Part shown: positions 1 through 64,000 of the stretch, piece by piece
Position numbering within the stretch: position 1 is the first letter of the stretch
Layout: the number at the start of each line of letters is the position of its first letter
From: Romanomermis culicivorax
Lineage: Eukaryota; Nematoda; Enoplea; Mermithida; Mermithidae
Assembly (NCBI GenBank): GCA_963922205.1
Contig: CAWUHX010000119.1
Location: 806,001-870,000 of the forward strand
Length of the DNA stretch: 64,000 nucleotides
Direction of reading: 5' to 3'
The notes under the pieces: model-generated
Seen by the model: the letters and a program-made list of their open reading frames with translations, nothing else
What the model was told of the DNA's origin: nothing
Databases searched by the model: none
Made by a program: the position numbers and the translations under genes

Positions 1-198
1 GAAATTTCTCGATCGGACGGGAATTATTTTTAAAAGAGTTATCGAGTTAAGTTGAAAGTTTAGCCACGGTTTAAAACCGCCGGTTAATCGATTCCTAACA
101 TACAGTCAGCAGGGATACTGTCTCGGCACGAAATTCTGCATGCATACTTACTTTCAGCATTTTTGCGTCACAAGCATTTGAGAAAAAACAGACTATAG
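1..198. repeat. Partial copy of a long MITE, cut by the window start
   Basis: The sequence is about 85 percent alike by eye to 19260-19455, including the shared CCGCCGGTTAATCGATTCC core, and it ends in the TIR AAAAAACAGACTATAG. The matching full copy at 18927-19455 is about 530 bp, so the left part of this copy lies outside the window. No coding sequence is seen. Confidence 0.8.
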
Positions 199-624
199 CA
201 CCTGAAAAACTTAATATTTGATTGTGTCAGTAGAATCAAATATGAAGCAGGAGCGAAGAAATGTCGATGAAAAAATTAATCGCTGTGATTAATCTAACTG
301 CATTAGAACTTTCATAAAACTAGCGGTAAATTTACCAATAGTCTGTTTTTCATAAGATACGCTTGCACTGCAAAATGGCAAAAATTAGTATGTATCCTCA
401 AAGTCGTTGACACAAAACTTTTCATGCGGAATTTTTCACCCAAATTATCGTTAAAGTTTAGTTGAGTATACCTACGAATGTTCAGTCTTATTACTGATTT
501 ATTAGCAAATTATGACTTGATTTATTAGCAAATCATAAAAATTTAAAATAACAGTTTTATTATTTAGATGCATTTCACGGAAAAAGACCATGTACATACT
601 TATAATCTACATGAAAATCATTTT
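199..624. other. AT-rich intergenic DNA
   Basis: No gene is seen. A single TIR-like AGTCTGTTTTTCATAAG occurs near 341, a probable remnant of the same MITE superfamily as the next feature. Confidence 0.5.
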
Positions 625-871
625 CTATAGTTTGATTTTTTGAAAAGTTTGTGAAAACATCGGAAAGCAAATAATATTTCATATTTTTATGATTTTCTGC
701 TAAGCAATATGCCACATAGGACTAAAAATTTGTGAGTGTACATAACTAACCGCTGAAAATTATTGAAGAAAGAATTTCTATCGTAAGACGTTTGTGTAAA
801 ACTATGTCAACGACAATGCTAATTTTTGTCCTTATCTGATTTAAAAGCACTTTATAAAAAACAGACTACAG
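625..871. mobile_element. MITE, TATAGTCTG family
   Basis: The left end CTATAGTTTGATTTTT and the right end AAAAAACAGACTACAG are imperfect inverted repeats about 245 bp apart. Internal blocks (GGAAAGCAAATAATATTTC, GATTTTCTGCTAAGCA, GTCAACGACAATGCTAATTT) recur in the same order at 16626-16856, 36538-36760 and 62229-62481. It is non-coding. The TA at both tips would fit a Tc1/mariner-type target, but that is inference. Confidence 0.8.
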
Positions 872-2035
872 AAAACAGTTTGAGATTCATCGCCCTGAAA
901 TTTAGACGTGCAATATTCACGAGGGAAAGTCTTTAAGAGTAAATTTCAAATATTTACAAGTCATAAGTGCGTTTGATACCTTATAGGTATGAGTAACTTT
1001 ACACTAATATGCTTTACCTATAGGCAATATTTACACTAAAATTTGCATAAATTTGATATGCAGTGGTAAGTTCTCCTACACGTGATTTGAGCAAAAGAGA
1101 AAAATTAAAAGATGTTGAGACAGGCATTAGACAGATTATCGTGAGCACTATTAAGAAGAAACGCTGTCTCCAATACCCATATAATACTCAATTATGAATT
1201 TTGATTAAGTTCATGACCAGAACAAATCGCAAATAGTGCGAGGTCAGATTGCCTTCCAGTGAGAAACTTTCCGTATGCCAGCGAGGTTTATTGAATGTGA
1301 TTTTAAATTTATCCATCTGTGTTTATAGTTCCCGATATCAGGGGCAAGTTTCATCAAAGAGACTTGAGCTCCAGCTGAGCTGCAACTTAAGCTTTAGCTT
1401 AACTTTTTAGATGTTTCTTCTTTCAGTTCCAACAAAACAAATAAAACTTTCTCCTGATAATTTTCAACTTTTGTACAAAAATTTCCAAGTCTTTATATAA
1501 TCAATTCTTCCAAGAGTACTAAACTATTTTATAATCATAATTATTTTATGCTTGGTATATTTATTTGCAACATTTATTTGGGGAAGAAATTACTGCTACA
1601 TTTCGTGGTGTGGAAATTAAAATAATGAACATTCTGGGGCACAGCCAGGATTCTGCTGGTATCAGGAGGGTTCTGCCCGAGGTCAGAACCCCCAGCCACC
1701 TCCCAAGAACATATATGGTTACTACGGATGTTGATTCGTCTACATATTATTGATCAACTCTTTTTTGTTTGGCTAGATGTGTTTTGTTGTCCGGCGAATA
1801 AGTGTTTTTACCGAACGGTAAATCTTAATAGTCAAATGACAATAAGTCTTCCCAAATCTAATTGAGTGAGCCAACTGAGCCACACAGACAGAGAATCACC
1901 GCTGAGAAGTGTTTATTTTCATCACTTACAGCACGATCTGTGATACCGATTGGGGACCATTATCTATCAGGAGACAACTTACTTACGATGTCTCATCTCT
2001 GTTGGAAAACTGAACCTGGGGACTTATCATTATAA
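872..2035. other. Intergenic DNA with repeat fragments
   Basis: No gene is supported. 985-1085 and 1200-1360 are pieces of dispersed family D (TTACACTAAAATTTGCATAA; GATCAGATTGCCTTCC-like). 1355-1400 holds an AGCT-rich self-complementary stretch shared with 37800-37900. 1625-1715 is a fragment related to the CTGCTGGGGGTC MITE. Confidence 0.6.
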
Positions 2036-2226
2036 TTATTAGAAAATGCCCCGATGGGGCAGAAAAAAGGAGAATATACTTGCTTCGACAGTTGCCATGC
2101 TAGAAAAAGAAGTGGACTAGATTTTTGAGAACTTGGGTCAAAGTTGGAAAAAATTCACTTCCTTTATATTGGATTTTCATTCTATCTCAAAAAAATTTTC
2201 TATGTCTGTGAAGAAGTATATTCTGC
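2036..2226 (+). repeat. Left foldback arm, copy 1
   Basis: This is the reverse complement of 2851-3042 with only a few differences. It shares with its own partner copy-specific bases (CTTCGACAGTTGCCATGC, CACTTCCTTTA) that differ from copies 2 and 3. Confidence 0.9.
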
Positions 2227-2850
2227 AGCATCGTGCATTTTGTCCTTCCCCTGGCATTAACTACAGCAAAACTTTTCTACATGAAAATTATATGCACATG
2301 ATTTCAAATGTAAAGAAATGGTAAACCAATAGCTTTCTAACTCCCGACGTATTCAAAACTCTTGCCTCTCACACTAGCTGAAAAATAGTGAGGCAGGCAT
2401 ATTATAGTCATTTTCAGAACTATAAAGAAACCTGAGGCTGGTTGCACTAACCCAACATGAGGATAATCTCAACATCGGGACTAAATTGCTGATCCAGAGT
2501 TGAGCTAATCGCAATGTCCAAATTATTCTCTTCCAGTGCACAAACAATACTCACTTCAGGATTAACTAATACTGAGATTTGATTTCGCGTTTGGAAATCG
2601 CAGACATTTTAATATTTTTTCGCTTTAGAGATAAGAAAATTATTCGAAAAAGTTAGTGCAACCCAGGATTTTTTTGCCGGAGGCAAATGAAATTTTTTTG
2701 GGGCAAACGAAATTGGAGTAGTCATTTGTACATGTACAAACGGCTCTTTCTCATTTAGGGAGGAGATAAGGTAGAGAAAATATGCATTTTGGTGCATTTT
2801 AGAAATTCATAATCTCAAAATTAAAAAAAAACTTTAATAATCATCATTAG

Positions 2851-3042
2851 GCAGAATATACTTCTTCACAGACATAGAAAATTTTTTTGAGACAGAATGA
2901 AAATCCAATGTAAAGGAAGTGAATTTTTTCCAACTTTGACCCAAGTTCTCAAAAATCTAGTCCACTTCTTTTTCTAGCATGGCAACTGTCGAAGCAAGTA
3001 TATTCTCCTTTTTTCTGCCCCATCGGGGCATTTTCTAATAAA
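2851..3042 (-). repeat. Right foldback arm, copy 1
   Basis: Inverted partner of 2036-2226. It ends in TTTTCTAATAAACTAG, the junction seen in all four copies. Confidence 0.9.
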
Positions 3043-3219
3043 CTAGTTCACCTCTTTTTAGTGGGCCTCAACCATGCACGAAAACTTTCATAGAAGCACA
3101 TTGAAGTTTTAAATTTGGTCATCAACTTCAAAAAAACAATAAAAAAAACTTCAAGCAACGAAATCTCACCTCCTGCAAAAGTAAAGGATGTGTAAACCGC
3201 ATAGTACTTTAAAAACGTT

Positions 3220-4075
3220 GTAAAGATACTGAAAGGTGACCATATCTATTGAATTCCTCATGGTTTAGAATCCTTCAACCCAAAAATCGCAGAAATACCT
3301 TTGTCTGCAGAAATGACTTTTTTTCGTGTAAACTGACTCTGTCCATTGAATTCCCCATGGTCAGAAACATCTTCCCTCAAAAATCGCAGAAATACATGTC
3401 TTTACATTTAATATGAATTAGTGTGTAAAGTGATCACTTTCATTAAATTCCCAGTGGTCGAAAACCCCTCCCACAAAAAACTCACGAAAGCAGGCTTGGT
3501 TAAATCCGGAATAATTTTTTTTGTGTAAACCGACACATCCGTTGAATTCCCCGCAGTCAAAAACCCCTTCCATAAAAATCACGAAAATATGCTTGTTTAC
3601 ACCTGCGATAGTTTTTTTTTGTAAGATGATCGCATTCGTCAAATTCTCCGTGATCGAAAACCCCGCCCACCGGGAAATGACGAAAATACGTTTGTTTACA
3701 ACCGGGATAAGTTTTTGTGTAAAGTGATCGCATTCATCAAATTCCCCGTGGTCGAAAACCGCTTCCAACAAAAAATCACGAAAATACGTTTGTTTACACA
3801 CGGGGTAATTTTTGGTGTAAAGTGATCACATTCATTGAATTCCTCGTGGTCGAAAATCCCCTCCACAAGAAAATTACGGCAGTACGCTTGTTTACACCGT
3901 GGATAATTTATTTGTGTCAAGTGAGGACGTCTATTGAATTCCCCGCAGTCGAAAACTCCCTCCACTGAAAAAACACGGAAATACGCTTGTTTACACCCGG
4001 GATAATTTTTCGTGTAAAGTGACCGCGTCCATCAAATTCCCAATGGTCGAAAACCCTTGCAGCCCAAAAATCCCA
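3220..4075. repeat. Satellite array, about 8-9 units of about 98 bp
   Basis: Each unit reads approximately GAATTCCCCGCGGTCGAAA, then ACCCCTTCCACCAAAAAATC, then ACGAAAATACGCTTGTTTACAC, then GGGATAATTTTTTGTGTAAAG (blocks are adjacent; wording is a consensus by eye). Each unit contains the inverted pair TTTACAC and GTGTAAA. Long minus-strand open frames are a by-product of unit length near 99 nt and are not genes. Confidence 0.9.
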
Positions 4076-4530
4076 ATAAGGCTACAGGTTTATTTGAAAC
4101 TGCTAAAAAATTAGTAGTGCATTATGCTGCAAAAAATTATTTTTTTGAACCCACAAGTATTATATAACAAAATTGGGGAATTGGGCGTTTTCCGGGACTT
4201 TGGACAACCATATAATTGAATTGAGGCCATATTTCAAAAAACAAAAAATTCGCATTTGAGATTACACCCCCAAGATGCTTAGGCCGAAGTATGGAGGTTG
4301 GATATGGCACACCGATTGCTGGGCATGGTGGAACTGGGGGGCCTTAAAAAGTGCGTTTTTTACCTGTTTTTGGGGCCCCACCGAGCACCACTTGCAGATA
4401 GAGGGGAAATGACAAAAGGCACCCCATAGTTTGCCCCTATGCCCGATATTATGCAAAAAACCCGAAGGTTCTAGCTCTTACCGTTTTGGCTCTAGGGGGG
4501 GGGACATGAAATTTGGGGGCCAAGTATATT

Positions 4531-4557
4531 ATAGGTTGACGCTGTCGCGCCACCTAT
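4531..4557. repeat. 3' terminal hairpin of composite element, copy 1
   Basis: ATAGGT and ACCTAT pair across a GC-rich loop. All three copies keep it as the last conserved block, and homology stops 4 bases later (GATA). In copies 2 and 3 it lies at about 8139-8165 and 45108-45134. Confidence 0.75.
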
Positions 4558-4561
4558 GATA

Positions 4562-5010
4562 TGCAAGCTCTGACCACCTGAGTCAACGGATTTGTAGAGA
4601 AATGATGCTAATTTCGTGCAATGGTGTTTGGGTAACCATTACGTCTGCAACGCTGAGATCAAAATAAAGTGGCCACAATAGTCCATTTTTTCAGACGCAA
4701 AATGACGCTTATGCAAGTAGAAAATTTGCGTCGGGAATCAATATCCTTTTTTTACAAGTTGACTGTAACGATATATACCACAATTTCGGATTGTGCAGGA
4801 TCAAATCACTGTTTTCACCAAGCTTTCCTCATCCGTCTTGCTTTTTGTATCGTCGAGGTTCATTTGAAATTTACTTCTACTGAATTAACGCCATTACTAC
4901 TTGCATATAGTCTATTTACGATCGAAACATATTCAGTGCAAGGGGCCCCTGGAAAGGATAATCAGTTTTGATGTCCAATATTCATTCCAGAGAACAGTGT
5001 TAGGCAAATA
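4562..5010. other. Spacer between composite copies 1 and 2
   Basis: No recognisable gene or repeat. An open frame at 4669-4971 has no motif and no splice context. Confidence 0.5.
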
Positions 5011-8000
5011 CTAGTTTATTAGAAAATGCCCCGATAGGGCAGAAAAAAGAAGAATATACTTGCTTGGATTGTTGCCAAGTTGGAAAAAATTCACTTTCGT
5101 TATATTGGATTTTCATTCTTCCTCAAAAAAAATTTTCCATGTCTGTGAAAAAGTATATTCTGCAGCTGAGTGCATTTTGTCCTTCCCCTGGCATTAACTA
5201 CAGCAAGGTTTTTCTATATTAAAATTATATGCACATGATTTCAAATGTAAAGAAATGGTAAACCAATAGCTTTCTAACTCCCGACCTATTCGAAACTCCT
5301 GCCTCTCACACTAGCTGAAAAATAGTATGGCAGGCATATTATAGTCATTTTCAGAACTATAAAGAAACCTGAGGTTGGCTGCACTAACCCAACATGAGGA
5401 TAATCTCAACATCGGAATTTAATTGCTGATCCTGAATTTGAGCTAATCGCAATGTCCAAATTATTCTCTTCCAGTGCACAAACAGTACTCACTTCAGGAT
5501 TAACTACTACTGAAGTGTAAGTTCGAGTTTGAGAATTGCAGACATTTTTATATTTATTTGCTCTAAAGATAAGAAAATTATGAGAAAATGTTGGTCGCTT
5601 TTTTGTTCGAGATTATGTTGAGCTCGAGCTCAGACCCCTTTAGTGCAACTGGGCCTTGGTTACAGTCATTGGGCACCGATCTGCAAATGAGTGAACAAGG
5701 TAAAGCATACAAAAATGCTCCTGGTTCAGCCTTGCCTATTAGGGCTGTGCACCAAATACCGTATCCCGTTCTCCCCGACCCTACTCGCACTCCCACTGCA
5801 ACAGTACAACTTTTTTGAAAGCAGGACCAGAGCGACAGAGATGGGAGAAATTGCTTCTCGTCTGCAATCCCACAAAAAGCGCTCTTTTTGCTAATTTCTG
5901 TTTAAATCCAAAAACTGTGAATGATGCTATTTTGTTGAATAGTTAAATAGAAGAGAATAAATCTGTTTATAGCTAGTAATCAGTAGAACTTATAAAGTGA
6001 ATCCTATGCGATATGTTATGTAAAATAAGTGAATTAAACATATCTTGCACAATCGATTTAGTTTTAAGAAGACTTTCTGATATAGCTTTTTTTCTAAAAA
6101 AGCCGACTGGAATTTCACGTGCCAATTTTCTGCAGTTGATTCCTGTTTTATTGACACTAAATTTACCAAAAAAGTTCAACGCAGTTAGAAGCACACATGT
6201 GTGAGGGAGGACATGGGGGTACAAACTAACCCAAAGGTTTTGAAACTGGAAAATTTGTTATGAAAAAAATTTTATGGTCAACTTTTTTTGCATTTTTTGA
6301 CTCAAAAAACGCCAAAAAATAAAGGTCCAGCCCTGTACTCTCCTCGAAATTCCGGAGATCTACATGTTTGGTTGGAAAGCGTGTTGATGCACTCAGCTGC
6401 AGAATATACTTTTTCACAGACATGGAAATTTTTTTTTGAGAAAGAATGAAAATCCAATATAACGAAAGTGAATTTTTTCCAACTCCAACCCAAGTTCTCA
6501 AAAATCTAGTTCGATCCTATTTCTAGCTTGGCAACAATCCAAGCAAGTATATTCTTCTTTTTTCCGCCCTATCGGGGCATTTTCTAATAAACTAGTTCAC
6601 TTCTTTTTAGTGGGCTTCAACCACACGAGAAAACCTTCATAGAACCGCATCAAAGTTTTAAATTTGGTCGTCTTCACATCAAAGAAACAATAAAAAATCT
6701 TAAAGGTACGAATTCTCACTTTCAGTGAAAGTAAAAGATGTTTAAACCGCATAGAACTTAAAACACGTTGTAAACAGAGTGTAAAGTGAAGATTTCCATT
6801 GAATTCCCCATAAACCTCAACCCAAAAAAAACAGAGAAGTACCTTTGTTTTAAATACACATAGAACATTTTTTTGTGTGTAGTGATTGAATTCCACATGG
6901 TCAGAAACCCCTCCCCTCAAAAATCGCAGAAATACATTTGGAATACACTCAATATAATTTTGTGTGTAAAGTGATTAAATTAAATTCCCCGTCGTCAAAA
7001 ACCCCTTCCACAAAAAAATCTTGAAAATAAGCTTGAGTACGCCCAAGATAATTTTTTTGTATAAAGTGACACATCCATTGATTTCCCGCAGCCGAAAACC
7101 CCTTTTATAAAAAATCACGAAAATACGCATGTTTACACTGTAAATAAGTTTTTTGTGTAAAGTAATCGCATTCATCAAATTCCCGTGGTCGAAAACTGCT
7201 TCCGTCAAAAAATCAGGAAAATACACCTGTTTACACCCGGTATAATTTTTTGTGTAAAGTGATCACATTCATTAAATCCCCTGCGGTCGAAAACCCCTTC
7301 CACTAAAACGCTTGTTTACACTCGAGATAATTTCTTGTGTACAGTAATCGAATTAATCAAATTCCGCGGTCGATAACTCCTTCGACTAAGAAGTCACGAA
7401 AATACGCTTGTTTATAACCAGGATAATCTTTTTCTGTAAAGTAACCGCATCTATTGAATTCCCCGCGGTCGAAAACTCCTTCCACTAAAAAGTCACGAAA
7501 ATACGCTTGTTTATAACCAGGATAATCTTTTTCTGTAAAGTAACCGCATCTATTGAATTCCCCATGGTCGAAAACCCCTTACACAAAAAAATCACGAAAG
7601 TACGCTTGTTTACAACCGAGATAATTTTTCGTGTAAAGTGACCGTGTTCATCAAATTCCCAATGGTCGAAAACCGTCACTGCCCAAAAACCCCAATAAGG
7701 CTACCGGTTCAGTTGAAACTGCAAAAAATTAGTAGTGCATTATGTTGCAAAAAATTATTTTTTTGAAGCCGTAAGTATTATATAACAAAACTGCGGAATT
7801 TCGCGTTTCCCGGGACTTTGGACCACCATATAACTGAATTGGGGTCATATTTAAAAAAAATAAAAATTCGCATTTGAGATTGCGCCCCCAAGATGCTCAG
7901 GCCGAAGTATGAAGCTTGGACATGCCACCCCCATTGCTGGGCATGGTGGAACTGGGGGGCCTTAAAAAGTTCGTTTTTTCATGTTTTTGGGGCCCCACCG

Positions 8001-8169
8001 AGCACCACTTGCAGATAGATGACAAAAGGCACCCCATAGTTTGCCTCTATGCCCGATATTATGCAAAAAACCCGAAGGTTCTAGCTCTTACCGTTTTGGC
8101 TCTAGGGGGGGACATGAAATTTGGGGGCCAAGTATATTATAGGTTGACGCTGTCGCGCCACCTATGATA
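5011..8169. mobile_element. Composite foldback-plus-satellite element, copy 2
   Basis: Same order as copy 1: left arm 5011-5174, interior 5175-6387, right arm 6388-6595, linker, satellite about 6770-7680 (about 9 units), 3' block 7690-8169 with terminal hairpin. The left arm has lost about 30 bp between GGATTGTTGCCAAG and TTGGAAAAAATTC relative to the right arm. The interior matches that of copy 3 (for example 5860-5890 and 42150-42190), and copy 1 is a shorter version. No transposase is seen. Confidence 0.85.
6770..7680. repeat. Satellite array in copy 2
   Basis: About nine units. Two neighbours, starting at 7391 and 7490, are nearly identical with an exact 99-bp period, which shows a recent local duplication; other neighbours differ more. 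Confidence 0.9.
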
Positions 8170-9460
8170 TTTCGTTAATAATCCATACTGATCCCATACG
8201 GCTACCAGTAAAGACTCCTGACATTCCCGATACAAAGAAATTTTAAACTCCAGACTGATCTCATTTCAATAACTTAATGAATACAATATTCAGCGTCCTC
8301 AGGCTTGCAATAGAAGACGTAATCCTCAAATTTGTCAACATTCAACAGCATAACAGAAAGGAGAAAAACTGCTGCCTTTTATCTACAAACATCATATGAT
8401 AGCATTCCGGGCATTAACATCAATTGACTAATTTTCGGATATAGTTGACGTCGCAGATTCTCGTTTAATTAGTGACTTTTTGTGCGGCCTAGAAGATAAG
8501 CCTAAAAGCAGATGCCCATTAGGCTGAATCACTACCTGACAAGCCACTTTTATTAAATCAGGGCGACAAGAGACGACAAGAATAGATGAAATTCCATCAT
8601 CAAAAGGTCACATTCTTTATTCACATCGAATTCATCACCTATCTTCATTTCATTCAAGTTTTTGCAAGTTTTTAGTTCATTTTCTACGCAGATTACGACT
8701 GATTTTTTTGAACCGTCTTTTTTTTCTTACCCGTTTCATTGTCTGACCTTTTGATTAATTAATGATTTTGCTCACGCACCGATGCGAAAAATATCCTCAA
8801 AATTACATAGGAGTACAGAGAGGATCCGATGCAACAGGAGTCACGTAGGCTGCCTATTCGTCACAGGGATGGTGTGACCTTGAAAATGGAATATGTGGGC
8901 GTCGTTATCAGACATTCCATCTTTTCCAATTAAAAAAAGCCTTTTGCACCTCAGGCAGTACAAAAGTTTTTATGAAACATAACGAAAAATTTCGGAAGTG
9001 TGAATGCATGATTGTGTATTAATTTGGTCTATCTAGATTTAGAATAGATCCTACCATGCCGTGATAAGTCGAATACTAATCAGAGGAAGTTGTAGACCTA
9101 ATTTCTACAATGAATCTGAGAAAAAACAGCCGTGTCTTTCTCCCAGAAATTACTATATTGTTCACTAATGCAATCTAAAAGTTTTCAAATTTCGTTAAAC
9201 TGCAGATTTGCATATTTTAGAAAAATAATGACACGAAAAATATCATGTGTTTATTCAAATAAAGCCACTCCAATAGAGTCCGTCCTCTAATAGGATTTCA
9301 TAAGAATCCATATATGCAAGCATTTTATCACGTAGTGGGGGTTCAATCACCTGCAATTGTCAAATTTATCCGATACGAGAGGGACATAAATCGTACCACT
9401 TGAAAAAAATTGTTACAACGTGAAAAAATTATTACCTTTGAACATGATGCAATTTTTTCA
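8170..9460. other. Intergenic DNA without recognised features
   Basis: AT-rich, with no exon-like open frame and no repeat matched elsewhere in the window. Confidence 0.5.
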
Positions 9461-9735
9461 AGATGCATCGCAAAAATTTAAGGATGCATCGCAAAAACTT
9501 CAAGATACATCGCAAACAATCATGATGCAAGAGTTTTTCGATGTTCGGCTTTCTTTTCAAGTGCATTTCATTTTTTCAAGATAATCGTCAAAACAAATCA
9601 AGATGACATCTTGGAAAAAATAAAAATCCCATCTTTAAAAAAATCGAGATCCCATTTTGAAGAAAAATCAATATTCCACCTTGAAAAATCATGATCTGAT
9701 CTTGAAAAAAATCAAGAAATTTTCCTAGAAAATTT
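9435..9735. repeat. CAAGAT/ATCTTG mini-hairpin array, locus 1
   Basis: Degenerate units of about 25-28 bp, such as AAAATCGAGATCCCATTTTG, read as CAAGAT-CCC-ATCTTG with spacer AAAAA. Each unit is itself a short inverted repeat. The leading block (GCAAGAGTTTTTCGATGTTCG, TTTTCAAGTGCAT) is shared with the second locus near 59770-59810, so both belong to one family. Confidence 0.8.
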
Positions 9736-10530
9736 ATGTACGCCTACGACTTTGGATTTTTTCACAGCCCACTAGAGGGATGGTAGAGGTTTGGGCCGAG
9801 AGGAAACTAACATTTACTGGGGAAGGTTTCTACTTTTCTACTCCATTTTATTCCTACTCCATTCCTACTCCATTTTATGTCGATTCTAATCTTGGATCAG
9901 GAAATGAAATTGATGAATATTCGTCCTAACCCCTCAATTCCTAGCTTATCTGCAACAGGACTCAATATTGCGTGCAAGCTCATACGCATGACTCACCATC
10001 CTGTATCATTAATTGTTTTATTCTTTGGTTTCAAATTTTTGAGCTATGTCAATTTGATTATCTGTGTGGTCCAAAGACAAAAACAACAATATCATTGTCA
10101 ATTTCACTATAATCTGTTTTCCTTGACATAGATAATGAAACTAAACAAAACTTAATTTTTTGAGAAATCAATTCTGTAGTTTTATGTAAATGATTTTGAC
10201 GACAGTACTGACTCTTGCCATTTTTCAATTTAAAAGCATTTCATAAAAATATACTACAGTATTTTCTACCTATTGAGGATCCTGTACGGGGATTATGTTT
10301 TAAAAAATAAAAGCAACTGACAACCATGTACTTTATGCAGTATCTCCTGTGCTAGGTACCTATTGCATGACTTTCTGAAAAACGCATTTATAAGTTAACC
10401 GTTTTTTTTCGGCCATACTCGATCCAGTTCATATTATAGACTAACAGATAAGGTCTCCAGGTGTAATGTCCGAGTATTTTCATGTTGTGCCGACAGTCTA
10501 TAGGTATGCGATAAATGTTTGATTATACTC
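9736..10530. other. Intergenic DNA with a MITE fragment
   Basis: 9845-9875 has a small direct repeat of CCTACTCCATT. 10140-10262 is the right half of a TATAGTCTG-family MITE (GACGACAGTACTGACTC through TTTCATAAAAATATACTACAG). No gene is seen. Confidence 0.55.
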
Positions 10531-10768
10531 AATTCATTTTGAAATGACCGATGCAGCGAGATCGCAGTCAAACTTTTATTTCAAAATTATGAAGGGCTCA
10601 TTGACAATATTCAATAAATTTCTCTCTCATGATAAAGACTACTTGATAATCACTCTTTTCAACCACTTCAAGATTATCGAAATTGATCTCGTGATCTCTA
10701 GTAAGGCTATGTTTACAGAAACTCCGACCGCTGCATCGATCAGATTTTCATCTCAGTATATTCATTTC
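10531..10768. mobile_element. Short TIR element, GATCGATGCAGCG type
   Basis: The left end ATTTTGAAATGACCGATGCAGCG and the right end CGCTGCATCGATCAGATTTTCAT are imperfect inverted repeats. A related copy lies at 13235-13360 and another piece at 28550-28700. The same terminal word occurs at one end of other elements (24346, 30480, 45730). Confidence 0.6.
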
Positions 10769-10779
10769 ATTCAAGTTGG

Positions 10780-11540
10780 ATCTTTTTTGTCCATAGGCTA
10801 TATTTATACTAAAATTTGGATAGATGTGTTATATAGTCCTAAATTCGCCTAATCTTATAGTAGCAAAGAATGTCTATAAAGAATGCCGAAACATGCATTA
10901 GACAGATAATTGCAAGTAGTATAATATTAATTTAGCTATTGAATCTATGTTACAAAATACCCCTCCCACCTGGCGGGAGGATGTTCCACAGGTGTGAGGC
11001 TAACTGCATATCGTCCAGCACGGCGTACATAGAAGTGTTCATCATTTCTAATACAGTATGAAATACACAGTTCAGTTCTCTTATGAAATTCAACAACCCA
11101 TAGATAGAAAATTTTGCGAGATCAGATTCTTCATTAGAGAAATGTTTCTTATATCGGCCAGTTTTATCAAATGTGATTTTTCACTTACCCCTGTCTGTTA
11201 TACTTACTGAGATCAGGTATAGGCAAACTTTTGGTTGTTTAGACACATTGGTGCAAATTTCAATGTCGAGAAGGCTTTTGAGAAATATGTCACTGAGCTT
11301 TATCGAATGTGATTTTCCACTTGTCCATATCTTTTATATTTCCTGAAATAGATAAACTTTCGATTGTTAAGCACCAATGCAAATTCCAGTGTGAAGGAGG
11401 CCTTTGGGCTGAATTAATCAGTGTAACATTACTCAGGTTTCTGTGGGCTATCGATGCACTCTAGTGCGTTTGATTTCAGAATTTACACTTCGAGACCGTC
11501 CATCGTAAGATCAACTCTGGCTAAACTATCTATTGACTCA
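10780..11540. repeat. Dispersed family D, cluster
   Basis: At least one full and one partial copy. Diagnostic words in order: GATCAGATTC, GCGAGCTTTATCGAATGTGATT, CTTGTCCATAT, ACTGAGATCAGG, GCAAATTTCAGTGTAAAGAAGG, GTGTAACATTACTC, GGGCTATCGATGCACT, TTTACACTTCGAGACC. Family length is about 500 bp. Non-coding. Confidence 0.75.
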
Positions 11541-13230
11541 TGGGTGGGTGTGATGTCCATTTTGTACAACAGCTAATGAATTCCCGACTCCATTCAAAAC
11601 AAACTACTATTCATTGTTAATTGTAGAGTCTCTTTCCGCACTAGAGATTACTAAGTCAATTTTTTCCACATGAGCCTCGGAAAGAAAATAGATGAAAATA
11701 GAAACAAAATGAAAAATAGAAAATGCAAACAATGAAAAACCTGCTTATGCGGCAGCCATTTTTATCACATTGACTAGCAGTCAGGATGAAAACCAAAAAG
11801 TATTTGAATTGCTATGCATGATAATAATGTTTGCATTTTTTGCATTCCGATGCTCACTTGAAAATTACTCAGCTAACATATTTCCCTCCAGAAAAATGTG
11901 ATTGTGTTTAAATGGTGATTCATATTTGTCTCAGGATTTCTAGAGCCAAAAGAGCAATTTTTCAAATAAAAAAAGACGGATATTCGTATTTCCATCGAAA
12001 TAATTTACACAACGCCTTTGATTTGGAATTTTTCAATCAAAAAACTGAGAGAAAGTTAGTTCGTATGTTCACGAAATTCAAGTTCCATGGGACATTTAAT
12101 ACTAGCCCAGCAGAAAATAGTAAAAATGGGAAATAATTGCTTTCTAATTTTATAGTTTAGTAACATTTCAAAGAAAACACTACGTAATTCTGAATGCCAT
12201 ACAATGTTAGCGATTACTATAAGTTTTCAATTGTAACTTTGGTTCTTAGTAGATCCAAAAGTTTTCTAACTATTGACTGAAATAGTCTGTAAAAAAGGAG
12301 TTCAATAACTCTATCATCCAATAACTTTATTTTTATACTGAATCGAAAGTCTGCAATAAAACCTACTGGAAGCAAAGAGGGGTATTTTCACATGATTTTT
12401 AGAGTATGTGCAATGTTTATGCACTGCCCTGCAAAAAAAATTGAGTAAAAATGTTATCAAATAGGGCTATAGAAACTTCATAGAAAAAATTTTCACAATG
12501 GTCAGATTTTGATTTAGGATCTACTTATTCTTGTCTCAGAGTGGAATTTGGTAACGTTCATTTTACGCCACACTGTATACAACACAGTCTTCAACTTTAT
12601 CATGTAATACAAGCCCTATGGTTTATGTGTGCACAATTTTGATCTCATCTGTAGAATATGCAAATGCAAAAGAAAATTAATGATGTATCTATAAGTAGCC
12701 CAGATTTTCTCAGTTTGTGACGGCCGCTTTATGTTACGTCCCTCAAGTATTTTTAGACATTTATCTATCAGATCTTTTGATTGTTAAATCATAAAAAATT
12801 GTGCAAAACACACTTGGCTCTCGCATATATACACGCAGATGAAAAATTCCCGGTTTTTTCGTCTTGTGAGCTTCTTAGGGCATTTATGAGGAGCAGCTCA
12901 GCCCACCCCGGCGTTCTTTACGCCACCGTGTCCTGAAAAATAACATCATTCGTCAATTGGGTCCTAGGAATCCCGGATTTTTTGAGATTATTTTTTTCTA
13001 TTCCTTATATATATGGGAGTGAAAACTGTTCACTGAAACGTCTTTTGTGAAGCCTTGCCCAGAGTAGTTGTTCTCCAGACTTGAAGGAGCAATTCTGCGG
13101 GCCTCTCAGATTTTTCTGCACCGGGGTAAGTGAGAGGTATTTGTGCTACATAAATTGAACTCGTGCTACCGCTTCGCTAAAATTTCCGTTCTGATATAGC
13201 ATGAAAGATGGCATCAATAATTGGGGGGTT
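11541..13230. other. Intergenic DNA without recognised features
   Basis: AT-rich. The open frame at 11912-12136 has no motif or supporting splice sites. Nothing else is recognised. Confidence 0.5.
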
Positions 13231-13970
13231 AAATAGTTTGAAACGATCAATACAGCGAGGTCGCAGTCAAACTTTTATTCAAAATTATGGAGGAGCAAGG
13301 CTGCATTCACCGAAACTCTAACTGCTACGTGGATCATTTCAAAATTAATGGAATAGTAGGTTTTTCTAAAATACTTCCAAATAATAAAACATGAAAACTA
13401 CCGATGGAGAGTGTTCAAACGTAAATTCTGAACATCAACAATCTGAGTAATATTACACTGACCATTTTTTCCAATGAGCGTCCTTTACACTGAAATTTGT
13501 ATTGTGCTTAACATCCGAAAGTTTACTTATTTTAGGAAATATAATAGGTGTGAACAAGATGGAAAATAAATTGCGATTCGATTGAACTAGCCGACACATT
13601 TTTCACGGGAAAGCAATCTAATAATTTTTTCTTCGGGCTGTCTTCTCTTGAACTTCATCAAAATTTAGAACTGTGAAATTCGTAAGGTATTTGAGATGAA
13701 CACTTCTTCTACAGTACGTTACGGTAACACTGACAGTTATATGTCTAACGCATGTCTCGGCATGCTTTAATCTTTCCACGTTATGGAGAGCGAGTGCAGG
13801 CTAACTTTGGTACCACATTTATGCAAAGTTTAGTGTATATATGGTCCATTGGCGAAAGGGTTAGTGTAATATTACTCGCGTGCTTACAGGCCATCAAATG
13901 CACTATAAAATGAGTGTTTGGAATTCAATTTACACCTGAAGATCTTCACTCGTACCTATTCCGCCAACAG
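13231..13970. repeat. Repeat cluster: TIR fragment plus family D pieces
   Basis: 13235-13360 is a shortened copy of the GATCGATGCAGCG-type TIR element. 13440-13560 and 13730-13960 are family D segments (TAATATTACACTGACC, TAATATTACTCGCGTGC, ATCAAATGCACTATAA, ACACCTGAAGATC). Confidence 0.65.
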
Positions 13971-14137
13971 ACTAATTACATTAGTTTTCCAGACGGCTGT
14001 CTTTGACTAAAGTGGTAGCTTTGCATACAAAAAAGGTTTTTCTCACCTCCTGTTGACCTATAACTATGAAATCGAACATACTATTTTAACACTGACTAAT
14101 AAACACAAAATCCGCGAAACAGTGGCTGCATTTCTCT

Positions 14138-14314
14138 ATGCAAATTTTATCATTCTTTTTCGCCACTTTTCGCCGCGTCCTTCCGCCTGCGCACCGACGC
14201 CGGAAGCTGAACACGTGCACCTGTGGCAACCCCGACACATTTCCTCATAAACGGATCACCAGTGCCCAGAGGCAACGTTTTCCAAAGGAAACGTGGATAT
14301 CATGCATATTATAG
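14138..14314 (+). CDS. Doubtful small open frame in a GC-rich island
   Basis: A frame of 58 codons opens with ATG at 14138, begins with a hydrophobic stretch (MQILSFFFATF) and continues into a basic, Cys-containing segment (RRRKLNTCTCGNP) before stopping at 14312-14314. The block 14165-14290 is much richer in GC than its surroundings. The opposite strand is also open here (KCVGVATGARVQLPASVRRR), so coding cannot be assigned. No clear splice partners are seen. It could be an exon of an unseen gene or part of a repeat. Confidence 0.2.
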   Translation: MQILSFFFATFRRVLPPAHRRRKLNTCTCGNPDTFPHKRITSAQRQRFPKETWISCIL

Positions 14315-14800
14315 TGCATTTCGATAGCTCAAGCACAGCTGAGTAATGTTACACTAGTTATTCTTACCAGTAGACCTTATTTACACTAAAATTTGCATAA
14401 ATGTACTTAACAATTGTAAGTCTGCTTAAACATGGAAATAATTCATTCGGAAGTGAGAACTATAATTTTATTTTTGTAAATAGCTTTCAGCTGTAACATC
14501 CTCGGATATAATTAGCCTGAATTCAAGACAACTTGACAACTTTAGATTTGTAGTGATATGAGATCGTTTCATGAAAATGTGAAGTAATTTCTAGATCTCG
14601 CTGTTTATCAGATTCAATTTTTTACATGTCTTTAGTAGTTGCATATTTGCTGAAATCGGGTAAAGGCGGTGATTTTATGCAAATTTTTGTGTAAATAAGG
14701 CCTATTAGGGAGAATGACATACGCAATAATCAGCTCGCTGCGAGGTATCGATTGCATGCACTATAACTTGTTTCGTATTAGAAAATCTATCGGAAAACAT
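14315..14800. repeat. Family D fragments
   Basis: 14330-14430 (AGTAATGTTACACTAG, TTTACACTAAAATTTGCATAA) and 14600-14790 (TGCTGAAATCGGGTAAAG, GTATCGATTGCATGCACTATAA) are pieces of the dispersed family. Confidence 0.6.
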
Positions 14801-16625
14801 TCCCTAGCTTGTACCATGGGGCACAATAGTATAAGATTTCACCTCATATCAAGTCTGCTGGGTTAGTGCACATAAGGCTTCATCACACACATGGTGAGTG
14901 GTGACCATATTTGTGGGGATTTTGCGAAGTATTTCTACCATTCACTCCATCTTTTCTTGGCCGTGGCAAAAAGGGAGCATGCCATTCGACTCCAGGCTCG
15001 AGGCGTCTATTTAATGACACTCTTCGAGGCCTATAACCCTGCAGAACCGAATTTTTCGACTATGCGACCATAATGGTTAGCTCACGTGCTTCTGGTAAGG
15101 TCTTAATAGTGGACTGGGTACTCCAGGTATCACACTGTTCTACCCGGATTGATCTCTAAACCTGGCTGTTAGCAGGCCATAAGCACAGAACATGGTTGAT
15201 TTGGGTCGTCTGTCGCGTGACGAGTCCCTTGGATAACCACAACTCGTATATATGTTTAACCACATATATACAAGTTCTTGGAAGGTTTGTGGGTATTGAT
15301 CCCAGGCAGACTACCTGTTGATTACATGCAGAATTTTGGCTGAACCACCCCCATTAGGTTTAGGTGTTCATAAGACCTTAGAGGGCTCTCAATTTTTACA
15401 AAATAGGTGAAATTTTCAAATATTGATCAAAAACTTTTCCTCCTGTTTATGCCTTGACAACCATTACAAATATTATCTACATGGAAGATGATAGATTACT
15501 ACTATAATGTTACCAATGTTTGCATGACTTGCAATGCAATGGTATTGTAGAAAAAGTGCACTTCCACTCGTAGATGGAATCTGACATCCAGTAGATTCTA
15601 ATTGCTGTATACATGTACGATCACAATACAAGAAGCAGGATTTGGTACAAAATCGCCAACTCCCTTTTTCAGGGATTCGATAGAACCGACAACAATTGTC
15701 GTAGATCTCTCTATTAAGGGTGTCCATTCCTAGGAATATGAATAATAAAAGAACATCGAAAAATAGATTTGATGTCTGTACAACTAGTCACAGATTATAA
15801 TGCCGTCGTGGAATTTTTGTTTTTTTGCATAGAACTTTCATCCAACTTTCATGTATTGTGGCTCATTCAAACCTCGATTTAAGTCGGTGCACATCCATAA
15901 TTTTGATTTTCATTACTTCCGCCGTTTAATTATTGTTTTTGTAGCAAAAAATGGGCGATGACGTGGCCTACGCACGTCACCATTTTCCATGTTTACCAGA
16001 TTTCGACGCAGCTCGATTTTTCTAGAGTTCTGTAGAAATGACGTTTTACTGTAACTATAGCTATTTTCATCTTACTTGCCCGTAGAGTATCGATTTTTAA
16101 ACTTTTCTCACTTCTTTGCATAAGTGGTTAAAGTCTTCACTTATTTTTCGTGACGACCTAAAATCTTTCCATTGATACTTTTCTCTTTCATTGAAAAATT
16201 TGGCGAATTTCCAGTTTTCTTTTCTCGTCTAGACTGCAAAATACAGTACGTTTATTGCTTATGTGTTCCGTTTCCGCGCTCTATTAGCTGTTTTGTGTTC
16301 ACTATTTTTATTATGTGTTTTTCCGAAGCTCATAATATCACCAATTGGCTGGTTGTTTGAATCAATTCACTCCAAAAAACTGAGGTCAATTTTAACTGCA
16401 CATATTTTCGTTCTGTCAATTTTGACTCAAAATCGTCATCATATACATAGAGAAAAAACATTTTTTTACTTAAGATATGAGAATCTGCTCTACCGGCCAC
16501 TATTTGGTGTCCGTACGTTATGGTCATGATTGCAACTTTGGCGCATAAAATTGATGTACTGAATAATTTTTAGAATAAAATTCTGATGCCTGTGTATCAT
16601 GTTCGGTGTGAAGCCGATTTAACAT
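14801..16625. other. Intergenic DNA without a supportable gene
   Basis: 14890-15330 is less AT-rich and has short open frames, but no domain or splice pair is recognised. 16233-16370 shows an acceptor-like CTTTTCTCGTCTAG followed by a hydrophobic frame, but that frame lacks an ATG. Confidence 0.45.
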
Positions 16626-16856
16626 AGGTCTATTTTTCTTGAAATTCTTCCAAAAAAGGAACTGAAAAGCACTATTTCATATATTGGTGCTTTTAAATAT
16701 ACTTCTTACGGAACTGGAAATTTGGGCCAGCTGAACAAACCATTGAAAATCTTTGTGTAAAAAGGTTATGAAATAGAAGCTTCGTGCAAACGGGAATGTT
16801 GACAGTACTTATTTCTGTCATTTTTTAATTTAGACGCATTCTTTGAAAGCAGGCTA
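16626..16856. mobile_element. MITE, TATAGTCTG family
   Basis: Carries the family block order (TTCTTGAAATTCTTCC, GGAACTGAAAAGCACTATTTC, GGAACTGGAAATTTGGG, TTGACAGTACTTATTTCTGTC, GACGCATTCTTTGAAAGCAGGCTATA). Confidence 0.75.
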
Positions 16857-17074
16857 TATAATCTGTTTATTTATAAAATGTTTCTAAATTGAAAAATACC
16901 TCAAATCAAAACTGTCGTCAAAGCTGTTAACACAAAGCTTTTACAATCAGGCTTTTCACTCAAAAAAATGTAAACGTTATTTGAAAATTCTCACAAAGTT
17001 TCAGTCCTATGTGATTAATGGATTAGCAGAAAATCTTTAAGGACCTTTTGTAGTAGTTCACCACCACTATTTTT

Positions 17075-17097
17075 TTAGGCTTAGGCTTAGGCTTAGG
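17075..17097 (+). repeat. Interstitial nematode telomere repeat (TTAGGC)n
   Basis: Three exact TTAGGC units plus TTAGG. TTAGGC is the telomere unit of C. elegans and Ascaris. It lies inside the MITE, just inside the left TIR. Confidence 0.9.
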
Positions 17098-17141
17098 ATA
17101 ATAAAAATAATAAATGGGAATTAAAAGGTTGATTTTAACTG

Positions 17142-17214
17142 AGTGTTTGGCTCAGTGGTAACGCACTGGAGTGTTTGAATCAAAAGGTTGCAGGTTCGAA
17201 ACCTACCTGATGAC
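17142..17214 (+). ncRNA. tRNA-derived sequence, not a functional tRNA
   Basis: An A-box-like TGGCTCAGTGGT and a perfect B-box GGTTCGAAACC are about 35 nt apart, the right distance for a tRNA. A T-arm can be drawn (GCAGG, TTCGAAA, CCTAC with one mismatch), but the acceptor ends do not pair and the anticodon stem is broken. This fits a tRNA-derived SINE-like relic that may keep an internal pol III promoter. Confidence 0.6.
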
Positions 17215-17367
17215 AAAAAAAATCGCCGAAAAACTAAAAGAATGAAAAAAATATGAAAAAAATAGTGGTGGTGAACTACTACAAAAGGTCCATCTTTAAA
17301 ATATGAAATACTACTTGCTCTCCACATTTATTATTTAGGAGCAATTCAAGAAAAATATACTGTAGCC

Positions 17368-17587
17368 CAGTTTAACTTCTTACCTGTTATGATCGATTGA
17401 TAAACTAGAAGAACATAAACTGATAACTAGTCTTTAGAAAGAAGATAATCATTAGTTGACTACACTAGTGAATCATCTAGTATGTCTATGAAACCTGTCT
17501 CCCATAAGTCATCGAACTGTTAATAGGAATTTTGCAGTTTCGACCGCACCAAAATACATGGGAATCTTACCTCGATTGTGTGCCCTT
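17368..17587. other. Intergenic DNA
   Basis: No feature recognised. Confidence 0.5.
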
Positions 17588-17917
17588 AAGGCCCTGCTAT
17601 ACTTCGCCGGCCGGCACTGATAGAACTATAGCAGCTCTTAGCCGGCGCCGGCCGTGAGATACCTACTGCAAACATACGAAAAAACGATAAAACACCAAGA
17701 TGCATTTTTCGCACCATAATTCATATGTTATAACATACGCGACGGCTAGTGACGGTTCAGAAATTTCGATTGAATCGAAATTGACAATCGGCGCCGGCCA
17801 GCGCCGGCCGTCATCAAAAAGACGAAGTATAGCAGCTCGAAACCGGCGCCGGCTATGAGCTGCTATGCTTCTAACGGTGACGGCCGGCGCCGGCCGGCGA
17901 AGTATAGCAGGGCCTTA
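17588..17917. mobile_element. GC-rich TIR element flanked by TTAA
   Basis: The ends GGCCCTGCTATACTTCGCC and its reverse complement are immediately flanked by TTAA on both sides, the signature of piggyBac-type insertion. Inside are many GGCGCCGGCC palindromes, in sharp contrast to the AT-rich surroundings. No transposase is present. Confidence 0.8.
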
Positions 17918-18117
17918 ACATATGAATTATGGTGCGAAAAATGCTTCTTGGTGTTTTATCATTTTTTCGGAGGTTTGCAGTAGGTATCTCACGGCCGGCA
18001 CCGGATGAACTATAGCAGCAAAAATTTGCAACCGGTGACGGTCGTTGCCGGCCGGCGCCGGTTTAAAAATATTTCATCCGGCGCCGGCCGACGCTGGCCG
18101 TTTAAGTATAGCAGGGC
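17918..18117. mobile_element. Inverted partial copy of the GC-rich TIR element
   Basis: 17918-18000 is the inverted copy of 17650-17735, followed by GCCGGCCGGCGCCGG blocks and the terminus AAGTATAGCAGGGCCTT. It shares or abuts the TTAA of the first copy. Confidence 0.7.
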
Positions 18118-18339
18118 CTTTACTCCAGGTGTTCCGTTACCTCAAATCCAGTTGTTCCGTTACCTCAAGTTACTCCAAGTATCTCGTTACTCCAAGTATC
18201 TCGTTACTCCAAGTCACGCTATGAATCCCTTTACCCCAAAAGTAATGCAATTTTTCACGAAAAAATGGTGTCGCGTTGCTCCAAGAATGCTATATAAATC
18301 ATTAAAATTTTCCGTACTTTAAAATAATAACTTAAACAA

Positions 18340-18710
18340 AACCCTAAGGAAAACACATAAAACGAAAGAAAAAACTACAAAGAAAAGTATAAGATAAACA
18401 AAGAACAGCATGAACATAAACCGAAACATTAACAAAAACACAGAAAATAAAAGAAAAATAAATACAAAGAAAAGTAATAGCTAAAAAAAGAAAAAGATGA
18501 GAAAAAAGGAAAATAAAGAAGACTGAAGAAAAAAACAAAAAAAAACAGAGACAGTTTGGTACCGAAACAGTCGGCGCCAAAGTGCCCAGCCCTGAAATAG
18601 CTGGCGCCGAAACGTCAACTGCCGAAATGATACAGTGCCGAACTCTGATTCCCAAACGGGGGCGCTGAAACGGGGGCACCGAAATGACGGCATCGAAACG
18701 TGTTTTTCCG
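18340..18710. repeat. Purine-rich tract plus GGCGCCGAAACG phrase array
   Basis: 18340-18540 is A-rich with AAACAAAGAAAA-like words. 18550-18710 repeats a degenerate phrase of about 16 bp (GGCGCCGAAACG, GGCACCGAAATGACG). A T-rich counterpart beside another phrase array is at 60065-60470, which suggests a family. Confidence 0.6.
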
Positions 18711-18926
18711 TACTTTACCTATTGCCTTTAAATTTGTCTGTCTTAAGGCAAATCGTTGTGGGAAGATTTTGGTATAAAGGATCCCTTTATCCCAGGTAAT
18801 CCCAGATAATCCAAGAACCCTCCCTGGGATATTTTACAGTTTAAGGGAAGAACAAAAACGATATAAAAACACATTTTTTACTTTAACTTATACACTGCGT
18901 TCAAAAAATGGAACATTTTTAGTCTG

Positions 18927-19455
18927 TTTTTGAAATGCTTGTAACCGAAAAGAGATGAAATAAAGTATGTATTGCTTGTTTAATTACCGTGCGTGCGCAC
19001 ACTATACTGTATTACGGGGAAAAACGCGTTAATTGAAGTTATTGACGGAATTGAAGGCTATTTGTTAAGAAAAAAGTTGGAAAAGAGAAAAAAATTTTTG
19101 CGCGCGGTTCTCATTTAATGAAAAAATTTGGGAGTTAAGATCGTGATACAATTTGTGTGCTTTGGAAAGTTGAAATCTCCAAATCCGGGGCAGCGCTGGT
19201 CATTTGCTTAGCTTTTTCTCGCGGAGCGAATATTTTTTTTAGCCATGCGAAATTTTTTTTGAACATTTCTCGCATCGGACGGAAATTATTTTTAAAAGAG
19301 TTATTGAGTCAAATTGAGAGTTTAGTCATAGTTTACAGCCGCCGGTTAATCGATTCCTAACATACAGTCAACAACGATATTATCTGGGCACGAAATTCTG
19401 CATGTGTACTTTCAGCATTTTTGCGTTACAAGCATTTGAATTAAAGACTATAGAT
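18927..19455. mobile_element. Long MITE, TATAGTCTG-related
   Basis: The left end AGTCTGTTTTTGAAATGCTTG and the right end CAAGCATTTGAATTAAAGACT are inverted repeats about 530 bp apart. The right third is repeated at 1-198. The interior has no convincing gene. Confidence 0.75.
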
Positions 19456-21203
19456 TTTTGATGCAACATGGGTGGAGATTACCCATAGTTTCGCCTCTAG
19501 CGCACTTCACAACATAAATTTTTGGTACACGATAACCATTTGGATACCCTGTCGAACAACGCGTATTATGTTTACGCCACTCGTTTACTATATTTGCATA
19601 AAATGAAAAAATCATTTTTCAGTATGGTTCCGAATATTGTCGAAATCTTTTGAGCGGTGTGTTCTACAATCTTGCGGTTTAGTGCAAAGTAAAGAGAAGC
19701 AGATGGGCTTGGGTGGTGTGTAAAGGTTAGTGGGAAACCAAGGCATGCAAAAGTGGTGGAAGTTTTGTGCCATGAAAATCTCACAAATTCATTAAAAAAA
19801 AGCAAAATCATCTGCATTTCGTTATAATTTTTAACAATTTTGTTATAAATTTTTAATTGTCAAAAAATGATCTTTAAAGTCAGTTATAGATCTAATGAGA
19901 ATAATTACACATTATAGTTACCGTGTGTACATGTCAATTAAATTACAAAATGAAAACATTAACTATGAGTTCCAGATTTTCCATCATTTTATGCAATTTT
20001 TTTCGGTAAAAAGCAGAAACAACTTTTGAACAACTGCTTTCCCTATTGTCTGAATAAACGTCCCTGTCGGAAGAAGTTTTAGAATGGAAATGTATAAATT
20101 ATTCAGACGAGCTGTTGCACCACAGAGTCAACTTTGCATATTGAAATATTTTTAAAATGAGTAGCTACAAAATTATCATTTTAATTCTATTGCAATTTTA
20201 AACATTTATAGCATTCTCGGAGTAACGGGACGCTTGGGGTGATGAAACATGAGATAATGGGAATTTTAACATAGATCTAAAGCATTCTTGAGGCAATGGG
20301 ACACCTGGAATAACGGGACGCTAGGAGTAATGGGACATTTGGTGTAACGAGACACTTGGAGTAAAGGGCCACAACGCTCACCCCGCATTTAAAAATTTCT
20401 TTCTTGAAGATTGCTGTTGATCTGGGGGTCAGGAAAATCTATTTCTAGTTCACATACAGGAGTTAATTTTATTTGGTGACACGTTTCATAACGCAAAATT
20501 TTTTCGATATTTATTCCTCCCAAAATCCATGTAAACTATAAAAGTTTGTCAGTTGTTATTGTTTAATTCGGACCATTGTAAAGAACTAGACATTTTTAGA
20601 CACCCAAAAGTTCGACATCATGTTCAGGTTCATTAAAAGTCAACATCAGGCACTTCAGTTTTCTTGCATTCCTCCAGTTGATTTTTGGCAAACTCATTCA
20701 TTGGAATTATAATCAATCCAAGCCAATGCTGTTACTTGGTTTGGACAAAATCATTCTGTTACTTTCCGTACCATTCTCAATTTTTTTCTTAATCTTCATT
20801 CGAGGCATGAATATGGAGTTGCGACTGTGTGAGCTCAGTCAACCAACTCAACAATTTTTATGCGAAAATACTATAGTAAAAGGTTCTTGTTAGCAAAGTT
20901 TATAAACATTTTATAAAAAACAAACAGTAATTCAGAGTTTTGGAGAATTGTGTTTGAATGAGTCGATCTACTAACCTGCATCATATTTTGCAGTGCAAGT
21001 TTTTTGTCCAAACTTCGCTTACTTTCACCTCTGGCCCATCAAAAAATCCAGTTCCATTATTATGATTGCGTTACCTGCGCTAGTTTTGCTCTTTTCTGAC
21101 GGAGATAATCGATCGTCGGCCAGATTTTTTCATCACCGGTGGATTTTTCGCACAAAATTTTGGTATTCCAGGGATAGAAATGAAGTGATCTTCATATCTT
21201 CAG
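19456..21203. other. Region upstream of gene 1
   Basis: No gene is supported. 20870-20930 holds a MITE tip (CATTTTATAAAAAACAAACAG). Any promoter of gene 1 should lie here, but no core element is clear. Confidence 0.45.
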
Positions 21204-21271
21204 GTTACGATATTGTTACATTCCATTGGATCGATGATATCTGCTCATGCAACGAATTCTTATTGGGAATA
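21204..21271 (+). promoter_or_regulatory. Possible 5' leader of gene 1 with a trans-splice-type acceptor
   Basis: CATATCTTCAG at 21193-21203 resembles a nematode spliced-leader acceptor and lies 68 nt before the ATG at 21272. Nematodes often trim the leader this way. The site was chosen by sequence only. Confidence 0.4.
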
Positions 21272-21329
21272 ATGCTGTCTATTTTCGTATTTCTATTGTT
21301 ACAGGGAAAAGCCATTTCCCAGAAAATTG
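21272..21329 (+). CDS. Gene 1 exon 1: signal peptide
   Basis: ATG opens 19 codons with a hydrophobic core (MLSIFVFLLLQGKAIS), then QKI and one base before the donor GTAAGT. Cleavage after AIS is likely. The phase 1 ending matches exon 2. A start further upstream in the same frame (20993) would bury this segment inside a longer hydrophobic protein with no other support, so I prefer 21272. The n-region lacks a positive charge, which lowers certainty. Confidence 0.6.
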
Positions 21330-24300
21330 GTAAGTCGCAAGATGATGCCTACGTATAACTACGTTTACATATGAAAAATGAAGATTTTTTACATGTTCTC
21401 GAGCTGATTGGGGATTTGGTTTCACAAAAAAAAACGGAAAAAGAGACTTTCCTGACGAAAAAATATGTTGTTCGAAAAAAACCGTACTACTCCTCCATGC
21501 CTGTGACGATGATGAGAAAATCAAGATTTTCATTTTAAAATTTTAGTCCTCATCATGTAACAGTATTCTAAAACATTTTTAGGATCAGTCTTAGATATAT
21601 TTTATGCATACTTTTGTGCGTTCATTTCATGTCATATTATCCTGACGTACCTGAATTGTATCGGGTTGGGGGACCCTCCCCCAACTCGAAGAAATTGGGC
21701 AAAAATAGCTTTTCTCGGCTTTTTTAGGAAATTTTTTGAAAGTTTCGTTTTTTTTCGATAATTTTGCGGACCAGTCAAACGGTCTAATTGAGAAAAAAAT
21801 TTCAGCCTACCATGCAGGTTTATTGTCTACTAACCGATTTCTTACCTTCTGAGGCTCATTCGAAATGAATATACTATAGAAAAAGAAATATACAAAAACT
21901 TCTGTGCATGCACAAAATTTTCTCCAATCAATTTTCTCCATTCTTCCGAAGAAAAATCTCTCACTTCACTCCAGCTTCGGTGATGCGATAGACAAGCAAA
22001 TTTGGAGCAAATAAAATCCTAACGTGAACCCGAAGAATCTGCTACTAAGTTCCATATAATCTACGGCTCGGTAGAAAATGCTTAAAATATAAAATAGTTC
22101 TTGCTTTCTAAATTTATTATTTGGAAGCATTTTGAGAAAAACAGACTATATGTTTAACGGTTAAAACTCAGTTTAACAGAATCTGCTTTCGGGAAACTGA
22201 AAAAATTTTAAATCGGATTATGACCCTCGTTGAACTGAGTTTGACGATAAACGGTCTTCGAGAAACCCGCCCAATGTCCACAAAGCCCTATTCAGAAATG
22301 AAAAAGCCTAGGATTTTTGTCGCCGACAATCGACGACAGTCGGCAACTCTAACGAATGAATAGAATAAATGGGCAATTTGCAGAAAACTCAGAAGTGAAA
22401 AAATCCTAGATTTTTGTCACCGACAATCGGCGACAGTCGGCGACTGCACTTCTGAATTGGACTTAAGAGTAAGCGTTCATCTCTAATGCCATGAAACGCA
22501 CAGTTCTAAACTTTGATGGAGTTCGAGAGCTCATAGAATGGTGTGAGATCTTTGACCTTTCCGCGAAAAAATATTTCTCATGTCATCGATGTGATTTGCC
22601 ACACGTCGATATCATACATGTAAAGGGGCTTCGAGGTCCGGGGTGGGGAGTCGGACGACATTCTTGGGGCCGGGGTCTTTGGAAAAAAATGCGATTTTTT
22701 CACTAAAAAAGTCCGGCAACGGTTAAAAAAAGTAATTTTTGTCTGAAAAACCGTAAAAAAATGTATCAATTCTGCGAAACACCGAAAAAATTGACATTTT
22801 GGACCATTTTTTGTTTAAAGATAGACATTTTCCAATATTTTTTCGACCAAAAGTATGGGGATCCCTATGACTATCATATGGCTAGCCATAGGATAGGCAA
22901 AATCCTTGGGTTCACCCAATAGCTGACCACATGGCCGACGATTTCTGGGGGGTAGGTTTCCCATAGCACTCTCCATACATGCACAGCATAGAAATTCTGC
23001 TGGGGGTCAGCCAGGACAGGGCGTGGAATACTGTTTTTTTCGTTCTTAATAACGGAAAAAAATCTTAGATAGGTCTTCTAACATCCAAGCAGCATATTCT
23101 CCATTTTATATTAGTCAGATATGTGAAACTATTTGCCTAGACTGCACGTTTTAAGGTTTTAATGTTACTTTTTTGGACTTCAAATATGCTGTTTAGAAAA
23201 ATTGTTAAACTACGGCATCATTTTCATTTTTATGACGACTTTCTCGTCTCTCTTGCTCATTTTCCTTCGTCATCTTCTCGATCATTGCTGGGGTAGTCAA
23301 ATCTGCTGGGGTCAGCAAGAATCAGCTGGGGGTCAATCAAAGTCTGCTGGGGGTCAAAACCCCCCAAAACCCTCCCACGTGCATGTGTGGCACTCTCCCC
23401 GATTACATGTATGGTCCATATATGTTACAGTTCTTGAGATCAGGTATAAGCAATCTTTTGAATTTTCAAAGTAAAGAAGGTCTATAGGCAAAAAGGGCAG
23501 TGTTGGGTGCTGTGGACTATCGAAGGCATTATAGCCCATGCGATTCAGTATATACACTTGTTTACCCCCCTCCTTTGTTGAAAAATTAATAAGTTATGAA
23601 TATTTTAGAAGGAAATGACGACCAGAAAGCATTATGCCTGCTGGCGTTAGGCAAGAAACTTCCAAACATGCTCGGGAACTTTGTGCCCGTATGCGACGAC
23701 AATGGCGACTTCCGACCTAAGCAGTGCTCTACCAGTCAAGGTCAGTGTTGGTGCGTCGACCCGAAAACTGGACAGGAAATTGAAGGTTCGCGGACGGGAC
23801 CGGGGAGATTCTTGGACTGCTCAGGTTAGTCCTTTCAGTGTTTGCAAGAAGTCCCATGAAAATATTGCAGAACAAGTTATCGAGCAGCCGAGGCCGATTT
23901 CTAAACTGTGTTTTGGGACACCTTGAAAGGATGCAAGATTTCCAAGTAGGATGTCATTTTTATATTAGTATTCTTAGTATTCTGATTCACTGCGTTTTAA
24001 ATTATTTTTATTCATAAAAAGACCATACGTTGGAAGAAAGGAAAATCTGGTGGGGGTCAACAAAATTTTAAACAAACTTCAACCACACATATCCGCTAAG
24101 AGTGCAGTTTATCTTTTTAACCGCAGAAAAACATGAGGATGCGAAGGGCCAGAATCATTGGAAAAACATTCTTATGATGACGTCGATTTGAACAGAACTG
24201 AGCCGATATCTGAGCGCTCCAATAACCTGATTAATCTTGACCACTTAATCAGGTTATTGAAGGAAGTTTTTAGCTGTTCTTTTGCCGCTCACTGACAAAA

Positions 24301-27300
24301 AACATCTTCTGTTGATCACAATAACAAGTTTACTATACTTCGTTCGTTTTGAAATGATCGACGCAGCGATCCTATCCAAGTAAGTTCAATAATAGAGAAA
24401 AAACTAGTAAGCTTATTTTTGTAATCAATGAAATAATTTTTTCGTCAGTAAGCAGCAAATAGAACAGCTGAAAATTTCCTTCAATAATCTGGTTAAGTGG
24501 TCAGAATTTCTCGAGTAGCATTCAGGTATTGACGCAGTTCAGTTCAAATTGACAGTGGATAAGCATGATGTTTTTTCAATGATTTTGGGCTGTTCCATTT
24601 TCATAAATAAAATTATTGTTTCTCAACAGTATAAAGTTTTCAAAGTGAAATTTTCGTATCAAATTGAACATACTCTTTTGGTTTTCGTTGCATCTATCCT
24701 TTTAAATTAAATGGACTATAATTTATTTGAACTGCATTTCATGGGATCACTGCATCTATTATTTCAAAATGACTGGAGTGTAGTCGCATTTGGTAGATTC
24801 AGCTGATACATAAATACCTCATGTGATAAAATACTGACTTTACACTTCTACGAAATTATAACCTTTCAAACTTTATTGAAATTCAGAACCAGTAGTGAAA
24901 AGCTTTTACTGTAGAAAAGAAACTGAGTGAGAATTGTGAGGCCAAAGAACTGTCTCGACCCCTCTTTTCTACTCGAGAAATTTTGATAATTCAGCCACAG
25001 TAATAAGCCTTATTAGTTTTTCCTGTTTATCTTGCTATCATGAGATTGCGGCATCTATTATTTCAAAATAAAATCACATAAGCATTATTGTACTTTTCAA
25101 AATAACGTATCTATCGAGTGAATGTCATTAAATATGCTTCGGCAGTTACTGAGATGAGGTATAGATAAGATTTTTATGTTTTGCCACATTTATGCTAATT
25201 TTCTTGTAAGTAAGGCTTGAGAGAAAAAATTACTAATGTACTCATGTTGTTATGGAATATCGGATATACTATAACACGTATTATTTCAGAATTCACATCC
25301 CTGAGGTACTTACTACAGGCCTTTAGGTTGGCCCGTTTTTCGGAGCACCCTGTATCAACTTCCAAATTTTAAGCAAATTCAAAAGGGTCTTGCCGCGATG
25401 AACTCATGCAGGTATTGAACAAAAGCGTGGCACCGGACACCTTCGTCCCGTCTTGCATCAACAATGGTTTGTACAGCTCGACGCAGTGTCACGAATCGAT
25501 CGGGCAGTGTTGGTGCGTTAACGTCGATACTGGCGCCGAAATTTCCGGCACTAGAACCAAGGCTGGCTCCGAAACGACGATCGATTGCTTGCAGTGTTAG
25601 AAATGAGCTGCTAAATGAAATCTTTAGAATAATCAAACTATTCTCCTTCTTCAGATGAAAAAGTGCGTTGTCCGAATGGTCAGCCGTTAGAAGAACGAGA
25701 TTGTTCGATGGACAATCCATGTCCGACCGGTTTCACATGTCACTTGATAACCCTGAGTCCGGAAAAAGCAGGTTGCTGTCCCGCGTGTAAGATTGACAAA
25801 ATTAGTGTGAGAGAAACGCGCTGGCAGATCCGCGTGCAAATCTGATTTTAGTCAGAAAATTTTTTCATTAATTACGGTAATAAGCTTACGACACGATTTC
25901 TGAGACGTTCTACTTTCCCTATGATAAGTTGATAATTAATCATATCTCAAAATGAGATATTTTGGGTAGTTTTATGCGCTGAGTTCCATGGTATCATTGA
26001 TTTTGCTTGAAAACGAAAATTGATGCCGCTACAGTATGCCAAAGTTTGAAAATTGATCTGTTTTTGGTACTTTTCAGTGGTCTTGCTAGCCAAGTGATAT
26101 TACAGGATTGGATTGATCTTATTTGATGAATGAATATAAATTTTGTAGAGGAAAAAACGAGCTTTGTTCTAGTATAAGATTCACGGTAAATAATTGCATA
26201 TTACACTTTTCATAGAGTTTAAAGTGTCGAAAATGAGCCGTCAAAATTGAATAAATTTTGTTTATTGGCACTTCCGAGCACTTTCCCATCAGAAGCCACA
26301 GAATTTTGATTTCTCATTTTATAGCTCAAGCATTTTTATTGTATTGGTTAAATTTTCATCAAAATTTTTGTACCATTTTGGGAGCTGCACAGATCTGAAG
26401 AAGGCATACTATAAAAATTTCTCCAAAATCATTGCATTTTCCTGGTGGCTCTTGTCTGCAACTTGTGATACATTTATTATCTCTACTATAGAATTATCAA
26501 GTGACTAACAGACTATAATTGATGTACTAATTGTTCCAAAAACACACATTTTACACTGTCCAAGAGAGTTTAAACAGTCGAAAATGAGAAGCAAACATGA
26601 AGAAATACCCATTTAGGGGAACTCCCGAGCACCTTCTCCTGCGATGCCGCAGAATTTTATCTTTTTATTGTTTCGTTCACACATTCCTACAGTAGATATG
26701 AAACCAGCATCGGGATTCGAATACCCCTTGAGGAGAAACACATATCCAAAGAAAGCAAAATCCTGAAAATTTCTCAAATTTTTTTTGGCATTTTTGTGTT
26801 TTCAAGAAGTTGGTCCATCATCTCAGTGCTGGAAACAGAATATATATTAAGAAGGTCACAACTTTTTGGACACGTTGTAGCAAAACAGTAATTTATGATT
26901 TTAACTGCATTTTCATTTACTTGATAAATTTTATTCAATTCCGATGAGTCACTGATCCAATAGAATGAAACAAAGCCCCGCCAAATCAATTCTCACTAAA
27001 GCAATTTCGAGTCATTGACCTGAAAGGACGGTAAAAGCCCCCACCCAATCAAATCTTACAAAATCTATCTTATTCACGTGAAAAAGACCATCACAAAGCT
27101 CGCTGTGTGAATTGTTCCAGTGAACTTCAGATCAGAATTAAGCATAATAAATTTCTTCATCTCTCTGTTCTAAGCATATCGGAGTGCATAGATAAAAAGA
27201 CGTGCACCAACCATAGGTGTACGGCCGTGATATAAGAATTTTTTTTTGATCCTACAACAATGTGTACTGTACCAAAGATGTAGGATACTCTGAAAGGAGC

Positions 27301-30300
27301 AACATAAGGAAAGAAATCCGGGCAAAATCAACAGGGTCTCAGAAAATTTGGAAAAACGTGTAAAAGTAGACAAAAATACCCCTTCAAGGGTTGTCAAAAA
27401 CTGTTGGGCCAAAAATCTAGATGCTTTTTAGGTAGGTGTGATTGGGGCCGCGTTTCTTCGATTAATTTATGAAGAAATTCCAAACAGGTTACTCTGCATG
27501 AGACGATAGTAACCCAAATTTCGAGTTAAAACTTTCCTTAGTCCTGCATTCGTAATTAGTCTAATTTAAAAATGAAGATATACAAAATATTGTTCGCCAT
27601 GAGTGTTACCCATATGCTAAAAAAGTAGTGCAGAATCCATAAACCAGAAGTACAGGACTCTCAAACAACTGAAATTTCCTCTACCACTCGAGTCCTGTCA
27701 CTCAGGTTTTCCGAACCATGTTGCTAATAACTTGACGTTTTCAAATTTTTGCAATCACATCGACATCATTTTGATGCCGATCGAGTGGCAATAGCTTGAT
27801 TTGTAAAATCGTAAGGCAAAGGTTTGATGCAATACCATCTGTTGTAGTGGTGCGCCCGGCTGTTCATTACGCGGCACGCACCGCACTCACCACCACCACC
27901 ACTACAACCACAATTTCCGAACGATCTATGTGGCTTAATTAACGCATTTGGCAGTGCGTCTGCCTTGAATGCTGAAGGTCGAGGGTTCGAAACATTCACC
28001 GAGCGTTGTTTTTTATGGGTTTGGGCATACGACATATCCTCATATCTTTGGAAATTTACTGATTGAATTCGGCCCCATGCACACCTATAAAATATTTAAA
28101 TTTTGGACCTAGCAGTTTGCAAGATTCTAAAGGGGGGATGTTGTTGCCTATTTTTACATCTTTTTTCAAATTTTCAGAAACCCTGTTGATTTTAAGGCCC
28201 GGGTTATTATACCTGTATTGCTCATTTCAGGGTACTCTACATCTTTGATACAGTGCACTCTATTGTAGGATCATTATTAATTTTTCTCAAATGATGGCAG
28301 CCCCCTATGTATTTATTTGTATGGTGCCAACGTGCCAATAACAATCAATTGAAAGTCGCTGAAGTTGAGAAGTGGTCTCCTACAGTTCATATTGCAGTAA
28401 ATTTCAGATCAGAATTGAGCCGAATACATCCGTCATGTTTGTCTGATGAAAAAAGATCAATAGAAAAATATTAAAAAAATATCCGGCAAAGTGTCAGTGT
28501 ACTGCATTATTTTGAACTGGCGGAATTGGAGCCAAAATTTTATACGAAATTATGGCAGACTCGTTAAGTCTATTCAATAATATTTTCATTCACGATACTC
28601 TTTCTATTCCAATCATTTCAAAATTTCCGAAATTCATTTGATCTCTAATGGGGCTGTGTTTGTCTAAACTGCGACCACTGCTTCAATCATTTCTAAATGA
28701 ATGGTGTGTGTTAGTCGACCAGGTAACAGGAAACTATTGACAGATCATAATCCAATCTTTCATGTCATATCAACTTGACTAACTATTTTTTACTTTATAT
28801 TAAGATAGATGTCAATTGATTGTTTCAGCAAATACAGCGAATTCCTAAACGTAGAGAAAACAAAAATTTGTTACATCAAATTCATTTGTGTCGATTCTTG
28901 TATTTATATGTATGACTGACTAAAAAGAAATAATCAACCGCAATAAGAAAATATTTTAGTTTTCAGTGAGCAATTTGCTGCTTATGTTAGCTGTGCAATT
29001 CTATTAGTAATTACAGTATTTCCAGTATTAAATATTACTTCAAATTTTTGTAGATAAAAAACACAAAGTAAGTGCTCATTTCTTTTCAAATAAGTCCTTT
29101 ACCGAAGATTTTCCGATGGTTTGCTGTATGAGTAGAAAAAAATCATCATTGCTGATTTAGATTCGTCATTTGCTCATGAGATACTTTTCATATGTTGCAC
29201 CTTAAAAAAGAATCATTTCCTTAAATCTATATGACAAACGTGAAATGAGTTGCAAATACAGAAATCAAACTGCTATGCACACAGCAATCTTTATAATTTT
29301 TCTTTTCCAGGCGAATGCGATAGACTTTGTGAGGTTTGATTAAGCAGAGGGGTCGTATCATCCTTTTAGATCAGTGATCCAACAGAATTGAACAAAATTT
29401 ATCAAGTAGATGAGAATGCAGTTAAAATCTACTATTTTGTTAAAACATGTCCAAAAAGTTGTGGCCTTCTTACTATAAATTCTGCTTCCAGTATTGAGAT
29501 AATGAAACAACTCCTTGAAAACACAAAAATGCCAAAAAAAATTTGAGCAATTTTCAGGATTTTGCTTTCTTTGGATATGTCTTTCTCTTCAAGGGGTATT
29601 CGAATCCCGATGCTGCTTTCACATCTACTGTCGGAATGTGTGAACGAAACAATAAAAAGATAAAATTCTGCGGCATCGCGGGGGAAGATGCTCAGGAGTT
29701 CCTCTAAATGGGTTTTTTCTTTATGTTTGCTTCTCATTTTCGACTGTTTAAACTCTCTTGGACAGTGTAAAATCTTTTTTTGTGGAACAATTAGTACATC
29801 AAACTATAGTCTGTCAGTCACTTGATAATTCTATAGTATAGATAATAAATGTATCACAAGTTGAAGATAAAGGCCACCAGGAAAATGCAATGATTTCGGA
29901 GAAATTTTTATAGTATGCCTTCTTCAGAGCTGTGCAGCTCCCAAAACGGTACAAAAGTTCTGATGAAAATTTAACCAATACAATAAAAATGCTTGAGCTA
30001 TAAAATGAAAAAATAAAATTCTGCGGCTTCCGATGGAAGGTGCTCGGAAGTGCCAATAAACAACTTTTTTCCAATTCTGACGGCTCTTTTTTGACGCTTT
30101 AAACTCTATGAAATAGTGAAGTATGCAATTATTTATTGTAAATATTATACCAGAAGAAAGCTTGTTTTCTCCCCTGTAAAATGAATATTCAGTCATCAAA
30201 TAAGATCAATCAAATCCTGAAATATCGCTTGCCTAGCAAGACTAGTGAAAAATGCCAAAAAAGATCAATTTTCAAAGTTTGGCATACTGTACCGGCATGA

Positions 30301-33300
30301 ATTTGCGTTTTCAAGCAAAATCAATGATACCATAGAACTCAGCGCACAAAACTACTCAAAATATCTCATTCTGAAATATGATTAATTTTCAACTTATCAT
30401 AGGTCAATGTAAAAAAAGGTGGAATCTCTCAGAAATCGTGTCTTGATAGTTTTTTCCGCATTGAACTTACTTTCATGGGATCGCCGCATCGATCATTTCA
30501 AAATTAATGGAGTTTATACATCCCCAAGGTCTAAAATGTTGTTGGGGTAAAATTACAATTTTCACCAGGCAGTGCCTCCGTGACCGTTTTTGGGTCGCTG
30601 TGTCCATATATGCACAGCATAGAAATTCTGCGGGGGGTCAGCCAGGACAGGGGGTGGAATACAAATTTTTTTTTTCATTCTTGATAATGAAAAGAAAGGT
30701 CTCAGAAAGTCTTCTAACATCCAAGCAGCATATTCTTCAACCTATGTTAGTCAGATATGTGAAACTATTTGCTTAGACAGTACTTTTTAAAGTTTCCATG
30801 TTACTTTTTTGGAATCAAGTATGATTTGTTTAGAAAAATTGTCAAACTACAAAGTCATTTCCATTTTTATGAAGACTTTTTTTCTCTCTTGCTCATTTTC
30901 CCTCGTCATCTTCTCAATCATTGCTGGAAAAGTTAAATCTGCTGGGGGTCAACAAGAATCTGCTGGGGGTCAATAAAAATCTGCTGGGGGTCAAAACCCC
31001 CCAAACCCCCCCCCACGTGCATGTATGGCTGTGTCTCGTCACGGGGTGCTGGTTGCATGATTCCGACCTCTATGGCATCGTGATATACTATTTTTCTGTC
31101 TCTGCTCTGATGCTGTTTTTCACTTGTGAAAACAGCTTACTGGGCTATAGCCCATCCGTTGTCAAATGAGCGTCGAAATGCAAAAATATCCAAAAAACCG
31201 TGGCCGGTGATGACCGTGCGTCGTGAGCCTAAATTTTATTTTTAGTCGTAGTCATACTGCTACAGTCAATCTGAAAAAAATGAGGTCTATTTGTTATTTG
31301 CATGAGTATTTTTTTCTTCGTGAGGCTCGTTTCATAATAAATAGAGTATTGTACTGATGCTTCAACTACACGCTACTTTTCCATCACGACCCTGGAATTC
31401 TTCGCTCCCTTAATTTTTGTCGCACTAATTCATAACCACATATTCTACGAGTACTATAAGTGCTCGGGTATGGCCCACAAGCGCGCGCGAAAACGTTATT
31501 TCTGCCCTATCATATTAAAACTGCCTGTGAGAGAAGGCGTATAATATGCTAATGAAGTCTCGACTTTTTTAATTAAAAATAAAAACCAAAAATACAACTA
31601 AGAACTTCAACAAAACAACAGTACATGCGAAAATTTGTCTCTATCGTTGAGTTTCGACGGATCAGTGACAGAAATCATGGATTTTTGTGTCTGTGTCTCT
31701 GTATTTTGGTGTCTGTATCACAGGTATGTTCGACATCTTGTTGGTCAAAAGTCACGGGTGGTTATGGCCGATAATTGAATGAAAATGATTTTTGTTAACT
31801 TTTTAGAGTAAATAAAATCTCAAACGTTAGCATAGATTAAATCGCAGACTGCAGAGTTTGAACATTACCATACATTAACAAGGGTTTTTAGTATGGTGCT
31901 AAAGTGAGAAATTTTAAAAAAAGTTCGAGAAGAAAGTTGAAGATATCACAAAATTATGGTGGAAAATCAAAATCGTCATTTTCACAAATAACAACTTCGT
32001 TAATATCCTCATTGTCTTCATCACTTTTGCTTAGTGAATGATTGTGGCTCGAATCTAGATCGTCTTCGGCTCTAACCTCAAGAACGCTAGTTGAATAATT
32101 CGAAAACAACTGTTTTGACATATGCCAAGTTTACACAAATTAGTAATAGTGAGGAAGAAATATAATTGTACGTTTTCTGAAAAAAAACAATCGAGAACCT
32201 ATATTGAAGTTGGAGCGCAAAACATGTGAACTTTTATCCGAACAGAACATGACCGGCGATTCCTAAAAGTTTTACTGTCAAACTAACCATTGAACTTGTC
32301 GGTTAAATAACCAAGTGCATAGTAAGAATGAGCTAATTTAATTAGAATCAGATGAGTGCCTTAAAGGCCCTGTCATACTTCACCACGAGGCACCCGCGCG
32401 GCGCCGCTTGTCCTATTCATACTAAAGAGCGGTGCCGGCCGGTGCCGCCTGGGAACTATGAATAGATTTTTCTAATTTTTGCTGCGCAGCGCGGTAAGTT
32501 TAACTCAAACGAAATTTTCGAACAACTCATGTGTTATAAAGCTGTAAAATATTGTTGCAATAACATATTGATGTATACTATAACATCTGTATATGCAGTT
32601 CAATCATATTTTTTACATGAATCGTGAATTATGACACTTTTCAGGTATTATTTTATCATGCCTCTTAATAATACATTCACAACATAGAAAATCTGTGGGG
32701 ACTCAGCCAGTACAAGCAGCATGTTTTTCTAACATCCAAGCAGCATGTTTTTCAACCTATATTAGCGAAATATGTGAAATTATTTGCTTAGACAGCATTT
32801 TTTAAAATTTTAACGCTTCTTCTTTGAATCAAGTATGCTTCGTTTGGAGAAATCGTTTAACGACGGTATCATTTTCATTCTTATGATGACTTTCTCTTCT
32901 CTCTTGATCATTTTTTCGTTCGTCATCTTCTCAATCATTGTTGGGGGGTGTAAGATCTGCTGGGCGATCAATACCTCCAACCTCTCCCCCGCTACATTTC
33001 GAAAAAATTCATCCTGCATTCTGAAAAATCCATGATGGACAAGTTTTGGCCATGCACTCAGAAATTTGTCCTGTAATTTTATGCCAGAGGTATTATTAAT
33101 GACGTTTTCACAAACAGATTTTCGGAAGTATTGGAAATATGTATGGTTCGTTTTTATAAACTCTTTGTAAATTGAAAAATGGACAAAAAAGTTCGACCAC
33201 CTTCAAAATCGTTCACAAACCGTTTATTAAAGGATTTTTGGAGTAAAAAATTCGTGAGGATTGGTTGAGCAGACTGTAAATTATAGAAATATAGAGTGAT

Positions 33301-36300
33301 ACTTGCTCTCCACTTTTTTATTCACAAGCATTTCCAGAAAAAGAGACTATAGGTTGTGTTGTAATTACATAATTTACAATGTGAAAAAATTATTAATATG
33401 CAAATTAAGTATAAACGCGTTTATACGGCCTGATGTTGTCTTAGCAATAAGCCAAGTGCAATTAGCAGCTCCAAAAACGATAAAAAACAAGTGTTTGCAA
33501 TTTTTTCCAGTACCTTTTTATTCAAAGAATAAAATCCGAAAGTAAAAAAACGGCACAGCGCAGTACCGCGCGGCGAAGTATGACCAGGCACCGCGCGGTA
33601 CCACGCGGCGAAGTATGACAGGGCCTGAGTTGATTATACAATAAAAGCAGGTTATCAGAATTGACAAACCCACACATTAGTTTGACACCAACAAAGTAAC
33701 ATTTTTCAACCATGCTAACTGTACTAATGAAATATTTCTTCATTAGCACGAATGCTAATGGGGCTCGTGCTAAAAAACACTGGACATTAAGTTCCTTCAA
33801 ATTACGTAAGACCAATTAGCATGAAAATTATTGGCTCTTACAATAAAGAGTCTTTCGCGCTTATGAGCCTTTCACAGTAGAAAAGATAGGACACGCTCAA
33901 GTATATACTGTTTTCGCGCTTATGAGCTGTTCGCGCTAATGGGCTCATTCGTTGTTATGGGCCGTTCGCGCTAATGAACCCCAACCTAAGTGCTCTGGTA
34001 ACCGTAGAGTAGCACTTTTTGGCGGGCCGTTTTTTGGACGACCCTTTATTTGCGAGGGATGTTCAATACGCTCCAATATTTATATTGATGACTCGTTTGC
34101 TGACTCATTGGCTTCTTTATTCAAGCACACGTATTCTAATTTCACGGAAATGGAACTTTGATTAGTTTTATCCTGCGAAAACCTTTTTCCTCTCAAGTCT
34201 GAAATTTTTTGTTCAATAGCTTTACGACTTTTTGATAGCACCTGAGTTGTAAACATTTTATCTCATTTGTTTTAGCAAAAGTCCTTCTTTGTGATAGGCA
34301 TCTTTCGATTCCGTTTGATAATTCCTATAATTTTTCCTGTGATGTCCTTCAAAACGGCAATGATAAAATTTCCAGCCCAAATTCAGGGCAATTTTTTCAG
34401 ATATTGCCGCTCCCTGACATGTACTCTCACATATTTAATTTTTCAGCAGAAAATGCAACCATTGAGCCACGTCTCGTTCCACACGCAGTCAATGACCTGA
34501 TACAGACAGTTGACTCATCAGAAGGTAAGTCAACAATTATTTATAGGTAGGAATTTTTGGGTGTATTAAAATTTTTTGAAAACTCACATGATTTGCAGTA
34601 CCATGCAAACCACAGAAAATTCAAAAATTTGAAAACGTCGGTAGAAAATCGTGTTTCGATATATTGAAATCCACGACGGCTGGTATAAGAAATGTGAAAA
34701 ATTACGTTCCAAAATGCAAATCCGATGGTCAGGTTGCTCGTGCAACATTTTGAGTTCAGTCTTAAAAATATGTGCTATTCGGCAGGTTCATTCGAAGAAG
34801 TGCAATGCGATTATGATAATGTTTGTTGGTGCGTCGATATGAATGGTGAAGAAGTGCCGCGTTCTCGGAAAATCGGGTCAAATTTTCCCGGCTGTAATTC
34901 GCATCGTATGAATAATAGTGAGATCCATATATGATTACTCGTATTACAATAAACTGTGAAATGTTTTTGGGTATAGTGAACCCGAATGCCGAATTTACTT
35001 TTGTACTTGGTGTGGAATCTTGATTTATAAATTTTCTTCAAGCTCCAGTGTTGCTATGAAGTCCCTTTTTTCAGCTAAGGCGAGAGCTAATGATGAAGAG
35101 ATCAAAAAAGTTGATGTTGCCGCAGTTGGTAATTTTCCATATCCTAAAAGACCCAATGGATCTTTCATTACAATTTTTACAGTAGTCAATCACACCAAGC
35201 AATCAATCAACAGTTCGGAAATGTTTTTGGGTGCAAACATATGCAAATTACCCAAAAGTTACGGTTCCTACTGTAACGCAACTAAGGAGAATACAACTAT
35301 TAACAAATGGTACTTCAATAACGAGAAATTTTCATGTTTGGCCTTCACTTACAAAGGCTGTGCTGGCAACGACAATAAATTCGACACGAAAAGTCAGTGC
35401 GAAATGAGATGCAAACCGCGTAAGTAAATTTTAATCGATAATACATATTTTGAGGTCTCGCAATCATGATTTAAGCTCGTTTCTTGCTGGCGTTTGGTGA
35501 TTTTGTTTTTGTGTTAGTTATAAACAGTCAGCTCTCGTGTATGTCCTTTTCATGTGTTTTAAATTCACATGTATATATGTCTTGAGGTCCGTCCATGAAT
35601 AATATCCAGAGACATCGCAAGGATATCCTAAGATATCCTTTTAACTTAAGAAAAGATGCGTCTTAAAGTCGTAAGACACTGTTAAGTGAATGCGATTTCA
35701 ATATTTTCGGAAATGTACATTTCTGATGCGAACATTATGAATAAACTGCAGCCTGTTAATCAGTTGATACTTTCATATATCATTTCGTAGAAAACGAGTT
35801 CATTTGATGGTCTGTTAAACATTTATGTTAGGAAGCCATTATCAATTGATAGTATCCTAATCCATTCTTAATGTGAATTAGTTAATAATAAATTTGTAGT
35901 CCATTTCCTGATGTCATTTTTCTTTCTGATAATGGGGCTAAGGTAAAGTTTTCGCTGCATGATGAATAGCTGATTAAATTTGAAACATTTTTCTCCATTG
36001 TTATCTAAAATTGGAATTTTGAAGATGCCTCTGCGTGGTTTTTGTAACTACACACGAAACCATCTTTTCTCTTCATTACCTTTCCTGCTGTTCTCTAGGC
36101 TATCATATTTTCTTTGATACAAATGAAAATGTTGAGGCCAGTCGGACCGTCAAAATTAGAGAGAATTATGTTTTATACTCAATGGGATCTGTAGATCCTC
36201 GGATGTTTCAAAATCCTGTGATTTGCGTTGTTCGGCTCCGATGCATAATTTACTGTAATAAATTATAATCGAATAAGCGAATTGGTTTTCTCCGCGAAAA

Positions 36301-39300
36301 TCCGCTCCTCCACCAAAATGGCCCGCCGCGCTCATCGCTCAAAGTAAACTAGCGCTTTTCGCATTTTTTGCATCCAAAACCTCAAAAATTTTTGGAAAAT
36401 TTTGTATTCATTTTGCTATAACGTTTTTGTCAAAGTTTAGGGCAGAGTATTATAGTACATTGTGACTATTTTAAAGAATTTTTTTGGGATTTCCATTTGT
36501 TGACCGGCCCACACCCTGTTCTACGCGTGAGAAACATATAGTCTGTTTTTTATGAAACGCTTCCAAATATAAAAGTGACACAAATCAGCACTGTCGTCAA
36601 AATCGTTTACATGAAGCTCTTACCGTAAAATTTTTCACTCGAAAAATTGTTAAAGGTGAGTATACGATATATTGTTTATCAGAAAATCGCGAAAATCTGA
36701 AATACTACTTGCTTTCCACCTTCATTATTTAGAAGCATTTCAAGAAAAACAGACTATAGAGAAATTTTTTTTCTCAATTGATCAGCGTATTCACATCAAT
36801 TCGTAGATTTTCGTTCGACGATTTCAAAAAAGTCCGTTTTCTAAAACAGACAAAATACATCAAACGCTGGCCGATTTCGTATCTTCGTCATGACCTTGTA
36901 AATCCGAAGGTTATGTTTATTTAGCAGCATTTACCAAAAAAATATTTTTGATTGCCTTGCGGAGTTTATCTTTGTGTTGAGTTGGACACTTTCCTGCCAA
37001 TATTTTTGGGGCTTTACAACAAAAAAATTAGCCAATTATGTTTCAAAAATTATGTTTCGTAGTTTTTTCAGAAGACGGGCCCACATGTTCCGGCTACGGA
37101 AACGGGCTCCAATACGACAATGGCTCTGCGCCCGTCGGTCGAAATTGTCTGGAACTACAATGCCCGGCCGGTTGGGTGTGCAAACCGGGCGTCTTTTTTG
37201 TTACTTGTTGCAACAAAACTGTCGAAGGTTGATGATTTTTTAAATGAGAAGTTTTTTCACGTCACAATACCTTTTGCAGACTATTTCAACGACGCCTACA
37301 ACGAAACGTGTTCAAACGGCGCCAAAGCTTTCTCGATCGCCCGCCCGTTATGGTCGGAAACTTATTTCGGCGATTCCTGCAACGACCTAAGATGTCCCAG
37401 CGGTTACGAGTGCTCTCAAACCAACCCTCTATTCGCTAAATGTTGTTCGACAGTGGTTCCGGCTGCAAATTTCCGTGGGCTCAATGGTATATAGTTGCTT
37501 GAGTTGGTCTGCTGCAAGAATCACTGAATTTGAATTCAGAATCTTGTGTGGGTGATATAAAGACCCAGAATCGTGTAGGATTTGCAACAAGTAGTTCACA
37601 AAAAATCTAGACACTCACAAATTTGACTCCGTTTCGCATGATAAGCATAAAGTAGGATAGAATTCTGATGACATTCTTGTGCACTCGATAGCCCACAGCA
37701 ACCTAAGTAATGTTAGGCCGAGCACTTCTGCCATAGTCATTTTCTGCTCTTGAATTAGCATGAATGTGCTAAAAATCGGAAGTCTACATATACCTGCGTC
37801 ATCAAAGAGACTTAAGCTCCAGCTGAGCTACAGCTTAAGCGGTAACTTAACTCTATATGTTATACCATTGCCGTTAAGTTGCAGCTCAGCTGTAGCTTAA
37901 CTCATGCACATGTTCAAAACCTTTTTTTTTGTTTCGGGGTATTAGAGATGAACGCCTCTTCTAATTGACATTATTGTACTTCTCAAAATTATCTGTCCAA
38001 TGCATGCCTCAACATTCTTAACTTTCCACGTTGCTGAGATCGAATGTAGACGAACTGAAGGCCCATCTATACTTTTTTCGCTAAAAAACATAGGCAAGCG
38101 GTTTGCTCGTCAAATATTGGAGCAATTTCAGTTATATAATACACCGCAAGGTAGATATCGAAATTTCCGATCGAAAGATAGCCAGCATATTCTACAGGTA
38201 AGTACTGTGCACTCTTATCCAGTTTTGACGCAAGAAACGTAAGAAACGCAAGACGCTTACAAAATAGCTAATATCTGCATCACTACGCAATTTTTTTGCA
38301 AAATATACTTCACTGGATAGAATTCGTCAAGATCTTTCCTGCGCACAGCAACAATAAGGGATTCGCTCGATTTGGATTGTTGCAATCACTTGCGACAGAT
38401 TTTCGAGAAAAAAGTATAGACGGGCCTTTAATACTGTAAACCTTATTTAGGCAAATTTTAGTCTAATAATGTTTATAGATAAAAACGTTTGTGTAACATT
38501 ATTCGCGTGCCTGTGGGCTATCGAATGCACTATGACATGCGAGTATTTGAAATTTAGACTTGAAGACCCTGCTTCGTGAGTAATACGGCTCTAAGAAAAC
38601 TTTATATCGAAATAGCCCATTCACTTCGTATGACAGAAGTTGCGACAATCGAAAAAGTACATAAGTTAGACTTGACCGCAATTTTTTCGGAGTGAAAAAC
38701 TTTATTATGTCGCCGAACGCGGAATTTCATCATGGCAACGGAGTTGTACAAACAAAATCATACCCATCAACTTATCATTTGAATGGAACTGTGTCGACAC
38801 TCAAATACAGTACTCAACAAACTTTGAGGCTTAAAATAGGCTGCTCAAGTAAAATTTCACAAATGAAGGTGTACAAATTACAAATATTTGCGTATTACAG
38901 TGTATTCGAAAGCCCATATATGAGAGTAAGGTTACACTCATCTTTTAGCTCATAAGTAATATTTATACTAAAATTTGCATAAATGTGGTCTAATTCGATT
39001 AATTTCGCATATGTTCAATCTCAGCAACGGGGCGTTACTTGTATATCTAGTAGTCTATAAAATACACAGTTCTGTGTTTTGATGAAGTTCAACAGATCAC
39101 ATACCGAAAACGGTGCGTGATCAGATTGCCTTCCCCTGAGAAACTTTCACTGTGTCAGCGAGCTTTATCTGACATGATTTTTCTTATTGTCCGTGTCAAA
39201 CATGCACATTTTTCAGTCGGAATTTTGGTCGAGAAGAGTTGGGATGGTGAACGAGCAAAAAACAAAAAACGCTACACAAACATGTTCATCATACACAATA

Positions 39301-42300
39301 TACATAAAAATAATAAAAAACTGTCTTCAAAAAAGTTCAGAAGGTGTTTGTGGATTTTTTCAAACCTTGCGGGTGTCCAGGATCTCTCGTAAAAGGGTTT
39401 ACCCCTATCCCCTACGTGCTTGTATGGTCCGTATCTAATAATACAGTTCTTAACATCATGTATGGGTGAACTTTCGATTCTCTAGCAAATTTATGCAAAT
39501 TTCAGTGTAAAGAAGGTCTGCAGGGAAAATGATAAGTGTAGCTATACTCAAGTTGCTATGGGTTGTCGAAAGCCCTACAACACGTATGATTTCAGAGCAT
39601 GCACTTGGAGACCCTCCCTGGTTAGTTCATCTGTTCGTAGATCGTTTATGGAAAATTTTTTCTAAATGACTACAGTAATACGTTTTTTATTTTTCCGCAT
39701 TGAACTTACTTACTGTATTGAACATCGGTTCGCTTTGTCTGCGATTTTGAAATAAGTTGACTAGAGAAAAAGTGATCCAAAATGTTGACTTGATCTAAAC
39801 AATTCTGCCAAATTGTTAATCCAAACGTTTTTTTCTATATCCATGTATATCGTTTTCGAATAATTCTCTCGTCCGAATTATGCCACACCAAGTTGTGACT
39901 AGGATTCGGCTACGGTTCGATTTTTTTTGTATCACATACACGGACAGTGCAAATCACAAGATTTCATCGATCCTCTAAAAACCATGGTGCAATCCGAATT
40001 CAATTACAAATCAGAATTTTATTAGGTTCCGATAAAAACGCTTATTTTCCAATCATATCTCAAAATTTTCAGTCAAATCTCGCAAAATATCCCACGGCGG
40101 AATTCCCGTTTCCTGTCCAGTTGGTGAACCGTTAGTCGACGAATATTCGTCCAAAATTGTATTGTGCAACGGCGAGAATCAATGCTCCAATGGGGCTTTT
40201 TGTTGGAACGGCTATGAAATCGAAAGGAAAGATTCCGACGGCATATGTTGCTTGCAGATGAATGAAGGTGACAAATTCATTATTTCGAGGCACGTGTTCA
40301 CGTATAGGCCCTGAAGCTGAATCCGATGCAGTACCGGATGAAAGATGGAGCTGGTACTTGCCAGATCCAAGAGGTTCTCGGATAAAATCCGTGCTTAGAT
40401 TTAGGCTCAAGCTTGAGGTTTAGGTTGCAGGATCCGGTTCAATATAACCTCCATGCTCGTAATTTTGGATCATAATTGCTTTTTTGTTTTTTCATCAACT
40501 GGCAGGTTTCTAATACTTTTAATAGTTCCGAACTATAATTTTTCCATTGAGGGTTTCGTTCTTTCCGTGCGCTCACTTCTGATTTTCCTATCTTGTTGTT
40601 CAAAGTTCTTCTTTTTCATCTAATGAAAAATATATTCTCCTAGATTTTTTATCGTATGTGTTATATCACATAGTATCATTTTATCTCTATGATCCATATT
40701 CTTTCCCCGATCTAGTATTTGAGTTTTGTAGAGGCTTGGAGATGATCTAATGAAAATTCGTGTACATCCAACTATGATTAAATTTTCGAATAATTCTGAT
40801 TTGACGATTCAGGTTAAGATTTTCTTCTTTCCATAAGTCTATCGTTAGAGATCTGAATTTAGTATCTTGATGCAGACAATTAAAGTTCATAACCCTTGAA
40901 GTGAACGACGTATTAGAAAACTGCATTATCTTGTGATTTGATCATCTGGAAAATAGCCTATCAAATCAGCAAAAAGAACATAATCAGCAAATATAGGAAA
41001 AATTTCAGTATATCAGTAGAAATAGGGGAAATGCTTCTAACATATTATTTCTTGAAATCAGCATGAAGTTGAATCACAATCATGTATATTTGCGAAAAAA
41101 CCACTCCAAGCCAGAAACTTTCGAGTTTTCTCGCTGTAAAAAATTTATACGCACTATAGCGTTATAGAAAAAGTACTGTTACGGAAAAAGTAAAAAATAA
41201 AAATAAAAACGAGATACCTGGACATCACTACTGCATGCATATTTTTGTTGTGTATCTTTTATGACTGATCCTAACGTAATTATATTACCCTAACTGTTAT
41301 GACCATACATTTTTAACGGATACGGAGATATTGAACATCTTAACCTTAGCCCTCTCCTGGGTGGAAATCTATTGTGGAATTTCGCATATTGCAAAGATGC
41401 ATTGTTGATTATTTTTCACCTTAAAATCAGTGTTTGGAAGTCTACTTTTTCCATTTTCCTACCATCAACTTGACTTGATCTCACTAGAGAAGGTCTCCAA
41501 ATATAAATTCCGAAATAAAATATTTCATAGTCCATTCAATAGCCAATTAGTTTATTAGAAAATGCCCCGATGGGGCAGAAAAAAAAAGAATATACTTGCT
41601 TGAATTGTCGCCAAGCTTGAAAAAGGAGCGGGCCAGATTTTTGAGAACTTGGGTTAAAGTTGGAAAAATTCACTTTTCTAATATTGGATTTTCATTCTTT
41701 CTCATTAAAAAATTTTTCATGCCTGAAAAAAAGTATATTCTGCAGCATCGTGCGTTTTGTCCTATTGTGCGAAAATGTTAGTGCAACCCGACAGCTCGGG
41801 CTGGGGATAATTTCGACATTCAGCTCGTCATAATACTGATGACACTGAGATTATACCAAACTTGAGATAAAACCGAGTCACCTTTTTGTTCGAGATTATT
41901 CTGAGCTCGAGCTTAGACCCCTTTCGTGCAACTGGGCCTTGGTTGCAGTCCTTGGACACCATATGCAAATGGGGAAACAGGGTAAAGAACACAAAATGCC
42001 ATTAAAAAACTCCTGATTCAGCCATGCCTATATCAGATATGTGCACCAAATCCAGTTCCCGCGTCTTCCCCACTCTACTCGCACTCCCACGGCAACAGTA
42101 CGACTGTTTTGAAAGCAGGATGAGAGCGATCGGGCTGGGTGAAATTGCTTCCCGTCTGCAATCCTGCAAAAAGTGCTCTTTCTGCAAGTTCCAGTTTAAA
42201 TCCAAAAACTGTGAATAATGCTATTTTGTTGAATATTTAGAAAAACTGGTAATAACTTGATTTCGAGTGCCTATATTGAGAGAATAAATCTGCTTACAGC

Positions 42301-45300
42301 TTTTAATCAGTAAAACTTACGGAGTGAATTCTACACCATGTCTTATATAAAATGACTGAATTAAATAGATCCTGCACAATCAATTTAGTTCTAAGAAGAC
42401 TTTGTGCTGTAGCTTTTCTTCTAAAAAACTTAGTAGGATTTCATTTGTCACTTTTCACAGTTGATTCCTGTTTTATTAACACTAAATTTAGTAAAAAAGT
42501 TCTACGAGTTGGAAGGACACATGTGTGAGGGGGACATGATGGTGCAAACTACCCCAAGAGTCTTGAAACTGGAAAATTTTGTATGAAAAAAATTTTTGAC
42601 CAACTTTTTTGGAATTTGTTGTTTCAAAAAACGTCAAAAAACCGTGGTCCGCCCGAGTGCCCTCCTTAACATTTCGGATATGCGCATGTTTGGTTGGAAA
42701 GTGTGTTGATGCACTCAGCTGCAGAATATACTTTTCACAGACATGGGAAATTTTTTAATGAGAAAGAATGAAAATCCAATATTAGAAAAGTGAATTTTTT
42801 CCAACTTTAACCCAAGTTCTCAAAAATCTGGCCCCCTCCTTTTTCAAGCTTGGCGACAATTCAAGCAAGTATATTCTTCTTTTTTCTGCCACATTGGGGC
42901 ATTTTCTAATAAACTAGTCCACCTTTTTTAAGTGGGCCTCAACTATGCATGAAAATCGTCATAGAAGCACATTGAAGTTTTAAATTTGGCCATCTTCACA
43001 TCAAAGGAAGAGTAAAAAACATCTTAAAGCTACGAATTCTCACTTTCGGAAGAAGTAAAAGATGTGTAAACTGCATAGTACTTAGTACACGTTGTAAAGG
43101 AAGTGTAAAGTGACCATATCGATAGAATTCTACATGGCCAAGAACCACTCAACCCAAAATATCGCAGAAATACCTTTGTTTACACATTGGAAAACTTTTT
43201 GTGCAAGTGATTGCGTCCCTTGAATTCCCCATGGTCAGAAACCCCTTCCCTCAAAAATCGCAGAAAGACATTTGTTTACACTTGAGATAATCGTGGCCGC
43301 GTCTATTAAATTCTCTCCAGTTGATAATTCTATAGGCGCGATCACTTTACACAAAGCCTCCTTCTACCAAAAAAATTCGGGAAATTCGTTTTTTTACACT
43401 CGGAATAATTTTTTGTGTACGGTGACCGCATTCATTGAATAACCCCCTTTCCAGGATCCCTTCCACCAAAAAATCCCGAAACACGGTTGTTTACACCCGG
43501 GATAATTTTTTTTATGTAAAGTGACCGCATCCATTGAATTCCACCCCCCCCCTCCCTGCGGTCGAAAACCCCTCCCAACAAACAGGCGGGGAAATTCGTT
43601 TGTTTACATTCGGGATAATTTTTTGTGTGACGTGACTGCATCCATCGAATTCTCCAAAGCCGAAAACCCCTTCCATAAAAAATCGCAGGGATACAGTTGT
43701 TCACACATATAATAAATTTTGTGTAAAGTGATCGCGTCTATTTAATTCACTGTGGTCGAAAATTTTTTCCAAGATAAAATCGCGGAAATACTTTTGTTTT
43801 CACTCACGATAATTTTTTTGTGTGAAGTAACCGCATCCATTGAATAAATCCCATTCGAAAACCCCTTCCACCAAAAAATTACGAAAATACGCTTGTTCAC
43901 ACTCAGGTTAATTTTTTATGTAAAGTGATTGAGTCCTGTAGTCAAAAACCCTTACCAACAAAAAATCGGGGAAATTCGTTCGTTTACACTCTGAACAATT
44001 TTTTCGTGTAAAGTGACCGCATCCGTTGAATAACCCCTGGTCAAAAACCCCTTTCACCAAAAAATCAGAAAAATACGCTTGCTTACACTCAGGATATTTT
44101 TTTGTGTAAGGTGATCGCATCCATTGAATTCCCAATGGTCGAAAACCGCTTCTGGAAAAAGACCACGGAAATACCTTTGTTTTACACGCAGGATAATTTT
44201 TCGCGTAAAATGACCATTGAATTCTCCGCGGTTGAAAACCCCTTCCAGAAAACATCGCTGAAATAGGCTTATTTACACTCAAGATAATTTTTTTGTGTAA
44301 CGTGACTAGATCCATCGAAATCTCCATAGCCGAAAACCCCTCCTCACAAAATATCGCAGAAATACATTTGCCTACACTTAAGATGATTTTTTGAGTAAAG
44401 TGATTGCATTCATTGAATTCCCCACGATCGAAAACATCTTTCACGACGAAAATCTGCTTATTTACACCCGGGATAATTTTTTTGTGTAAAGTGATTGAAT
44501 TCATCGAATTACCCGCGGTCGAAAACCTCTTCCACCAAAAAATCACAGAAACACGTTTGTTTACACTCACGATAATTTTTTGTGTAAAGGGACCGCGTGT
44601 GAATTCCCCATGATCGAAAACCCTTGCACTCCGGAAATCCCAATAACGCTTCTAGTTCAACTGGAACTGCAGAAAATTCTGGCACCACCGCAGTGCATTA
44701 TGCTGCAAAAAATTATTTTTTTGAAGCCGTAAGTATTATATAACAAAATTGGGGGATTTCGCGGTTCCCGGGACTTTGGACCGCCATATAATTAAATTGA
44801 GGCGATATTTAAAAAAATGAAAAATCGCATTTGAGATTGCACCCCCAAGATGCTTAGGCCGAAGTATGGAACTTGGATATGACTCATCCATTGTGTGGCA
44901 TGGTGGGACTGGAGGCCCTAAAAAAGTGCGTTTTTTGCATGTTTTTGGTCCCCCATCGAGCACCACTTGCAGATAGGGGCGAAATGACAAAAGGCACCCC
45001 ATAGTTTGCCCCTAGGCCCGGAATTATGAAAAAAAACCCGAAGGTTCTAGCTCTTACCGTTTTGGCTCTAGGTGGGGGGGACATGAAATTGGGGGGCCAA
45101 GTATATTATAGGTTGACGCTATCGCGCCACCTATGATAACAACCTGAATAATGTTACACTAAATTTTTCCTCGCGGACCGTGTTCTTTGCCTAAATGTAA
45201 TGAACAATTGAAACCGCCTATATCCAGTCTGAGCGACCACTGAACCAAAATGCATTCGATAAAGCATCCTCACAATTGCAATAATCCTTTAATGAATAAT

Positions 45301-48300
45301 CTTCTCCCGCTATTCCGAATTTCGGCGAAGCTTGAAAGCTTATAACTCTGTAATTAGCGTAAAATCGGTCTTTAACAAATTAATTTTTTTAATGTTAGTT
45401 TAATTTTATCAAATGCAACTATATTCCATTCAATTCAGAACAAAAAAGTTGGTTCAATTTTTTTTCATTTAGTGAAAAACTTTATGCTTTAGAAAAACGC
45501 TCAATTTTTTAATAAGAATGGTAAAGGCCAAAATCGTAGAGAAAACATCGTGCTTATCCACAGTGATTTAGACAGAACTGCTTCGATACCTGAGTCCTAC
45601 CCGAAAAACTTAACCAGGTTATTGAAAGACGTCTTCTGCTCTAGTGTTTGCAGCTCCCTGATAACAATGTTTCCATTGATTACTGTAATAAGCTTAGTAC
45701 TTTTTCCATATTGAACTCCGTCATGGGATCGATGCATCGATCCTCTCAAAATGAATAAAGTATAGTTGCATGCTTTGCATCTTTTGTTGTTCCTTTGATC
45801 AATTATATAGGCCGTTTCTATTATTGTGCATATGTGTGCAAATTTATGTGTGAAAAAGCCACACAATAAACTTCGATTAGTGTAACGTTACTCGATTTGA
45901 TATTAGCTAACGAATGCATTATAACATGTGCAATTTGAGAATTTACTCTTGGAGACCTTCTCTCGTTCGATTAATCGGCAATTATTCCTGCACTTCTTGG
46001 TGTCCGACACCATGACAGTTTCGGTCCGCATTTGACAAACTCTAAATATTCTGAAAAACGTGTAGCAAACGTGTATTTTTGCTGAAAGTAGCCAACTGAA
46101 ACCTTTAACTTATGTGGATAAGTTTGAGAAAAAAAATTTACCCAATATTCTCCACGTTATAGCTTAGGTTAAAAACCAAAAAAACAAAAACTGTAAAAAT
46201 TTTAAAAAATGTCGCATCAATTACGACGGTAAAATGGCCGACATGCACCAAAATAAAATTTTATGCCCAATTTATTAAATTTGGCAAAAAATATTGTAGC
46301 CAAATTTTGACTGTAAAAATTCAAATTTTTTTAATTTTTTGACGTTTCTAGATTTCGAACGCCAATAAAACGCTTTGGAATGACTTGAAAATGACATACA
46401 ATAGTTAATTCGAATTTTAGCAAGAAACGTGAGGCAAGAAGGTTATTATTTTATCCAGGGTGAGGACCGCGATGGGCGAGAAAACAACTCGACTTAGACA
46501 GAGGAGCACATTTTTGCGGCAAAACCAATTCGTTCTAATTCACGCATTTCTGAGTCGAATCTTGTAACTTTCTGATCAAGAATTGCTAAATTACAGTTTT
46601 CTAGGATTTACATATTTTGAGGTTGAGCAATCGGCCTTCTGTTACTCGGCCATTAACAACATCCATGAACACTAATCATGTTCTAACTTCTACGGCTTTC
46701 CATTCTCGACTTTCGGCTCACTGTGAAAATTACACAGTACCCTATATTTTAGTCCCGCAAGCTATTCGAAGTAAATTGGCTAGTCAAAACTGCTCCGAAA
46801 AAGTGCAACATCAGTTGCAGCTATGTGCAGCAAAAGCTAATCTAACCAGTGAAAACCGATCTCCAGATCAACCAGTCAACCAATCGTCGACCAGCACTTT
46901 TAACCCGGCGTCCATACTTTTCAAAGTTCACAGTTCGTCGTCAACCGATAATAAACTAATAAGTTTGAACCGAACTTGCAAATCTTACGATTTTTACCGA
47001 TCCTGCGTCGATGATGTTTTCCGCGACGCTGCAGTCAGAAAAGGAGACGCTGATTCACAAGGTCGACACTGCTATAGTTACGTAGACGACGTTTTGAGTA
47101 CATTAATGGGTTTCTTCTGCCAGCCGAGCCGCAGATCGTTGTTGATAAAAAATCACCGTTGTTTGAGCGAAATTTTGAAAAAAGAAACAACGAAAAACTG
47201 TTTGAACGTTTTTGAGCAAAGTTCAAGGATGGTCAGGAAATCCAGCAGCGACGGAAAGTCGAACGCAGATTCATCTTCGAAAAATTCTGACCCGCAAATG
47301 GAATTCGGCAATTTATGCTACGCCATACGGTATTTCGGCGATTGTTTAGGACCGGCTGTAGCTAAAAATTGCAGTGCAGATTTGGACTTCACAATCAGGT
47401 TGGTATTTCCTAGGTTTGAGAGACCATGTACCGGGCAAAAAGTGAGAAAAAATTCAACTACAGAAAAAGAAAAAAGTACGAAGTGCTGAAGTGAACACTA
47501 ATCGATTGATAAATCTTGATGCGATCTATTCATGGACTGCTTTAAAATTTTATTTTCATTGTTGACGATTTTACAAGGATTCATTTCAGTCCTATCAGTT
47601 GGTCGACCTCTATCATAAGTTTTGCTGATGTGTGCCTATGACTATTACGTATCGAGAAAAAATTTTGTAAAGCTTTCTGCTAAAAAAGACGGCGAAAATT
47701 CGGTGACAACTTGACTATAAATTTTAGAGTTGTATTCAAACGAAAACCCGACGATTACAGTAATTTTTATAGTGCCTGTAAACCACTCTGAATCGGTCTC
47801 GCTACTATTTTTTCACATGGAGTGTCGATTCAGGTACTGTGTCATTCCAATTGACTGCATTATTTCTTCAGCCACTGAGTCAATCTTGTCACTCCAAAGT
47901 ATACATATGACCAAAAGTTTTCAGACGCAAGGTTGTGAATTCAGAACTTAATTCCAAATAAGGTCAAGTTGGATTATCAATCCACTAACGCACGTCGTCA
48001 TGACGCCGGCATAAATTCGGTCAGATTTTCATGAATTCTGATTATTTGAAAAAACGATTTTTTTTCTTCTGAAATCTACGTGCCGTTCGTAAGTTGACTA
48101 ATCAAGAAAAAATTTTCCAATGTTTTTCTTTATAGGGAGGTTTTGCATATTTCTACAAAGAAAACAATCGAATCGGTGAAAATGAAAAAATTGATTAAAA
48201 TTGTCACAATGTCTCCGGCTAGTTGGTTAAATTTGACGAAACAATATTATACCTAAATTTTAGACGTTCGAAATCCAAAGAAATCTGCAAGAATTTGTGA

Positions 48301-51300
48301 TTTTAAAAGCTGAAAAAATTAACTGGCTCAAAAATGACGTACATATTATAGTTAATTCGGTAGCTATATTTGTCGTAAAAAAATTTACCGCGAAAAAGTG
48401 TCGTTTTACTCCGGATAAAGAGCGCTGGGGACACATCAACTTGGGATATTGGTGTCCATTTTTACGCGATGAGAAATTCAGATTACAGTAATCCACGCAT
48501 TTCTGAAGTGATTAAAGAATCAAATTTCAGTGCACGTGACATGCAATCAATGATATTCAATATCAATGTTTTATGGCGCCATCCGAGTGTAAATAGGACT
48601 TCAGAATTGTTCGCTTCTCAACGGTTTCTGGAAGTCAAATTTTTAACAAAAACTTTTTTGAATGCAAATTAGTTCATGAGGAAGCAAGTTATATAATTAT
48701 GGAGAATGATTTATTTTGTTGAGGGAAACGAGCTGAATTGAGACTGTGGTCGAAAGTCCTAATGGGTGAATTGACACTCCATATCAGGAATGGGTCGGGT
48801 ATCCGGATCCGCGGATATCCGCCTTAATTTTTGGATCCGGATCCGCCGCTGTCAAAGCTTAAGATCCGGTTATAATTATATCTACATGTATTTCAGTTTG
48901 CATTAAGTTCCACAAAAATTTCAAGCCACGGCAGCTAAATAATACTTGACAAACAGCAATTTTTCCAGAGTATCATCCAGTGTTTTTTAGCACACGTCAG
49001 CACGGTTGGCAAATGATACTTTGTTGGTCTCAAATTAATGTGCGAGTTAGCAAATTCTAATAATCTGCTTCTGCTGTATTATTGACCCATAAAACCTTGC
49101 TTGATGTTGGTGCTTTCAAAAATAATAAAACTCCCATCTGATTCTAATTAAATTAGCTCATTCTTACATTATGCACTTAGTTAGTTGACTGACAAGTAAA
49201 TATTAAGTAGATAGTTCAATACTTTCAGAAATCACTAAATTCGCGTTCTGTTTGGAAAAAACTTAACACATTTTCATTGTGTCTGGAACTGCATTTCACC
49301 TTCAATATAGGTTCTTTATTGATTTTTTCAGAAATTAGTATATGTTCTAACATCAAAAAATTTCCGTATTTCTCTTAGGATCATAAATTTGACCAGCACC
49401 ACTGAATAATTGTTGATTGGGGATAATCGTTGCTGATGCAGACAAAAATTTTTCGGAATAACAGGTTCGGAAGCAATTTTTAATTTTTTGTAGTGAAATT
49501 CTTTTTATCTTCTCGATATATGTTTCGATTTCCTGTCACTCCTACAAACTAGTATATATTAACAAAGAGACAATACAAAAAATACTTTGTTTATTACATT
49601 TATATCCTCTGGTTCAATTGGATCTTCCTCATCCTCACTGCTGCTGGCTATAAAGTCATTAAATCAATCAATTTCACGCTTATTTTCAGTCTTTTGCTTC
49701 TTAGCTGGCGTTGAAATTATGATCTGACTTTGATCATTGAGATAACTAACTACGGTTTTCAATCTTACAACCATATCTGAAATTGTTCCAGGCTTTTCGA
49801 AAAATTTGTCATTCAACCTGGGATCATAAAAGTAGCAGTCATAAATTATCTATTAAAACTGAAAATGTATTCTCAGATTATATACCTAATGTTGTTTCCA
49901 TTTCTTAATTACTCTATCGTTTCGAGTTTTCCAAATCGGAGATCAATGTTCACCTGTAACATTTCAACAAATGAACTGATTCCTCTACTGTCTAAACTTC
50001 TGAGCATTATATCATCACTAATTTGACACAGAAGAGTTATAAAATTCATAGCACTTATTCGCCGAAAAAAATTTTTCAAGATCCGGATCTGCTATCGTCA
50101 AAAAAGTCGATCTGGCCCATCCCTACTCCCTATAGGATGGCTAAACTGAGACGGTGACTGAATCAATACAGATTCCTTGAAGTACTAAATCATGCGTTAC
50201 TGTATCTACGTGTGTATCTCAACTACTGTTGTACGGAAATGTGTATAGTGGTTTGAACCCGTCATTATGTTTCAGTAACAGTATCAGAACAATCCGTAAT
50301 CCATTTCAGCGAATCTTCACAAACGAATATGCAGTAGAGTTTCTAAATTTCTCCGGATGGCGGTCTTTCGGATCGCCGTATCATCATAGACGTTTCGTAA
50401 ATTCTCGTCTCTAGTATGAGCACCGCGTTTTGTTACGTAAGTGGTAGCTGTGACTACCTAAAATTTAGCGGCGCACGCCAAACTGGCTTGTAAAAATCGG
50501 AGCCTAACAACCCTTACGACTAGGTGAAATAGTTCCCCGTCCGGAGATGCATTTTTATGCGTTTTTAATAAATACCGAAAATTTTCCGGCAATTGGCGCC
50601 GGATTTCAATTCATTTATAATTCTTGGTATCGTTTCTGTTGTGCGGTTAGAAAATGTCAGCTTAGCTTGGGCTTATAGCTTCTAAACATCAGCATGTTAC
50701 GGATGACTGTTTGACCTCGTATTGTTTTCGCACGTATTTGACGAAAATTAAGATTTTTCTAGATTATTTTCACAAAATCGTTTTGCGGTCCATGAGAATT
50801 TTTGGGATTTCGTGAACGTAACCTTTTGCATTTTAAAAATGATTAAAACATCATCAGCATGGGAAAATGGCAGAGGTTCCTTGCTGTCAACCATCCAAAT
50901 TCTTTGTTGCTTGCCTAATTTATGAATTTTAGTTTGTCCGATTAAAAACACATTGAATTCGCTAAAAAATTGGGCCTTTCATGCGGGAAATACATATTTA
51001 AAATATTCATTTTCCAACGCTATAGAATATCGAAATCCGAAATTTTATTCCGGTGTTGAGCAATTACCGAATTAATTACCGATATTCAAGTCCGAAGTAA
51101 AACACCTATCGCGCTTTTTTATGCTATCGTTTGAAAACAATCACTTTTGATAAATAATTATGACTGGTAAATTACTTGCTCCAGATATATAAGATCCAAA
51201 ATGGAGGTAAAATGTTTGACCTCTTCCGCCAATCAAATAGTGAAAAGATCTGTGATCGGCAGTTGCAGTAGAATGTGCTGAAAAATGCATTTTCCGATAT

Positions 51301-54300
51301 TTTAGAGGCCTCGAATTTTCGGCGCTAGGCACCGAACAAGTTACTTTAGCCAGACTTTTGATTTCTCACCAAAAACCTAAGAAATTAAAAAAGTCATGAA
51401 CTGACGCGAAGTGAATGAAATACAAGGGAAGTTACTTTTAATCATTTTTCTGATGAAACTAAGCGAATTTATCAATTTTAGAGTGAGCAACTAAAAATTT
51501 ATTTGTGCTGCAAGAAAACGTTGATTTGAGTAATAACTGATCTAATATGTGAGTCTTATTGTTCTGTGTGTGATTAAGAATGTATTCAAAATGATTTATT
51601 TGTTATGTGGGCTTCTACTATGATTTTGAAGCGTATTTTTGTGTAAATTTGAAAAAAACTGTTTTTTACTACCACATCCACTTACAAAACTTTTAGTTTT
51701 GGCTTGTTGAAATTCGGATTGGCCTGTAAAATTTTGACCGTGGGAGCCAATCGACTTGTTGAGAAAAAAATGAAAAAAACCCTGTTTGAGCAGTAACGTC
51801 ATATGTTTTTCGAAAATAACTCTACATATGCATGATTCATTGATGTTTCATACATAAATTTGCGAGGAAGTTGATCGAAGTTGATGTAAAACTAAACTGA
51901 AAGCTTCTTACCCAAATCTCTTACATATACACATTTTTTCCAAAACTGAATCCAAAACCGTTATCCTGAGCATACATGCACTATGGAAATTTTGCTGTGG
52001 GTCAGCCAGGGCTGGGGGTGATACAGAATTCTTTTCTTGATTACCGGAAGAAAAGTTTCCTAACATCCAATCAGCAAATTCTTACATCTAAATTAGTCAA
52101 ATATGTGAAAATATTCGCTTGGCCTGCTTTTTTAAAGCTTTTAATGTTACTACTCTTGAATCATGTATTGTTCAGAAAAACCGTTAAACTACAGCATCTT
52201 TCTCATTCTTATGACGTCTTTCTATTCTTTTCTTTCTAGTTTTTCTTCATCACTTTCTTGATCAATGCTTGGGAGCAGAATCTTCTGGCGGCAGCAAGAA
52301 TCTTCTGGGGGTCCAGACCCCCAAACCTCTCCCATGTGCATGTGCATGATCCTGAGATTAAGAATTGGAAAATCGACGGTAATTGGACTTTGATACTTAT
52401 TCCGGCGTATTTACTAGTTAGAAAATTCCATAGCTTTTTCCTCTTGTATGATCGGCTTTAAATTGAATGTCTAGGAATATCATTTTTCGTCACTGAATTA
52501 GTATTTTTTGCTCCTAATATTGATTCGGCAAGAGCTAGTTTTTTCAAGATTGTTAATAACTTCCTTTTTATTCAAAAATTATTTGACCGTATGAAAAAAT
52601 TGAATCTATTAAAAGTTGTAAACTTTTTAATTTTGTGTCGGAAATTTTTTCATGTTCAGACTTTGCGTCAAGTTCGTCATATTCGCTTGAATCATGAGCA
52701 AAAAGTCAATATCTTCATTTGAAAATTTGAATATTGCATGAGCACATCACCTTATTTCTGACCGAAAATAGTTTTTTGATTCGTTTTAAGCCGAAAACCT
52801 TTTGAAACTAAGCTTTTCTGTTGAAAAATGGCATTAATGAATCTAAAAGTTCGAAAATATTTCGGATAGAATTATAGATTTGAAAAATCTATAGTGAAGG
52901 TTCGTCAGAAGTACGGTTTCACTGAACGAATCTGTTCAATGCAACCAATTCATAAACAAACTGATCCCGAAAATCAATTCATCTGTAGTCAGTATTTCTT
53001 GATATGCCCGTAAATATCGAGAATTGAAAGCAAGCACTATTCAAATTATTAACATTTCCTGCTAGACCATATGTTGCGCAAGACTGGAAATTGGTGAGCC
53101 TACTCAACTAACCGTCCTACAGTAGAAGCCGTGTACAAGATAACTTTAAGGACAGTACTTATTTTTTGTCATTCTTCCATTTACAAGCATTACAGATTAT
53201 AATGTCTTATCTGATACCAATTTGTATACAGTTTATCCGATTATCCGGACATATCGTTAAATCAAAAAGAATGAATAATAAATTAACTTTATGAGTTCAA
53301 AACGATATTCAACAAATATTCTATGGAATAATAGATTTGTATAAGTCTGTTTTTATTGAAGTGTTTGTGAATATTAAGTGTAGTGAAGTGAAAGCACCAT
53401 TTCCTGTAAAACTACATGCCACATTGTACTGGAAATTTGAGAGCCTACTCAACTGACAATATATATTATTAAAAATTTTACCATAGAAGCTTTAGAAACT
53501 ACTTAGAGGACGACAATTATTTTTTGTCATTTTTCAATTTACCAGGATTTTATAAAAAACAGACTATAGTATACTATACTGTATTATTTCGTATTAGACA
53601 ATACGTCAATGAATCTTTGAGCGTTATTTTCGGCGGTACGTGCGAGCAAGTCACTTTGGAATCGGAAGCGGGCGAAGAATTTGGAAGCGGGGCTAATGCT
53701 GTCGGCTCTTACGAGCATCATGTCGCCACCAAAAACGACAGTCGGCGGGCCATAAACGAAGGCTCCTCGGTTTCTCCTTGCCGTGACGACGTAGACTTTA
53801 TGAACGGAATTTCGGCATGTTGGAAAAAATTCACGGATTCTTCGGCGGCCGATTTGTTTTTTAAATCGTCGAGAAATGACAGCGAATTTTCCACTTTGAC
53901 GGTTGAACAGATCGACAATTTGGAGGAGATGTGCGCCCTATTTCAGGTGGATATTGACGTGTGAAGTTCTAGATTGAAGTAAAATTTAAGATTTAACCGT
54001 TGAAGTGTCAAAGGTTTAGAATCGGAATCGAATGTCAGTAATGAAAACAAGCGAGATGCCAAAAAAACTGCTGCTCGTTAATACAAGTTTTTGAAAAAAT
54101 ACCTTTTTTCAATTCGAAATTATAGGCGCAGCGAAAACCAAAGAATTAGGTTCATTTTCACTTAGCGAAAAATTCTATACTGCGAAAAACGCTAAATCTC
54201 TTCATTAAAATGGGATCTCTCCCACCTTTTTCTTGCTGCCGATGTGTTCTACCTTCTCTACTAGACCATTGCGATTCGCGGTCAATTTTTCATGAAATGG

Positions 54301-55595
54301 TATATGCAGTGACCTCACGAAAGTAAGTTCAACACTGAAACACTAGTAAAGCTAATTACTTTGATCAATGAAAAAGATTTTCATATTTATGATCGGTAAA
54401 CAACAACAAAAAATTTTTTCTAATTACCTGATTAAATTTAAGAATTTCTCAAGGAGCACTAAGACGTCGAATCAGTCCCATCCAAGTCAAAGGTTTTTTA
54501 TTTTTGCTTTTATGAGGTTTTTTTCAAGAATTTTGGTCTTCCAACCATCATAACAAATTCCGCACTTTTCCTACAATGAAAAGCTTTTCACTGCGCGAAA
54601 TTTGCGTGTCCAATTGAACTTATTTTTTAGCGTGTTTCTGTGTCCGTCACTTTAAAGTAAACGAATCGTAGCAATAAAAATCCTGCTGGTATCAGCCAGA
54701 AATATTGCGTGAGGCCAATAGTCAGTGCGTATGGCATCAAAATCCGCAACCCCCTACCCGAAGAACATGTTTGGTTGCATTCATACGTGTAACGACTAAG
54801 ATCCAGGGGTTCGGGCGACCTTTTTGGACCGGGGGGTCACTGATTCCCCAAAATTTTAGAGGGGGTTGCTGAACGGAAAAAAATCATTTTTTTCACCAAA
54901 AAGTCAAAAAACGGTTCAAAGAATATTAATGTTTTCTAAAATACCGTAAAAGATACATTCATGGCGCGCAGCGCCGGGAAAATTACTTTCTTTGAACATT
55001 TTTTGTTCAAAAATTGACATTTTTCAGTATTTTTCCGATCAAAAGTGTTGGGGTCCCTATGATTACTCTATGGCTAGCCATAGGACTGGAAAATTCTGGG
55101 GGTCACCCATTGGCTAGCGATATGGCCGGCGATTTCTGGGGGATTCCTATAGCACTTCCCCCTGAATTACATATGGTTCCATCGGGGGGTTGGCTCTATT
55201 AGAATAAATACGGTATCGGATCAAATTGAAGCTGTTTATTTTTTCAGTCATTCGAGCAATGCTGCGACAATCTATCCAAATCTAAACCGCTGTGCGACTC
55301 TAGCCTCATCCTGGCCAACGTTAAATCGGCCGTTGAACCCTATTGCCAACCACCCAGCAGCGTCGCTTCGTGGAAACGGTACGGCCCGTGTTTGGTCGAC
55401 GCTTTGGATGCGCCTTCGGCTCGGAAGTGTCGAAAAGGGCGCGGATCGTCGTGTACTGACGAGCAAACGACCGCCGATTTGGTCATTTGCGCGAAAAATG
55501 CCGTAAATTCGACGTGCGGTTCGGCGGCCGCCGAGTTTTACAGCAAATACAGCAAACGGGTCCATGTTTGCAAAGTTGTGTTGAAGGGCATATAG
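21272..55595 (+). CDS. Gene 1: mosaic secreted thyroglobulin-1/Kunitz/lustrin/DUF19 protein, 14 exons
   Basis: Exons: 21272-21329, 23609-23824, 25374-25595, 25655-25786, 34447-34524, 34599-34727, 34786-34917, 35075-35419, 37072-37227, 37280-37486, 40073-40267, 46753-47398, 53598-53946, 55248-55595. Every junction is GT-AG and keeps one frame, giving about 1,070 aa ending at TAG 55593-55595. Domain order by residue: signal peptide 1-16; thyroglobulin type-1 about 33-90, 98-163 and 253-314; lustrin-type Cys-rich 168-208, 441-485, 500-545, 572-617; Kunitz about 378-434; DUF19 about 640-860 and 895-1060. Thyroglobulin type-1 and Kunitz folds commonly bind proteases, and such mosaics occur in secreted or matrix proteins of worms; function here is inference. 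The first eleven junctions are phase 1, the next phase 2, the last phase 0. Exons between 21329 and 23609 could be missing. Confidence 0.82.
22613..23413. mobile_element. MITE A (CATACATGTAA TIR), itself interrupted
   Basis: TIRs CATACATGTAA (22613) and TTACATGTATG (ending 23413). Flanks GTCGATAT and GTCCATAT are a 7 of 8 match to an 8-bp target duplication. A related uninterrupted copy lies at 54782-55175. The conserved core includes TATGGCTAGCCATAGGA, which is palindromic. Confidence 0.85.
22974..23389. mobile_element. MITE B (CATACATGCAC TIR), copy 1, inserted in MITE A
   Basis: TIRs CATACATGCAC and GTGCATGTGTG, flanked by the exact 8-bp duplication GCACTCTC. Inside the right end is a tandem of TCTGCTGGGGGTCAA units. 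The equivalent position in the second copy of MITE A (near 55150-55165) is empty and contiguous. Confidence 0.92.
23609..23824 (+). CDS. Gene 1 exon 2: thyroglobulin type-1 domain 1
   Basis: 216 nt, phase 1 at both ends (acceptor AATATTTTAG, donor GTTAGT). It encodes all six cysteines of a type-1A domain: C in KALCLLAL, C in PVCDDNGDF, QC, then CWCVDPKTG, and a last C in FLDC. The DNGDF and QCWCVD motifs are the family signature. Disulfides C1-C2, C3-C4, C5-C6 are known for the fold. Domains of this type often inhibit cysteine proteases, but not always. Confidence 0.93.
23825..25373. other. Intron 2 of gene 1
   Basis: Contains an inverted-repeat hairpin at 24135-24600, two termini of the GATCGATGCAGCG type near 24740 and 25045, and a family D piece at 25100-25310. 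No exon is seen. Confidence 0.65.
24135..24600. repeat. Hairpin element in intron 2
   Basis: 24150-24300 (GAATCATTGGAAAAACATTC, TTAATCAGGTTATTGAAGG, AGCTGTTCTTTTGCCGCTCACTGAC) is the inverted copy of 24430-24590. The loop carries TTTTGAAATGATCGACGCAGCG. Related sequence is at 45560-45760 and 56040-56180. Confidence 0.75.
25374..25595 (+). CDS. Gene 1 exon 3: thyroglobulin type-1 domain 2
   Basis: It encodes SCRDELMQVL, then VPSCINNGLY, TQC, QCWCVNVDTG and a last C in TIDC: six canonical cysteines. Donor GTTAGA after the T of a split codon gives phase 1. The start could be 25374 (after ATTTTAAG) or 25386 (after TTCAAAAG); both keep phase 1 and differ by four residues outside the domain. Intron 3 behind it is only 59 nt. 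Confidence 0.92.
25655..25786 (+). CDS. Gene 1 exon 4: lustrin-type Cys-rich domain 1
   Basis: Acceptor CTTCTTCAG, donor GTAAGA, phase 1 at both ends. It encodes RCPNGQPLEERDC, then NPCPTGFTC and KAGCCP, matching the lustrin cysteine-rich pattern (C-x-G-x-P, CP-x-G-[FY]-x-C, closing CC). Lustrin-type repeats are found in shell matrix proteins and in many nematode secreted Kunitz proteins. The exon is an exact domain unit of 44 codons. Confidence 0.9.
27190..28330. mobile_element. Inner inverted-repeat element within the 4.6-kb palindrome
   Basis: 27240-27455 and 28065-28280 are inverted, roughly 75 percent alike (CAACAGGGTCTCAGAAAATTTGG against AAATTTTCAGAAACCCTGTTG; CTACATCTTTGATACAGTGCAC). 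Its centre (about 27760) is not that of the outer palindrome (about 28180), so it is a separate insertion. Confidence 0.8.
27915..28005 (+). ncRNA. tRNA-like relic in the inner element
   Basis: GCAGTGCGTCTGCCTTGAATGCTGAAGGTCGAGGGTTCGAAAC-type order is present: an anticodon-arm-like stretch (loop CTTGAAT), variable AGGTC, and a B-box GGTTCGAAAC at about 27980. The D-arm region is expanded (GGCTTAATTAACGCATTTGG), and the acceptor ends do not pair. It is degenerate, not a working tRNA. Confidence 0.45.
30605..31027. mobile_element. MITE B (CATACATGCAC TIR), copy 2
   Basis: TIRs CATATATGCAC and GTGCATGTATG with exact 8-bp flanks GCTGTGTC. Three adjacent TCTGCTGGGGGTCAA units lie at 30939-30995. 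423 bp, non-coding. Confidence 0.92.
31028..31950. other. Intronic DNA without recognised features
   Basis: No repeat or exon recognised in this part of intron 4. A GCGCGCGCGA tract lies near 31482. Confidence 0.5.
31954..32121 (-). CDS. Small acidic open frame in element X
   Basis: A 55-codon frame starts ATG (32121) as MSKQLFSNYSTSV and turns strongly acidic (KSDEDNEDINEVV, ENDDFDFPP) before TAA at 31954. It follows an acceptor-like TTGTTTTTTTTCAG near 32180 on the same strand. Non-random composition suggests a remnant of an element-encoded protein, perhaps the N-terminus of a transposase, but no domain identifies it. Confidence 0.35.
   Translation of the reverse strand: MSKQLFSNYSTSVLEVRAEDDLDSSHNHSLSKSDEDNEDINEVVICENDDFDFPP
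32365..33628. mobile_element. GC-tipped TIR element (AGGCCCTGTCATACTTC)
   Basis: Tips AGGCCCTGTCATACTTC and GAAGTATGACAGGGCCT are perfect inverted repeats, followed inward by GCGCGGCGCCGC-type sequence. The tips resemble those of the TTAA element at 17588 (GGCCCTGCTATACTTC). TTAA is present at the left flank only. Inside are a degenerate MITE B copy (about 32690-33000) and a MITE tip ending at 33352. Confidence 0.8.
33690..33990. repeat. GCGCTAATGGGC phrase array
   Basis: Degenerate repeats such as TTCGCGCTTATGAGC, TTCGCGCTAATGGGC and GCACGAATGCTAATGGGGC. Comparable in style to the phrase arrays at 18120, 18550, 60065 and 63280. Confidence 0.65.
34447..34524 (+). CDS. Gene 1 exon 5: linker
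   Basis: 78 nt between acceptor ATTTTTCAG and donor GTAAGT, phase 1 at both ends. It encodes about 26 residues (ENATIEPRLVPHAVNDLIQT) with one N-glycosylation motif and no cysteine. Support is from strong splice sites and frame continuity rather than from a domain. Confidence 0.75.
34599..34727 (+). CDS. Gene 1 exon 6: first half of thyroglobulin type-1 domain 3
   Basis: Acceptor ATTTGCAG, donor GTCAGG, phase 1 at both ends. It encodes CFDILKSTT and VPKCKSDG. The cut falls inside the DG-x-F motif: splicing to exon 7 restores SDGSFEEVQC exactly, which decided the donor over an alternative at 34731. An extra upstream Cys (VPCKPQ) is not part of the canonical six. Confidence 0.88.
34786..34917 (+). 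CDS. Gene 1 exon 7: second half of thyroglobulin type-1 domain 3
   Basis: It encodes SFEEVQC, VCWCVDMNGEE and a final C in FPGC, then NSHRMNNS with an N-glycosylation site. The intron before it is 58 nt. Donor GTGAGA, phase 1. This is the only thyroglobulin type-1 domain of the gene that is split by an intron. Confidence 0.9.
35075..35419 (+). CDS. Gene 1 exon 8: linker and Kunitz domain
   Basis: Acceptor CCTTTTTTCAG, donor GTAAGT, phase 1 at both ends, 115 codons. The first half is a linker with several N-glycosylation motifs (NGS, NHT, NSS). The second half is a Kunitz domain with six cysteines: CKLPKSYGSYC, FSC, YKGCAGNDNKF, QC, RC. The FTYKGCAGNDNKF block is diagnostic. The segment between Cys 2 and Cys 3 is 20 residues instead of the usual 15, and the residue after Cys 2 (P1 position) is Asn rather than Lys or Arg, so trypsin-type inhibition is unlikely. 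Confidence 0.93.
35420..37071. other. Intron 8 of gene 1
   Basis: Contains a MITE at 36538-36760. 36035-36268 is open but lacks a motif or matching phase. No exon is needed here. Confidence 0.65.
36538..36760. mobile_element. MITE, TATAGTCTG family, well preserved
   Basis: Ends TATAGTCTGTTTTTTATG and AAGAAAAACAGACTATAG are near-perfect inverted repeats. Interior words ACAAATCAGCACTGTCGTC and CTACTTGCTTTCCACCTTC are shared family-wide. A copy running off the window at 63853 has the same left half. Confidence 0.88.
37072..37227 (+). CDS. Gene 1 exon 9: lustrin-type domain 2
   Basis: Acceptor GTTTTTTCAG, donor GTTGAT, phase 1 at both ends, 52 codons. It encodes CSGYGNGLQY, NCLELQCPAGWVCKPG and VTCC. 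The CPAGWVC and closing CC fit the lustrin pattern. The GC content is well above that of the adjacent introns. Confidence 0.9.
37280..37486 (+). CDS. Gene 1 exon 10: lustrin-type domain 3
   Basis: After an intron of only 52 nt (acceptor CCTTTTGCAG). It encodes TCSNGAKAF, SCNDLRCPSGYECSQ and KCC. Donor GTATAT at 37487 keeps phase 1; an earlier phase-1 donor at 37475 (GTGGGC) is possible and would drop four residues. Confidence 0.88.
37805..37900. repeat. AGCT-rich hairpin
   Basis: GCTCCAGCTGAGCTACAGC and GTTGCAGCTCAGCTGTAGC are inverted halves about 50 bp apart. A half copy lies at 1355-1400. Confidence 0.7.
39198..39427. mobile_element. MITE C in a family D copy
   Basis: Ends CAAACATGCAC and GTGCTTGTATG, flanked by GTCCGTGT and GTCCGTAT (7 of 8). 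It interrupts family D at the position homologous to that hit by MITE A. The surrounding halves are 39060-39197 and 39428-39640. Confidence 0.7.
40073..40267 (+). CDS. Gene 1 exon 11: lustrin-type domain 4
   Basis: Acceptor AAATTTTCAG, donor GTGACA, phase 1 at both ends, 65 codons. It encodes VSCPVGEPLVDEY, LCNGENQCSNGAFCWNG and GICC. CPVGEPL and the closing CC identify the fold. There is no methionine near its start, so it is recognised only from splice sites and domain pattern. Confidence 0.9.
41549..45138. mobile_element. Composite foldback-plus-satellite element, copy 3
   Basis: The largest copy: left arm 41549-41745, interior, right arm 42718-42917, linker, satellite about 43095-44640, 3' block 44640-45138 with terminal hairpin. 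It lies in gene 1 intron 11, so it is transcribed if the gene is. Arms share copy-specific bases (GAATTGTCGCCAAGCTTG, CACTTTTCTAATATTGG). No protein gene is supported inside. Confidence 0.85.
43095..44640. repeat. Satellite array in copy 3, about 16 units
   Basis: Nearly twice the unit number of copies 1 and 2, so arrays expand independently after or between insertions. A 220-codon minus-strand open frame (43908-44570) reads through about seven units with a repeated peptide of about 33 residues; this follows from the 99-nt period. Confidence 0.9.
46753..47398 (+). CDS. Gene 1 exon 12: DUF19 domain 1
   Basis: Acceptor CTATATTTTAG gives phase 1 from exon 11; an alternative acceptor at 46729 also keeps phase. 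It encodes a long Cys pattern (TCKSYDFYRSCVDDV, HCYSYVDDV, FFCQPS, RCLSEIL, NCLNVFEQ, LCYAIRYFGDCLGPAV, NCSADLD) typical of the T20D4.11-like family. Donor GTTGGT at 47399 ends in phase 2, and splicing to exon 13 restores TIRQYVNESLSVIFGGTC, the expected helix and last Cys. If the intron is retained the frame runs to a stop at 47487-47489. Confidence 0.85.
48785..50125 (-). pseudogene. hAT transposon relic with transposase fragments
   Basis: Ends CAGGAATGGG and, inverted, TAGGGATGGG, flanked by CTCCATAT (48777-48784) and CTCCCTAT (50126-50133), a 7 of 8 match to an 8-bp duplication. On the minus strand, pieces of a hAT-type transposase remain: LRSLDSRGISSFVEMLQ (near 49960-50030), YDPRLNDKFFEKPGTISDM (near 49790-49850; the DPRL-x-x-FF motif is typical of hAT C-terminal halves), then SSSEDEEDPIEPEDINV (near 49600-49650). 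Frames are broken by stops and shifts, and the C-terminal dimerisation part is not seen. 48965-49340 is element X sequence in the opposite sense. Confidence 0.75.
51971..52348. mobile_element. MITE B (CATACATGCAC TIR), copy 3
   Basis: Ends CATACATGCAC and GTGCATGTGCATG with exact 8-bp flanks ATCCTGAG. Interior follows copies 1 and 2 (GTCAGCCAGG, TTCCTAACATCCAATCAGC, TCTTCTGGGGGTC). Confidence 0.9.
53030..53200. mobile_element. MITE fragment, TATAGTCTG family
   Basis: Blocks GCAAGACTGGAAATTGGTGAG through AAGCATTACAGATTATA match the right half of the family. The left end is lost. Confidence 0.65.
53343..53568. mobile_element. MITE, TATAGTCTG family, next to exon 13
   Basis: Left AAGTCTGTTTTTATTGAAG, right TTTTATAAAAAACAGACTATAG. 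Its right tip ends about 29 nt before the exon 13 boundary, so it lies inside the normal branch-point and acceptor zone. Confidence 0.8.
53598..53946 (+). CDS. Gene 1 exon 13: end of DUF19 domain 1 and start of domain 2
   Basis: Acceptor TTTCGTATTAG; the single leading base completes AGA from exon 12. It encodes QYVNESLSVIFGGTC (end of domain 1), an acidic and Ser-rich linker, then CRDDVDFMNGISACWKKF and EEMCALFQ (start of domain 2). Donor GTGGAT, phase 0. GC content is clearly higher than in the flanking intron. Confidence 0.85.
53947..55247. other. Intron 13 of gene 1
   Basis: Includes a hairpin-family fragment (54310-54440) and MITE A copy 2 (54782-55175). Confidence 0.65.
54782..55175. 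mobile_element. MITE A copy 2, lacking the MITE B insertion
   Basis: Ends CATACGTGTAA and TTACATATG; flanks GTTGCATT and GTTCCATC match at 6 of 8. It contains TATGGCTAGCCATAGGA and an uninterrupted GCACTTCCCCCTGAA at the place where copy 1 carries MITE B. It ends 72 nt before exon 14. Confidence 0.8.
55248..55595 (+). CDS. Gene 1 exon 14: DUF19 domain 2, terminal exon
   Basis: Acceptor TATTTTTTCAG, phase 0. It encodes QCCDNLSKSKPLC, YCQPPSS, RYGPCLVDAL, KCRKGRGSSC, ICAKNAVNSTCGSAAAEF and VHVCKVVLKGI, then TAG. The CAKNAVNSTCG block matches the closing part of the T20D4.11-like pattern. The protein ends soon after the last Cys, so it is secreted rather than membrane-anchored. No AATAAA is close behind; a poly(A) site was not located. 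Confidence 0.88.
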   Translation, partial: SFEQCCDNLSKSKPLCDSSLILANVKSAVEPYCQPPSSVASWKRYGPCLVDALDAPSARKCRKGRGSSCTDEQTTADLVICAKNAVNSTCGSAAAEFYSKYSKRVHVCKVVLKGI

Positions 55596-56317
55596 CTTTC
55601 GATGATATTAGAATGAAAAGTCTGACTGTGATCTCATCATCGTCAGAGCTTATACAAAAATTGGCGGCCACTTTGTTCCAATGGCGTGTTCGAAAATTAA
55701 AAAATGAGAAAAATATTCACTATCGCCAAAATGGTTTGCGCGGTGCTCATTCTGTAGAATTTTCTCATACAAAAATTGACCGGACTAGGTCGTCAATGTT
55801 GCATCCCTGTAGAACATGTTGTCTGGCAGAAGTATACAAAAATACGAAATGTTATTTGCTTTCCATTTTCATGTTTTACAAGCTTAAGAAAAACAAACTA
55901 TAGTTCAGCTTCATCGTCTCCTTATAACTTCTATAGCCCATTTACATTGAAATGGTAGAAGATAAAGGACCGAAAAAGTAACTTCAATTCGACGCATAAC
56001 TTTCACGTAGTGAAAAAGCTTTATACTGTAGAAAAAATGGTTACCCACCTTCAACTTGAATAGAACTGTGCCCATACCTGAGTGCCCTCAAAAACTTTTG
56101 ATAAGGAAACTTTCATTAATTAAGTAATAGGCATTACTAGTTTTTCTGTATTGAACCTTCTCTCACGGACTTGCTGTACATATTATTCCAGAATAGACTC
56201 GTATTCAGGGTGACATCCAAGCAGCACAGGCAGTCTCATCAACTTCGAAAAACAAGGCCTATAATTTCTTCGCATGACTTCGACAGAACCTATATAAATT
56301 TGAACCTTTTGCCTCTC

Positions 56318-56572
56318 CTATATAGAGTTAGAGAATGTGTCACATGGTAAAGTCATATCGATAATTTTTGATAATTGTTGTGTTGATAAAAAATATTCAA
56401 TTTTTTGAAATTTTCCTTGTGATTTTTTAAATAATAAATTATGTATTGCATCTTTCGAACGCCGGTCCAGTCCATATTGGCTCTTTCTTTTTCTTCTCTT
56501 TCCATCTTTCTTATTTCCTATCAGTTTTCCCTTCGGGAAGCCTGGGTTCGCTTCGCTCGCAGGTTGCTCCAA
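56318..56572 (-). CDS. Unassigned Lys-rich open frame
   Basis: 84 codons beginning LEQPASEANPGFPKGKLI, then a strongly basic stretch (KKDGKRRKRKSQYG), ending CDTFSNSI before a stop. The upstream base context (AAGTTAAG) could be an acceptor. The first 60 nt (56510-56570) are GC-rich, unlike the surroundings. No family recognised; it may be a terminal exon or part of a repeat. Confidence 0.25.
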   Translation of the reverse strand: MEQPASEANPGFPKGKLIGNKKDGKRRKRKSQYGLDRRSKDAIHNLLFKKSQGKFQKIEYFLSTQQLSKIIDMTLPCDTFSNSI

Positions 56573-58657
56573 CCTTAACTTATTTCATCTATTTTAGAGT
56601 AGGTAAATTGGTTGAAAATTGACCAAGTTACGGGATTACCGAGCCCAGAGCTCTGGGTAACCCCTTTTTAGCCGTAATATATGATTTTGCTGAGGTCATA
56701 TTAGTGTTCCAGTATTTTTCTGATTCGAATGAGGTCAAAAATTCAGCATAAAGTCGAAAAATAACTGAATTATTTTATACCATGTCGAGTTATCGTGCAC
56801 TGTGGTTAATACACCAAACTTTTTTGACATAAATTCGTCTTCTCATTTTTCCAATTCGAATGATATATGATATGGATGAATTTTGTTCAGGTTTAACGAT
56901 TTCGAATTTTTAGACGTCAGCAATTCTATGCATCAATCTCTACTTTTTTACCCCAAAAACGTTAATGGTATATAACTTAATCAATATTGCTTCAAACTGA
57001 AAAGTTGAAAAAGATTTTGGTAGAGCTCAATGAGCGGTACTCATTCCATTTTAGACAATTTTAAAGTGATTTGTCTTATTATAGCTATGCGCCAAAATTA
57101 TGAATGCACTTTACACTTCAATTACTCTGTCAATTTTGATCTACGTCTGTGAAACCTGTATATTCTGGTAGGCCACAGTCTAAATTTTGAAAAACATCTT
57201 TAAAGACACTCACAATTAAAACTGTAAAGAACACATGACGTCCGAAAATTGCAGTTTTCGAAACTTTGACTTACTGTAACTGTTGTACCGCAATTTTAAT
57301 CGAAACGAAGGAAGTAGAAAAAATCTTGTTTTTGAAAAAAGTCACGGCGTTTTTGAGATTTTACACTACGTGTTTAGCGATTTACACCCTGTTTACACTC
57401 AATTTTGAATTTTACACTGTGAAACATGTACCGAGGACTCGAATTTAGACGTTCTATAAAATGAAAAAAGAATTTTGAAGATAGCATCTATAGCAGAAAA
57501 GTTATGGCGTGGTGTAAAGCAGCCAAATCTTAAAATCACAGTTTTTTGCTTGTACAAGTCTTCATTTACCCTGATATATTGCATACACATTCTCGCTCAG
57601 CTCGTCAAGAGCATCGAACGGTGGCATTTTCATGTGGGAGTTTTCTTGACTTTTTTCGACCTTTTCTGCAAAATTTTTAAATTACTTTAAATCAGCGAAT
57701 TTCCTCTTTAAACTCGATTTTTTTATATGGAACGAAAGCTTGCAGCGAAACGACTACATGTATATCCTCAAATCTGAGATTTACGCAATACTAACAGAGC
57801 TATCATGTCGCGAAAATCACTTTACATTTTTTTGTGAATAAATTCTGGATTTGCGAGAACATAAGGTTGGGCCTAATGTTCTCTATGTTTTTCCAAAATT
57901 AAAAAAAATTCGAGCGAAAGTTTTGAAAAAATCGGCCTCAAAGTCAGAGTGTAAAAAAAAGTTTAGCCCTAGTGTAAATTTGAGTCGGTCAAAAGCTGCG
58001 GCACTTGTTAATTATCATTTTGATACATCATGTTGGTATACAAAAAATGCGTTTTTCATACCGATAATTGCAGTTTTTGAGTTTAAACTTCCATTGTAAA
58101 AAAATAAAAATAGCCACAAAAAATTGCCGCATGCGCTAAAATTCTATATATATACACAAACGGTTAAATTTGATGAAAAAAATAAAGCCAAATTTCAGTC
58201 AGTCAAGATCCAAAAATCTTCAATCTTTTTCGTTTGATTTTGAAGGCCCATAAAACGCCTCAAGACCCGTCTAAAGTCGTCAGTGGTGCTTAGGTGAATC
58301 CTCAGCGAAATTCGCGTTAAGGATTCCTAAGCTCCACTGGGAGTATACATGAGGCTTTGGAATGACTCAAGCCTAGAATGATGACGTATTATGATGAATT
58401 TGGAAGCTAAATTTTCCGCAAAGAATGTAGGGAAAGAAGTACAGTTTCATACAGGGTGAAGAATGCGTGGGGGGTTGGCACATCGTCATTTCCGCATCAA
58501 ATAAAACGAACCGCATAACTTATTGAAATTTACATATTCTGCGGTCAGGCATAGGGTTAAACAAGCCACATCGATTGACGCGAGAAGAAATCTGGGAAAA
58601 AGCTGGCTTTATCGTGTAGCAAAAAAATGAAATTATCGGTACGTGATTGATTGCAAC

Positions 58658-59266
58658 CATAAATGCACTTGGGGGACGTTGACCCATCCTTAATAAATTT
58701 CTTCATTCTCACAGGTTTTCGCTGACCCAAGCAGATTTGACACCCTGCAAGGATAACGAAGATAATGAAAAGTAATAAAGATATAAGAAGTGGAAGTCGT
58801 CGTAAGAACGAAATGGTCCTGTAGTCTAACGATTTTGCCATGCTTGATTTTTTTGCCATGCTTGATTCGCAAGCATTAACATTGAAGCATAAAGGAATGC
58901 TGATCTATAGTCTATTAATTTCCAAATAAGCTTCGGAAAGCGAAATAATCCATAACAACCGATTAGCAGACAATAAATCTGTATCGTGGGCGGAAATTCT
59001 TTTCCCCGATATTGGTTCGCCTTACTTCAACAGTCAACGTTGGAAAATAGATATATGCAGGTTGTTTATTGATTTGCATGAACATCCTTCTGCGCACTGA
59101 GGCTTATTTCAAAAAGATAGACTGTAGGCTCACATGTTTGACTAATCAAGTTGATATATTGGCTACTTGGCAATATAAGCTCTTTTTCATCATAAAAATA
59201 GAAAATTCTAGCCAGTCTCCTTGCTGACTGACCCCTAGCAGAATTTCTATGCTCTGCATGTAATAC
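58658..59266 (-). mobile_element. Decayed MITE B copy with a MITE inserted
   Basis: Inverted MITE B words (CTGACCCAAGCAGATTTGAC; TGACCCCTAGCAGAATTTC) bound an inserted TATAGTCTG-family MITE at about 58908-59128 (ATCTATAGTCTATTAATTTCC to AAAAAGATAGACTGTAG). Target duplications are no longer clear. Confidence 0.7.
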
Positions 59267-59385
59267 GGTCAGTATTTGTCCAAAAAACACGAAATGACGG
59301 AGCATGTGTTTTATTATTTATCTTTTTTCGTCGATGCTATCGTATTGTGGCGAAGTTTATCTGGTCAATCGCAAAATCGTCGACT

Positions 59386-59630
59386 TCATTCGTCTGGGTC
59401 ACTAATGACATCTTCATTGTTACCAGATGAACCACTCATCGACGCCGAAGTGAAACCTGTAACACTTGCTATCCCTGCAGCATCAGCTTTTTTCGATGAG
59501 CTTGCGTTTCCAACTTTTACAACTGCAATCGTTTTGGAAATCGAGCTTGCGTTTTTTTCAGCCGCCACAGTTGTCGTTTTTTTGGTCTTCAGCATCTTCT
59601 GCTCTTCGACGTCTCGCTGTTTAGCATAGA
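59386..59630 (-). CDS. Gene 2 terminal exon: basic Ser/Ala-rich tail
   Basis: The acceptor on the minus strand, AAGTTTTTTTCAG, is strong. The exon reads YAKQRDVEEQKMLKTKKTTT, then Ala/Ser/Lys-rich sequence, and ends in an acidic NNEDVISDPDE before TGA at 59388-59386. Its two leading bases complete a codon begun in the thyroglobulin type-1 exon (phase 1), giving Ile. No domain is recognised. Codon use and composition differ from the AT-rich flanks. Confidence 0.65.
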
Positions 59631-61757
59631 CTGAAAAAAACTTATTTTTTACTTGTTTTTACGGAATACGGGAAAGGCCACTTGAAAAAAGACGTTAACA
59701 CTCGAAAAAAATCGTTGGCTGCGAACATAATGCACAACTTTTTTTCAAGATCCATGGAAAAAAATCAAGATGTAAGAGTTTTTCGATGTTCGACTTTTTT
59801 CAAGTGCATAGCAATTCTTCTGATGCATTGCATTTTTTTCAAGCTGATCTTAAAAAAATCAAAATAGTATCTTAAAAAGACTCAAGATCCCATCTCGAAA
59901 AAGAATCAAGATCCCATCTTGAAAAAGAATCAAGGTCCCATGTTGAAAAAGAATCAAGATCCCATCTTGAAAAAAAACAAGATTCCATCTTGAAGAAAAC
60001 TCAAGATGACATCTTGAAAAAAATAAGATTCCATCATGAAGAAAATCAAGATCCCATCACGAAAAAAGCGATTCCGAGCAATTCCCAAGTGAGCAATTCC
60101 TAAGTGACCAAAGTCCCAATTGAGCGATTCCCATGTGAGCGACTCCTAATTGAGCAAATTCCCGATTGAGCAAATTCCCTATTGAGCGAATTCCCAATTG
60201 GGCGAGTACCCAATTTGGCGATTCCGAAGGAGTGATCGACAATGTAGTAACACTTTATCCATATTTCCAATTTTTACCATATATTTTTCTTTGTATGTAT
60301 TTTTTTCTTTCGTTTTCTGTGTGTGTTGCTTATGTTTTCGTTTACGTATTTTTTACGTTTTCAATTTTTGTCTCGGCTTTCTTTCATTTTCTTCCTTCTT
60401 GTCATATGATTTTTTCTTTTTTTGCTCATGATACAATACATTACAATTTCTCATTTTAAATGACTGTTGTCTTGAGTCTTTCATCGTTGTAGGTGTGAAA
60501 AGCTTCATAAAAACATAAAAAAGAATGCTGCAAGGAACGAAACATCAAGAGAAAAGGAAACGTCAACAAAAATGAAGAAAGTGAAAATGATTGTGTTTCG
60601 ATTCATCGAATGTCCCAATTCCTCGAAAGTCTCGATTCTTCGAATAGTGCTTAAGATTTTATCTACAAAATCCCACAAAAGTCTAAAGGCGAAAGTCCCG
60701 ATTGCTCGAAATTTTTTTTTCAAAAGATTCTTTTAGAGATTTTCATTTTGATTTTCTTTTTTTCACCTTATTTTTTGTTAATTTAAACAGTTATAGAAAA
60801 GGTAAAGAGCATGCCTGAAGAATAGTTTTTGGACTAGAGGATAGGTCAATATCTGCAGAGTAAAATGAATATTTACCTATTGAATAACGTCTTCCCTGAG
60901 CCGGATTATACCACGTCAAGCAGAATCACTAAAAACGCCATAAAATTGAAACTTCCAAACTTTGGCATACTGTAGCTATGCGAATTCCAATTTTCACCAG
61001 AAAGGAATGTTACAATGGAATTGAGCGTATCAAACTACGTAGCGAATCTTATTTTGTGGTATGGTTAATTTTTTATTCATCGTAGCGAAAGAAAAAAGAG
61101 ATTAATGCCAGGATGTAGACAATCAACGTCAGAATTTCATAGAATTGGTTCCAGTTCCGCATCCGGTTCCGGTGACATTTGGAGATTCGCTTCTGGTTCC
61201 ATTCCTTGAAAAGTGAATCACTTCCTTTCGGTTCCGGTTCCGGATACCCGTTACATGCCCTAATCCATGTATTCACGTGAAATAAAATCGTGAGTCAAGT
61301 AGTTTTGCGCCGAGCGCTCGTACCGGTTTAAATTTAGTACAAAAAATTTCTAAAAATTGCTTCCAAATAATGAAACTGGAAAGCACTATTTCATTCTTTT
61401 ACAATTTTTTTGAATCATATATCCTATGGAGCTGATTATAAGCATTTTATAAAAAACAAGCTATACTTTCGTATTCGGCGCAAGTGATTTTGGGCAAATG
61501 CGGGCTGCGCATCGAACCGTGCACCTTTATGCCTTTTTTGTCGATACAAAAACGCCAACCGTCCGGTAGCTCTTGCTCCCTGATGAACGAACCATTTTCG
61601 TGACATTTGGGCACAAAATCGTACGTTTTATTGGCGTTTTTTAATTTTAGAGCTGTTTGACGTTGGGATTGACAGATTGACAGGTTGCCCGATTGTTGAT
61701 CTGTAGATGACGCTACAATGGTCGCCGATGATGACGGAATAGCAGTTGGATTCACTC
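59386..61757 (-). CDS. Gene 2: thyroglobulin type-1 protein, 3' part
   Basis: Exons 61757-61467 and 59630-59386 join in phase 1 across an intron of 1,836 nt. The product is a Ser/Thr-rich lead, a degenerate thyroglobulin type-1 domain and a charged tail. Upstream exons must exist because the first exon here starts in phase 1 and no signal peptide is seen; 62154-61869 is a candidate. The gene runs toward gene 1 and shares one domain type with it, so local duplication is possible. Confidence 0.6.
59690..60065. repeat. CAAGAT/ATCTTG mini-hairpin array, locus 2
   Basis: About nine units of TCAAGATCCCATCTTGAAAA, each a CAAGAT-CCC-ATCTTG hairpin, preceded by the same lead block as at 9520-9560 (AAGAGTTTTTCGATGTTCG). 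It lies in gene 2 intron DNA. Units are more regular than at locus 1. Confidence 0.88.
60065..60235. repeat. GAGCGATTCCCAATT phrase array
   Basis: About ten degenerate phrases (TTGAGCGATTCCCA, TTGAGCAAATTCCCGA). A related block in the same sense is at 60600-60715 (CGAAAGTCCCGATTGCTCG). Between them is a T-rich tract (60250-60470) like the complement of 18340-18540. Confidence 0.75.
60720..61330. other. Intronic DNA of gene 2
   Basis: 61140-61260 has a GGTTCCGGTTCC-type simple repeat (TTCCGGATACC variants). Nothing else recognised. Confidence 0.5.
61340..61466. mobile_element. MITE half abutting the gene 2 exon
   Basis: TTGCTTCCAAATAATGAAAC through AAGCATTTTATAAAAAACAAGCTATA is the right half of a TATAGTCTG-family MITE. 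Its tip coincides with the donor of the thyroglobulin exon: the GTATAG read on the minus strand lies in the TIR. Confidence 0.7.
61467..61757 (-). CDS. Gene 2 exon: thyroglobulin type-1 domain lacking two cysteines
   Basis: Acceptor TTTTACTTTAG, donor GTATAG, phase 1 at both ends, 291 nt. After a Ser/Thr-rich lead come ICQSQRQTAL, FVPKCHENGSF, then EQELPDGWRFCIDKKG and KITCAEY. Compared with the canonical QC...CWCVD motif, Cys 3 is Glu and Cys 4 is gone, while Cys 1, 2, 5 and 6 remain. Since C3 pairs with C4 in this fold, one disulfide has been lost as a unit. GS-x-x-x-P before the last Cys is retained. Confidence 0.88.
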
Positions 61758-61868
61758 CTAAAGTAAAAGTATTTTAGGTATTATTGTGCCGGTTTTATCC
61801 AACTTAGAAAGTTACATTGTTATAGCATAGGACTAATATTCTTAGCATATCGCTACAGTCGGGTGAAC

Positions 61869-62154
61869 CTAAGCCTAAGAAATAACTGGGGTTTTTTGTC
61901 GGGCCCCTATTCATGTGGAATGACGAGAGGGTAGCAGATGAGACTTTGATTTTTTTGTTTAGGTAATTTTTGAAATTACTGTGATTTGGCTGAAGAACAT
62001 GCATTTTTGATATTTTTCTGGAAATTTCGTGGATTAAATTTTTTTGTTTTTGTGAAAAGCCAATATGCTCATCGGAGGCACGATTTCTGAGAGAATTCAG
62101 TTTTGTTGTGAGGAATGTGTTGGGGATGTATTTACGGTAGCAGTCATCCCACAT
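61869..62154 (-). CDS. Candidate upstream exon of gene 2
   Basis: Minus strand: acceptor-like ATTTTGCATAG, then an open frame MWDDCYRKYIPNTFL... rich in Lys, Asn and Ser, open to 61804. A donor GTTCAC after 61869 gives phase 1 and a 111-nt intron to the next exon. Other phase-1 donors exist. No domain is recognised, and there is no signal peptide, so if real it is internal. A MITE begins 75 nt beyond its acceptor. Confidence 0.4.
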
Positions 62155-62228
62155 CTATGCAAAATTGGTGAATTGGGCGAAGCCACAATTCGACCAGAAA
62201 AAGAATGATTTATCATTCGTGGTACTTT

Positions 62229-62481
62229 TCTATAGTCTGTTTTTCTTAAAATACTTCCAAATAATGAAAGTGGAAAGCAAGTAGTATTTCAGATTTTCGT
62301 GATTTTCTGATAAACAAAATGTCATGCAGGACTGGAAATTTGGGAGCTTACTGACCTATGCTTTAGCAATTTTTTGAGTGAAAAATTTTACAAACAGAAC
62401 TTTATGTAGATGATTTTGACAGCAGTACTGATTTGTGTCACTTTTCTATTTGGAAGCATTTTATAAAAAACAAAATATAGG
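62229..62481. mobile_element. MITE, TATAGTCTG family, full length
   Basis: Left CTATAGTCTGTTTTTCTTAAAA, right TTTTATAAAAAACAAAATATAG, 253 bp. It shows every family block in order and is the best reference copy in the window together with 36538-36760. Confidence 0.88.
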
Positions 62482-62799
62482 TGGTATACGTCGCGTCTAT
62501 CAACCGACTTTATATTTGTTATTTTCCGCCTAATAAACAGAACGCCGACAGTCACCACTCATTTACATGATATTATTACTTAATATTATTATTTATTATT
62601 ACTATTCTCGTGCAAATAGAGGAGGAGGTGCCTATTACCGGGACCAAGTACATGGTAGAACAAAGCCTTTCCTGGATATTATTATAGTGAGTTCTTTTCT
62701 TTGTATTTTGTGTTAGCCTTAAGAAAGCATCTGGGGCGACCCTGATCGTAAGAGTTAGATATTCCAGTCACTGATTAGTGACTGAAGGTTGGGTTTACA
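62482..62799. other. Intergenic DNA
   Basis: No supported exon. TATTATTA-type simple sequence at 62570-62600. Confidence 0.5.
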
Positions 62800-63850
62800 T
62801 TTAATATGGGGGGTAGTACCCTCCAGACTTTTGAAATTAAAAATTTTTTTATGTAAAACAATTATTATTTTTTCTGGATTTTTGTCTCAAAAAACGCCAA
62901 AAAACCAGGGTGCACCCCCTTTACCCCCTCAAATGTTGCAGCTGCACATGTATGATTGGAAGGTGTGTTGATGCACTTAGCTGCGGAATATACTTTTTCG
63001 CAGACATGGAAAATTTTTCATTGAAATGATGAAAATCCTATTTTACAAAACTGAATTTTTAAAATTCTCACCCAAGTTCTCAAAAATTTAGTTCACCATT
63101 CTTTCTTGCTTCTACACCATCGAGGCACTTCCCAATAAACTAGTTAACACCTTTTTAGCGGGCCTTGACAAACGTCAGAGAAACAATACTATGGTCAAAA
63201 ACTAATTTTAGTTAGTTCATTTTGCTCCGATTAGCTGGAACTCAATAATTTGACCCGATTCTGATAGGTAGTCATCATGCCTGCAGACGGCTGCATCTCA
63301 CTAGCGGACGGCTGCGCGCTGCTTGTAGATTGCTGCGTCTTATTTGCGGACAGCTGCGTTTCATTTAGTGACGGCCGCGTCTCCCTCAGGATGGCTGCGT
63401 TTCATACTAGACGGGTACTGCCTATTTGCAGATGGCTGCGTCGCTTGCGTCTCAATTATATACGTCTGCGTCTCGTATGCAGACGGCTGCTCAGTTCAAC
63501 AAGGCGGAGTTCCGATAGTCCAACATAAACTTTATGTAATAAAACTGTGGGATTTTGGGCGTTCCAGGACCTTGTGCCATGGTATACTTGGATTGAGGCC
63601 ATATTTTCAAAAAAGAAAAAAGCGTAATCTAAGGAGCACTGGGTAGATGGATTGGGCGAAGTTTAGAGCTCTGGAATGTTACACCCAATTTTGGGTATAC
63701 TGGAACTGTTAGCCCAAAAAAAGCCGTTTTTTGCATGTTCTTGGTGCCTCACCGAGCACAATTTTCAGATAGAGGCCGAGTGAATGCATGCACCCCATAG
63801 TTTGCTCTTAGGCCCGAAATTATGAAAAACCCCAAGGCTCTAGCTCGTTT
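62800..63850. mobile_element. Composite element, partial copy 4, with a different array
   Basis: 62810-62985 matches the interior of copies 2 and 3 (TGTTGATGCACTTAGCTGC), 62985-63146 is the right arm ending CCCAATAAACTAG, followed by the linker CCTTTTTAGCGGGCC. At the satellite position there is instead a GACGGCTGCGTCTC phrase array (63280-63500). 63520-63850 matches the 3' block (TAATAAAACTGTGGGATTTTGGGCG, CACCGAGCACAATTTTCAGATAG). The left arm and the terminal hairpin are missing. Confidence 0.75.
63280..63500. repeat. GACGGCTGCGTCTC phrase array
   Basis: About eleven degenerate copies of a phrase of about 20 bp built on GACGGCTGCGTCTC. GC-rich, and unrelated in sequence to the 98-bp satellite that it replaces. 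Confidence 0.8.
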
Positions 63851-63852
63851 TG

Positions 63853-64000
63853 GCTCTATAGTCAGTTTTTGATAAAATGCTTCCAAGTAGAAAAGTGACA
63901 CAAATCAGTACTGTCGTTAACATTGTTATCATAGTGCTCTTACTGTAAAATTTTCCATTCGAAAAATTCTTAAAAATTAGGTAAGTATGTTCACAAAGTT
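63853..64000. mobile_element. MITE, TATAGTCTG family, cut by the window end
   Basis: Starts CTATAGTCAGTTTTTGATAAA and follows the left half of 36538-36760. It truncates the 3' block of composite copy 4. Confidence 0.8.

Follow-up and report, generated by a model that had tools for sequence, protein, structure and literature searches.

The element at positions 17041 to 17291 of the window (the whole 64,000-nucleotide stretch of DNA analysed here, C119:806001-870000 of a 359-Mb assembly in 595 contigs) is a small mobile element with dozens of copies in the genome, and it carries telomere repeats where a relative carries a transposase gene. We read it as a non-autonomous Merlin MITE, of a subfamily termed A below, in which a deletion was filled with telomere DNA and the filled form then spread by transposition; we put the probability of this reading at about 0.7. 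The repeat unit concerned, TTAGGC, is the telomere repeat of nematodes (PMC9071541), and on that knowledge of nematodes we take it as the presumptive telomere repeat here. In window coordinates, the parts of the element are:

17033 to 17040, no strand: left target-site duplication (TSD), ATCTTTAA, by direct sequence reading
17041 to 17076, plus strand: 5' TIR of 36 bp, starting GGACC, by direct sequence reading
17075 to 17097, plus strand: telomere-type array, (TTAGGC)3 and then TTAGG, its initial TT common to the TIR, by direct sequence reading
17098 to 17147, plus strand: AT-rich stretch, counterpart of what follows the transposase piece on its 3' side in the relative L059, by comparison with L059
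17148 to 17206, plus strand: degenerate tRNA-like core, with an A box (TGGCTCAGTGG) at 17148-17159 and a B box (GGTTCGAAACC) at 17193-17203, from a weak Rfam tRNA score and the presence of the core in L059
17256 to 17291, minus strand: 3' TIR of 36 bp, a perfect match to the 5' TIR, by direct sequence reading
17292 to 17299, no strand: right TSD, ATCTTTAA, by direct sequence reading

The element spans exactly 251 bp, is the sole copy within the window and itself lacks a transposase. Its two terminal 36-base stretches are exact reverse complements of each other. TTAGGC begins at 17075, 17081 and 17087 and is followed by TTAGG, which meets ATAAT at 17097/17098 to form the junction of subfamily A; from base composition, about 5e-9 array-like 22-mers are expected per window on both strands. 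An earlier, sequence-only reading had given the same coordinates, perfect 36-bp TIRs, exact 8-bp duplication and (TTAGGC)3, and all were borne out by direct reading. As a single strand the element is predicted to form a long hairpin (z -10.95) because of its TIRs.

Other repeats and two coding domains were noted in the window. A second inverted-repeat element lies 295 bp downstream, at 17586-17918, with TTAA on both sides, a TIR starting GGCCCTGCTATACTTCGCCGGC and GC-rich nested palindromes within. It is perhaps a TTAA-targeting MITE, and ends resembling its own are found at 32365 and 33597. A diverged 98-bp tandem repeat (TGTGTAAAGTGATCGC...) forms three arrays (3422-4056, 6982-7673 and 43769-44623) with mutual identities of 71-77%, and three stretches (2036-3041, 5011-6596 and 41548-42916) have alike inverted ends (TTTATTAGAAAATGCCCCGATGGGGCAGAAAAAA or close to it). 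ORFs match a Kunitz inhibitor domain (34960-35424, plus strand) and a thyroglobulin type-1 repeat (61450-61773, minus strand).

A 22-mer of the TIR had 70 + 72 matches in the genome at up to one mismatch, and its reversed control had none. Loci were examined around BLAST matches (39, the window copy included, from the 40 scored out of 91 candidates), TIR matches (37 of 40 stretches) and core matches (6), and the copies examined are a lower bound of the family, which we call family 1. The first 76 loci yielded 69 copies with both TIRs. Transposase is absent from 68 of these, which are 249-850 bp long, and all 68 hold a TTAGGC array of 2-52 exact units (median 15). In the remaining copy, L059, the array is missing and part of a Merlin transposase takes its place. 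Eight loci have one TIR (L042, L052, L056, L073, L074, L078, L080 and L083), and seven of the eight have an array, that of L052 being only 18 bases long; the array-less locus, L073, is cut by a contig start. All six further copies, L135-L140, carry the array. The copies without an array, L059 and a second relative, L119, both keep transposase sequence. The sequence-only reading had named copies without TTAGGC or tRNA sequence as the sign of a one-off capture; every one of the 68 transposase-less two-TIR copies has the array together with half of the core or more, and a one-off capture of telomere DNA was rejected on the count of arrays.

Exact 8-bp TSDs flank 53 of the 69 two-TIR copies, and 12 more agree at seven of eight bases; the same test for 9-bp TSDs gave one exact case, and the cross-locus control for TSDs gave 1 in 4692. 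L058 and L059 sit in copies of one host repeat and each locus is the other's empty site, with a single 8-mer there, one base changed in one of the two. Family 1 copies are mobile and have moved with 8-bp duplications. Divergence from the subfamily consensus ranges from 0 to 10%, with a median of 2% in the 62 copies of subfamilies A and B, which argues for a recent spread. The description of the element as a young MITE thus holds: the copies are short, non-coding, bounded by TIRs, numerous and nearly identical, and have TSDs. Searches of IMG/VR with the TIR and of plasmids with the element gave no match. Nor did the suggested clustering near chromosome ends appear: for 83 elements on 67 contigs, placement was measured as distance to the contig ends of an assembly in contigs, not to real telomeres, and there was no excess near those ends (KS p = 0.47; 15 within 50 kb against 10.5 expected).

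The transposase of the two relatives, the GG termini and the 8-bp TSDs place the family in Merlin and not in hAT. L059 (on C37, 869 bp) has both TIRs, an exact TSD, the core and an open stretch of 187 aa whose match to PF12762, DDE_Tnp_IS1595, reaches 75 bits against a cut-off of 27; this is the sole Pfam family found in that ORF. L119 (on C459) is bounded by TIRs and the TSD AAATTTGA, has a 90% identical transposase that scores 65.8 bits to PF12762, and has neither array nor core. Both are incomplete, and no intact autonomous copy of family 1 was present among the copies examined. The family 1 TIR was also absent from the ten Merlin transposase loci best by family score and from ten remoter relatives of the L059 protein (L120-L129). 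Merlin elements have TIRs of 24-462 bp ending in 5'-GG and TSDs of 8 or 9 bp (PMC8101967); family 1 has an IS1595-type transposase in its parent, a 36-bp TIR starting GGACC and an 8-bp TSD. The Merlin transposase domain was scored at 150 places, out of 247 candidates genome-wide, many of them open for more than 250 codons, and this animal genome appears to be rich in Merlin elements. In hAT elements the TSD consensus is nTnnnnAn. That pattern fits 2 of the 53 exact TSDs, the window copy happening to be one of the two, and with PF12762 transposase in the relatives and GG..CC termini in 59 of the 69 two-TIR copies, the hAT identity given by the sequence-only reading was rejected.

The A and B boxes reported earlier are present, and the pol III-like core to which they belong is a feature of the family. 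A loose A/B-box pattern occurs once in the window, in the element, against twice in 100 Markov-simulated windows. The likeness to tRNA is weak, with an Rfam tRNA score of 17.5 bits for a cut-off of 29. ARAGORN reported no tRNA, either for the window or for 25 other loci of the genome, four other copies of the element had no tRNA match at E<=1, and in folding the core shows no clear advantage over shuffled sequences (z -0.10 to -1.18). A tRNA gene was rejected on the score and the ARAGORN result. A tRNA-derived SINE as a free donor, the other part of the earlier proposal, was also abandoned: all 71 genome matches to the core at up to three mismatches (65 at loci already examined and 6 at L135-L140) lie inside the element. 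The core is found beside the transposase piece in L059. Exceptions to its retention are L081, which lacks the B-box half, and L078 and L080, which lack the core. The core, called pol III-like on the basis of its A and B boxes, may well be a passenger inherited from the parent element.

The position of the array points to the missing transposase. In L059, which has no array, both of the flanks on the transposase side are present. A motif search for these flanks divides the 68 transposase-less copies into subfamily A (33, the window copy included), with neither flank, subfamily B (30), with the 3' flank only (TTTATTGAATAATATTGC...), and subfamily C (5), with the 5' flank only (GAAGTAGTACAATTTGCAG...), and in each subfamily the array lies at the junction. 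None of the 69 two-TIR copies has both flanks and an array. Each of the three subfamilies thus has a junction of its own, occupied by telomere repeats and nearly uniform among its copies (left in 27/30 and right in 24/30 of B; right in 27/33 of A; left in 4/5 and right in 5/5 of C). Microhomology at the left junction, judged by eye, is 5 nt (TTAGG) in A, about 0 in B and C, and 1 in the second family described below.

The arrays of family 1 read TTAGGC from the 5' TIR to the core, with the exception of L036, which has some inverted units. In this member of subfamily C the array is head-to-head, with CCTAAGCCTAAGC joined to TTAGGC units, and it might be the remnant of a telomere fusion. Array length can change after insertion: L028 and L032 stem from the same insertion, which lies in duplicated DNA (flanks 97-99%), yet they have 11 and 15 units. 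Array length does not correlate with divergence (Spearman p 0.54 and 0.27). At three diagnostic sites, compared in 64 sequences with 5 of the 33 A copies dropped, L059 groups with B, and C groups with A at two of the three. A tree of the shared 3' region (68 sequences, one of more than 260 bases left out) is shallow, with 2 of 65 inner branches well supported. L025 has an A junction, yet groups with two B copies on this region (98/97), so the type of a junction may not stay fixed once it has formed, or may be altered by recombination; L025 itself is possibly a recombinant. The junction types of family 1 may reflect either three fillings or one filling followed by losses at the edges.

A second Merlin family appears, on this evidence, to have traded its transposase for TTAGGC as well. 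Contigs C1-C3 hold at least nine arrays of at least five exact units, of which one is family 1 and two (L099 and L105) belong to a second TIR family, family 2. Its copies L099, L105 and L108 have exact 8-bp TSDs and GG-terminal TIRs in which 28-30 of the 30 bases match. The sequence that precedes the array in family 2 has 25 matches at up to one mismatch, and 24 of them run into telomere repeats. At two mismatches the junction pattern added nine entries, two of them unrelated and seven known by position only; the reversed control had 7 matches at up to two mismatches. The exception among the 25 lies on C10, 62 bases from a TIR, the same distance as in other copies of family 2. It belongs to an interval of 2,932 bp (C10:2538659-2541590) with exact matches to the 30-base family 2 TIR at both ends and Merlin transposase matches at 2538889-2539113 and 2541130-2541357, with 63% and 51% identity to the L059 protein. 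From the positions of these matches, we infer that the interval is a transposase-bearing relative of family 2.

TTAGGC is not confined to these two families. A pattern of five units had 25,431 overlapping matches genome-wide against 7 for its reversed control. No TTAGGC array was found at the contig starts of C1-C3 and six small contigs. Other arrays were scored for flanking inverted repeats at 18 of 19 chosen points (L063 lacked a flank; L130 and L133, all array, were left out). Scores of at least 40 were obtained for 7 of the 18, three of family 2 and four foldback-like, against 4 of 300 random window positions, a count to be read with the fact that several of the points are mutual copies and so not independent. 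L083 and L098 scored 20-21 and the second array of L050 scored 17, and eight of the 18 scored 15 or less, no better than chance (the first array of L050, L102, L103, L104, L107, L109, L110 and L131). The foldback-like repeats, L100, L101, L106 and L132, have arms of an GACAACTGAGCGCC minisatellite around TTAGGC arrays. L050 (C4:2685500-2688350) has arrays at 136-280 and 904-1228 in opposite orientation, within about 1.1 kb, and a Merlin MITE lies about 1 kb beyond them.

We propose that the transposase was deleted from a Merlin parent and that the filler arose when a double-strand break within the element was repaired, for instance through abortive gap repair after excision. The broken left 3' end would have been extended by telomerase, or by copying from telomeric DNA, and then joined to the right end; the orientation observed for the arrays is the one that such an extension predicts. 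The filling would have happened at least twice in this genome, once per Merlin family, and perhaps four times, with three junction types in family 1. Merlin transposase acting in trans would then have multiplied the filled copies and made Merlin MITEs a source of interstitial telomere tracts. A break-repair origin of the telomere DNA, one half of the earlier suggestion, fits, since the array occupies the junction left by the absent transposase sequence. The other half, acquisition at a chromosome end, gains no support from placement relative to contig ends. Priming by telomerase would be expected to leave microhomology at the left junctions; this amounts to 5 nt in A but 0-1 nt elsewhere, and so does not demonstrate telomerase; copying or ligation of telomeric DNA is an equally possible source of the filler.

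We advance only tentatively, as something well short of probable, the broader view that this species habitually repairs breaks within its Merlin transposons by adding telomere repeats. The birth of MITEs and the addition of telomere DNA would then be coupled, unrelated Merlin families would each have swapped transposase for TTAGGC, and the resulting MITEs would be a main engine that seeds interstitial tracts. If this is true, the tracts might provide scattered templates for maintaining telomeres, or act as sites of fusion and breakage.

The array could also have grown by slippage, in the manner of a microsatellite, once an ordinary internal deletion had occurred, from a TTAGG-like seed (TTTTTTTAGG) already present at the Merlin end, with no part played by telomere machinery. 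The seed is present at the 5' edge in L119 and in subfamily C, and array length is unstable, with arrays down to 2 units. The arrays of B, C and family 2 lie elsewhere, away from such a seed, yet their unit is always the hexamer TTAGGC, and the same hexamer abounds elsewhere in the genome; we consider growth by slippage unlikely. We think it similarly improbable that the array has been selected, with telomere-binding proteins on TTAGGC aiding the MITE through protection, nuclear position or chromatin, so that only filled derivatives spread. At least two units are kept in all 68 transposase-less two-TIR copies, and two families have converged on TTAGGC, as selection would have it. However, the same counts result from hitchhiking if each subfamily descends from one filled founder, and array length, from 2 to 52 units, is unrelated to divergence. 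Hitchhiking on a filled element mobilised in trans explains by itself why the copies have an array.

That telomere DNA was captured just once, by one Merlin MITE, seems to us decidedly unlikely; on this view other inverted-repeat families would have received it later, when arrays recombined with one another or when telomeric DNA inserted into MITEs that already existed. Arrays do occur in other repeats, including the four foldback-like ones, and L025 combines an A-type junction with B-like 3' sequence. Against this, families 1 and 2 differ in their TIRs and flanks, each array replaces other sequence of its transposase-bearing relative, and both transposase flanks occur with an array in 0 of the 69 copies. 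Hardly credible is the proposal of a hAT MITE formed at a chromosome end as a chimera of SINE, telomeric DNA and DNA transposon: its 8-bp TSD, A and B boxes and TTAGGC are all real, but the transposase is Merlin, the termini are GG, nTnnnnAn fits 2 of 53 TSDs, no free SINE was found within three mismatches and there is no contig-end bias.

The filling of a deleted Merlin element thus offers a concrete and testable route by which telomere repeats enter at the transposon-to-MITE deletion and are then copied around the genome by transposition. As the route is seen in two Merlin families, it can be dated, counted and tested in relatives, and the pattern in the second family suggests one way in which telomere DNA scatters inside chromosomes. 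It also joins two fields, the birth of MITEs by faulty gap repair and the action of telomerase at internal breaks.

MITEs with telomere-like satellites occur in Xenopus, where they are associated with internal tandem repeats and belong to a superfamily other than Merlin. In the open-licence PMC literature we found no description of a Merlin MITE with a telomere array inside it, and the portions of PMC7998251 drawn on here report no link between MITEs and telomere repeats. Our elements share GG-terminal TIRs and 8-bp TSDs with the Merlin superfamily, which is related to IS1595 (PMC8101967), as well as the PF12762 transposase of L059, and differ in having telomere repeats at the junction of the missing transposase and a tRNA-like core. 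Tandem repeats are described in one dinoflagellate Merlin family, with no mention of telomere repeats in the sections of that source used here (PMC8101967).

Mammalian interstitial telomeric sequences were inserted at breaks, many of them with telomere-repeat microhomology, and have been read as the work of telomerase (Nergadze et al. 2007, PMC2246262). Both systems show short telomere arrays at junctions ascribed to break repair. The mammalian cases are insertions judged against empty sites in related species, whereas here the filled junction lies within a mobile element and has been multiplied by transposition. TTAGGC tracts also lie inside the chromosomes of C. elegans, where their abundance has been called a mystery and linked to TALT telomere maintenance (PMC9071541). 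In the material used from that source the tracts are not placed in MITEs; here a mobile carrier is identified. Mobile elements have already been proposed as movers of telomeric repeats in a review (PMC6410037), whose reference list includes a catfish case in which a hAT element adjoins an interstitial telomeric sequence. That proposal, as set out in the parts of the review consulted, was drawn from association. Here the carrier is a specific Merlin MITE, with the array inside the TIRs in 68 of 68 transposase-less copies, and a second family runs parallel to it.
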